Source: Nanobdellati archaeon
Lineage (GTDB): Archaea; Nanobdellota; Nanobdellia; UBA10117
Assembly (NCBI GenBank): GCA_016204275.1
Contig: JACQKZ010000007.1
Location: 1 to 46,173 of the forward strand
Length of the DNA: 46,173 nt
Direction of reading: 5' to 3'
Shown: positions 1-46,173 of the stretch, one piece after another
Layout of the letters: each line of letters opens with the position of its first letter
Position numbering within the stretch: position 1 is the first letter of the stretch
Notes under the pieces: model-generated
Seen by the model: only the letters and a program-made list of their open reading frames with translations
Databases searched by the model: none
Told to the model about the DNA's origin: nothing
Made by a program: the position numbers and the translations under genes

Positions 1-26
1 ATAATATATATTAAATTATATACTTA

Positions 27-362
27 TTACTTCAACTCAGCCTGCAATTCCTTTTGTAAGGCAAGCGCAGAATCTTTTGTCTTGGTTTCCTGCTTCTCAA
101 GGGTTTTAACTCGGATGTCCAGCTCAACTTTTTTGTCATCCAGCTCTTTTTTCAGCTCGTCAGCCGGCCTCTCGAGCAAAATCTCGCCGACCATTTTATA
201 TGCAGTGGATTTTGTTTTGCCCAGTTCGTTTATCGCGTTATCAACTTCTGCCAGCTGGACTTGAAACTGCTGCTTCTGCGCGCCGAACAGTGTAAGCCTC
301 TGCTGCAATAGCTGCAGCTCGCCAAGCTTCTCCTGTGCCTTTGAGCTCATTTCCCTTGCCAT
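27..362 (-). CDS. pfdB: Prefoldin beta subunit
   Basis: 111-aa coiled-coil protein with central beta-hairpin region (AYKMVGEILLERPADELKKELDDKKVELDIRVKTLEKQE) typical of archaeal prefoldin beta. Confidence 0.85.
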   Translation of the reverse strand: MAREMSSKAQEKLGELQLLQQRLTLFGAQKQQFQVQLAEVDNAINELGKTKSTAYKMVGEILLERPADELKKELDDKKVELDIRVKTLEKQETKTKDSALALQKELQAELK

Positions 363-384
363 AGTTTAGCCTAAGAAAGTCAGT

Positions 385-636
385 TTATAAGCCTTTGCCG
401 CTTTTTACTAGTTTAACAGTCCTATCCACGATTGCTAATAATCCGGCAATGCTCGAGCTTACTGCCCTAAAAGCAATCGCATCCTTCGCGGAAACTTTAA
501 TCAGCAGTTTTCCCTTCGCTTTTTTTATCACGTAGCTTGCCCGTTCTGTCTCAAAGTCTTGCTCAGGCTCGAGCGCGGAAAAGTAGGCGTCGAGAACAGT
601 TTTTTCTCCTTTGATTTCAATTGTTGAGGAAAACAT
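385..636 (-). CDS. KEOPS complex Pcc1-like subunit
   Basis: 83-aa protein; ...FSALEPEQDFETERASYVIKKAKGKLLIKVSAKDAIAFRAVSSSIAGLLAIVDRT resembles archaeal Pcc1. Confidence 0.7.
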   Translation of the reverse strand: MFSSTIEIKGEKTVLDAYFSALEPEQDFETERASYVIKKAKGKLLIKVSAKDAIAFRAVSSSIAGLLAIVDRTVKLVKSGKGL

Positions 637-727
637 ACAAATCTTGGCGTATCTTGATTTTTAAATTTAGCTGTATCTTGTGATAAGTATTTATAAGGCT
701 TTTAAACCCAAAATAAATTGTTTGCGA

Positions 728-1225
728 ATGAAAGCGATTAAACTCGGGCCGGAAGAAGTACGCCGGCTTGTTCCGGACGACAGGGTGTTTTATCTATCAA
801 AACTATCAGAATTTGTGAGCCGCGCAGGCCAGCCAGATGGCCCGCTATCTACGCCCGTTAATTTGGCAAGGTGCAGCAGTGGTGGTTTTATGATTAAAGA
901 TGGGCATCACCGCACACTGACTTCCGTTTTAACCGGCCTGCCATTGCTTGCGATAGTTGCCAGCCAGAGAGGCGTGCCGCTAGCACCGCAGTACGGCCTG
1001 AAAAAAGTAGAGGATTTGCTCTACACAGATATTGCGCAGGAACAGGCAAGATTTATAGAACAAAACCTGCCAGGCCTTTTGGCGCAGGATACGCGCAGGA
1101 CTGCAATCGAAGATGGGTTGCGAGTGTATCAAAAATATATCGAGCAAAATTCAAAGCCAATAATTCCACTATCTGCTTCTTTGGGAATGCATAAAGCAGT
1201 TTTAAATACACTTACCGAGCTTTAA
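728..1225 (+). CDS. ParB/sulfiredoxin-like domain protein
   Basis: Motif FMIKDGHHRTLTSVL resembles the ParB-N/Srx DGHHR signature; ATG at 728 preferred over the upstream GTG at 680, which overlaps an AT-rich promoter-like stretch. Confidence 0.5.
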   Translation: MKAIKLGPEEVRRLVPDDRVFYLSKLSEFVSRAGQPDGPLSTPVNLARCSSGGFMIKDGHHRTLTSVLTGLPLLAIVASQRGVPLAPQYGLKKVEDLLYTDIAQEQARFIEQNLPGLLAQDTRRTAIEDGLRVYQKYIEQNSKPIIPLSASLGMHKAVLNTLTEL

Positions 1226-1346
1226 CTAGCTTAACAACGCCTGGCCTCTTTTTTGAAATTATCCTGAAGCCGCAGTATGGGCAGATCGTCCTTCGTTCTA
1301 TGTCTTTCTTAGTAAGCTCATGGCCACAACTAAAACACTTATACAC
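1212..1346 (-). CDS. rpoP: DNA-directed RNA polymerase subunit P (Rpo12/RpoP)
   Basis: 44-aa ORF below the track cutoff: (V)YKCFSCGHELTKKDIERRTICPYCGFRIISKKRPGVVKLVKAR; CxxC...CxxC zinc ribbon; GTG start overlaps the end of L37Ae. Confidence 0.85.
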   Translation of the reverse strand: MYKCFSCGHELTKKDIERRTICPYCGFRIISKKRPGVVKLVKAR

Positions 1347-1623
1347 TTTCGCTCACCTTCTCCTCGGGCACGCTGGCGGCCAGCGGCGCTTCAAGGCTTT
1401 CCTTTGTCACGCCCGGTTCATAAGCCTTTCCCGCGAATTTTATGTGGCAGTGCCTGCAAATCCAGATGCCAGCAGATAATCGCTTGACCGTGAACTTTCC
1501 GCAGTACGGGCACTTGTGTTTTGCCTTTTGAATGCGCTCTATTTCAAGAACCTTCTTTCTTATTTTTAATCCATAGTGGGCGCCAAACCTGCCCGTTGAG
1601 CCGACTTTTTTGGTATGTGCCAT
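1339..1623 (-). CDS. rpl37ae: Ribosomal protein L37Ae (eL43)
   Basis: AHTKKVGSTGRFGAHYGLKIRKKVLEIERIQKAKHKCPYCGKFTVKRLSAGIWICRHC. Confidence 0.95.
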   Translation of the reverse strand: MAHTKKVGSTGRFGAHYGLKIRKKVLEIERIQKAKHKCPYCGKFTVKRLSAGIWICRHCHIKFAGKAYEPGVTKESLEAPLAASVPEEKVSESV

Positions 1624-1715
1624 TTCAATTTTAATGTTAAGTAGTTTTTTAAAGTATGCTTTTTAAATCTATCCTGTGCCGGCGTGGGACAATCTGGTAC
1701 TCCGCCCGCCTTGAG

Positions 1716-1819
1716 TCGGCAGCTTTTCTTTCTTGAGAAGAAAGAAACGCTCCCGGGCATCTAAAGAAAGAACCAGTGGCATCTACGATGCCACAAACTT
1801 TACTTGCCCGCAGCATGGC
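1716..1819 (+). other. tRNA intron 1 (104 nt, position 37/38)
   Basis: Lies between G37 and A38; contains hairpins TTTCTTTCTT-GAG-AAGAAAGAAA (1725-1747) and GTGGCATC-TAC-GATGCCAC (1776-1794); BHB core CUUG/CAUG pairs at 3 of 4 positions. Confidence 0.75.
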
Positions 1820-1851
1820 AGCGGGTTCCCGCAAGGGTTTCTCGGTTCAAA

Positions 1852-1904
1852 GACACAACCGAATTGCGATTCGGCTGTGCCACGCCTCTTCGAGGCTTTG
1901 GAAA
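1852..1904 (+). other. tRNA intron 2 (53 nt, T-loop, position 59/60)
   Basis: Removal restores TTCAAAT; core helix UUCA (1846-1849)/UGGA (1899-1902) stacked on the T-stem, with bulges AA|G and AA|U; two internal hairpins. Confidence 0.82.
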
Positions 1905-1968
1905 TCCGAGCGCCGGCGTTTTACACATACGATATATAGTCTGGCCTATCGAAAGGTTTATATACTAG

Positions 1969-2009
1969 TTGTGTGTTAATTACACTAAGTTAGTGTGTAA
2001 AAAACACTA
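1969..2009 (+). promoter_or_regulatory. Tandem palindromic operators (predicted NrtR sites) upstream of pncB
   Basis: TTGTGTGTTAATTACACTA (1969-1987) and TAGTGTGTAAAAAACACTA (1991-2009), just downstream of TATA-like ggtttatatac. Confidence 0.75.
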
Positions 2010-2021
2010 CTTAGGACAAAA

Positions 2022-3161
2022 ATGCAAAGCACAGCAACGCAAAAACTTGCTATTGAAACCGCGAAGTTCAGCCTGCCAGCCAGCCATGAGCCTTACACTG
2101 ATAAATATTTCCTGCGCTCAAACCAAGTGCTGAAGGGCGAAGGCATGAATCCTTACGTTAAGATGCAGGTCTTCATCCGCAAAGGCCCTGGCAGGGTTTT
2201 CGGAATTGAAGAAGCGGTTGCGATTCTGGACAAATATTCAAACATTTTCGACAAAGGCAAAGTCTTTGCATTGCCAGAAGGCTCGCAGTACAAGCCGGGC
2301 GAAGTAGTGATGCAGATTGAAGGGCCAGTTCAGGAATTTATCGAACTGGAAACTATGTACCTTGGTGCTATGGCTGGCGAGACAAGCAAGCGCGCGGGCA
2401 TTACGCTCGATTTCAGCCAGATAAAAGAAAACGCGAGAAAAGTTGTTGAAGCAGCTGAAGGGCGAACAGTAATGTACTTCGGCGCAAGGCACTGGAAGTA
2501 TGACGACGATGCAAAAATTGCAAGGGCGGCGTACGAAGGCGGAATAGACAAGGCTGCCACCGATATTGGCGCAGCAACCTTTGGCGGCAGAGGCAAGGGA
2601 ACATCGCCGCACGTTGCAATAATTATGTTCGGCGCGAAGTACGGCAGGGAAAATGCATCGCTCGAGTTTACTAAAGCATTTGACAGGCACATCGATCCAA
2701 GAATAAAACGGCTGACACTAATTGACACATTCAACCGCGAACTATCTGACTCGCGAATGATTCTGGCACAGATACCAGACAAGGTTAGTGGTTTCAGATT
2801 AGATACGTGCGGTGAAAACATTGGCGAAGGCGGAACTCTATTCAAAGGCGCAAAATACGAAACAGGAAACGGCGTTACGATTGAACTCGTAAATAACTTT
2901 TACAACCAGATGAAAGAGCTTGGCCATCCTGAAAAAGAAATTGTTCTGTCAAGCGGCTTCGCAGACGCGAAAAAAATCGCCGCATTCACTGCCGCAGAAA
3001 AAAGACTTGGGCACAAACTTTTCGACGGGCTTGGCATCGGCGGGCTCTACAATTCAATCGAAACAAAAGCTGACACGGTGGAAGTGGACGGCATGCGCAT
3101 CTCAAAGGCAGGCCGGTTCTTCAGGCCAATCGAAAGGCTGGAAGAGGTGGTGCTGGAATGA
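2022..3161 (+). CDS. pncB: Nicotinate phosphoribosyltransferase
   Basis: Archaeal-type NAPRTase motifs: EPYTDKYFLRSNQVL, FGARHWKYDDDAKIARAAYEGG, LIDTFNRE, VSGFRLDTCGEN, IVLSSGFADAKKI, GLGIGGLYNS. Confidence 0.85.
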   Translation: MQSTATQKLAIETAKFSLPASHEPYTDKYFLRSNQVLKGEGMNPYVKMQVFIRKGPGRVFGIEEAVAILDKYSNIFDKGKVFALPEGSQYKPGEVVMQIEGPVQEFIELETMYLGAMAGETSKRAGITLDFSQIKENARKVVEAAEGRTVMYFGARHWKYDDDAKIARAAYEGGIDKAATDIGAATFGGRGKGTSPHVAIIMFGAKYGRENASLEFTKAFDRHIDPRIKRLTLIDTFNRELSDSRMILAQIPDKVSGFRLDTCGENIGEGGTLFKGAKYETGNGVTIELVNNFYNQMKELGHPEKEIVLSSGFADAKKIAAFTAAEKRLGHKLFDGLGIGGLYNSIETKADTVEVDGMRISKAGRFFRPIERLEEVVLE

Positions 3162-3589
3162 AAAACTATTTTGTGCTTTATGAAAGATGGGTAAAAACTG
3201 AGCAGGAGAAAAAATATGGTGCAAGACAACTATATGCATCAAAAAAAGAATTCCAAAAATTTCCATTAGCAGTAAGATTTGCTACACAAAAAGTGCCAGT
3301 GCTTGTTGTAGCAAGATTGCCATTAACAAAAGAAGCAGGTCAATTTGTAAAACAAGCTGACACAAACTATGTAGTTGCAGCAGAGTTTTTGAGCAAGTAC
3401 AGTCACACAGACTACTCCGGCGACACAGAAGGGCTTCACACTTGGGATGTTATAAAATGCAAGCAAAGCGAACTTGAGGCCACGGTTGAGATGCTTGCCA
3501 GAGAGGAAAATAATGAACGTGGTCCTTGGGTAAAGGGAATTCTTGTCGGTCTCGAGGTGGACATCTTTACGCATGGGGTAAAAAAATGA
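3158..3589 (+). CDS. Conserved hypothetical protein in NAD operon
   Basis: 143-aa ORF with 4-bp ATGA overlaps at both ends. Confidence 0.6.
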   Translation: MKNYFVLYERWVKTEQEKKYGARQLYASKKEFQKFPLAVRFATQKVPVLVVARLPLTKEAGQFVKQADTNYVVAAEFLSKYSHTDYSGDTEGLHTWDVIKCKQSELEATVEMLAREENNERGPWVKGILVGLEVDIFTHGVKK

Positions 3590-4239
3590 AACTATTATTT
3601 TGGAACGTAGACACGCAAAAAGATTTTATGCACAAAACCGGCTCGCTCTACGTGCCAGGCGCAGAAAAAATAATTCCAAATTTAATGAGACTTACACAGT
3701 ACGCGCGCGAACACAAACAACAAATAATACTATCGCGCGATACACATGATAAAAATTCTGCAGAATTAAAAAGAAATGGCGGCATCTTTCCAGACCATTG
3801 CATGTCTAAAACCGAAGGCTACAAAAATATTCCGGAAACCGAGCCAAAAAATCTATTAGTCATACCAACCACAGAAGGCACATCAATGGCTTTTCTGGAA
3901 AGCGAATTCAATTATTCTCCAACACTTAACAAAATACTGTCGCATTCTGGCGAACTTGTATTTGAAAAAGACAGCAATGATGTTTTCAATAATTATTATG
4001 CTGGCGCATTTGTTGCCAATTCAAAAGCAGAAGCTGCCGTAGTTTACGGAGTTGCTACTGATTACTGCGTTAAATGTGCAGCGCTCGGCCTTAGAAAAGC
4101 CGGCTTAGAAGTCTATCTCGTAACAGATGCAATCGCCGCGGTTGATAAAAAAGGCGGCAAGTCTGCGCTGGAAGAAATGATTGCTGCCGGAGTAAAGCCA
4201 GTTACTACAAATCAAGTTTTAAGAGGTGAGTTGAAATGA
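3586..4239 (+). CDS. pncA: Nicotinamidase / isochorismatase-family hydrolase
   Basis: WNVDTQKDFM, SRDTHD, FPDHCM, VVYGVATDYCVKCAALGLRKAG catalytic signatures. Confidence 0.9.
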   Translation: MKLLFWNVDTQKDFMHKTGSLYVPGAEKIIPNLMRLTQYAREHKQQIILSRDTHDKNSAELKRNGGIFPDHCMSKTEGYKNIPETEPKNLLVIPTTEGTSMAFLESEFNYSPTLNKILSHSGELVFEKDSNDVFNNYYAGAFVANSKAEAAVVYGVATDYCVKCAALGLRKAGLEVYLVTDAIAAVDKKGGKSALEEMIAAGVKPVTTNQVLRGELK

Positions 4240-5507
4240 AAACCGAAGAAGCAAGAAAACTTTACGAAAGCGGAAGAACAGACGAACTGCTTGGCCTGCA
4301 GAACTTGCCAGGCGGGCTTGAAGGTGTTGTTGACAAGCTAACTGGTTTTATCAAAAGCAAAACAACAAAAGGTGTCATAGGAATTTCCGGCGGAGTGGAT
4401 TCTGCGCTGATTGCGGTATTATCTGTAAAGGCGCTCGGAAAAGAAAATGTTTACGGATTGATTATGCCATCCGCAACATCAGCTCCTGAAGAAACAAGAG
4501 ACGCAATCGCGCAGGCCGAGAAGCTCGGAATAAAATATTCTGTCATTAACATACAAGACATCGTGGACGCATACAGCAAAATCGGATTTATGTCTGACGT
4601 GCCATGGGGTGAAAGACAGCCGAGCACATTGGGAAATGCAAAGCCGCGCATGAGAATGGCGCTGTTGTATGGCTGGGCAAACCAGAATGGCGGCATGGTC
4701 ATCGGCACTGATAATAAAACAGAAGGGACAGACCATGGCGTTGGTTACTTTACAAAATTCGGGGACGGCGGAGTTGATATGAATCCAATTGGAGGTTTGT
4801 ACAAAACACAAGTCTGGCAGCTTTCAGAACACGTTGGAGTCCTGCCATCAATAGTAAAGAGGCCGCCAACAGCAGGCCTGCGGCTCGGGCAGACAGACGA
4901 AGGCGAGCTGGGCATAAGCTACAGGGCGCTTGACAAGGTTTTGCTTGGCATCGAGCTGGGTGTGGCAGATGATACTATTGCGAGTGTTGCGGGTGTCCGC
5001 AAAGATAAAATAGCAGAAATCCGCGCAAGGCAAAGAAAAAACGCGCATAAAGGTGAAATGCCGCCAAGCATTGCTGTCGTAAACTATGAATCACAAACAC
5101 ATACAGCACACAAATCGCCCATCGTTACTGTTGATGCAATAATGAAATACGGCGACAAATATGTCCTAATCCGGCGCGGCCACACGCCGTTCAATGGCAT
5201 GCTTGCCTTTCCAGGCGGTCACGTAGAATATGAAAAAGAAACCTGCGAAGAAGCGGCAATCCGCGAAGCAAAAGAAGAAACAGGGCTGGATTTTAAAATT
5301 AATGGACTGCTCGGTGTTTGGTCTGCCCCGAACCGCGATCCACGGGGACACTATGCAACTTTAGTTTTCTTTGGCGAAGGAACCGGAACGCCAAAAGCAG
5401 GAGATGACGCATCAGAAGTCATTCTGCTTGGCAGGCCAGAAGTGAAAAATCTTGCATTTGACCACGATGAAATATGGGAGGCTTACTTGAAATGGGTAGG
5501 CAAGTGA
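4236..5507 (+). CDS. nadE: NAD synthetase fused to a C-terminal Nudix hydrolase domain
   Basis: N-terminal GISGGVDSAL and TDNKTEGTDHGVGYFTKFGDGGVDMNPIGGLYKTQV; C-terminal Nudix box GGHVEYEKETCEEAAIREAKEETGL. Confidence 0.93.
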   Translation: MKTEEARKLYESGRTDELLGLQNLPGGLEGVVDKLTGFIKSKTTKGVIGISGGVDSALIAVLSVKALGKENVYGLIMPSATSAPEETRDAIAQAEKLGIKYSVINIQDIVDAYSKIGFMSDVPWGERQPSTLGNAKPRMRMALLYGWANQNGGMVIGTDNKTEGTDHGVGYFTKFGDGGVDMNPIGGLYKTQVWQLSEHVGVLPSIVKRPPTAGLRLGQTDEGELGISYRALDKVLLGIELGVADDTIASVAGVRKDKIAEIRARQRKNAHKGEMPPSIAVVNYESQTHTAHKSPIVTVDAIMKYGDKYVLIRRGHTPFNGMLAFPGGHVEYEKETCEEAAIREAKEETGLDFKINGLLGVWSAPNRDPRGHYATLVFFGEGTGTPKAGDDASEVILLGRPEVKNLAFDHDEIWEAYLKWVGK

Positions 5508-6061
5508 GCGGCCGTGCCGGAATGATTGCAAGGTTCAAGCCAGTCCATCTTGGCCATGCCTCAATACTCGAAGCAATGTGCGAGCAGGCATCTGAAGTAA
5601 TAATCGGGCTTGGCAGTTCAAATGTTTGTGATTTGAGAAATCCGTTTACTGCAAAGGAATCTGCGGAAATGATTGGCTTAGTTTTGAAAAAAAGATTTTC
5701 TAACTACGCATTTGTTGAAATTCCGGATTTGAATAACGGCCAGAAATGGCGCGGGCTTGCTGTCAGCTTATTCGGAAAACTAGATTATTTTGTTACCGCA
5801 AATGACTACGTGCGCGAATTGCTGAAGGACGATTACAAAATAATACATCCACTGGAAATAATTCCAGAGGACAGGCGCGTGCCAGTAGACGGAACACTTG
5901 TTCGGATTACTATGGCAAAAGGCGGCGAATGGGAACGATTAGTTCCTGCAGAAGTTTCAAAATATATAAAAGAAAATAAAATGGAAGAGCGATTTTGCGC
6001 AGAGTACGGGCTTGCAACCTTGGCCAGAAATGCAGAAAGATTACTGGAGGCCACAGCATGA
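5492..6061 (+). CDS. nadM: Nicotinamide-nucleotide adenylyltransferase-like (NadM family)
   Basis: ARFKPVHLGHASIL nucleotidyltransferase motif; position in NAD operon; ATG 5492 overlaps nadE stop. Confidence 0.8.
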   Translation: MGRQVSGRAGMIARFKPVHLGHASILEAMCEQASEVIIGLGSSNVCDLRNPFTAKESAEMIGLVLKKRFSNYAFVEIPDLNNGQKWRGLAVSLFGKLDYFVTANDYVRELLKDDYKIIHPLEIIPEDRRVPVDGTLVRITMAKGGEWERLVPAEVSKYIKENKMEERFCAEYGLATLARNAERLLEATA

Positions 6062-6819
6062 TTCTCGGCAGTTACGAAATTGTAAGGCAGATTGCCCAGG
6101 GCGGCTTTGGAAAAACCTACGAAGCGCGGCACATTTTGCTTGATGAGAAGGCCTGCCTAAAACAAAACTCAAAAATTACAAAGGACGATGCTGAACTTCT
6201 AAAACGAGAAGCAAAGCTAATGTGGAATGTCAACCACTACTCATTGCCGGCCATGCGTGATTTCCTGCAGGCAGGCGATGGAAGCTATGTTTTGGCAATG
6301 CAATTTATTGAGGGCAAAGAACTGCAAAAAGCAATTGACAAGCACAAGGCCCTGGAGCCGGAAACTGTCTGCTGGATTTCTCAGCGCCTGCTGCACGCGC
6401 TCTACTACCTGCACCACGCAGGCATAATACACGGAGATGTAAAGCCAGGCAACGTTATTGTCCAGCCAAGGACGCACAACGCTGTTTTAGTTGACTATGG
6501 CCTGTCAACATTCATGCCAAAAGCAAATTCATCTGCTGTGGGGCACACCGCGCTCTTCGCAGCCCCTGAAGTTTTGGAAGGCAAGCCACCAATTCCAGCA
6601 TCTGACATTTACTCGCTTGGCCTGACAATGTTGTTTGCGCTTGGGGGAGACCCGGTTGCAAAAACATTTCCTGCTGGCATTCCAAAAAAACTCGAGGAGT
6701 TCATAAGTGAAACGCTGCTTTACGATCCTGCAGGCCGGCCTGAATGGGAAAAGACGGACTTAGTAAAACGGCTGTCTGACATCCGGCAGGAGGCATTTGG
6801 CAGGAGACACACATTGTAA
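6058..6819 (+). CDS. Serine/threonine protein kinase
   Basis: GGFGKTYEA Gly-loop, ACLK, HGDVKPGNVIV, VDYGLS, AAPEVL, SDIYSLGLTM. Confidence 0.87.
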   Translation: MILGSYEIVRQIAQGGFGKTYEARHILLDEKACLKQNSKITKDDAELLKREAKLMWNVNHYSLPAMRDFLQAGDGSYVLAMQFIEGKELQKAIDKHKALEPETVCWISQRLLHALYYLHHAGIIHGDVKPGNVIVQPRTHNAVLVDYGLSTFMPKANSSAVGHTALFAAPEVLEGKPPIPASDIYSLGLTMLFALGGDPVAKTFPAGIPKKLEEFISETLLYDPAGRPEWEKTDLVKRLSDIRQEAFGRRHTL

Positions 6820-6833
6820 GTTTACAACTTGCT

Positions 6834-6852
6834 TAGTGTGAAAAATACAATA
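6834..6852 (+). promoter_or_regulatory. Degenerate copy of the NAD-regulon palindrome
   Basis: TAGTGTGAAAAATACAATA, aligned to TAGTGTnTTAAnTACACTA. Confidence 0.45.
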
Positions 6853-6865
6853 AAAGGTGAGAAAA

Positions 6866-7816
6866 ATGTACACATGGGGAGACGATATAAGTACCTGGAA
6901 ACGTCCAGGCAGTTACGACTATGGCTCTGCAAAAAGAGCCTACGTGGACCCTACAAAACCTGCAAGTCCACGAAGTTACAGCAGAAGGGTTGATGGCCCG
7001 GATATGGGCGTTGTTGACCCTAAAAAAGATATTTCAAGCGACAGCAAAAATCCAGTGATTGTCGGGATAGACTGCACTGGCTCTATGCAGGAATGGCCTG
7101 CGGAAATTTTTGACAGGCTGCCATTGTTTTGCCAGACGCTGGCGAAATACAAGCCAGATGTTGAAATAGCATTTGCAGTAATCGGTGACGCAAACTCTGA
7201 TGAATACCCGCTGCAGGTTGCAAAATTCGGAAAAGGCACGGAGCTCGACACAATCCTGAAGTCCTTTTATCCGGAGGGCGGTGGCGGTGGCCAGCACTTT
7301 GAAAGCTACGAGCTTTTTGCGCACTATGTGCAAAACCATGTTAAAACGCCAAACGCAGTCTCGCCATTCCTGCTAGTCATGGGAGACGAAGGGTTTTACA
7401 AACAAGTTGATCCTGCGCAGGCAAGGCATTACATGGGCGACAATCTGCAAGGGCCTGAGGATTCGGCAGGCATCTGGAAATCCCTCACGCAAAAGTACGA
7501 CACATACCTGTTGCACAAGGAATATGAAAATGCCGCACTAGATACAGAGATCACAGAACAATGGAGCGGTGTCCTTGGCGGGCAGAAAGTGCTTCGTGTT
7601 CCGTCAAAAGAAAGGGCTGTTGATGTCGCACTTGGGTTAATCGCAAAAAAATGGGGAAACTACAGCGACTTCACGAAAAACATGGGTTCGCGGCACGGCT
7701 CTGGAACTGTAGCATCAGTACTGGACTCGATACGCGGTGTTCCCGCACCAGGGAGCTCGCTTGACTCTGCTCTTTTGGGCAGCAAGAGCGGCCGCGACAG
7801 CAAGAGGCTGGCTTAA
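6866..7816 (+). CDS. VWA-like domain protein
   Basis: VIVGIDCTGSMQEWPAEIF MIDAS-like motif; ATG 6866 preceded by ggtgag. Confidence 0.6.
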   Translation: MYTWGDDISTWKRPGSYDYGSAKRAYVDPTKPASPRSYSRRVDGPDMGVVDPKKDISSDSKNPVIVGIDCTGSMQEWPAEIFDRLPLFCQTLAKYKPDVEIAFAVIGDANSDEYPLQVAKFGKGTELDTILKSFYPEGGGGGQHFESYELFAHYVQNHVKTPNAVSPFLLVMGDEGFYKQVDPAQARHYMGDNLQGPEDSAGIWKSLTQKYDTYLLHKEYENAALDTEITEQWSGVLGGQKVLRVPSKERAVDVALGLIAKKWGNYSDFTKNMGSRHGSGTVASVLDSIRGVPAPGSSLDSALLGSKSGRDSKRLA

Positions 7817-8724
7817 TGAAAACAACTGCAATAGTTACAGTTCCACCGTACGCTCCGTTCATAAAAGAAGTTGCAGGCCACCCAATCGTGTCCGGCTTGC
7901 GGCTAAATACGGTGATGCCAACAAAAGAACCGCTGGAAGAATTGCTCCGGCAGCTGAATGAAGAAGCATGTGGCAAGCCGCTCTGGATTGACCTGAAGGG
8001 CCGGCAGCTGCGGACTGTAACTTATGCGGTGCCTCCGTTTACGGAGATAAAAGTAAGCCACAGCATAAAAGTAAAAACGCCAGTGACGGCATATTTCGGG
8101 AACGGCGATGAAACTGCAACTCTTGTTGCGGTGGATGGCAACAAATTGATTTTTCAAGACGGGCCGCGCAGGGTTGTCGGCCCGGGAGAATCAATCAACA
8201 TCATCGACAGGTCTTTAGAAATTGCTGGCTATTTTACTGAAACAGATTTGAAATACATAGAAGCCGCGAAAAAAGCCGGCCTGCATAACTACATGTTGTC
8301 GTTTGTGGAATCCGAAAGCGACATAGAATCCCTGGTGAAGTTGGACAAGGATGCAGTTGCAGTTGCAAAAATCGAATCGCAAAAGGGTTTAAATTTTGTA
8401 GGCAAAAATTATAAAAGCGGCAGGCTCATGGCAGCCTGCGGCGACCTTTATGTTGAAGTTGGCAGGCCACACAAAATTCTTGATGCAGTTGAAGACATAA
8501 TTGCAAAAGATAAAAACGCAATAATGGCCTCGCGAATTTTTCCTTCGCTTGTTGACTCGCCAGTGCCAGCCTTCCAGGACATATTAGCAGTTGGCTATGC
8601 AATTAGGCTTGGCTATGAAACATTTATGTTTGGCGATGAGATCTGCATGCGCCGCGAGTCAATCTTGGGCGGATTAAACTTGCTAGAACACATCGCAAAT
8701 AACTTTGAGCGCAAAAGTAAATGA
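7816..8724 (+). CDS. Pyruvate kinase-like / PEP-binding TIM-barrel protein
   Basis: VAVAKIESQKGLNFV...LMAACGDLYVEVGRPHKILDAVEDI...MASRIFPSL resembles the pyruvate kinase C-lobe. Confidence 0.6.
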   Translation: MKTTAIVTVPPYAPFIKEVAGHPIVSGLRLNTVMPTKEPLEELLRQLNEEACGKPLWIDLKGRQLRTVTYAVPPFTEIKVSHSIKVKTPVTAYFGNGDETATLVAVDGNKLIFQDGPRRVVGPGESINIIDRSLEIAGYFTETDLKYIEAAKKAGLHNYMLSFVESESDIESLVKLDKDAVAVAKIESQKGLNFVGKNYKSGRLMAACGDLYVEVGRPHKILDAVEDIIAKDKNAIMASRIFPSLVDSPVPAFQDILAVGYAIRLGYETFMFGDEICMRRESILGGLNLLEHIANNFERKSK

Positions 8725-9497
8725 AAAAAGTTTGGATTGACACAGATATAGGCACAGATGTAGATGACTTGCTCGCGCTTATTTACGCGCTGAAAAATCC
8801 CGAGCTGAAAGTTATGGGCGCTTCTACTGTGATCGGCGATTCTGAAAAGCGCGCAAAAATCGCCGCAGAAACAGCAAATTTGCTCGGAAAGGCAATCGAA
8901 GCAGCGCCTGGCGCAAACCTCCCAATGCTTAGCGATGGAAAAAATTACTGGTGCGGCTACGAAGGCGATGGGATGGACTTGCAGAAAACAAAAATCGGCA
9001 GGCCAGCCACCGCTTGCCTGCAAAACATAGTAACAGATCCATCTTACACAATCGCCTGCATCGCGCCAATGACAAACATCGCCACTGCAGCAAATTTATC
9101 TGGCTCGCTTATTTTAGCCGAACTTTATATTATGGGGCAGGCAGGCTCGCACAACTTCCGTGTTGATAAGCCAGCTTCTGATATTGTTAAATATTGTTCT
9201 ACTGGCAAAACATTAGTTACAACAGATGTTGCAAAAAAAGTTTATTTGACAAAGGAAGAAATGTTTGGCTTGAAGACAGGAAACGCGGAATTGGACAAAG
9301 CAATTTACACAAATGCAGGCAACTGGTTAAAGCACTCGCCATACAAAGACAGATTTTATTTATACGATCCGCTGACTGTTGCTGCAGTTGCAAGGCCGGA
9401 CTTGCTGAAATTTGAAAATATTAGCGGCATAAGGACATCAGTCAGCGTAAAAGCAGATAAATTCAAGGAACACTTTTTAGAAATCTTAACATCATAG
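8721..9497 (+). CDS. Inosine/uridine-preferring nucleoside hydrolase family
   Basis: WIDTDIGTDVDDLLALIYAL, GASTVIGD, CIAPMTNIA, YDPLTVAA. Confidence 0.88.
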   Translation: MKKVWIDTDIGTDVDDLLALIYALKNPELKVMGASTVIGDSEKRAKIAAETANLLGKAIEAAPGANLPMLSDGKNYWCGYEGDGMDLQKTKIGRPATACLQNIVTDPSYTIACIAPMTNIATAANLSGSLILAELYIMGQAGSHNFRVDKPASDIVKYCSTGKTLVTTDVAKKVYLTKEEMFGLKTGNAELDKAIYTNAGNWLKHSPYKDRFYLYDPLTVAAVARPDLLKFENISGIRTSVSVKADKFKEHFLEILTS

Positions 9498-9520
9498 CAA
9501 CCAAAACCTTTTTATATTAG

Positions 9521-9539
9521 TAGTGTCTTAAATACACTA
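9521..9539 (+). promoter_or_regulatory. Palindromic operator upstream of nadA
   Basis: TAGTGTCTTAAATACACTA directly after TATA-like ctttttatatta, 2 bp before the nadA ATG. Confidence 0.82.
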
Positions 9540-9541
9540 AT

Positions 9542-10537
9542 ATGGGAATACAAATAGCGAGGCATGTTTTAGAAAATGTTAATCTAGCAAGAACGCAGGT
9601 AATCCAGCCAAGCAACGCCAGCTATGTTGCCGGCCTGCTCCAGCAAATCGAAGACCTAAAGCAGGAATTGAACGCGGTCATTCCGGCCCATTACTACCAA
9701 AGGCAGGAAGTCAAGTGGGTTGCGGATTTTATTGGCGATTCCTTAGAGTTAGCGAAAAAATCCAAAGAAACAACTGCCGGTACAATTGTTTTTGCAGGCG
9801 TGACATTCATGGCAGAGACTGCGAAACTTTTGAATCCTGACAAAACAGTCCTGGTGCCAAACCTGCAGGCCGGCTGTTCGCTTGCAGACAGCATCACGGC
9901 TGGCCAGCTGAGATATTTGCGGGAAAAATATCCGGATGCGGCTGTTGTTGCATATGTTAACACAACCGCCGCAGTCAAGGCGGAATCAGATGTATGCTGC
10001 ACTTCCGCAAATTATGAAAAAATTATCCGCGCATTGCCGCAGAAGCAGATTATTTTTGTGCCAGACACGCACATGGCACAAAACCTGAACGCAAAAATTA
10101 AAGCTGAAACAGGAAAAGAAATTATTGGCTGGAGCGGCGAGTGCATCGTGCACAAACAATTTGGCGATGGGCAGATTAAAGCCTACAAGCAGGCCATGCC
10201 AGACCTCAAAGTATTAGTCCATATCGAGTGCCCGACAGCAGTTGTTGGTTCAGCGGATTACGCCGGCAGCACGTCCGGAATAAGAAAATACGTGCGCGAA
10301 AATCCGCAGCAGAAATATTTTTTGGTTTTGACAGAGTGCGGCATGATTGGCGACTTGCAAACAGAATTTCCGGACAGGAATTTTGAAACACCATGCACAA
10401 TCTGCCAGTACATGAAAGAAATAACTCTCGAGAATATTTTGCAGAGCCTGCAGACTGGCCAGCATGAAATTAAAATAGACGAAAAAATAGCTGCAAGAGC
10501 GAGGAAATCTCTGGAAAGAATGTTTGAGATTGGCTAA
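9542..10537 (+). CDS. nadA: Quinolinate synthase A
   Basis: AHYYQRQEVKWVADFIGDSLELAK, PNLQAGCSLADS, YVNTTAAVKAESDVCCTSAN, FVPDTHMAQN, HIECP, TECGM, CTICQYMKEIT. Confidence 0.95.
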   Translation: MGIQIARHVLENVNLARTQVIQPSNASYVAGLLQQIEDLKQELNAVIPAHYYQRQEVKWVADFIGDSLELAKKSKETTAGTIVFAGVTFMAETAKLLNPDKTVLVPNLQAGCSLADSITAGQLRYLREKYPDAAVVAYVNTTAAVKAESDVCCTSANYEKIIRALPQKQIIFVPDTHMAQNLNAKIKAETGKEIIGWSGECIVHKQFGDGQIKAYKQAMPDLKVLVHIECPTAVVGSADYAGSTSGIRKYVRENPQQKYFLVLTECGMIGDLQTEFPDRNFETPCTICQYMKEITLENILQSLQTGQHEIKIDEKIAARARKSLERMFEIG

Positions 10538-10582
10538 GAAAAAACAGTGAAGATAAAATATTGCTAAAGGCTACGTCACAAC

Positions 10583-11284
10583 TTATTTGATATTTTCGAT
10601 AGTTTTACGTGCGAATGGTCTAAAAATGCTGCCACAACTAGGATCTTCGTAGTCGATTGGCTCTAATCTTAATAATTCAAGTCCAACGCAGCCGTTTGTA
10701 ATTTTAATATCTGCCCACACTGCATCACCATTTCTGAAAAAGAACCTCCGCAGATGACCAAATCTATCGCTATAATCTTCATCGTGTTTCCAATTATCTT
10801 TATTTAACAAATCCTGTGTGGGTATGTGGTACTGCTGTCCTATTTGTGTTGCATAATCTTTCATAAAATCCACTATGTGTGGTTTCAGTGTCTCCACGGG
10901 AATTTTTTTAATAATCTTCTTTGGCGGCGGGCTTTGCCCTTTAATCGCATAAATAGTTTTTTCTAAACCTTCGGCATCTCTCTTTTTGAAAGACGTTGCA
11001 AGTTTAAGCAAATTTTCTGCGACAGGAACTAATTTTTCATAGCCGACACTAAGGCATAGATGTTCAACATACTGCAGAGCGAACATTATATCTTGCCAAG
11101 CCTCTCCAGTTTCTTCGTCTTCTATGTCTTCTTTAATGATGCCTGTTTGTTTTATTAAGTTATCAAGTGTCTGTTCAGAACTTTCACCTTTAATTCTATT
11201 TTCAAGTTCCCAGCCCCACTCTTGTTCATATAAAGTCTTAAGTTTTTTTACACAGCTCTCATATTGTATCTTAAGTGTAGCCAT
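10583..11284 (-). CDS. Hypothetical protein
   Basis: 233-aa ORF with no recognised family. Confidence 0.55.
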   Translation of the reverse strand: MATLKIQYESCVKKLKTLYEQEWGWELENRIKGESSEQTLDNLIKQTGIIKEDIEDEETGEAWQDIMFALQYVEHLCLSVGYEKLVPVAENLLKLATSFKKRDAEGLEKTIYAIKGQSPPPKKIIKKIPVETLKPHIVDFMKDYATQIGQQYHIPTQDLLNKDNWKHDEDYSDRFGHLRRFFFRNGDAVWADIKITNGCVGLELLRLEPIDYEDPSCGSIFRPFARKTIENIK

Positions 11285-11366
11285 AATAGAAATTCAATAT
11301 CGACAACATTTATAAATCTTTCCGTGCCTTTTAGCATTATTTACAACCGAAACATTTATAAAGTAG

Positions 11367-11385
11367 TAGTGTATTAAATACACTA
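11367..11385 (+). promoter_or_regulatory. Perfect palindromic operator upstream of the MQO-like gene
   Basis: TAGTGTATTAAATACACTA just downstream of TATA-like atttataaag. Confidence 0.82.
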
Positions 11386-11453
11386 AGAAAGCACAGAAAA
11401 ATAGCTGCGCAGTGCAAGGGCTTTTAAAGCCCTGCAAAATGCAGGAGAAAAAC

Positions 11454-12881
11454 ATGGAAAAATACGAACTCGTAATTGTTGGCGGCGGAGTAACAGGCAC
11501 AGCAGAGCTTGATTTAGCAGCCAGATTCACGGGCATAAAAAGCATGGCCCTTCTGGAATCGCGGCTTAATCCCGGCGAGGAAAATTCCGCAGTCTGGATG
11601 AACGCCAACACGCTGCACAGGGGCTGGGAGACACAGCACGCATACTCGCAAGTAAGCATGGACAGCCATTCCGCGGACATGATAGTTGCCTACGCAAGGC
11701 ACTATGGCCTTGACAAAGGGCTTGACAAAATAATCAACGAATTCCCAAAAATGCTTCTTGCAGTCGGGGAAAAAGAAATACAAAAATTATACGAACGATA
11801 TGGGCAGATGCGCGGGCTTTTTCCGGGCCTTGAACTGCTTGATGCAGAAGGCATCGCAAGGGTTGAGCCAAACGTAATGCGCGGCAGAAATCCAAAACAA
11901 AAAGTCGCTGCAATCTACCGCAGGCAAAATGAATACGCGGTTGATTACGGAAAGCTGGCCCAGCATTTTGTCGAAACCGCAGCAAAAGAGGGGCAGGCCG
12001 AAGGAAAAACAGTAAACGTTTACACTGGCACAAAAGTTTTGGGAATCACTCTGCAAGAAAATGGAACTTATAGAATTAAAACAAGCAATCCACAACATCC
12101 AGACATAGAAACACGCGCCCTGATGATTTCCGCAGGCGCACACAGCCTGTTCCTGGCAAAGCAAATGGGGCACTGCCAATACTTATCTGTTACGCCAATC
12201 GCCGGCGATTTTTACAGAACGCCAAAAGGCCTGAACGGAAAAGTTTACACGATTCAAAACCCAAACATACCATTTGCGGCAATCCACGGTGATCCGGACT
12301 TGGAAGAAACAGATAAAACAAGGTGGGGTCCGACAGCAAGATTTGTCCCGAGGCTTGACAAGTTTGACAAATCAACTGCAAAGGCCTGGAGAAAATCATT
12401 TGGCGGCCCTGGAGCAGTGGCCAGCCTCGCAGACATACTGACAGATTTTGAAAAAACCGCGTTCATGGCAAAAAACTTTTTATATCAATTGCCATTTGGC
12501 TTGGACAAATATACATTTGCGCGAAGCATAAGAAAAGTAATCCCGTCAACAAAAGTCGAAGACATAACGCGCGCAGAAGGTGTCGGCGGAATCCGGCCGC
12601 AAATCATAGATACGAGGGCGCCGCATGGAAAAAAACTTTTACTTGGAGAAGCAAAAGTAATAATTGATGGTGGTGAAGAAGTCTTGATAAGAGCGCACGA
12701 AGGCAGGCCAGCCAAAGGCAAGCTGATTGTGAATATGACTCCATCACCAGGCGCAACAATGTGCGAGGGAAACGCGGAGTTCGACATCAGGCACATCGCA
12801 AAAGAGTTAGGTGTTCCATTTTACCAGGATAAATTCGAACAGTTTTATCGCTTGAAAAAAACGGAGGCGATTGTAGCATGA
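11454..12881 (+). CDS. FAD-dependent oxidoreductase, malate:quinone oxidoreductase-like
   Basis: ELVIVGGGVTGTAELDLAARFTG Rossmann motif; EGVGGIRPQIIDTRAPHGKKLLLGEAKVI; NMTPSPGATMCEGNAEFDIRHIAKELG; ATG 11454 preceded by gcaggag. Confidence 0.72.
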   Translation: MEKYELVIVGGGVTGTAELDLAARFTGIKSMALLESRLNPGEENSAVWMNANTLHRGWETQHAYSQVSMDSHSADMIVAYARHYGLDKGLDKIINEFPKMLLAVGEKEIQKLYERYGQMRGLFPGLELLDAEGIARVEPNVMRGRNPKQKVAAIYRRQNEYAVDYGKLAQHFVETAAKEGQAEGKTVNVYTGTKVLGITLQENGTYRIKTSNPQHPDIETRALMISAGAHSLFLAKQMGHCQYLSVTPIAGDFYRTPKGLNGKVYTIQNPNIPFAAIHGDPDLEETDKTRWGPTARFVPRLDKFDKSTAKAWRKSFGGPGAVASLADILTDFEKTAFMAKNFLYQLPFGLDKYTFARSIRKVIPSTKVEDITRAEGVGGIRPQIIDTRAPHGKKLLLGEAKVIIDGGEEVLIRAHEGRPAKGKLIVNMTPSPGATMCEGNAEFDIRHIAKELGVPFYQDKFEQFYRLKKTEAIVA

Positions 12882-13759
12882 AACCAAAAAATGTTTTATT
12901 ATCAGCAAAACAAACCGCGTATGAATATTTCAAAAGAGAAAACGATAACTTGGCTGAAATTTTATCTGCAGAAGATTTGGCAACTATTAAGGCAGGCCAT
13001 GATGAACATTACGCCGCACTGAATCACGTAAGAAAAGTTCTTGAATCTTTGGGCATTCCTTACCAAAGGGTTTACCAGCCATACGCAGCTTTTGAAGAAT
13101 TTAAAGGCAGGGATTTGGTAATTTCTGTCGGCGGAGACGGCACTGTACTAAACACTGCGCACTATATTACAGATGAAACGCCCGTCCTTACTGTAAAATC
13201 AGATGGTAGAAGCAAGGGCGCGTTATGCTTGTTTGATGCCACAGAATTCCAGAGAATTATTGAAGACATAGTTTCAGACAATCATAAAACCGAGCTTTGG
13301 ACGAGGGTAGAAGGCAGGTTAGGAAATAAAACTGATTTGGCTTTGAATGACATTCTCGTTGGCCCCAAGTACAGCCCTGGGGCTGCGAGATACAACATCC
13401 GCTTTAGCGACACGGAAGAAAAGCAAATCAGCAGCGGCGTTATAACATCTACTGGAGCAGGCTCGACAGGCTGGTATGTTAACATCGCAGGCAATAATGG
13501 CACATTCAGCAGGACTGCGCAAGAGTTAAGGTTCATCGCGCGCGAATACCGAACAGATGCAGGCTATACTCTGACCAAAGGCACGCTCGGGCCAAGCGAT
13601 GTTCTTGAAATAAGATCATTGATGAACATTGATGGCATCGTTAGCTTCGATGGCGACACACAAAAGAGAATGCACAGCTTTGCGCGGGGCGAAACAATCC
13701 AAATGAGGATATCTGACAAGCCCTTGCATGTTGTTGTTCCGCAGAATAGTGTAAGTTAG
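12878..13759 (+). CDS. nadK: NAD kinase
   Basis: VISVGGDGTVLNTAHYI (GGDGT), TSTGAGSTGWYVN, SFDGD. Confidence 0.88.
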   Translation: MKPKNVLLSAKQTAYEYFKRENDNLAEILSAEDLATIKAGHDEHYAALNHVRKVLESLGIPYQRVYQPYAAFEEFKGRDLVISVGGDGTVLNTAHYITDETPVLTVKSDGRSKGALCLFDATEFQRIIEDIVSDNHKTELWTRVEGRLGNKTDLALNDILVGPKYSPGAARYNIRFSDTEEKQISSGVITSTGAGSTGWYVNIAGNNGTFSRTAQELRFIAREYRTDAGYTLTKGTLGPSDVLEIRSLMNIDGIVSFDGDTQKRMHSFARGETIQMRISDKPLHVVVPQNSVS

Positions 13760-13783
13760 AATGCTGGGGGAAACCTTTTTAAT

Positions 13784-13802
13784 TAGCGTTAAAAATACAA
13801 TT
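13784..13802 (+). promoter_or_regulatory. Degenerate palindrome at the nrtR promoter (possible autoregulation)
   Basis: TAGCGTTAAAAATACAATT immediately after TATA-like cctttttaat. Confidence 0.4.
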
Positions 13803-13804
13803 AC

Positions 13805-14500
13805 ATGGCCACATCTGAGCTTGATAAATATTCAAAGCCTTCGGTTGCAGTAGACATAGTTGTTTTTACGATAATGGGCAATGAGTTAAAAGTTCTTTTA
13901 ATCAAGCGCGGCCAGCCACCCTTCGCAGGCCAGTGGAGCCTGCCAGGCGGTTTTATACAAATTGATGAGCAATTGGAGGGGGCTGCGCTTCGTGAGCTCA
14001 ATGAAGAGACTGGCGTGCGGGATGTTTATCTCGAACAGCTTTACACTTTTGGGAATCTGAATCGCGACCCGCGCGGTCGAGTCATTTCTGTAAGTTATTT
14101 TGTTCTTGTTGATTCAACAAAAATAAAACCGTTTGTGACTGGGAAAGAAAATATCAGCGAAGTTCAGTGGGTATCTATTGAAAAATTGCCGTCATTAGCA
14201 TTCGACCATGATAAAATAGTAAAATACGCGCTCAGGCGGCTCAGGTATAAGCTGGAATACACTGCGGTCGGCCTCGAACTCTTGCCGGATAATTTTACGC
14301 TGACTGATTTGCAAAGGCTTTACGAAATAATACTCAGCCAAAAAATCGACAAAAGAAATTTCAGGAAGAAAATTTTATCTATGGGAATTCTTGAGAAGAC
14401 AAAGGTCTTCAAGAAGGGCGCGCACAGGCCGGCAATGCTTTACAAATTCAAAAAGGCCAAGCCAATCTCGACATTTAGGGGATTTAAGTTTGAAGGATAG
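13805..14500 (+). CDS. nrtR: NrtR-type transcriptional regulator (Nudix domain plus C-terminal winged helix)
   Basis: GGFIQIDEQLEGAALRELNEETGV Nudix box; LTDLQRLYEIILSQKIDKRNFRKKILSMGIL wHTH; GAHRPAMLYKF. Confidence 0.9.
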   Translation: MATSELDKYSKPSVAVDIVVFTIMGNELKVLLIKRGQPPFAGQWSLPGGFIQIDEQLEGAALRELNEETGVRDVYLEQLYTFGNLNRDPRGRVISVSYFVLVDSTKIKPFVTGKENISEVQWVSIEKLPSLAFDHDKIVKYALRRLRYKLEYTAVGLELLPDNFTLTDLQRLYEIILSQKIDKRNFRKKILSMGILEKTKVFKKGAHRPAMLYKFKKAKPISTFRGFKFEG

Positions 14501-14550
14501 TAAAGTGCGCAGGTATTATTCAAGTAAAAGCTTTTAAGTTTCCAAACCGC

Positions 14551-15006
14551 TTGTCAGCCATGGCCAAACAAAGGTTTGCAGGCAAGTTCAAGTCCCTCGA
14601 CATAGTCACAGCAGAGGCAGCCTTCGAGTCTTATGGCAAGACACTGGACGAGGTGTTTGCAAACTCTGCGCTTGCGATCGCGGAGACGATGACTGACTCC
14701 GCGAAAGTAAAACCAAAAGTAAAAAAATCAATCAAGCTCGTGAACTCTGACTTAAACGCGTTGCTGGTTGACTTTCTCAATGAAATCGTGCGCATGACAG
14801 ATACAGACAAATTATTTTTTTCCAAATTCAAGACAAAAATAACTGATGCGGGCGGAACGTGGATTCTGCAGGCCGAGCTGGCCGGCGAGAGGATCAACCC
14901 GAAGAAGCACGAGCAGCGCGCGGACATCAAAGCGGTAACATGGCACATGTTCGAGCTGAAGAAGAGCAGGAAGGGCTGGACTGCACGGGTTGTGCTCGAC
15001 ATCTAA
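14551..15006 (+). CDS. Archease (RtcB activator)
   Basis: TAEAAFESYGKTLDEVFANSALAIAETM ... LLVDFLNEIVRMTDTDKLFFSKF ... DIKAVTWHMFEL. Confidence 0.88.
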   Translation: MSAMAKQRFAGKFKSLDIVTAEAAFESYGKTLDEVFANSALAIAETMTDSAKVKPKVKKSIKLVNSDLNALLVDFLNEIVRMTDTDKLFFSKFKTKITDAGGTWILQAELAGERINPKKHEQRADIKAVTWHMFELKKSRKGWTARVVLDI

Positions 15007-15038
15007 ATATTTAAAAGTCCAGCTAGTTAGGCAAAACT

Positions 15039-15131
15039 ATGATACAACTTCCAAAAGAACACCCGCCAGTGAAACAGATTTCTGAAGTGGTGTAGGAGAT
15101 TCCGAAGAGCCATAAGAAACTATTTCGCTAA
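15039..15131 (+). pseudogene. Degenerate duplicate of the rtcB 5' end
   Basis: MIQLPKEHPPVKQISEVV*EIPKSHKK parallels the RtcB start MIRLPEKKPELKQISEVVWEISPDYKK; TGG (Trp) is TAG here. Confidence 0.85.
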
Positions 15132-15167
15132 AGATTTTTAAACTTCAGATAATGATATATTTACGTC

Positions 15168-17051
15168 ATGGCTATTAATATTATAATTTTAGAGATAAAT
15201 CTATTCAAAGATTACGTTAAATTAAAAAATAATTCTGTAAATCCTGTGAATTTGCGCGACTGGAAACTTATCGACAGCACTCCAACAAATCAGAAGCGCC
15301 ACAAATTTATTTTTCCCAAAGATTTTTTCCTACAACCAAACGCGACTGTAAAAATCTGGAGTGGCGTTGGAAAAAATAATATAAATAATATTTATCAAAA
15401 TCGCCGCGCCAAAATATGGAACAATCTGGGCGACACTGCAACTTTTTACGATTCAAACGGAAATAAAACTGATGAAATTACTGTTGGCGCGCCGCCAAAA
15501 GGTGGGCGCGGCGAGGGCGCAAAACCGCCGAAGCCGCCAAAACAAACTGCAAAAATTACGATTTCTGGTTTTGTAAACGATGGCGTTTGCAGTCAGCCAA
15601 TAACTAATGCCGAACTTACATTCCAGCCGCTCAAAGGCGCTGGCACAGTAAAAACAAACTCCGACGATTCTGGATATTACAAAGCTGAATTAAATGGCGG
15701 GCAGGATTACACAGTTACAGTTTCCGCCAAAAACTACGACGATTTTCCAGACACAATTAACACAAAAGTTGGAAAAGACATAACTAAAAATTTTAAGCTC
15801 AATCCAAACATAGACATTGAACTTGGCGTTGATTCGACTGAAGTTAAGTTTACTAGGAAAGATGATAATTTAATAAATGTCGTCAAACAACTGACAAACA
15901 AAATTACAGTTGATTTTAATACAGATTACACGTTTACGGCTAAGATTTCTCTTAAGAAGGGCACAACAAACGAGATTCGTGGAACTCTGGTAGAGAATAA
16001 TAAAAAAGACAGAAATATAAAGTTTGATGATGCGTGTCGAATTGGTGACGGCGATAAAGCATTAGCAATTACATTTGATGCGATCAAAAATAACTGGAAA
16101 TGGTATAAGTTTGGCTGGTTCTGGTGGGCGGAAGCTGTTGAGACTGAAAAAACATTTAATTATTCAGTCTCATTACTGGGAAAATACGGCAATAACAAAT
16201 TTGGCCCAGTTAATACGCCGATTGGTAAAATAGTTGTTAAAGTAAATAAGGAAAAACTTAATGCACTTAATGCACATAATTTATTGCTGGGTATCCAATG
16301 GGCTGCAGGCATTGGTGCAATCATTGCTGCCATAGTTGCGGCTATATTTATATTACCAGCTATTGCCGTAGCTTTGGGCATAAGTGTTGCCGCCGGCGCA
16401 GCTGGCGTGAATGCTGCCCTCTCTGGTCTCATATCTGGGTCGTTGGCAGCGGCATGGGGCGTTCTAGAAACCGCCAAACAAACGGCTTTGAAAACAATGG
16501 ATGACCCACCAAAATTCGATAAAAATTACAACAAGCTAGTACGCATGCCTTTAAAAACAGCATCGCATAGAGCAAATATTAAAAGGCTTGTGCTATTCAA
16601 TTCAGCAATAGTATTGAGTAGGGATAGGCTTTATAGCGCACAACTCAAGGGCGATAGAAAGACAATGAAAAAACAGTTAGGCAACATCAGCCGGTTGTTA
16701 AAAGGCAACCAAAAAAATGTAGCAAGTGTAATAAAATTAGTTAAAGATGCGAATAAAAACCTACATAAATACAAGACACTATTCTCACAAAGCAAAATAG
16801 CTAAACTACGAAAAGCCATAAGGGCAGGCAAGGTGCCAAAAAAAGTTATTTTCTCCAAACTTAAAAAATATGGCTTTTCTAAAACACAACTGGACTTACT
16901 ATTTGCTGTTGCAAAGAGCAGAAAAGTAAGAGATAAGAATTTTTTAGTGCTGCCAAAATTACGTGCCCTGCCTCGCGCCATCGAAGCATTGAATAAGTCA
17001 TTTGTAACTAATATCAAACGGGAAGTGGCATACTACGCAAAACAACTTTAA
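15168..17051 (+). CDS. Lamin-tail-like plus carboxypeptidase-regulatory-like domain protein with hydrophobic segment
   Basis: N-terminus LEINLFKDYVKLKNNSVNPVNLRDWKLID...FPKDFFLQPNATVKIWSG resembles LTD; ITISGFVNDGVCSQPITNAELTFQPLKGAGTVKTNSDDSGYYKAEL resembles CarboxypepD_reg; Ala/Ile-rich hydrophobic stretch. Confidence 0.6.
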   Translation: MAINIIILEINLFKDYVKLKNNSVNPVNLRDWKLIDSTPTNQKRHKFIFPKDFFLQPNATVKIWSGVGKNNINNIYQNRRAKIWNNLGDTATFYDSNGNKTDEITVGAPPKGGRGEGAKPPKPPKQTAKITISGFVNDGVCSQPITNAELTFQPLKGAGTVKTNSDDSGYYKAELNGGQDYTVTVSAKNYDDFPDTINTKVGKDITKNFKLNPNIDIELGVDSTEVKFTRKDDNLINVVKQLTNKITVDFNTDYTFTAKISLKKGTTNEIRGTLVENNKKDRNIKFDDACRIGDGDKALAITFDAIKNNWKWYKFGWFWWAEAVETEKTFNYSVSLLGKYGNNKFGPVNTPIGKIVVKVNKEKLNALNAHNLLLGIQWAAGIGAIIAAIVAAIFILPAIAVALGISVAAGAAGVNAALSGLISGSLAAAWGVLETAKQTALKTMDDPPKFDKNYNKLVRMPLKTASHRANIKRLVLFNSAIVLSRDRLYSAQLKGDRKTMKKQLGNISRLLKGNQKNVASVIKLVKDANKNLHKYKTLFSQSKIAKLRKAIRAGKVPKKVIFSKLKKYGFSKTQLDLLFAVAKSRKVRDKNFLVLPKLRALPRAIEALNKSFVTNIKREVAYYAKQL

Positions 17052-17052
17052 A

Positions 17053-17640
17053 ATGAACGGTCAGGTAATACGAGTAAATGATTTGAAATTTTATAGATAT
17101 CCAGAAATATCGATGCGCGTGCGTGGAAGCAGATTGTCACTGCAAAGACTTCTTCACATCGCCACAGATAGAACTTTGCCATGCGCACAAAGAGCAATAA
17201 CCTTAGCTTACAATTATGAAAAGATAAATATACCAAAAGGCCCGACGGTAGTAGTTCCAATCTTGTTTTATTCTGGTGATGTGCCCGTCGAAGTTTACCA
17301 TTACATAATGCAGACACAAGTTGCCGCCGGAAGATATAACACGGGTTACTCATTTTTCTTGCCGGCAATAGCCAACGAAAACGCTATTTTTATGGCCCCC
17401 CAGACATTAGACGGCTGGGGCATACCAAGGGCGGTTGCGGGAAGAATGATTGTGGAAGACATACGCCGCGCAAAAAACAGTCTGGAGCAGCAGATCTCAA
17501 CTTTTGAGAGTATTGCTGTGCCAGAGACAGATGTCCCGCCAAAACGGAATATATTGCAAAACTTATTCTTACGATTAACTATATCACAGAAAGCAGCAGT
17601 TAGTATAAAAATCGCCAGAAGTAATAAAATAAAGGAATAA
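17053..17640 (+). CDS. Hypothetical protein
   Basis: 195-aa ORF between the 627-aa gene and rtcB. Confidence 0.6.
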   Translation: MNGQVIRVNDLKFYRYPEISMRVRGSRLSLQRLLHIATDRTLPCAQRAITLAYNYEKINIPKGPTVVVPILFYSGDVPVEVYHYIMQTQVAAGRYNTGYSFFLPAIANENAIFMAPQTLDGWGIPRAVAGRMIVEDIRRAKNSLEQQISTFESIAVPETDVPPKRNILQNLFLRLTISQKAAVSIKIARSNKIKE

Positions 17641-17641
17641 A

Positions 17642-19117
17642 ATGATTAGGCTACCAGAAAAAAAACCGGAACTCAAGCAAATAAGCGAAGTAGTCTGGGA
17701 AATTTCACCGGACTACAAGAAGGACGAGCCGAAGATGCTCGTGCCAGCCCGCATTTACGCAACCAAAAAACTGATGGAGCAGATGGACATGGGCATATTC
17801 GAGCAGATAAGCAACGTGGCCTGCCTGCCAGGGATACAGAAAGCTGCGATGGCGATGCCGGATGCGCACTGGGGCTATGGCTTTCCAGTCGGCGGTGTCG
17901 CTGCATTTGACACAGAAACAGGAATTATTTCTCCCGGAGGAATCGGTTACGACATTAATTGCGGGATGCGCCTGATACGAACAGACATGACGTGGGATGA
18001 CATCAAAGACAAATTAAAACCATTAGTTGATACTTTATTCAAATTAGTTCCCGCAGGCGTTGGCGGGCACGGGACTGTTAAACTCACGCCGCAGCAGCAC
18101 AAGGAAGTCATGGTTGATGGCGCAAAGTGGTGCGTGAAAAATAATTATGGCTGGCAAGAGGATATCGAGCGAATCGAAGACCTTGGCGCGATCGAGGGCG
18201 CAGACCCCGCAAAAGTTTCTGAAAGTGCGGTCAAGCGCGGTGCAGCCGGATTGGGAACGCTCGGCTCAGGCAATCATTATCTCGAAATCCAAGTTGTGAA
18301 AAAAGAAAATATTTACGACGAAAAACTTGCGAAGAGCCTAGGCATCTTCCCGAATCAGGTTTGCATAATGGTTCACTGCGGCTCGCGTGGTTTCGGCCAC
18401 CAGATTTGCACCGATTATGTCGGCAATTTCAAGCCGAAGATGCCGGGCTGGGGCCTAAAGACGCGGGACTTCGAGCTGGCCTGCGCACCGTTCCAGTCAA
18501 AAGAGGCACAAGATTATCTTGCTGCGATGAGATGTGCCGCAAATTACGCGTTCGCAAACAGGCAGCTGATAATGCACCGCATCCGCGAAGGCTTCTCAAA
18601 GATTTTCAACCAAGATGCAGAAAAGCTCGGGATGAATTTGATTTATGATGTCGCGCACAACATCGCAAAAGTTGAGAAACATAAGATTGACGGCAAAACA
18701 AAAGAAGTCGTGATGCACCGAAAGGGCGCAACACGCGCGTTCGGCCCAAACAGAAGGGAAACACCGAAGATTTACAAAGACACAGGCCAGCCAGTCATCG
18801 TCGGCGGCTCGATGGAAACCGGCTCGTTCCTCTGCGTCGGCACAGACCACGCAGAGCTCGAAACCTTCGGCAGCACGATGCACGGCTCTGGCAGGACGAT
18901 GTCACGCTCTGCGGCGATAAAACAATTCCAGGGCAAAAAACTTTACGATGACATGCTCAAGCGCGGCATCTATGTCAAGTCAGTTTCGTGGGAAGGCCTG
19001 GCAGAAGAGGCCGGCCTCGCATATAAGGACATAAACCAAGTTGTTGACACAATGGAGATTGCGGATGTGTCCAAGAAGGTGTGCAGGTTGATTCCAGTGG
19101 GGAATGTGAAGGGATAA
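17642..19117 (+). CDS. rtcB: tRNA-splicing ligase RtcB
   Basis: AMPDAHWGYGFPVGGVAAFD, GGIGYDINCGMRLI, LGSGNHYLEIQ, MVHCGSRGFGHQ, YDVAHNIAKVEKH, MHRKGATRAFGP, STMHGSGRTMSR. Confidence 0.97.
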   Translation: MIRLPEKKPELKQISEVVWEISPDYKKDEPKMLVPARIYATKKLMEQMDMGIFEQISNVACLPGIQKAAMAMPDAHWGYGFPVGGVAAFDTETGIISPGGIGYDINCGMRLIRTDMTWDDIKDKLKPLVDTLFKLVPAGVGGHGTVKLTPQQHKEVMVDGAKWCVKNNYGWQEDIERIEDLGAIEGADPAKVSESAVKRGAAGLGTLGSGNHYLEIQVVKKENIYDEKLAKSLGIFPNQVCIMVHCGSRGFGHQICTDYVGNFKPKMPGWGLKTRDFELACAPFQSKEAQDYLAAMRCAANYAFANRQLIMHRIREGFSKIFNQDAEKLGMNLIYDVAHNIAKVEKHKIDGKTKEVVMHRKGATRAFGPNRRETPKIYKDTGQPVIVGGSMETGSFLCVGTDHAELETFGSTMHGSGRTMSRSAAIKQFQGKKLYDDMLKRGIYVKSVSWEGLAEEAGLAYKDINQVVDTMEIADVSKKVCRLIPVGNVKG

Positions 19118-19157
19118 AAAATAATATTATGCTTGCACAGTTTAAGTAATAAAATAT

Positions 19158-19733
19158 ATGCTTCAGGTTAGAAATCTTTTTAACCTTACAAGCTGTTTGC
19201 TAAATATGCGTGTGGCGGCTAGTGAAAGCGGACAAAAAAGCCTTGAGGTTTTAGTAAACGAACGAGAACTAATGGTTGATAAAATAATTGAGTTTATGGA
19301 TTATGTGCTATCTGAATGCGGCGAGCAAATACATTTCGAACAATTTTCAGATCGCGTAAAACAAAAGCTAGAATTATATGATTTTTATGGTTTTGACATG
19401 TTTTTAAATAGGGGCATGCACACAATATATGGCAATGTAGCGACATTACATTATGACAAAGCACCTGTTTTCGAAGCCGAGTTTGTTGGCCATTTTGATA
19501 GTCGCGATAGTGAGTCTAACGTGAAACTATATGTACGGGGCGAATGGGAAACAAAATTAATTGGTATAATAAAAAATAAGAAACAAGTTATTGCAGATTG
19601 GCGGGCGCGCTTATATGCGCGAAAACAAAAAGAAGCGCAGAGAGCAAAACTAAATGATCAGTTTTATAATAAACAGGCAGAGTTAGAAAAGCGCGCAGCC
19701 AAATTGTGTTTGAACAAAAAATCCGTAACATGA
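19158..19733 (+). CDS. Hypothetical protein
   Basis: 191-aa ORF; start uncertain (possible internal ATG). Confidence 0.5.
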   Translation: MLQVRNLFNLTSCLLNMRVAASESGQKSLEVLVNERELMVDKIIEFMDYVLSECGEQIHFEQFSDRVKQKLELYDFYGFDMFLNRGMHTIYGNVATLHYDKAPVFEAEFVGHFDSRDSESNVKLYVRGEWETKLIGIIKNKKQVIADWRARLYARKQKEAQRAKLNDQFYNKQAELEKRAAKLCLNKKSVT

Positions 19734-19790
19734 ATAGATTAATCGCTGCGTAACAGATAGTTTTAAAAAACTTGCTTTATTCGCTGTTGA

Positions 19791-20291
19791 ATGGCATTTG
19801 ATCCTAACTCGCTGGATGATTTACTGCAAGCAGCGGCAATCGCTTTGGGCGCAGGGTTGTTTGCATACATCGTGGGACGGGCGCACGGGTGGTCTGCCGC
19901 AAACATGTCACTTGGTGAAGATTATGCGCCGCCAGAAGTTGAGTTAGATAATAATGAGACAGATGACGAGGAATATATTTCAAGGACTTTGCGCGAGGCG
20001 ATAGAGGAAGAAGATGATGATTCAAGAGTGCATGCCCGCGTAATGCGCTTTGCGCAGGAATCAGACCATGGCTATTCGGGAGTTATGGCACAAGGCAACG
20101 ATACAATGAATTTTATTTTCTCGCGAGAAGACATACAAACAGAAACGCAGGTTGGCATGCTTGAACAACTATTAGCAAGCTCTAAAGACAGCGGGGAAGT
20201 TTTAAGGTTTGATGGGTATTATGATGGTAGTGTCTTTCAAGTCAATTTTGTTAGCGGCAGGCTTGATGGTAAAAAAGTTATAATTGGATAG
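19791..20291 (+). CDS. Hypothetical protein with N-terminal hydrophobic segment
   Basis: 166-aa ORF; LLQAAAIALGAGLFAYIVG then acidic region. Confidence 0.5.
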   Translation: MAFDPNSLDDLLQAAAIALGAGLFAYIVGRAHGWSAANMSLGEDYAPPEVELDNNETDDEEYISRTLREAIEEEDDDSRVHARVMRFAQESDHGYSGVMAQGNDTMNFIFSREDIQTETQVGMLEQLLASSKDSGEVLRFDGYYDGSVFQVNFVSGRLDGKKVIIG

Positions 20292-20328
20292 CCCTGCCAA
20301 ATTTTTAAAAATAAAAATAAAATACGGA

Positions 20329-20682
20329 TTATTCCCCTGGCTCGTTCTTCTTTACGAGTTTCTCATAGTCGCGGTATATTTTGTATGCGGAGAATGCGAG
20401 GATGACTCCAATTATAAAAAGTGAAATATCTGTAATGCGTATGTAGTTGAAGTACGCGCCGATATATTTCTGGTAAAGCGCCATAAGAAGAGCGATTGCA
20501 AGAATAAGATTAACAACTATAACTATCAGCAGCAGTTTTACCGGCCCGGTGTCTTTGCCCTTGCCCATCAGCCCGTGCAGTTTCAGCACGAAAACAAACG
20601 AGATTGCCAGCAGAATAAATGCAGCTAAGTCCACAGTTGCAAACGGGTGCCTTGCTATCAGGTCGAATATCATTTTATTCAA
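20329..20682 (-). CDS. Small multi-span membrane protein
   Basis: 117-aa ORF with three hydrophobic segments. Confidence 0.55.
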   Translation of the reverse strand: MNKMIFDLIARHPFATVDLAAFILLAISFVFVLKLHGLMGKGKDTGPVKLLLIVIVVNLILAIALLMALYQKYIGAYFNYIRITDISLFIIGVILAFSAYKIYRDYEKLVKKNEPGE

Positions 20683-20826
20683 TTTTTAGTCTCCTGCATT
20701 GGTCGCACTCTTTCCGCCGCGAAATCGGCGGGCGCTTTTGTGCCACGCTCGCATCACTCGGTGGCACAGCCGCCATTGGTATGTACTTCATTCTATCTTT
20801 AGTCTCCTGCATTGGTCGCATTCTTT
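20675..20826 (-). repeat. Junction element E (two-hairpin element flanked by 39-bp direct repeats)
   Basis: Direct repeats 20675-20713 and 20788-20826 (35/39 identical); hairpins TGCCAC/GTGGCA and CCGCCG-ATTTCG-CGGCGG (minus sense). Confidence 0.85.
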
Positions 20827-21264
20827 TTGAGATTTAATGTGCGCAAATCCGGACGCAATTGGGTTTGAGGCTAGTGTTACCTGGCATTCCTTCGCGTACT
20901 TTTTCAAAATATCATCAACAAACCTGCGAAGTGAGTTAGAGCTTTTCGATGAGCATACGAGGAGATGGTTGAACTGGCCAGTAATTTCGAAGGCCTGAAC
21001 GACTTTTGGGCAATCAGAAATAACTTTTTTGAATTCTGTTTTTTTGCCATTATCAATCTGCAATTCCACAATTAATGTCTGATAGTTCAATCTGTCAAGA
21101 TTCAGGAGTGCGGACACGCGCAGCAGGTCATTCTGCAGCAGTTTTTCTATCCTGTTTGCAATTGCAACTCGCGACAATTCTGAACCGCTTGAAAGTTCTG
21201 TAAGTGAGATGCGGCCATTTTCAGCTAACTTCTCTAGTATTTGAAGATCAATTGCATCCAACAT
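20788..21264 (-). CDS. Lrp/AsnC-family transcriptional regulator
   Basis: MLDAIDLQILEKLAENGRISLTELSSGSELSRVAIANRIEKLLQNDLL; C-terminal KECDQCRRLKIE. Confidence 0.88.
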   Translation of the reverse strand: MLDAIDLQILEKLAENGRISLTELSSGSELSRVAIANRIEKLLQNDLLRVSALLNLDRLNYQTLIVELQIDNGKKTEFKKVISDCPKVVQAFEITGQFNHLLVCSSKSSNSLRRFVDDILKKYAKECQVTLASNPIASGFAHIKSQKECDQCRRLKIE

Positions 21265-21339
21265 CCAGATTCACACCAATCAAAAGTAAACAGTTAAGTA
21301 TAAAAATGTATCCTATCATAGTATTTTAGCAAACAATAC

Positions 21340-21436
21340 TTACGTAAAGAACTTATTTACTTTAGAATAGAAATGTTTATAAATAAGAAACTTACAAAAT
21401 GTAAGTGTTACGAAATGAAATGTAACGTTTCGTAAG
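21340..21436 (+). promoter_or_regulatory. Palindrome-rich regulatory region between the Lrp/AsnC gene and the 82-aa ORF
   Basis: TTACGTAA (21340), CTTACAAAATGTAAG (21391-21405), GTTACGAAATGAAATGTAAC (21407-21426), TTACGAAA/TTTCGTAA (21408-21415/21428-21435); TATA-like tttataaata. Confidence 0.7.
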
Positions 21437-21447
21437 AGGGGGATAAT

Positions 21448-21696
21448 ATGCAAAACAGCCAAAAATTAACATTTAATCTGAAGTTTAGGGACGATGCTGC
21501 CCAATATTTTGCGTTGCTGGACTTTCTGCAGAAAAGCAGGATTAAGTTCGCAATCGTAAATCAGGATCATTTGCGCATCGTAGAATATAATGAGCGTTTC
21601 GCTAATGCGATTGACATATTCATGCAAAACGATGATGTAAACAGCTTCGCAAAAAGCTTTGCACAGGCATCTGGGGCGCGTGTCGCGTTCGCATGA
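21448..21696 (+). CDS. Hypothetical protein (82 aa)
   Basis: ORF with gaggggg upstream of ATG and a strong promoter-like region. Confidence 0.6.
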   Translation: MQNSQKLTFNLKFRDDAAQYFALLDFLQKSRIKFAIVNQDHLRIVEYNERFANAIDIFMQNDDVNSFAKSFAQASGARVAFA

Positions 21697-21710
21697 AATA
21701 AAACATAACA

Positions 21711-21966
21711 CTCCTAACGGAGACGTTCAGCCAAGGCCGAACGTAACCACGAGTTTTTCTAAACCGTGGCCATTGCTTACCTCCAAGCACATCGGTGAAA
21801 ACCGGTGTGCTTATACTTTTTGTGTTTGGAGGCCCCGAAGAAGTCTATAAGGCTTCGACGATGCCTCCAAGCGCTCGTTAAGTCTTCGGGCTTCACGGGC
21901 GCTTAAACTCATAAAAATTCTTAGGGCATCGCGGAACAAAAGTTCGGCGTTACCCAGAATTAATTT
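21711..21966 (+). ncRNA. Candidate structured RNA (orphan) with at least six hairpins
   Basis: CTCC-TAAC-GGAG; ACGTTCaGCC-AA-GGCcGAACGT; CCACGaGTTT-TTCT-AAACCGTGG; 12-bp stem capped by GAAA (21785-21812); TTGGAGGC/GCCTCCAA (21826-21833/21863-21870); 9-bp stem leading to a C(UUCG)G loop; final hairpin 21916-21961 followed by T-rich sequence. Confidence 0.6.
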
Positions 21967-23126
21967 TTACTTAATAAATAATTTTTAGGAACATAATTGT
22001 TTTCTGCAAGAATTTGCACTAATGGCTGTTGTTTTTCTCTGGCCTGCGCAGCAAGATAGTCACAAACCTCTTTCTTAAAGCAAATTTGGTTCCCATCGCC
22101 GCGTCCGAAACAGCCAGCAGATTTCATGCGCTCTTGCCGGCCTTTCTCGCGTGCAAGCGAAAGCGGGCTTGCCAGAATTTTCTCGCCGCTTTTCAGGCTG
22201 CGCCCCAAGTACGATTTAAGCTCAGCAATCATCCCGCTGTCAGAATCATTTTGAATTTTAGTAATTACTGGCTTCTGCCTTCTTTTATATCCTGGCCGCT
22301 CCCCAAAGGGCGATCGCACGCTGATAACCAAATAATATTCAGGAACAATTCCAGTGATCTGTGATGCCGCAATTCCGTAAATAAGCATCTGTCTTACAAA
22401 CGAACTTATCTCGACTGTTGAGTTGAACTGTCTGTGTTTTAAATCAATTACTGCAAGCCCCTTGGTTTCATCAGAACTATTAATAATTTTAAGGAGGCAG
22501 TCAGCATGGCCTTTTACAATTATGTCGCGTCCAGAGACTTCAAGTCTTGTTTCAAGCTCGCGTTCGCAGTAGTCCTGCCTTGAAGTGGCTGGCAATCCAA
22601 TTTCTTCTAGAATTTCATTGTGCGCGCAATCGCCAAGTTGTGTAAGCTGCATCGCATGTTCTGCAGTTCCAATCTGCCCGATTAAGCTTGGTTTTGGCTT
22701 GAATGGCAGCCGTTCTTCAATCACATTCGCCAAAATGTTAAAAATTGGGCAGGCATCCTGTGCGCTTGCCCTGGCAACATAATTTGAAGTTGCACTATAA
22801 TTTAATTTTAACGGCACAAATCTGTGTGTTTTAGTTATCGCAGTTAGGGGAAAATCGCGGGGCCGGCCCATGCCTAATATTGTAACAGGCCAGTCTGCTG
22901 TTTGCAAGCGGGCTATCAGGGCTTCAATCGGCGCTATCGCGTAGCCTTTCTGGCTGGCAAGCCTGCTCAGTTCAGCAATGGTTTGTGGCGTAATTGTTTG
23001 TGCAACATGATACGCACAATTTTTTCCAGATTTAGTGCTGGCAACACATCGGTCAGTTCTCTCGCAGAGCAAAAAATCTAAAGGCACGCCGCTGGTTTGT
23101 TGGATGCATGGTTTAAGCTCTATCAT
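21960..23126 (-). CDS. PD-(D/E)XK nuclease-like protein with clustered cysteines (RecB/Cas4-like)
   Basis: KGHADCLLKI...KGLAVIDLKHRQFNSTVEISSFVRQMLIYGIA matches a G-x-x-D...D-x-K...Q-x-x-x-Y pattern; C-terminal CFGRGDGNQICFKKEVC. Confidence 0.6.
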   Translation of the reverse strand: MIELKPCIQQTSGVPLDFLLCERTDRCVASTKSGKNCAYHVAQTITPQTIAELSRLASQKGYAIAPIEALIARLQTADWPVTILGMGRPRDFPLTAITKTHRFVPLKLNYSATSNYVARASAQDACPIFNILANVIEERLPFKPKPSLIGQIGTAEHAMQLTQLGDCAHNEILEEIGLPATSRQDYCERELETRLEVSGRDIIVKGHADCLLKIINSSDETKGLAVIDLKHRQFNSTVEISSFVRQMLIYGIAASQITGIVPEYYLVISVRSPFGERPGYKRRQKPVITKIQNDSDSGMIAELKSYLGRSLKSGEKILASPLSLAREKGRQERMKSAGCFGRGDGNQICFKKEVCDYLAAQAREKQQPLVQILAENNYVPKNYLLSKN

Positions 23127-24111
23127 CTCTTTGCCCCAGCCACTTATTGTAAAGCCAGCCCGCAATTATATTAACTGCTGACGTTTCTGCCACGCCCTGC
23201 GTTGGAAGAACAGCATTTCTTAGCACGCCACCCCTGCCGCCGACAACTTCGTATAATTTTGGGGAAACGTGCCTGAAAATCCCAGACCGCGGGCCAGCAT
23301 AGCCGGCAAGTTCTGCTATCAGGTAGGATTTCCTGCAAGCCTTTGCGATAGCCTCGCATGCCGCGGCGGTGATTCTTCTATTTGTATATGTATGATTTCT
23401 TAGTAAAATTTTATCTGCGTCGATAAAAACCCTTTCCGCAACTGCGGAACTGTAGAATGATTCGCGGAATTGCGCGCTGGCAATCGTACCGCTCTCAGCA
23501 AGTTTTTCATCGGACTCGAGTAGCGTGCGTTCAAGTGTTCCAAAACCAAGCAGGCCTTGCCCTTCCCTCTGCGCAGATATCTCGTCTAAATCGCTGCGGA
23601 AGGTTGGCACAAACCTAAAATTTCCACTAACAAACTCAATGCTAATTGGAATTAAAACCGGCGCGATTGCAACTATAATTTCTCTGTCAAGTTTTGGGGT
23701 AAAGCCATCATGCTGGCAGCGCTTGTATGCGCTGCTCCAGGCCAGCCCAAGTGCATCTGCTGAACGCATCAAACTGGAAAATAAATCCAAGCCGTGGCTT
23801 TTTGGCCTTTCCCCAGTAATATTATCTTCTGCCGTGGCATCTTTTGATATTCCAGTAACAAAAATTACGTTTTTATTATTTAATTCTCCGCTGGCCAGCC
23901 TGGCGGCAAGCCTTTGGTGCGCATTTCTGTATAAGTCGAGAGCGCGCGGCGGCCTTTGCGCGCACATAGTTTTTGCGGCTTCAAGAATGTGCTGGTGTGG
24001 CTTTGTCAGGCCGCTAATATTATCAACAAGATGTTCCTGTACATAATAAAGCCTGTGCGTCTTTGCGGGGTTGGAAAACGTGTACGTTGGCGGGACTGGC
24101 ATGCAAAACAA
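23113..24111 (-). CDS. Hypothetical protein
   Basis: 332-aa ORF overlapping the nuclease-like gene. Confidence 0.6.
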   Translation of the reverse strand: MFCMPVPPTYTFSNPAKTHRLYYVQEHLVDNISGLTKPHQHILEAAKTMCAQRPPRALDLYRNAHQRLAARLASGELNNKNVIFVTGISKDATAEDNITGERPKSHGLDLFSSLMRSADALGLAWSSAYKRCQHDGFTPKLDREIIVAIAPVLIPISIEFVSGNFRFVPTFRSDLDEISAQREGQGLLGFGTLERTLLESDEKLAESGTIASAQFRESFYSSAVAERVFIDADKILLRNHTYTNRRITAAACEAIAKACRKSYLIAELAGYAGPRSGIFRHVSPKLYEVVGGRGGVLRNAVLPTQGVAETSAVNIIAGWLYNKWLGQRDDRA

Positions 24112-24152
24112 GGCAGCAGAAGCCTTAAAAGTTTTTCACTACTGGCGTTTCT

Positions 24153-26465
24153 ATGTCAAAGCCAACAGGATTTGTTATTCGCGTTTTGCCGGCGGATGCG
24201 CAGAAGGGCAGGCTGGCAAAAGCCGTTTTGCAGACAAATTCAGGGCCGGAGATTTTGCAGATAGAAGCGCCGCACATAATTACAACAGGAAAAATTTCGC
24301 AGGAAGAAGCAGATAGCGTAAAGCAACAGCTCGGCGCATACCCATTTTCAGAGTTTGGTTTGAATGCTGTAACTGAGCCTTACGCGGGCGGCGATGGAAA
24401 AGTTTTACAGGTTCGCGGCGACAGAGACAAATTAAAAGAAGTAGTGCGCAAAAGAAAAGATTTGTTCAGGGAAATTTCTGTTTTAGAATGGCTGAAATAT
24501 TTCACAAACTTTCCTTTTGCAGATGTTGCTGATGGGCGTTTTACTGGCAAGCGGGCAACCCTGGAAGAAGTCCTCGCGGCAGGCGACTGCGCTCTCGACA
24601 TAGAAACAAACAAAGAAGTAGAAAAAGAGGAAGAGCTGGCCGACCCAGACCAATTATACACAGAAATTAACACAGCAGTTTTTTCACACAGGGATGCAGA
24701 AATTATAAAATCAGAAATAGTTACAAGCCTGAATTCTGGTGAAAATCGAATCGGCTCAGCGCAAATTCATCTCGCAGAACAAAAGCAGATTAGTTCCGCC
24801 CTCGATGATATAATAAGGCAGCAAAGAAAATCAAATAATATTTTGTGGATGCATACATTCAATGGCATGAGTTTTGATTTGTTCAATCTTAGGGAGATGG
24901 AAGATGAATTCACACCCGCGCAGGATGGGAGCGAGCCAAAAATTACTGCGCACATAGGAAATTTTTCCAAAAGGGTCGAAATAAAAGATTTTATCGTGCT
25001 TGATTACTACGCATTTGCCAGGCAGTTCCTGCCATTTTTGCCGGAGAAAAATCTTGAAGCAGTATGTAAATTTACCGGAGTAAAATTTGCAAAAACATTA
25101 AATTATGACAAGCTTGCCAGACTGATTTTTAGGGCGCAGCACGGTGATGGGCCGGCAGCCCGCGAGGTTTTGGTTTATGGCTGCGGCGACACAGAAGTAT
25201 TATTCGCGCTTGGGGATATTTTTAAGCCAGCCATAACCCGATTAGCATTTAACCTTGAAACAAGTCCGGAGGCAGTTTGCGCAACATCTAAAAAACAGAA
25301 TGCCTTCAAGTTATGGGCGCGGCGGGATTTTTTCGGAACGAATGCCTTAGCAGCAGAATACATGACAAACAACTTTAGGGACTTTGACTTCTATGAGGAA
25401 AAATTAGAAATGGCGGGCTTGGAAAAGGAATGCAAGCCAGAACTTGGATTGAAAAAAGGAAATTTTTACGCAGTTTATCTGAACACGCTGGCAACTGCAT
25501 TTTCCTTCGCCAAAAAAGAACTGCTTGCCGGCGCGTCCAAAAATTCAAAAGGGCCGGAGCGAATTTGTTACCTGCAGGCACTTGACTCTATCTGTGAAAA
25601 ACCCCTATTCGATTTAAACACGCGCATGCCTGACAAAGTATTTTTTGCAAAATATGGTCAGTCAAAGGAAAACACTGACAAAAGGCTGGCCGAAGAAATA
25701 GGAAATGCGAAAAAATTTTTGGAGGCTAACGCACTGAAGATTGTAAATTATTCGAAGCATGTTGTTATGTTGGAAGGCCCGCCAGGGCTTGAGGCGGCAA
25801 TAGAAAATAGCGAAAATTTCGCCCTGCTTGGAACTTCGCAGGTATTGCTCGGCTTTGGCGCCAAGGAATTTTTAACACAAATCGGCGGCGCATTTGTTGG
25901 CTCAGGCATGTCTGTTTCGGGAAAGCGCGGCGACAGGACAAGATTTGAGCGCAAGGCAATACCGCACATTTTGAAGCAAGCAGTCATGGAAGGCAGCTAT
26001 GATGCCCCGCTGCAGTATGTTTACAAATCTATTGCCCGGCCGCTCGCATATGGTACAATCGACAGGCACTTGCTAGTATTTGAAAAAAAAATAACTAGAG
26101 CGGTTGGCGAGCTGGCAATACAGGCGCATGGCCGAAAGTCAGTGGAAGCGCAGAAGTCACTCGGAACAGAAGTCGGAAAAACAAACAAGTGGGGCTATGT
26201 AGGTAAAGGAAAAATTGTAACAGAGGAAGTTTTTGTTCAGTCGCAGGCGGAAATAGACGTTAAATTTTACAAAAAGCATATTTTTGGCGCGGACTCGCCG
26301 CTGTATAAAATGTTATCATCGCTTTACAATCCTGCTGGGGAAAAATCCCGCAGGCTTGCCTTGAAGCACGTGCTCGACGGTAGGCCAGACAGAGATGATT
26401 GGCGCACACTTGGCGTATCGCCGCCGCTCGCGCTTGGCCAGCAGACACTGTTTGCTAATGGATAA
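24153..26465 (+). CDS. Divergent family B DNA polymerase-like protein, polymerase site apparently inactivated
   Basis: DnaQ-like Exo motifs CALDIETN, HTFNGMSFDLFNLRE, GCGDTEVLF; thumb-like YVYKSIARPLAYGTIDRHLLVFEKKITRAVGEL; canonical DxxSLYPS and YxDTDS absent. Confidence 0.65.
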   Translation: MSKPTGFVIRVLPADAQKGRLAKAVLQTNSGPEILQIEAPHIITTGKISQEEADSVKQQLGAYPFSEFGLNAVTEPYAGGDGKVLQVRGDRDKLKEVVRKRKDLFREISVLEWLKYFTNFPFADVADGRFTGKRATLEEVLAAGDCALDIETNKEVEKEEELADPDQLYTEINTAVFSHRDAEIIKSEIVTSLNSGENRIGSAQIHLAEQKQISSALDDIIRQQRKSNNILWMHTFNGMSFDLFNLREMEDEFTPAQDGSEPKITAHIGNFSKRVEIKDFIVLDYYAFARQFLPFLPEKNLEAVCKFTGVKFAKTLNYDKLARLIFRAQHGDGPAAREVLVYGCGDTEVLFALGDIFKPAITRLAFNLETSPEAVCATSKKQNAFKLWARRDFFGTNALAAEYMTNNFRDFDFYEEKLEMAGLEKECKPELGLKKGNFYAVYLNTLATAFSFAKKELLAGASKNSKGPERICYLQALDSICEKPLFDLNTRMPDKVFFAKYGQSKENTDKRLAEEIGNAKKFLEANALKIVNYSKHVVMLEGPPGLEAAIENSENFALLGTSQVLLGFGAKEFLTQIGGAFVGSGMSVSGKRGDRTRFERKAIPHILKQAVMEGSYDAPLQYVYKSIARPLAYGTIDRHLLVFEKKITRAVGELAIQAHGRKSVEAQKSLGTEVGKTNKWGYVGKGKIVTEEVFVQSQAEIDVKFYKKHIFGADSPLYKMLSSLYNPAGEKSRRLALKHVLDGRPDRDDWRTLGVSPPLALGQQTLFANG

Positions 26466-26499
26466 TAAATTATTTTAAACTAAATGTTTCTGATTTCTT

Positions 26500-27000
26500 A
26501 TGTTCGGAGGTGGGCTGGCCAGCCAAGTAAGCAGTAATTACGCGAGGTATTTTACAGCTTCTGAATTAAAAGGCATTAAAGGTGCTATAAATTGTCTTTT
26601 GAACGCTGCGGAAATAAGAGATGAGGAAATAATTCTGCTGGATAAATATTCGTTGGAGTTATCCCAGCTTGAAATGCTGCTCAGACTGCAGGGCTTCGGG
26701 CCAGAAACAACAGAATACCAATTTACGCGCACGGCATTGATTGTTTATTATGAACGGACACAGGTGCGGCACATAGATGACGTCAATCGCGTTGGGGCGC
26801 TGGCCATACTTGTAAATCCACAGCACGATCTGAGGCTTGCCTCCCATGTCTTGGGCGTGGATTGGCAGCAGGCAAGAGAGCAGGTTGGCCGGCTCGTAGT
26901 CGGCAATTGCATACTAAGCGAGCTTTCTCCGTTGTACCGGTGCTACTCAGATGCCTCTGCAAGACAGCAGGCATCAGCTTTGGCGAACAAAAACCTTTAA
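26500..27000 (+). CDS. Hypothetical protein
   Basis: 166-aa ORF downstream of the PolB-like gene. Confidence 0.5.
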   Translation: MFGGGLASQVSSNYARYFTASELKGIKGAINCLLNAAEIRDEEIILLDKYSLELSQLEMLLRLQGFGPETTEYQFTRTALIVYYERTQVRHIDDVNRVGALAILVNPQHDLRLASHVLGVDWQQAREQVGRLVVGNCILSELSPLYRCYSDASARQQASALANKNL

Positions 27001-27126
27001 AAACCCCATTTTCGAAACTAAATTCCCCTTACAGAAGCAGAGCTTAATTCTGTCGTCTTAGCTGCAAAAATAATCTGAAAATAAGCTTAAAAAGCCATTC
27101 CAAACAGCAATAACAAGCAAAGTAAA

Positions 27127-28137
27127 ATGGGACATATTAAGAAAAAGCGACCGCGACGTGGAAGTCTGGCATACTGGCCTAGAAAGCGCATTCGCGATGT
27201 ACGCGGGCATGTTGGCACATGGCCACAACCCAAGGATTTGAAGGCACCAAAGCTTCTCGGCTTTTGCGGTTACAAGGCTGGCATGACATCTGTAAATGTT
27301 ATTGATAATCGTCCCAAGGCACTAACCAAGGGCGAAGAAGTAAACTATGGCGTGTCAATTGTTGAGACGCCGCCAATGAAACCATTTTCTGTTCGATTAT
27401 ATTCACAAACTCCTTACGGACTTCACTTAATTTCTGAAACACTCGCGGATAATCTTGACAAAAACCTGCTTCGCGTTATTAACGCAGTTAAAAAAAGAAA
27501 TTCAACCCTGCAGGACTTAAAAGCAAAACTCCCACAGGCCTGCCGCATAACAGTCTTGGTCCACACGCAGCCGCAAAGTACTGGCTTCGGAAAAAAGACG
27601 CCGGAAATATTAGAACTGCCAGTTGCTGGCGGCACAATTGAAGAACAATTTAATTATGCAGTTTCAATTTTTGGAAAAGATATTCAGTTTGCGGATATTT
27701 TCAAGCAGGGCGATTTTGTGGACGCAAGGGGAGCTACAAAAGGCAAGGGCTTCCAAGGCATGATAAAAAGATATGGAATCAAGCTGGAAAGGCACAAAGC
27801 CGAAAAAGGACAGAGGCATAGGTCAACAATGGGCCCGATCACTCCGCCGCGTGTTGGATGGTGGATTGCACAGTCCGGCCAGATGGGCATGCACCAGCGC
27901 ACAGAGTTTAACAGGCAGGTTCTAAAAATCTCGGATGCAAAAACATTCAACCCGAATCCGGTTTCAGGAATTTCTCATTATGGTTTGGTCAGGGGCAATT
28001 TCATTCTGATTGCAGGCTCAATTCCGGGAGCAAAAAAGCGTTTGGTTACATTTACACATCCGGCTCGCCCGAGGAAAAATCTCCACTGGCAGGCTCCGGA
28101 GATAGTTACGATTAGCAGGAGGAGCCAGCAGGGTTAA
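27127..28137 (+). CDS. rpl3: Ribosomal protein L3
   Basis: MGHIKKKRPRRGSLAYWPRKR...GFCGYKAGMT...GATKGKGFQGMIKRYG. Confidence 0.97.
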   Translation: MGHIKKKRPRRGSLAYWPRKRIRDVRGHVGTWPQPKDLKAPKLLGFCGYKAGMTSVNVIDNRPKALTKGEEVNYGVSIVETPPMKPFSVRLYSQTPYGLHLISETLADNLDKNLLRVINAVKKRNSTLQDLKAKLPQACRITVLVHTQPQSTGFGKKTPEILELPVAGGTIEEQFNYAVSIFGKDIQFADIFKQGDFVDARGATKGKGFQGMIKRYGIKLERHKAEKGQRHRSTMGPITPPRVGWWIAQSGQMGMHQRTEFNRQVLKISDAKTFNPNPVSGISHYGLVRGNFILIAGSIPGAKKRLVTFTHPARPRKNLHWQAPEIVTISRRSQQG

Positions 28138-28138
28138 C

Positions 28139-28399
28139 ATGAAATATCAGCACATAATTTCACAGCCGAGGCAGGAATGGCTAGCATTAGCGGCAAAACT
28201 TGACAAAAAATTCGAACTCGGCAAGGATTTGTCTGAAAAAATCGCAAAGCATGTGTTTGCGAATGGCCAGCTTGCATGGCAAACGCTCGGCCTTGATTTT
28301 CGGCTGGCAGGCAACATCGCACTTTATCTTGTAGATTACAACCAAGATTTGGAAAAGAAAAATTACTCTGATAAAAATGTAAAAGGAATGGCTGCGTAA
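28139..28399 (+). CDS. Small hypothetical protein between L3 and L4
   Basis: 86-aa ORF fitting tightly between rpl3 stop and rpl4 start. Confidence 0.55.
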   Translation: MKYQHIISQPRQEWLALAAKLDKKFELGKDLSEKIAKHVFANGQLAWQTLGLDFRLAGNIALYLVDYNQDLEKKNYSDKNVKGMAA

Positions 28400-29209
28400 A
28401 TGAAAGTACAAATATACAAAACCAGTGGCGAGAAAACATCTGAGATAGAGTTACCATTCCAATTTTCAGAGCCAGTCCGCGAGGATTTAATAAAACGCGC
28501 GGCGTTGGCAATACGTGCTGGCATGCGGCAGCTTTACGGCACCGATCCAGAAGCAGGCACGAGGCAGGGCAGGCCAACTTCAAAGCGAAGGCATCGTTAC
28601 ACTACTACGTATGGCCGTGGCTGGTCAAGAATCAGGCGAAAGGCGATGATGCACCGCGGAACTCAGTTCCAATGGGTTGGGGCTTTTGTCGCGCTGGCAG
28701 TCAAGGGTCGCGCTGCTTTCCCGCCGTCGTCTGACAGAATATTTGCGCAAAAAATAAATAAAACTGAAAACAGGAAAGCAATACGCTCCGCAATCGCCGC
28801 AACATCTGCTTTGGATTTTGTTTCAAAAAAGCATGCAGTTACTGGGCTAAAAACACTTCCAATAGTTGTAGAAAATGATTTTGAAAATTTCAAAAAATCT
28901 AAGGATGTTTTGCTGGCCTTTGAGAAATTGGGCTTGGCAAACGAAATCGAAAGGTGCTCGGAGAAAAAAATCCGGGCTGGCAAGGGCAAGAACCGCGGCA
29001 GAAAATATGTAACAAAGGCTGGCCCGTTAATTGTTGTATCAAAAGCCTGCCAATTGCAAAGTGCGGCAGCAAGCCTGCCAGGCATAGAAGTTGCTCTGGT
29101 AAAATCTTTAAATGCATATCTGCTCGCGCCAGGTGCGCAGGCCGGCAGATTAACGATCTGGACAAAATCAGCGATTGAAACTTTAGGCAAGGAGAGGTTG
29201 TTTGCATAA
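28400..29209 (+). CDS. rpl4: Ribosomal protein L4
   Basis: QGRPTSKRRHRYTTTYGRGWSRIRRKAMMHRGTQFQWVGAFV. Confidence 0.95.
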   Translation: MKVQIYKTSGEKTSEIELPFQFSEPVREDLIKRAALAIRAGMRQLYGTDPEAGTRQGRPTSKRRHRYTTTYGRGWSRIRRKAMMHRGTQFQWVGAFVALAVKGRAAFPPSSDRIFAQKINKTENRKAIRSAIAATSALDFVSKKHAVTGLKTLPIVVENDFENFKKSKDVLLAFEKLGLANEIERCSEKKIRAGKGKNRGRKYVTKAGPLIVVSKACQLQSAAASLPGIEVALVKSLNAYLLAPGAQAGRLTIWTKSAIETLGKERLFA

Positions 29210-29507
29210 AATGGCAGTCAAAGACGAAAAACAAAAAACAATGAACAACGACCCATTTAGTATAATAAAATATCCGCTCTCAACCGAAAAGGCAGTCAGG
29301 CAGATGGAAGCAGAAAATAAGCTCATATTCATAGTCAATCGCGACGCAAACAAAAAGCAAATCGCGTGGGCAGTCCGCAAGGCATTCAACGCAAAAGTTC
29401 AGACAGTGAACACAGTAATAATGCGCGACGGTAAAAAGAAGGCATATATAAGATTAAGTCAGGAGACGCCAGTCAGCGAGATAACAACGCAGCTGGGATT
29501 AGTGTAA
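29202..29507 (+). CDS. rpl23: Ribosomal protein L23
   Basis: IIKYPLSTEKAVRQMEAENKLIFIVNRDANKKQIAWAVRKAFNAKVQTVNT; start may be internal. Confidence 0.95.
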   Translation: MHKMAVKDEKQKTMNNDPFSIIKYPLSTEKAVRQMEAENKLIFIVNRDANKKQIAWAVRKAFNAKVQTVNTVIMRDGKKKAYIRLSQETPVSEITTQLGLV

Positions 29508-30217
29508 TGGGTAAGCGACTAGCACAGCAGGCAAGGGGAGCAGGCGGTCCTAGATACCTTGCTCCATCGCACAGGTACTTCGGCAAAATATCATATCCAA
29601 AAGCTAATGATAAAATAATGCGTGGCGAAATAATTGATATTGTTGATTCTGTCGGCCACACCGAGCCGTTGATGGTTGTCAAATATGAAAACGGAGATGA
29701 AGCATTGTTGCCTGCGCCAATAGGAATAAAAGTTGGCCAGGTTGTTTTCTCGGGCGAGAACGCGCCACTGCAGCCAGGCGCGATAATGCAGCTGAAAAAT
29801 GTGCCTGCAGGAACGCCAGTCTGCTGCATAGAAAAAATCCCGCAGAATGGCCCTGAGTTTGTCAGGACATCTGGCGGGTTTGCACTTATAGTTTCAAAGG
29901 GCAGCGATTTTGTCGAAGTCAAGATGCCTTCAAAACGCATGGTTAAGATAAGTTCCGCATGCAGAGTAATGATTGGCGTAATCGCCGGCGGCGGCAGAAC
30001 AGAGAAACCATGGGTAAAAGGCGGCAAAAAAGCAATTGCCATGGCTGCCAGAAACAAGCGCTTCCCATTAGTTTCAGGAGTTGCGCAAAACTCCATAGAC
30101 CACAAGTTCGGGGGCTCTCACAGGCGTTCATTAGGAGTCCACACATCTACAAAGAGGGGCACGCCACCAGGAAGAAAAGTTGGACTGCTCTGGCCAAGGA
30201 GGACAGGCAAGAGGTAA
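29507..30217 (+). CDS. rpl2: Ribosomal protein L2
   Basis: MGKRLAQQARGAGGPRYLAPSHRY...GGRTEKPWVKGGKKAIAMAARNKRFPLVSGVAQNSIDHKFGG. Confidence 0.97.
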   Translation: MGKRLAQQARGAGGPRYLAPSHRYFGKISYPKANDKIMRGEIIDIVDSVGHTEPLMVVKYENGDEALLPAPIGIKVGQVVFSGENAPLQPGAIMQLKNVPAGTPVCCIEKIPQNGPEFVRTSGGFALIVSKGSDFVEVKMPSKRMVKISSACRVMIGVIAGGGRTEKPWVKGGKKAIAMAARNKRFPLVSGVAQNSIDHKFGGSHRRSLGVHTSTKRGTPPGRKVGLLWPRRTGKR

Positions 30218-30326
30218 AATGACTGACGTTTGTGGGCTGTCGGCTGTGCCATCGAGCATAGCGAGGGTGGCACCAAAGTGCCGGCTGATTTTGCAGCCGT
30301 GGACAAGGAGGACAGGCAAGAGGTAA
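30191..30326 (+). repeat. Junction element A with flanking direct repeats
   Basis: TGGCCAAGGAGGACAGGCAAGAGGTAA (30191-30217) and TGGACAAGGAGGACAGGCAAGAGGTAA (30300-30326); hairpins TGCCA../..TGGCA and CGGCTG-ATTTTG-CAGCCG. Confidence 0.87.
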
Positions 30327-30333
30327 TTGAAAA

Positions 30334-30729
30334 ATGGCAAAAATATTTACTTACCGCGGGAAAACAGCAGAAGACTTGCAGAAGATGTCATTGAGCGAGT
30401 TACTGCCATTGTTGCCTGCCCGCACGCGCCGCTCTCTCAAACGCGGCCAGACAGAAGCACAAAAAGCATTATTCAAAAAAATAAAAGCTGCAAAGGCTGG
30501 CAAGTACAAAAAACAAATCAAGACGCATTGCAGGGATGCGTGGATAATTCCGGAAATGTTTGGCCTGCAGATTGGAGTCCACAATGGCAAGGAGTTCATT
30601 CCGCTGGACATAACGCCTGAGATGGTTGGGCATGCACTGGGCGATTTCATACTTCCAACTAGAGATGTTAAACACGCAGCGCCAGGTATCGGTGCAACAC
30701 GTGGTAGCAAGGCGGTGTCAGTAAAGTAA
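30334..30729 (+). CDS. rps19: Ribosomal protein S19
   Basis: FTYRGKTAEDLQKMSL...TRRSLKRGQTEAQ...KTHCRDAWIIPEMFGLQIGVHNGKEFIPLDITPEMVGHALGDF. Confidence 0.95.
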   Translation: MAKIFTYRGKTAEDLQKMSLSELLPLLPARTRRSLKRGQTEAQKALFKKIKAAKAGKYKKQIKTHCRDAWIIPEMFGLQIGVHNGKEFIPLDITPEMVGHALGDFILPTRDVKHAAPGIGATRGSKAVSVK

Positions 30730-31235
30730 TGGCAATTGGATACTCGTTTCAACATTATGATGCAAAGAGCATGGCCCGCGTTAAAGGCACATACATGCCG
30801 ATCTCGCGAAAAGATGCGCGGGAGATAGGGGCCACGATAAAAAACATGCAGATAGAAAAAGCAATTGCATACTTAAAACGAGTTGAGGAAAAAACTCAGG
30901 CAGTGCCAGTAACAATGTATAACAAAAAAGCTGCGCACCACACAAATAGCGGGCCAAGCTGGTTTCCAGTACGGGCAGCGACCGCGACAATAAAACTGCT
31001 CGAATCACTAAAGAGCAACGCCCAGCAGAAAGGCATGGGCACAAAAAATCTGGTAATAATTCACACAGCAGTCCAGAAGGGCCCAAGGAGAACGCATAAT
31101 ACGCTCAGAAAAAAGTCAGGCCAAGAAAGGAAAATAACACACTTTGAACTTGTAGCTCAAGAGGTTGAGGAGAAGCGGGCAGAGCGAAGCTCAGCCGCGC
31201 CGAGCCATAAAACAGCTCCGGAAAAACAAAAATGA
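30729..31235 (+). CDS. rpl22: Ribosomal protein L22
   Basis: GYSFQHYDAKSMARVKGTYMPISRKDAREIGATIKNM. Confidence 0.93.
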   Translation: MAIGYSFQHYDAKSMARVKGTYMPISRKDAREIGATIKNMQIEKAIAYLKRVEEKTQAVPVTMYNKKAAHHTNSGPSWFPVRAATATIKLLESLKSNAQQKGMGTKNLVIIHTAVQKGPRRTHNTLRKKSGQERKITHFELVAQEVEEKRAERSSAAPSHKTAPEKQK

Positions 31236-31350
31236 TAAAACAAAAATTCGACAGGATAAAAATTCAGGAGGATTCGGCGGCTGTTGCATCAGCGAAGCTG
31301 ATGCGACCAAAGCGCCAGCCGATTTTGCGGCTGTGATCGAACGCGAATTC
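31232..31350 (+). repeat. Junction element B with degenerate flanking repeats
   Basis: ATGATAAAACAAAAATTC (31232-31249) versus GTGATCGAACGCGAATTC (31333-31350); hairpins GCATCAGC-GAA-GCTGATGC and CAGCCG-ATTTTG-CGGCTG. Confidence 0.8.
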
Positions 31351-32115
31351 ATTCGGGAAAAAGCGAAGTACTTGAAGGTTAAGGAATATCTCGAAGCAAA
31401 AGTTGGCAAGCAGGCGGGCATAGGAAGCATTAACATAGAAAAAACACCGCTCGGAGAAAAAATATCAGTTGAAGCCGCGAGGCCGGGCATCATCATTGGC
31501 CGCGCCGGAAAAACAATATCTGATTTAACACAAACATTAAAAATAAAATTCAAAATGGAGAATCCGCAAATTGAAGTAAAAGAAGTTACAAATCAGCAGA
31601 CAAATGCATCTGTAATTTCCAAGCGGATTGCTTCTGATCTAGAAAAATTTGGCCCGTCACGTTTCAAAGCGATTGGTCACAAGGCAATTGATGCAGCTAT
31701 CAGGGCAGGGGCATTAGGAATAGAAATAAGAATCGGCGGGCGTGGCGTTCCTGGCCAGCGCGCAGCAAGCTGGCTGTTCTCCGCAGGTTACATGAAAAAA
31801 TCAGGCCAGATGGCAATAGAAGGCGTAGATCGGTCAATTGCAAAGGCAGACCTGCACTCAGGTTCGGTTGGAATTCAGGTTCGTGTTATGCCGCCAAATA
31901 TGAAATTACCAGACAAAATAACAATACTCGAGACGCCGCAGCCTGCACCGCCATCTCCATCAGGAGCGGCCGTAGAAACTCCGCAGCCCATAGTTGCTAC
32001 TGCAGAGCCTGCGAAGAAAAAGCCAGCCAGAAAAAAATCAGCAGAGCCAAAAGCTGAAACTGTAACTGTAAAAGCAGAAGCTGGCCAGGCAGATGCAAAG
32101 CAGGGGGCGGCATAA
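31333..32115 (+). CDS. rps3: Ribosomal protein S3
   Basis: GTG start gives (V)IEREFIREKAKYLKVKEYLEAKVGK...IEKTPLGEKISVEAARPGIIIGRAGKTI. Confidence 0.9.
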   Translation: MIEREFIREKAKYLKVKEYLEAKVGKQAGIGSINIEKTPLGEKISVEAARPGIIIGRAGKTISDLTQTLKIKFKMENPQIEVKEVTNQQTNASVISKRIASDLEKFGPSRFKAIGHKAIDAAIRAGALGIEIRIGGRGVPGQRAASWLFSAGYMKKSGQMAIEGVDRSIAKADLHSGSVGIQVRVMPPNMKLPDKITILETPQPAPPSPSGAAVETPQPIVATAEPAKKKPARKKSAEPKAETVTVKAEAGQADAKQGAA

Positions 32116-32327
32116 TGGCGATACTACGTGTAAAGGAAATTATTGGGATGGGAAAAAAAGAGCAGGACAGCAAGATGTTAGAGTTGCAGAAAGAAATGAT
32201 AAAAATACGGTCACAAATCACAACGGGTGCAGTTAAGGAAACTGCGAAAGTGCGCAACATAAGGCGCACGATTGCGCGCATACTTACACTGCAAAAAATG
32301 AGCGGAGGTTCGACAGAGAAGAAATGA
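32115..32327 (+). CDS. rpl29: Ribosomal protein L29
   Basis: MLELQKEMIKIRSQITTGAVKETAKVRNIRRTIARILT. Confidence 0.9.
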   Translation: MAILRVKEIIGMGKKEQDSKMLELQKEMIKIRSQITTGAVKETAKVRNIRRTIARILTLQKMSGGSTEKK

Positions 32328-32641
32328 ATGTAAATTGCCCGACATGCGGGCTGCCAAAAGACCTTTGTGTTTGCGAGACAATCGCAAAAGAAGGGCAAAA
32401 AATCGTGGTGAAAGCTGTTAAGAGGAAATTTAACAGCCCGACAACTGTGATCGAGGGTGTCGATCCGAAAAGTGACGTGAAGTCGCTGGTCAAGCAGCTG
32501 AAAGAAAAGCTGGCCTGCGGTGGAACTGTAAAAGGAAATACGATCGAACTCATGGGAGACCACAGAAAAAAAGCAAAAGACATACTAGTCGCCGCGGGAT
32601 TTGCTCCGGAAAGCATCGAGGTCCGAGAGCAAGTAGAATAG
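32324..32641 (+). CDS. Translation initiation factor SUI1/eIF1
   Basis: CPTCGLPKDLCVCETIAKEGQKIVVKAVKRKFNSPTTVIEGVDPK...LACGGTVKGNTIELMGDHRKKAKDILV. Confidence 0.93.
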   Translation: MNVNCPTCGLPKDLCVCETIAKEGQKIVVKAVKRKFNSPTTVIEGVDPKSDVKSLVKQLKEKLACGGTVKGNTIELMGDHRKKAKDILVAAGFAPESIEVREQVE

Positions 32642-32745
32642 AGAGCAGCTGTCTTGATTGCGGCTGTTGCATTGGCAAAGCCAATGCGACCAAAGCGTGG
32701 ACCGATTTCGCGGTCCGCATTGAGGTCCGAGAGCAATTGGAGTAA
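32615..32745 (+). repeat. Junction element C with flanking direct repeats
   Basis: ATCGAGGTCCGAGAGCAAGTAGAATAG (32615-32641) and ATTGAGGTCCGAGAGCAATTGGAGTAA (32719-32745); hairpins GCATTGGC-AAA-GCCAATGC and GGACCG-ATTTCG-CGGTCC. Confidence 0.87.
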
Positions 32746-32793
32746 AATGTCAATACATCCGAATGCGTTTGGAAGTCTTGTCAAGGTGCGCCT

Positions 32794-33108
32794 ATGGCAA
32801 TAACACCGCAAAACGTGGTAAGGCACGAGTTAATCGGCCTGACCGTGGAAGTCGTGAAATCCCGCAACAATGCTGGATTGAAAGGAAAAATCGTGGACGA
32901 GAGTTACAAGACGCTTGTCATCAACGGCATCGCCGAAGGCGGACTTCGGCGGGGTCTCCAAAACAAAAGTTTTGGAGTTAAACGCGTGTTCAAGGACGCG
33001 GTTACAATCACGCTCACGCTTCCATCAAAAGAAAGAGTGGAAGTCGAAGGGAATCTCCTGGTCGCAAGACCGTGGGACAGAATAAAGCGAAAACTTCCAA
33101 AGTGGTAA
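32794..33108 (+). CDS. rnp1: RNase P protein component 1 (Rpp29/Pop4)
   Basis: [37 protein letters not shown]; canonical position between SUI1 and S17. Confidence 0.88.
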
Positions 33109-33115
33109 AACAAGA

Positions 33116-33490
33116 ATGGCAACAAAAAAAGAAACAAAAACTGAAACAAAGAAGGAAGTCGCGGTAGAAAAAACCATCGCGGCGCCAAAATCTAACGCGA
33201 ATTGCACAGATAGCAAGTGCGTTGTTCACGGTAAATTATCATCCAGAGGCCGCGTGTTCGAAGGCACAGTAATTTCTGATAAAATGCAGAAAACAGTTAC
33301 TGTTGAATGGCCGGGCATGTCATACATTCCGAAGTATGAACGATATGAAAAACGCCGCTCAAGGGTTCACGCGCACAATCCAGCCTGCATTTCGGCAAAG
33401 GTCGGCGACAAAGTCAGGATAGTAGAAACAAGGCCGATTGCAAAGACCGTAAAGTTTGCGGTTGTAGAGAGGTTACAAGAAACAAAATGA
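33116..33490 (+). CDS. rps17: Ribosomal protein S17
   Basis: [38 protein letters not shown]. Confidence 0.95.
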
Positions 33491-33891
33491 AATCATTAAA
33501 ATCAACAGTGTCGAGGCCCCTGCCGATAGGGGCAAGCGTGATATGCGCGGACAATTCCGGCGCAAAGATAATCAAAGTAATCTCGGTCAAGGGATTCAAG
33601 GCTCGTACGAACAAGCTGGCCTGCGCGGGAGTTGGCGACATGATAACTGCTAACGTAATCTCTGGCAAGCCAGACATGATGCACAAGGTAGTTCAGGCAA
33701 TAATAATCCGGCAAAAAAAAGAATTCACGCGCCCGGACGGCACAAAAGTCCATTTCGAGGACAATGCCGCAGCCGTGCTGAAAGACCCGATTCTGGGCAT
33801 GCCAAAAGGGACAATGATAAAAGGCCCGATGGCAAAGGAAGTAGCAATAAGATGGAGCGCAGTCGCTAAGATTGCGAGTATGATTTTGTAA
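33487..33891 (+). CDS. rpl14: Ribosomal protein L14
   Basis: [25 protein letters not shown]...VRQKKEF-like [26 protein letters not shown]. Confidence 0.95.
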
Positions 33892-33892
33892 G

Positions 33893-34285
33893 ATGAAAAT
33901 CAAATGGAGCCCGCACTGGAAGGAAAGCAGAAAGCCAAGTAAGCAGCGCAAGTACAGATGGAATGCTCCGTTGCACATAAGGCACAAAATGCTGGCAGTC
34001 CACATGAGCAAAGAGTTGCGCGTGCAGTACAAGAAGCGCAGCTTCCCAGTCAGAAAGGGAGACAAAGTAAAAATAATGCGCGGCGATTACAAGGGCACAA
34101 TAGGCGAAGTCCAGCTCGTAAATATGAAAGACTTAAAAATCAATGTCAAGGGCGCTGAGGAGAAAACCAAGGCAGGCCCAGTGCGGTTTTATCCGGTTGA
34201 ACCGTCTAATGTAATGCTTATCTCGCTTAATTTAGGTGATAAGGAACGCGCGAAGGCGCTGGGAATGGGAAAGAAGAATGTCTAA
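33893..34285 (+). CDS. rpl24: Ribosomal protein L24
   Basis: RSFPVRKGDKVKIMRGDYKGTIGEVQLVNMKDLKINV. Confidence 0.93.
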   Translation: MKIKWSPHWKESRKPSKQRKYRWNAPLHIRHKMLAVHMSKELRVQYKKRSFPVRKGDKVKIMRGDYKGTIGEVQLVNMKDLKINVKGAEEKTKAGPVRFYPVEPSNVMLISLNLGDKERAKALGMGKKNV

Positions 34286-34988
34286 ACTACATCACATAAG
34301 CAGAATTGCGGCACCACGCACATGGCAGATTAACAGAAAGGGCGTGAAATGGGTGGCTAAATCTAGCCCAGGCACTCGCTCTCTGGAATTGTCAATGCCG
34401 CTCGTGGTGTGGATACGCGAAATCCTGAAAGTGGCGGAAACTGCCCGCGAAATTAAACAAATTGTAAATGCGGGCGATGTTAAGGTCAACAGCAACGTAA
34501 TCAAAGACCAAAAATTTCCAGTAGGTTTGTTCGACACAATATCTTTTGAAAAGCTCGGGAAGAACTATCGTTGCCTTGTCGATGGCAATGGCAAGCTCAA
34601 GCTGATAGAAATTTCAAGTGAAGAATCAAAAGTCATTCCGCTGAAGATAATAAAAAAGACAGCAGTTCGTGGCGGCAAAATACAGATCGGATTTGACAAT
34701 GGCTGGACAGTGCTCGGGGAAAGCAAATTCAAAGTCGGCGATTCAGTTATGTTTGACACAAAAGAACGAAAAATAAAATCACACATAAAGCTGTCCCGCG
34801 GCGCGATGGCATACATATTTTCTGGTGAACACGCAAACACCGTTGCAGAAATTCAGGGCTTCAAGGCAGAAGGCGTGCTGCGAAAAATCAAAATAGCAGT
34901 CCTGTCGCGGGGAAAAGATACCTTTGAAACGCCACTTAATAAGTTGCATCTGGTAGGAGAACAAAAACCGGAAATTAAACTGGAATAA
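34278..34988 (+). CDS. rps4e: Ribosomal protein S4e
   Basis: HHISRIAAPRTWQINRKGVKWVAKSSPGTRSLELSMPLVVWIREIL; ATG 34278 gives canonical N-terminus. Confidence 0.95.
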   Translation: MSKLHHISRIAAPRTWQINRKGVKWVAKSSPGTRSLELSMPLVVWIREILKVAETAREIKQIVNAGDVKVNSNVIKDQKFPVGLFDTISFEKLGKNYRCLVDGNGKLKLIEISSEESKVIPLKIIKKTAVRGGKIQIGFDNGWTVLGESKFKVGDSVMFDTKERKIKSHIKLSRGAMAYIFSGEHANTVAEIQGFKAEGVLRKIKIAVLSRGKDTFETPLNKLHLVGEQKPEIKLE

Positions 34989-34989
34989 A

Positions 34990-35532
34990 ATGCCGATAAC
35001 ACAAACAAAAACAGTGTCAGAGAACAAAATGAGGCAGATAAAATTAGAAAAAATTACGCTGAACATAGGCGCAGGCACAGAAGCTGACAATGTCGAGAAG
35101 GCAGTCCTTCTGCTGCAAAAAATTTCAGGCCTGAAAGCAGTAAAGACATCTGCTACAAAAAGAATCCCAACATGGAAAGTCAGGCCGGGCCTGCCAGTCG
35201 GGGCAAAGGTTACAATTCGCGGCAAAAAAGCTTCAGAACTGCTCAAGAACCTGCTGCACGCAATTGACAATGAAATTTCACAAAAAGCATTTGCGCAAAA
35301 TGGATTTTCATTTGGTTTGAAAGAATACATAGAAATACCTGGAGTAAAATATGATCCAAAAATAGGAATAATCGGCCTGGAAGTTGCGGTTTCGCTTATG
35401 CGGCCAGGCTATCGGGTTGCAAAGCGCAAGCTTAGGCAGGCAAAGGTGGCAAAATCGCACATCGTAACTGCGGAAGAATCACTCAAGTGGGCACAGGAAA
35501 ACTTTGGCGTGAAGCTAAAGGAGGAAGATTAA
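34990..35532 (+). CDS. rpl5: Ribosomal protein L5
   Basis: RQIKLEKITLNIGAGTEADNVEKAVLLLQKISGLKAVKTSATKRIPTWKVRPGLPVGAKVTIRG. Confidence 0.95.
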   Translation: MPITQTKTVSENKMRQIKLEKITLNIGAGTEADNVEKAVLLLQKISGLKAVKTSATKRIPTWKVRPGLPVGAKVTIRGKKASELLKNLLHAIDNEISQKAFAQNGFSFGLKEYIEIPGVKYDPKIGIIGLEVAVSLMRPGYRVAKRKLRQAKVAKSHIVTAEESLKWAQENFGVKLKEED

Positions 35533-35638
35533 CATGGCAATAAAAGAAGGCAGCGGATTGGCGGCTGTTGCATTGGCAAAGCCAATGCGACCAAAGCGCC
35601 AGCCGATTTGGCGGCTGAAGGAGGAAGATTAACATGGC
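35515..35638 (+). repeat. Junction element D with flanking direct repeats
   Basis: CTAAAGGAGGAAGATTAACATGGC (35515-35538) and CTGAAGGAGGAAGATTAACATGGC (35615-35638); hairpins GCATTGGC-AAA-GCCAATGC and CAGCCG-ATTTGG-CGGCTG. Confidence 0.9.
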
Positions 35639-35855
35639 TAAGAGACCGTCAATTGAAAAACTTTTTGTAAGTAAGACTCGCTTAGCAAGATTCACCAGGC
35701 ATAATGTGCCAAAGGCGCGCAAGTACGGTCAAAGGCTGGCCATTTGCCAGAGATGCGGCGGCACACGCAGGCACATAAATAAATATAATCTCAACATCTG
35801 TGGACGATGTTTCAGGGAAGTTGCGAATGAACTAGGGTTCAGGAAATTAAGATAA
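35634..35855 (+). CDS. rps14: Ribosomal protein S14
   Basis: CQRCGGTRRHINKYNLNICGRCFREVANELGFRK. Confidence 0.93.
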   Translation: MAKRPSIEKLFVSKTRLARFTRHNVPKARKYGQRLAICQRCGGTRRHINKYNLNICGRCFREVANELGFRKLR

Positions 35856-36244
35856 TGGAACACGATACACTTGCAAGGGCATTGTCGGCAATTAACAACG
35901 CAGCAGGCCGGGGAAAAACAGAGGTAGAAATAACACCAGCGTCTAAAGTTATAACTGCTGTTCTCGAAATACTGAAGCGCGAGGGCTATGTAGAATCATA
36001 TTCTCGCGAAGAAACTGGCAGCGGCGCAAAGCTCAGAATAAAAATCACGGGGCAGATAAATAAAATCGGCGCAATAAAGCCGCGCTATCCCGTTAACAAA
36101 AATGAATTTGAAAAGTTCGAACAATCATATCTGCCTGCGAAGGATTTTGGCAGGATCATTGTTTCAACTTCAAAAGGTTATATGATGCACATAGAAGCAA
36201 AACAAAAAGGCTTGGGAGGAGTCTTAATCGCTTATGTCTACTAA
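35855..36244 (+). CDS. rps8: Ribosomal protein S8
   Basis: HDTLARALSAINNAAGRGKTEVEITPASKVITAVLEILKREGYV. Confidence 0.95.
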   Translation: MEHDTLARALSAINNAAGRGKTEVEITPASKVITAVLEILKREGYVESYSREETGSGAKLRIKITGQINKIGAIKPRYPVNKNEFEKFEQSYLPAKDFGRIIVSTSKGYMMHIEAKQKGLGGVLIAYVY

Positions 36245-36803
36245 CGCGACGCAGGAAACGCAGGCAAAGTCCGCGAAGATTGAAATTCCGGCAGGCGTAA
36301 AAGCAAGAATCGAGGGAAATAAAATTGTCGTGGAAGGACAGAAGGGAAAAATCGAACGTGAATACCCAGTAAAAAATATTGAAATCAAAATCTCCGGCGG
36401 CAGTGTTGAAGTGGCTGCACGCGGAAAGACTGCACAGCATCGCGCATTGGAAGGAACGTTCAGGGCGCACATAAAAAACATGCTGCGCGGCATAGTGGAA
36501 CCGTTTATATATCGGCTTAAGATCGCATACGTACACTTTCCAATGTCAGTAAAAATTCAGGGCAATGAATTAATAGTCACGAATTTCCTCGGCGCAAAAC
36601 AAAACAAGATTGTGAAAATACCAAAAAATGCCACAGTAAAAGTTGAAAATGAAATAATAATCGTTTCGTCACCAGATATAGAAATTGCAGGCAAGACTGC
36701 AACACTCATAGAGCAAAGCACGAGAATCTCGAATCGCGACAGGCGCGTGTTTTTGGATGGCATATATCTGATAGAGAGGCATGGAAATCCGATAGGCACA
36801 TAA
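36234..36803 (+). CDS. rpl6: Ribosomal protein L6
   Basis: IEIPAGVKARIEGNKIVVEGQKGKIEREYP. Confidence 0.94.
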   Translation: MSTNATQETQAKSAKIEIPAGVKARIEGNKIVVEGQKGKIEREYPVKNIEIKISGGSVEVAARGKTAQHRALEGTFRAHIKNMLRGIVEPFIYRLKIAYVHFPMSVKIQGNELIVTNFLGAKQNKIVKIPKNATVKVENEIIIVSSPDIEIAGKTATLIEQSTRISNRDRRVFLDGIYLIERHGNPIGT

Positions 36804-36804
36804 C

Positions 36805-37395
36805 ATGGCAGAAATTCAAAACATGCTGGCATTGAAGAAGAACCTCAATAAGAAGAGGCCTCAATTTATCCGGCAGGAATACAGAATCAGGAGAAAACTC
36901 AGGCACGAGGTAAAATGGAGGCTCCCGCGCGGAAAGCACTCAAAGATGCGCGAAGGGCGTGTCGGCAAGGTAAAGCGCGTACAGGTAGGCTACAGGAGCC
37001 CAGCCCTGGTGCGTGGCCTTACATTGACAGGCATAAGACCAATCGTCGTTCACAATCTTGGGGAACTGCAAAAGTTAAATGCAAAAACAGATATTGCAAT
37101 ATTTTCCTCAACAATCGGCTTGAAGGCAAGAGCAGAGATGTTCCGCAAGGCGCAGCAGATGGGTATTAAAACAAATGTGCGCCAGGACAGGCTCGATGCG
37201 AGGCTTGCCGAAATTAAAAAGAAGGCGCAGGCCAAGCCGGAACAAAAGGCAGAAAAACCTGCTCAGGCACAGCCAGCAGCTGGCAAAAAGAGTGAAAGCC
37301 TGCTAGAAAAAGTTGGGGAACCAGCAAACACAACACAACCAAAAACGGAGCTCTCACAGCCAAAGGCGAAGGGTAAGAAGGTGACTGGCAAATGA
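36805..37395 (+). CDS. rpl32e: Ribosomal protein L32e
   Basis: KRPQFIRQEYRIRRKLRHEVKWRLPRGKHSKMREGRVGKVKRVQVGYRSP; long C-terminal low-complexity tail. Confidence 0.9.
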   Translation: MAEIQNMLALKKNLNKKRPQFIRQEYRIRRKLRHEVKWRLPRGKHSKMREGRVGKVKRVQVGYRSPALVRGLTLTGIRPIVVHNLGELQKLNAKTDIAIFSSTIGLKARAEMFRKAQQMGIKTNVRQDRLDARLAEIKKKAQAKPEQKAEKPAQAQPAAGKKSESLLEKVGEPANTTQPKTELSQPKAKGKKVTGK

Positions 37396-37871
37396 ATCTA
37401 AAACTGCAAAAAAGGCTTGCGGCAAAGGCAGCGAACGTAGGTTTAGCCAGGGTTATAATCGAGCCGACGAGGGTTGGCGATATTAAGGAAGCAATTACAA
37501 AGGCAGACATCAAATCACTCATAAGAGATGGAGCAATACGGGTTTTGCCTGAAAAAAGGCCGTCTGGCCTGCACGCAAGGATGCGCCACCGCCAACAGAA
37601 GAAAGGTAAGCAGCGCGGGCAAGCCACAAGGCGCGGCTCAGCGAAAGCAAGGCTTGGTGACATCTGGCCGCAAAGAATCAGGGCGATGAGAAGTCTCATA
37701 CAGGACCTAAAAGCAAAAGGCCAGTTAACAAATGAAATTTATCGCAACATTTATGCCAAAGCGAAAGGCGGTTTTTTCCGCGACAGAGGGCATATTTTAT
37801 TTTATCTGAAACAAAATAAGCTAATGGCCGAAGCCAGCACAAGTACAAAAAAGGCGGTCAAGGGTGAGTAA
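37392..37871 (+). CDS. rpl19e: Ribosomal protein L19e
   Basis: LQKRLAAKAANVGLARVIIEPTRVGDIKEAITKADIKSLIRDGAI...SGLHARMRHRQQKKGKQRG. Confidence 0.94.
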   Translation: MNLKLQKRLAAKAANVGLARVIIEPTRVGDIKEAITKADIKSLIRDGAIRVLPEKRPSGLHARMRHRQQKKGKQRGQATRRGSAKARLGDIWPQRIRAMRSLIQDLKAKGQLTNEIYRNIYAKAKGGFFRDRGHILFYLKQNKLMAEASTSTKKAVKGE

Positions 37872-38389
37872 TGGCAACAGGACCAAGATATGTAGTTAAA
37901 TTTGGCAGAAGGCGCGAAGGTAAAACGGATTATCCAAAACGCGTGAGGCTGCTGAAATCAAAACAACTCAGATTAGTTTTGAGGCGCTCAAACAAATATA
38001 TTTCGGGCCAGATTGTGGAATTTAACATTAAGGGCGATAAAATTTTGGCCGCAGCACACTCTTCAGAGCTTAAAGAGTTTGGCTGGAAACATGGATTTAG
38101 CAACACGCCGGCAGCATATCTTACCGGCCTGCTTTTGGGAAAGAAAATTCCGGCGTCCGCAGGGCAGAAGCCAGTCATACTTGATATTGGCATTTACAAA
38201 ATGACAAAAAGCAATAAACTGCTGGCCGGCCTGAAGGGTGCGGCAGATAGCGGTTTAAAAATAAAATATGGTACAAAACTTATTCCAAGCGAGGATCGCA
38301 TACGCGGCAAGCATATCGCCCAACATTTAAAAATAGATATGGGTGATTTTGATTCTGTTAAAAAGAGAATAATGGAGATTAAAAAGTAA
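37871..38389 (+). CDS. rpl18: Ribosomal protein L18
   Basis: FGRRREGKTDYPKRVRLLKSKQLRLVLRRSNKYI. Confidence 0.94.
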   Translation: MATGPRYVVKFGRRREGKTDYPKRVRLLKSKQLRLVLRRSNKYISGQIVEFNIKGDKILAAAHSSELKEFGWKHGFSNTPAAYLTGLLLGKKIPASAGQKPVILDIGIYKMTKSNKLLAGLKGAADSGLKIKYGTKLIPSEDRIRGKHIAQHLKIDMGDFDSVKKRIMEIKK

Positions 38390-38390
38390 A

Positions 38391-39155
38391 ATGGTGGAAC
38401 AGAAAAAAGTTTACGCAGCGGAAGGGCAGGCCACTCCGGCAGAAGCAGAAAAGCCAGCCAGCCAGCACGCACAGCGCAGGCCACCCGCAGTGGATTTTGA
38501 TGCTTGGCGTCCAAAGACAGAGCTTGGCAGAAAGGTTAAGGCAAATGAAATAGAAAATATAAATCAGATTCTTGACAAAGGCATAAGAATAAGGGAAACA
38601 GAAGTTGTCGACAAGCTTGTTCCTGGAATTGCTGTTGAATATGTAATGATCGGGCAGGCCCACGGAAAGTTTGGCGGCGGCAAAAGACGCATGATACGGC
38701 AAACACAGAAGAAAACTGCCGAAGGCAACAAGCCGAATTTTTCAGCGATGTGTATGGTTGGCAATCAGAGTGGCGCAGTAGGAATCGGCCTTTCAAGGGC
38801 AAAAGAAGCTGTTTCTGCTAAAGGAAAATCATTGCATGCGGCGAAGCTTGGCCTTATAAAAATCCAGATGGGCTGCGGCTCGTGGAAATGCGGCTGCGGC
38901 CTGCCACACTCGCTTCCATTTGAAATTACTGGAAAATCTGGCTCTGTTGAGATAAAGCTCATGCCAGCGCCAAAAGGAACAGGCCTGGCAGCAGATGACG
39001 AAATTAAAAAATTACTCGGCGTTGCAGGCCTCAAGGACGTATGGAGCAAAACATGGGGGCAGACCAGGCACAAAATTAATCTTATAAACGCCGCATTTGA
39101 GGCGCTCAAAAAACTGGCAAGCACAAAGAGCTTAAAGCAGGCAAGGCAACAATAA
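38391..39155 (+). CDS. rps5: Ribosomal protein S5
   Basis: WRPKTELGRKVKANEI...MCMVGNQSGAVGIGLSRAKEA. Confidence 0.95.
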   Translation: MVEQKKVYAAEGQATPAEAEKPASQHAQRRPPAVDFDAWRPKTELGRKVKANEIENINQILDKGIRIRETEVVDKLVPGIAVEYVMIGQAHGKFGGGKRRMIRQTQKKTAEGNKPNFSAMCMVGNQSGAVGIGLSRAKEAVSAKGKSLHAAKLGLIKIQMGCGSWKCGCGLPHSLPFEITGKSGSVEIKLMPAPKGTGLAADDEIKKLLGVAGLKDVWSKTWGQTRHKINLINAAFEALKKLASTKSLKQARQQ

Positions 39156-39156
39156 T

Positions 39157-39669
39157 ATGTTAACAGAAAAGACAGAAAAAGCATCGGGCGAGGGAAAGAA
39201 CGCATGGATAGCAGTAATAAGAGTGCGCGGCGACGTTGGCCTGAATCCGCGTGTTAGGTCTGCATTCAGAATTCTGAAACTTTACAGGAAAAATTATTGC
39301 GTTTTGATTCCAAACAGCCGCGATATGCTGCGAACTATTCAGACAATCAAGGATTTTACAACATTTGGCGAAATCTCACAGGACATACTATCCAAGCTTT
39401 TGCAGAAGCGAGGCAGGCTTGCCGGTGACAAGCCATTAGCACAGGATTATATAAAACAAAAGCTTAATCTAGATTTCCAAACATTTGTTTCAGATATTTT
39501 TTCTTTCAAGCGAAAACTTGATGACCTGCCCGGCGTTAAAACATTTTTCAGGCTCCATCCGCCTAGCGGTGGTTTCGAGCGTGGCGGCATAAAACAAAAT
39601 TATGCGCAGGGCGGCGCGCTTGGTTACAGAAAAAAAGAAATTAACAGATTAATAGAACGGATGATATAA
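39157..39669 (+). CDS. rpl30: Ribosomal protein L30
   Basis: IAVIRVRGDVGLNPRVRSAFRILKLYRKNYCVLIP. Confidence 0.93.
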   Translation: MLTEKTEKASGEGKNAWIAVIRVRGDVGLNPRVRSAFRILKLYRKNYCVLIPNSRDMLRTIQTIKDFTTFGEISQDILSKLLQKRGRLAGDKPLAQDYIKQKLNLDFQTFVSDIFSFKRKLDDLPGVKTFFRLHPPSGGFERGGIKQNYAQGGALGYRKKEINRLIERMI

Positions 39670-39670
39670 T

Positions 39671-40096
39671 ATGGTAATTCATAAGCAAAAAAAGTCAAGG
39701 AAATTCAGGGCAAGCAGGCGGCACGGATTTGGCTTCAGCAAGCAGCATCAGGGAAAAGGCCACAGGGGTGGTACTGGCCTGCGGGGCGGTTCAGGAAAGC
39801 GCGGCCAGCAGAGGATGACAAAGTTTTACTCCGAAGGTATACATCCGCTTGGCAGAATAGGCATGCGCGTGCATCGCATTATTAAAAGACTGCCTGCAAT
39901 CACAACCAGGGATTTGGACGAACATTTGGAGCGCTGGACTGCAGAAAAGAAGGTTACAAAATCCGGCGACACATATGAAGTTGATCTGGCAAAATTAGGA
40001 TTCTCAAAATTAATAAAATCCGGCGAGTTGCTGCACAAAATAAAATTAATTGGCGCATCATCTGCTTCACTTAAGGGCGCAGTTGGTGGCAAATAA
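39671..40096 (+). CDS. rpl15: Ribosomal protein L15
   Basis: KKSRKFRASRRHGFGFSKQHQGKGHRGGTGLRGGSGKRG. Confidence 0.94.
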   Translation: MVIHKQKKSRKFRASRRHGFGFSKQHQGKGHRGGTGLRGGSGKRGQQRMTKFYSEGIHPLGRIGMRVHRIIKRLPAITTRDLDEHLERWTAEKKVTKSGDTYEVDLAKLGFSKLIKSGELLHKIKLIGASSASLKGAVGGK

Positions 40097-41493
40097 TGGC
40101 ATTCGATTTTTCATCAATTACAAAATTTTTGCCGGAAGTCATAAAACCAACTGAAAAAAGATTGCCATTCAAGACAAAATTAATCTGGACCGGGCTTATT
40201 ATGCTAATATTTTTTGTTCTTGGCTACGTACCGCTGGCTGGCCTTGGCCAAAACTCACTCGAGCAGTTCACACAGCTTTCTATTATCTTGGGTGCATCCT
40301 TTGGTTCAATAATAAGCCTTGGAATCGGCCCGATTGTTACTGCGTCAATAGTATTGCAGCTTTTGGTCGGCTCAAGCATGCTTGGTATTGATATGTCAAA
40401 GCCAGAGGGAAGGAAAAAATTTGCAGCCATACAAAAAGTTGTCACACTTTTTTTCATAGCATTTGAGTCAGCAGTATTTGTATTTTCGGGCGGCCTTGCC
40501 CCACAGGCAGACCTGGCAGGCACATCAAGATTTTTCATAATGCAGGTTGTTTTAATAGGCCAGCTTTTCCTCGGCGGGTATCTGATTACGCTGATGGATG
40601 AAGTGGCGCTAAAGTGGGGCTTTGGCTCTGGCGTGTCACTTTTCATAGCGGGTGGCGTTGCCCAGCAGATATTTGTCAGGGCATTCAACCCGCTGCCATC
40701 ACCTACAAATCCAGATGTTCCGGTAGGCGCAATTCCATTTCTTTTCAAGGCGCTGGGGATAGGTGACATAACTGGCGCAGCCATAGCTTCGGCAACAATA
40801 GCAATAACTATAGTAGTTTTCCTTGTTGCAGTTTACGCGCAGGCCATGAAGGTTGAAATCCCGCTCTCGTTTGGCAGGGTGCGTGGCTTTGGAATGCGCT
40901 GGCCGCTAAAGTTTATTTATACATCTAACATACCAGTTATATTAATAGCTGCCCTGATAGCAAACATACAGCTTTGGGCAAGACTGCTCGAGAATGCTGG
41001 CCGGCCAATACTTGGAACATTTTCAGGAAATGTGCCTTCATCAGGCCTTGTGTTCTGGATGCATTCGCCAAATGTTCTTAGCGCGTTAATAACTGGCAGC
41101 ACTACATCGACTATGCTGTTGCAGGCGTTAACATATGTGAGTTTCATGGTAATTGGATCTATTCTTTTTTCAGCTATGTGGGTAAAAACGTCTAACATGG
41201 ATGCTTCCGCGCAGGCAAAGCAGATACTTGCTTCTGGCCTGCAGATACCGGGCTTCCGGCGCGACCCGCGTGTGTTAGAATCAATTTTAAACAGATATAT
41301 ACCCGGCCTTACAATTATGGGTGGGGCGCTTGTTGGGCTTTTGGCAGCTTTTGCAGACTTGGGCGACGCGCTAAGCAGGGGCACAGGTATATTGCTTACA
41401 GTTATGATTGTGTACAAGCTGTACGAAGACATCGCAAAGCAGCACGCCTTCGAGATGCACCCTGCTTTGAAAAAAGTGATAGCCCCAGATTGA
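40096..41493 (+). CDS. secY: Preprotein translocase subunit SecY
   Basis: FKTKLIWTGLIMLIFFVLGYVPLAGL, multi-TM; GFRRDPRVLESILNRYIPGLTIMGGALVGLLAAFADL. Confidence 0.97.
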   Translation: MAFDFSSITKFLPEVIKPTEKRLPFKTKLIWTGLIMLIFFVLGYVPLAGLGQNSLEQFTQLSIILGASFGSIISLGIGPIVTASIVLQLLVGSSMLGIDMSKPEGRKKFAAIQKVVTLFFIAFESAVFVFSGGLAPQADLAGTSRFFIMQVVLIGQLFLGGYLITLMDEVALKWGFGSGVSLFIAGGVAQQIFVRAFNPLPSPTNPDVPVGAIPFLFKALGIGDITGAAIASATIAITIVVFLVAVYAQAMKVEIPLSFGRVRGFGMRWPLKFIYTSNIPVILIAALIANIQLWARLLENAGRPILGTFSGNVPSSGLVFWMHSPNVLSALITGSTTSTMLLQALTYVSFMVIGSILFSAMWVKTSNMDASAQAKQILASGLQIPGFRRDPRVLESILNRYIPGLTIMGGALVGLLAAFADLGDALSRGTGILLTVMIVYKLYEDIAKQHAFEMHPALKKVIAPD

Positions 41494-41513
41494 ATAAATT
41501 AAAACTAATAGAA

Positions 41514-41541
41514 TATACTGGAAGTATACTCCAAGTATACT
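41514..41541 (+). promoter_or_regulatory. Three TATACT iterons with 11-bp spacing
   Basis: TATACTGGAAG-TATACTCCAAG-TATACT starting at 41514, 41525 and 41536, immediately upstream of the 41550 gene. Confidence 0.5.
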
Positions 41542-41549
41542 AGCTTAAA

Positions 41550-42038
41550 ATGGCAAACGCAACAGATTTGACAGTGGCAGTAAATGCAACAGTTGCAGCA
41601 GCCGCAGGCCACACAGCACCGCACTTGTTCGGAATTCCGCCAGTCTTGCTCATACTTCTAGTGGCAGTTGCGCTCTCATTTACCAGTATGTTAGTTACAA
41701 AATATTTTACTGATCAGGCGATGATGCGGCAGGTCCGCGATGATGTTAAGAAATACCAAGAGCAGATAAAAGCCAGCAAAGACAATCCGCAGAAAGCGCT
41801 GGAACTTCAGAACAAAATAATGGCGCTCAATTCAAAACTCCTGCCGCAGTCTTTCAGGCCAATGATAATAACAATAATCCCGTTCCTGATTATTTTTAAT
41901 CTTCTTTACAAAGTGTTTAACAATTCAATTGTAATTCCCCTGTCTTTCTGGCCAGGCCATTTGGGGTTTGTCGGAACGTACATCATATTCTCGCTCGTTT
42001 TTACAACAATTTTTAAAAAGCTTTTAAAGGTAGTTTAA
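41550..42038 (+). CDS. DUF106 / EMC3-YidC-like membrane protein
   Basis: TM-coiled coil-TM-TM layout (MMRQVRDDVKKYQEQIKASKDNPQKALELQNKIMALNSKLLPQSFRPMIITIIPFLIIF) adjacent to secY. Confidence 0.8.
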   Translation: MANATDLTVAVNATVAAAAGHTAPHLFGIPPVLLILLVAVALSFTSMLVTKYFTDQAMMRQVRDDVKKYQEQIKASKDNPQKALELQNKIMALNSKLLPQSFRPMIITIIPFLIIFNLLYKVFNNSIVIPLSFWPGHLGFVGTYIIFSLVFTTIFKKLLKVV

Positions 42039-42043
42039 GGCAG

Positions 42044-42394
42044 TTGAACATGGTATTTGAAACACGCGGTAAGCCGCGCAGGTCGGTAAGTCTGAAGAAA
42101 GTCCGAATCAGAGTGCCAGGCTCAAGCACAGTAACACACTACAAATATGTGAAACATGCAAAGCCGGCATGCGGCATCTGCGGCGCTGAACTGCACGGAG
42201 TTGCGGCAGGCAGGCCATCTGAAGTCAGGAAGCTTGCTAGGTCTGAGAGAAAGCCAGAGCGGCCGTTCGGCGGAGCGCTGTGTTCGAGCTGCACGCGAAA
42301 AATCATAATCTTAAGGGCACAGGTAAAATTCAAAGAAGTGCGCCCAGAGGAAATCCCAATCTCATTAAGGAGTTATGTGAACTATGGTAGCTGA
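42044..42394 (+). CDS. rpl34e: Ribosomal protein L34e
   Basis: CGICGAELHGVAAGRPSEVRKLARSERKPERPFGGALCSSCTRK. Confidence 0.93.
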   Translation: MNMVFETRGKPRRSVSLKKVRIRVPGSSTVTHYKYVKHAKPACGICGAELHGVAAGRPSEVRKLARSERKPERPFGGALCSSCTRKIIILRAQVKFKEVRPEEIPISLRSYVNYGS

Positions 42395-42719
42395 AGTTGG
42401 AAGGCTGGCAGTTAAAATTGCAGGCAGGGATGCAGGCAAGGAATGCGTGATTGTCAAAGTCGTAGATAAAAATTTTGTTCTTGTTGACGGTAACACTCGC
42501 AGGCGAAAATGCAATATCGACCATTTGCAGTTACTTGGCCAGAAAGCGCAGATAAAAGAAGGGGCCAGCCACGAGGAAGTTGCGAAGGCTTTGGAGGGCT
42601 TGGGCGTTAAAACAGAAAAGAAGGCTGCACCAAGAGTGAAGAAAGAAGTAAAGGCAGAAGCGAAAGAAGCAAAATCTGAAAAGAAAGAAACAAAAACGAA
42701 GAAACCAGAAAAGAAATGA
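42384..42719 (+). CDS. rpl14e: Ribosomal protein L14e
   Basis: VGRLAVKIAGRDAGKECVIVKVVDKNFVLVDGNTRRRKCNIDHLQLL. Confidence 0.9.
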   Translation: MVAEVGRLAVKIAGRDAGKECVIVKVVDKNFVLVDGNTRRRKCNIDHLQLLGQKAQIKEGASHEEVAKALEGLGVKTEKKAAPRVKKEVKAEAKEAKSEKKETKTKKPEKK

Positions 42720-43480
42720 TTTCTATCATAAAAATACCTTTTGACAAATGTATCGTCGAGCAAGCCCGCAGGGGCGCTGCGCTCGGTCCCGACGCAATTC
42801 ATAAAGAGCTAAAAGATTTTTTTGAGTTCGAGGAAAAGTTTGCTAAAAAAACAAAGTTCTTTGAAGTAAAAGAAACAAGTGACTTTGAAAAAATGCACAA
42901 GGAAGCGGAATCGCTCGCGGCAGGCGAGTACAAGAAAGGAAATCTCGTTGTCGGTTTGGGCGGCGACCACTCCGTGTCTTACGGTTTGATGAAAGCGTTT
43001 GCTAACGCACATAAAAAATCAGGACTAATTTATTTGGACGCACATTTGGACTGCCAGGATGATTTCCTGCCGCCGACTCACGAAGATATTCTCCGCGCGG
43101 CGGTAAAGGAAAAACTTTTTGCAGAAATAATTGTCGTGGGCGCGAGAAACTTTACAGCAAAGGAAAAAGATTTTGCAGATAAAAATAAAATTCAATTTAA
43201 TAAAGAAATTGATTACAAAAAAATAATGAATCTGTGCGAAAAGGTGGAAAACATCTACATTTCGATTGATATTGATGCAGTCGACCCTGCCTTTGCACCA
43301 GGCACTGGCTGGCCAGAGCCGCTAGGCTTCATGCCGCAGCAGGTGGCAACGCTGCTCGAGTTCCTGAAGGCAACAAGGAAAGTGAAGGGCTTTGACATTG
43401 TTGAAGTCTCTCCGCCAAAGGATGTTAATAATATTACGAGCAGGCTAGCTGCTAGATTTATCATAGAGTTGTTAAGATAA
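42716..43480 (+). CDS. Arginase/agmatinase family protein
   Basis: GLGGDHSVSYGLMKAF, YLDAHLDCQD, YISIDIDAVDPAFAPGTGWPEPLG. Confidence 0.9.
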   Translation: MISIIKIPFDKCIVEQARRGAALGPDAIHKELKDFFEFEEKFAKKTKFFEVKETSDFEKMHKEAESLAAGEYKKGNLVVGLGGDHSVSYGLMKAFANAHKKSGLIYLDAHLDCQDDFLPPTHEDILRAAVKEKLFAEIIVVGARNFTAKEKDFADKNKIQFNKEIDYKKIMNLCEKVENIYISIDIDAVDPAFAPGTGWPEPLGFMPQQVATLLEFLKATRKVKGFDIVEVSPPKDVNNITSRLAARFIIELLR

Positions 43481-43567
43481 GTGGGCTTGAGCAGAGCGAA
43501 ACCCACAGGTCGATCGAGCGGACCTTTCCGCTCGGCAGCAAGGCTTTTATTGGAACTTTTAAAATAA
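43439..43567 (+). repeat. Junction element F (divergent member), peptide-level duplication of the arginase C-terminus
   Basis: Upstream gene end SRLAARFIIELLR*; element mini-ORF 43481-43567 ends FRSAARLLLELLK*; hairpins GTGGG..CCCAC and CGAGCGGA-CCTT-TCCGCTCG. Confidence 0.65.
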
Positions 43568-43572
43568 TCTGC

Positions 43573-44493
43573 ATGAACACTCTCCCCTTCGAACAAGTCA
43601 AACGTAAACTTTTATTCAAACGCAAAGTAACCATTCTCGACCTCAAGCCAAGAACACCAGAGCAGTTGCTTAACTTTGGCATCATCAACGTGGACAAGCC
43701 CAGTGGCCCGAAGTCCATTCATGTTGTTAATGAAGTTCGCGCGATAACTGGCCAGCAGAAATGCGGCCATGCGGGCACGCTTGATCCCATCACTACTGGC
43801 GTGCTGCCGGTCGGCCTCGGAAAGGCGCTGAAAGTCCTGCCAACGCTCTCGGTGGCAGGCAAGGTGTACAAGGCAACAATGAAACTTCATGCAGCCGTAG
43901 AAAAAGAAAGGCTCGAGGAAGCATTCAAAAAATTTACTGGCAAAATAATTCAAACACCGCCAAGAGTATCTGCAGTTGCCCGCCGTCCTAGAGAGCGCGA
44001 GATCTACTGGGCAGAAATAGAAAGCATCAAGGACCGCACAGTTGTTTTTGAGATGGGTTGCCAGCACGGAACTTATGTGCGAAAGTGGATTTCAGACCTC
44101 GGGCAAAGTTTGGGGATTGTGGCGCACATGTCCGCGCTTGTGCGATTGCAGGCCGGCCCGCTCAAGCTAAAAGACTCGGTAACTTTGGAAAAATTAAAGG
44201 AAGCATTCGAGAAAGAGAACGTTGAAAAGGTTATTTTGCCGCCGGAGAAATGTGTCCAGCACCTGCCGCAGGTTTATGTGGATGAAGGTACAAAAGACTA
44301 TCTGAGCCACGGCTCGCCAGTGTTTGCGCCAGGCATAGTTGCCCTAACTTCCGAACTAAAAAAAGGCGACACAGTAGCAATCTTTGACACGCACTCCAAT
44401 ATTATGGCAATCGGCATCGCGGAGATGGATGCAGAGGAAATTCTGGCTGCAAAAAAAGGATTGGCGATTAAGACAGATTTTGTAGTAGTCTAG
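43573..44493 (+). CDS. cbf5: tRNA/rRNA pseudouridine synthase Cbf5 (dyskerin homolog)
   Basis: GIINVDKPSGPKSIHVV, CGHAGTLDPITTGVLPVGLGKALKVLP; PUA-like C-terminus. Confidence 0.95.
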   Translation: MNTLPFEQVKRKLLFKRKVTILDLKPRTPEQLLNFGIINVDKPSGPKSIHVVNEVRAITGQQKCGHAGTLDPITTGVLPVGLGKALKVLPTLSVAGKVYKATMKLHAAVEKERLEEAFKKFTGKIIQTPPRVSAVARRPREREIYWAEIESIKDRTVVFEMGCQHGTYVRKWISDLGQSLGIVAHMSALVRLQAGPLKLKDSVTLEKLKEAFEKENVEKVILPPEKCVQHLPQVYVDEGTKDYLSHGSPVFAPGIVALTSELKKGDTVAIFDTHSNIMAIGIAEMDAEEILAAKKGLAIKTDFVVV

Positions 44494-44527
44494 AAAGTTT
44501 ATTAAATCTTATGGTTGTGGATCTACT

Positions 44528-44890
44528 ATGGGTGAAACTTACGGTCTGGAAAAGTATGTAACTTCGTTAGATGCGAGAGGAAATATTCGCACTGTAACGC
44601 TTCAGAATTGGTGCGGGGAAGAGCGTAATTTTTTTGTGGTAATTGATCGAGCTAATTATTCGTATGTAATAGATCATACCGCTCAAGATGTTTTGCCGCT
44701 GGGCGGAATTGTAGTTATTGATAGATCACCGCGAGTTAAACTTGTTGTGCCAATTAGAGAATTTAAACCAGAAGTGCAAAAATATATATTGGGGCAAGTA
44801 AAAAAAGATGTAGATTTTGTAAATTTTGTTTCTTTTGGTAGGGCAATAACTAGCTTAACTGATAGAATTAAAAAAGCAGCAAAGAGCTAA
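44528..44890 (+). CDS. Hypothetical protein
   Basis: 120-aa ORF with promoter-like gtttattaaatc upstream. Confidence 0.55.
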   Translation: MGETYGLEKYVTSLDARGNIRTVTLQNWCGEERNFFVVIDRANYSYVIDHTAQDVLPLGGIVVIDRSPRVKLVVPIREFKPEVQKYILGQVKKDVDFVNFVSFGRAITSLTDRIKKAAKS

Positions 44891-44895
44891 GGTGT

Positions 44896-45738
44896 TTAAA
44901 ACTTGTGCTCCAGCAAATGCCCTTTGTGCCCAAACAGCGAGTAAACAAAATAATACATCGAGTACAACGATAAGCCGAATGGCAGATAGCCTAAGTAACC
45001 AATAACAGGCATCTCAAAAACTTTCACAAAGCCTACGTGCGGCACATGGTAAACCCATTTGAAGTTTGACCAGTAATTCCAGAACTCCCATAAAAAGCCG
45101 AGTGTGATTGTTGAAAGCATTAGCAGGACTGGCGTCTGCATTTTTTTATCTTCCAAATGCTGAAGAATGGAAGGCACGCCATGCAAATAGTTTATCGGGT
45201 CGAGCAGGAAGAAGAATGCAAACCAGATTAGCGGGAAGAAAATATCCGGCCAGATTATTGGCGCGAGAACAGAGAAAACTCCAAAGCTAATAAGCGCAAA
45301 TAAAAATCTTTTTGAAATTTTATGTTTTTTCTTCAGGTGCGCATGCGAGAATAAATGCAGTGATTTGAATAGTTCGTAGGTTTCAAAGAATGCCGGCAAG
45401 ATTGTCGAAAAGGCAATTGTCACGCGGATGGCGTTGGCCGGCTCGAAAATATTCAGCGACTTGCCGCCGAGCACATATGACCAGTTGCCAAGGTAGAGAT
45501 TAATCAACTCGAAGACCCACCACATGCCAGCAGACAAAATCATAATAAACAAAAACTGCAGCTTGTCGTTGTGCAGCAGCGAGTGCTTCCTCAATTTGTA
45601 GACAAGCGCGTCTATCAACAAAATATAGCCGAACCACACAAGCTGGAAAGTTGAGACTGGTATGCCGATGTTAAAAATCATGCTGATTTCACCTAAAATA
45701 ATCATAGCAATTCCAAGCAGGCCAGACCAGCGGAACAT
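44896..45738 (-). CDS. Polytopic membrane protein, unknown function
   Basis: 280-aa ORF with many hydrophobic helices. Confidence 0.6.
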   Translation of the reverse strand: MFRWSGLLGIAMIILGEISMIFNIGIPVSTFQLVWFGYILLIDALVYKLRKHSLLHNDKLQFLFIMILSAGMWWVFELINLYLGNWSYVLGGKSLNIFEPANAIRVTIAFSTILPAFFETYELFKSLHLFSHAHLKKKHKISKRFLFALISFGVFSVLAPIIWPDIFFPLIWFAFFFLLDPINYLHGVPSILQHLEDKKMQTPVLLMLSTITLGFLWEFWNYWSNFKWVYHVPHVGFVKVFEMPVIGYLGYLPFGLSLYSMYYFVYSLFGHKGHLLEHKF

Positions 45739-45788
45739 AATTATGCGCTAAGCAGTAAGTATATAAATATATATGCTGTTTAAATCCT

Positions 45789-46172
45789 ATGCTAAAACAA
45801 TTTTTTAACGACAAACACCTAAAGAACGCGGCACAGATTTCAGTAACTGCATTTTTTATTGGTTTTGTAATTGAGATCGTGCGCGCGCTTTTGAAGATGG
45901 GCGAGCCATTTTATCTGCAGTTCCATGCTCTCATGGGTGCGGGCATTGGTAGTTACTTCTGGTCAAAGCACGGAAAGCGCGGAGTTGTTTATGCGATTGC
46001 CATAGCAACGCTTTTTAATATTGTTTGGGAATTATTTGAGGCGTACGCGTTGAACTGGACGCCGGCAACTTTAAACATGGACACTAAGATAGACATAGCA
46101 ACGGTGTATGTTAGCATGCTGGCCGGCTTTGGCGCGGAAGTACTCAGAAATAAATTAAATAATATTAAATAA
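45789..46172 (+). CDS. Small membrane protein, unknown function
   Basis: 127-aa ORF with hydrophobic segments; stop codon at the window end. Confidence 0.6.
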   Translation: MLKQFFNDKHLKNAAQISVTAFFIGFVIEIVRALLKMGEPFYLQFHALMGAGIGSYFWSKHGKRGVVYAIAIATLFNIVWELFEAYALNWTPATLNMDTKIDIATVYVSMLAGFGAEVLRNKLNNIK

Positions 46173-46173
46173 T

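Follow-up and report, generated by a model that had tools for sequence, protein, structure and literature searches.

A 46,173-nt stretch of DNA from a DPANN archaeon (Nanoarchaeota/Woesearchaeota group), referred to here as the window, very probably carries a functional tRNA-Ser(UGA) gene interrupted by two introns, which would be processed by the endonuclease EndA and the ligase RtcB, and both of which belong to intron families spread among the tRNA genes of this lineage (Table 1). The gene itself falls in an already known class, that of bulge-helix-bulge (BHB) tRNA introns. When the exons are joined they form an 84-nt class II tRNA, called by ARAGORN as tRNA-Ser(tga) with a score of 120.5. 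Removing intron 2 alone gives a canonical 37/38-intron call, and no tRNA is called by ARAGORN when intron 1 alone, or neither intron, is removed. As expected for a gene with two introns, ARAGORN and Rfam found no tRNA in the raw window.

The original prediction, made from the letters of the sequence, had proposed the anticodon, the two intron positions and their boundaries. All of them proved right, both in the ARAGORN calls after intron removal and in an unbiased search in which every BHB-like candidate intron was removed in turn and the result scored for a tRNA. The best solution of this search had exactly the predicted boundaries, with scores of 110.7 when the anticodon intron was kept and 120.5 when both introns were removed. 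The 302 other window segments and the 150 dinucleotide shuffles used as controls all stayed below 106, where the target scores 110.7, and the two-intron removal procedure gave no tRNA call on 120 random segments. Direct reading of the gene shows U8, A15/U48, G18G19, the T-loop UUCAAAU, G73 and a variable arm CCC-GCAA-GGG, in agreement with the class II structure, the A15-U48 pair, G18G19 and the discriminator G that had been foreseen. The portion TTTTTAAATCT of the upstream TATA-like element is also present in a relative of the same genus (G002). A group I intron was rejected, as the window has no Rfam match to one and the inserts, of 53 and 104 nt, lack the length for one; weak opposite-strand Rfam matches (wcaG, COG2827) scored below gathering and were set aside as chance.

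Table 1. Features of the window that bear on the interrupted tRNA gene and its processing.
Feature	Position	Strand	Basis and remarks
TATA-like AT-rich element TTTTTAAAT	1660..1668	+	Read from sequence; directly 5' of the tRNA gene; putative function
Exon 1, tRNA-Ser(UGA) positions 1-37	1678..1715	+	ARAGORN, BHB search; identical in G002
Intron 1, 104 nt, canonical site 37/38	1716..1819	+	Member of a ~100-nt multi-copy family (model R1)
Exon 2, positions 38-59: variable arm, 5' half of T-stem, 5' part of T-loop	1820..1851	+	
Intron 2, 53 nt, T-loop site 59/60	1852..1904	+	Folds as two hairpins; other tRNAs carry near-identical copies
Exon 3, positions 60-73, discriminator G73	1905..1918	+	ARAGORN, BHB search; identical in G002
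RtcB tRNA-splicing ligase gene	17642..19117	+	PF01139, E 1e-168; expected ligase for the exon halves

Both introns fold much better than shuffled sequences (z of -3.8 for intron 1 and -3.3 for intron 2). At the anticodon intron 7 of 8 BHB pairs are present in the host and all 8 in G002, the core accounting for 3/4 and 4/4 pairs, respectively. At the T-loop intron all 8 of the core and outer pairs checked are present, and the BHB-like fold originally drawn there is right, with T-stem CUCGG/CCGAG, a core of UUCA/UGGA and, on the 3' side, the bulge AA|U. It needs one refinement at the 5' bulge AA|G, whose exon AA pairs with intron UU in the predicted minimum-energy fold, leaving only the 3' bulge; the 5' site there ends a 6-bp helix adjoining a multiloop. 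Because of this pairing the T-loop intron is better regarded as a relaxed, bulge-helix-loop-like site than as a strict BHB. Reviews state that EndAs of the (alpha-beta)2 and epsilon2 types cleave relaxed sites efficiently (PMC6379350), and 59/60 is already among the listed archaeal tRNA intron positions (PMC4090602).

The T-loop intron belongs to a small family of nearly identical sequences. Judged by EndA, the closest named genomes to the host (G000) are DPANN archaeon NC_groundwater_169 (G002), Nanoarchaeota archaeon UBA10117 (G005, another genus) and Woesearchaeota AlinenSediments bin-1632 (G004). Copies of intron 2 occupy the same 59/60 site in tRNA-Ser(GGA) of the host (no differences) and of G002 (two differences), in tRNA-Ile(UAU) of G002 (one difference) and in tRNA-Pro(GGG) of G005 (identical, 53/53); a further copy in G002 shows 85% identity. 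The identity spans the T-loop and the intron and ends in the T-stems, which differ between the tRNAs. With the EndA gene as a yardstick (~82% identity between G000 and G005), the probability of 53/53 identity by neutral descent is ~3e-5 by our own arithmetic, so that the match calls for recent spread, for homogenisation or for constraint. Neither intron matched any of the viral contigs searched, and thus no viral carrier was found. The part of the BHB core that the exons supply at the T-loop site (UUCA/GA) hardly varies between tRNAs, which would make this site an easy target: to be excised from any tRNA, an intron there would have to bring no more than a fitting 3' end.

Constraint could take the form of purifying selection on a function of the intron, for example as a guide or a stable circular RNA. 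Besides the perfect match between the host tRNA-Ser and the G005 tRNA-Pro, this explanation would account for the covariation in the variant copies, where two hairpin pairs have changed on both sides. Yet a search of 382 genomes of the phylum found intron 2 in only three, all within the host's family, and the orthologous T-loop site of tRNA-Ser(GGA) in another genome, G001, holds an unrelated 12-nt intron, which points to turnover at this site and means that the intron 2 sequence is not required there. We therefore consider selection unlikely as the source of the near-identity. Homogenisation could operate if the introns were not mobile and the T-loop segment had been copied by gene conversion, or by tRNA gene duplication followed by identity change. 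Such copying would suit an intron that always lies at one site, between flanks (TTCAAA...TCC) common to all tRNAs, but it fits poorly with host tRNAs of different identity that diverge right outside the T-loop. The family of intron 1 also speaks against it, being found in three different loops and, in one case, within a protein gene, a distribution that tRNA gene conversion cannot explain; as a whole, this alternative is improbable, and recent movement of intron copies appears to be the better account.

The intron 1 family is larger. Its members are ~100 nt long and share a conserved core, CGGCAGC..CUUUCUUU..AAAGAAAG..GCUCCCGGGCAUCUAAAG, and their hairpin arms covary (five pairs with double changes). 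A covariance model matches 17 sequences in G000, 22 in G001, 18 in G002 and 23 in G005, counts which include a few opposite-strand reads of a palindromic arm and correspond to ~15-20 copies per genome; G003 and G006 give one or two matches each, and G004, from the same family as the host, gives none. Nearly all of the copies examined lie within tRNA genes: at 37/38 in those for Ser, Lys, Asn, Cys, Gly, Trp, Asp and others, at 59/60 in Ile(UAU) and Thr(UGU) of the host, Glu(CUC) of G005 and Glu(UUC) of G001, and also in D-loops. The copy in a protein gene is found inside the elp3 coding region of the host (G000:C23:24963-25060; L323 860-2473), in frame and with no stop codons. A different segment lies at this position in G001, G002 and G005, and none in G003, G004, G010 and G012. 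Several weak in-frame BHB options can be drawn for the elp3 insert, which is also open for translation, and it may be either spliced or translated. Two copies in G005 (G005:C34:35138-35241, L349, and G005:C11:2301-2398, L351) have no surrounding tRNA, the first with a similar ~35-bp sequence on both flanks. After removal of another copy, in the host (G000:C26:42189-42291, L303), ARAGORN reports a tRNA-Sec(tca) of uncertain identity.

The tRNA-Ser(UGA) gene is conserved as a working gene would be. All 84 exon positions and all 53 positions of intron 2 are identical in G002, while intron 1 has diverged to ~85% identity, one hairpin having changed in a compensatory way from GGC/GCC to GGG/CCC; the EndA genes of the two genomes are 88% identical. 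A second, intact tRNA-Ser(UGA), which the original prediction had named as the sign of a decayed gene, was not found in the 68%-complete host assembly with either the Rfam tRNA model or the gene itself as query. That we are dealing with a decayed pseudogene carrying insertions, the real tRNA-Ser(UGA) lying in the third of the genome that the assembly lacks, is very hard to sustain: the incomplete assembly and the blindness of ARAGORN and Rfam to the gene as it stands speak for it, but the identity elements are intact, the exons are fully conserved in G002 alongside compensatory changes in the intron, and most other tRNAs of the host genome share the interrupted architecture. The standard tRNA model sees 3, 5, 6 and 8 tRNAs in the four intron-rich genomes, the fewest among genomes of comparable completeness, against 20-46 in most relatives; it misses most of the tRNAs of the intron-rich genomes. 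Archaeal tRNA introns appear to have spread widely in this DPANN branch, and we found no description of such a spread in DPANN relatives in the literature searched.

The host encodes both EndA, in a gene outside the window, and RtcB. On the interpretation we favour, the tRNA-Ser(UGA) transcript would carry both introns, each a probable copy of a family spread among tRNA genes of the lineage; EndA would cut at the bulges, and RtcB would join the exons. One EndA gene each was found in the host and its relatives, of the alpha type and with two domains (PF02778 and PF01974). No beta subunit turned up when the host's family (assemblies 68-88% complete) was searched with a profile, and the same search found two EndA genes in each of two control genomes of the class (G025 and G037). 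Owing to this incompleteness a beta subunit, like a second tRNA-Ser(UGA), could be missing from any one of the assemblies compared. G005 also shows part of a second EndA at the edge of a contig; it is similar to the EndA of other class members and may stem from contamination. Just downstream of the EndA gene, the host (G000:C29:51791-51847) and G005 (G005:C11:7945-7983) each have a short additional match to the C-terminal end of the protein, as if the 3' end of the gene had been partly duplicated. A first search of the genome contigs for a QPRTase-like protein gave no match.

The type of EndA had been singled out beforehand as of interest, on the view that a T-loop intron generally requires an endonuclease of broad specificity. 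A partial answer is that the enzyme proves to be a single catalytic-subunit gene with a lysine-containing loop. With one two-domain gene of 234 aa, no beta subunit found and no three-unit fusion, neither an (alpha-beta)2 nor a three-unit epsilon2 enzyme describes it. The four intron-rich genomes share a lineage-specific, lysine-containing loop of 14 residues, FGEIFGQQQGVKETRIEF, which aligns to the place of the Crenarchaea-specific loop in Sulfolobus and Pyrobaculum EndA; elsewhere in the order the loop is 8-10 residues long, and in most of the class 7. A structure model of the G002 enzyme (97% identical to that of the host), of good confidence at pLDDT 79, resembles the EndAs of M. jannaschii, S. 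tokodaii and A. pernix (1a79, 2cv8, 3p1z). It is plausible that the host-lineage EndA has broad specificity, and a single-subunit enzyme with such an expanded loop would probably tolerate relaxed sites. Loop length alone was not borne out as the explanation of intron load, because three genomes with short loops (G024, G043 and G053) also have few model-visible tRNAs (9-11); the tie between the expanded loop and intron load, drawn from sequence comparison within one lineage, is for that reason suggestive.

BHB tRNA introns and intron transposition in Thermoproteales were already known; what is new here is the lineage involved, an enzyme of alpha type only and the number of copies. In Crenarchaeota and N. 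equitans, archaeal BHB introns occur at non-canonical positions, 59/60 included, and some tRNAs have two or three of them (PMC4090602). The introns described here use the same positions and a BHB or relaxed motif, and EndA/RtcB processing is expected, but published cases are mostly from Thermoproteota and our host is a Woesearchaeota/Nanoarchaeota-like DPANN archaeon. As with the transposed introns of Thermoproteales, near-identical introns reside in unrelated tRNA isoacceptors, although on another archaeal branch and with a ~100-nt family that reaches ~15-20 copies per genome, enters D-loops and, once, a protein-coding gene. In the Asgard Atabeyarchaeia and Freyarchaeia, introns are given for 92-95% of tRNA genes (PMC11291895); most tRNA genes are interrupted in both cases, many by several introns at non-canonical sites, and the host belongs to a different phylum. 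Broad-specificity EndAs have the CSL loop in the (alpha-beta)2 enzyme of Aeropyrum and the ASL loop in the epsilon2 enzyme of ARMAN-2 (PMC6379350, PMC12397907). In the host EndA an expanded loop with a lysine aligns to that place in the catalytic subunit, but the enzyme is of the alpha type only, neither a beta subunit nor a three-unit fusion having been found, and its loop sequence, GEIFGQQQGVKETR, is unrelated.

We can tentatively imagine that this DPANN lineage, separately from crenarchaea and ARMAN, turned an alpha-only EndA into a broad-specificity enzyme through a small insertion in a loop, and so opened its tRNA genes, and even one protein gene, to a burst of BHB introns moving between loci and genera; such a scenario is possible, but doubtful. 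Whether a loop can confer broad specificity on an alpha-only EndA could be tested naturally in this lineage, and intron mobility is directly testable on the very recent, near-identical copies that sit at known target sites in close genomes. Two further arrangements were seen among the interrupted tRNA genes. A tRNA-Glu(UUC) with three introns, in the D-loop, anticodon loop and T-loop, is present in the host (L050 1110-1480) and in G001 (L066 180-520). In G010, downstream of a tRNA-Ser with a T-loop intron (L076 60-420), the end of the 3' exon, GAAAGTCCTGGCGCCGGCGC, occurs a second time.
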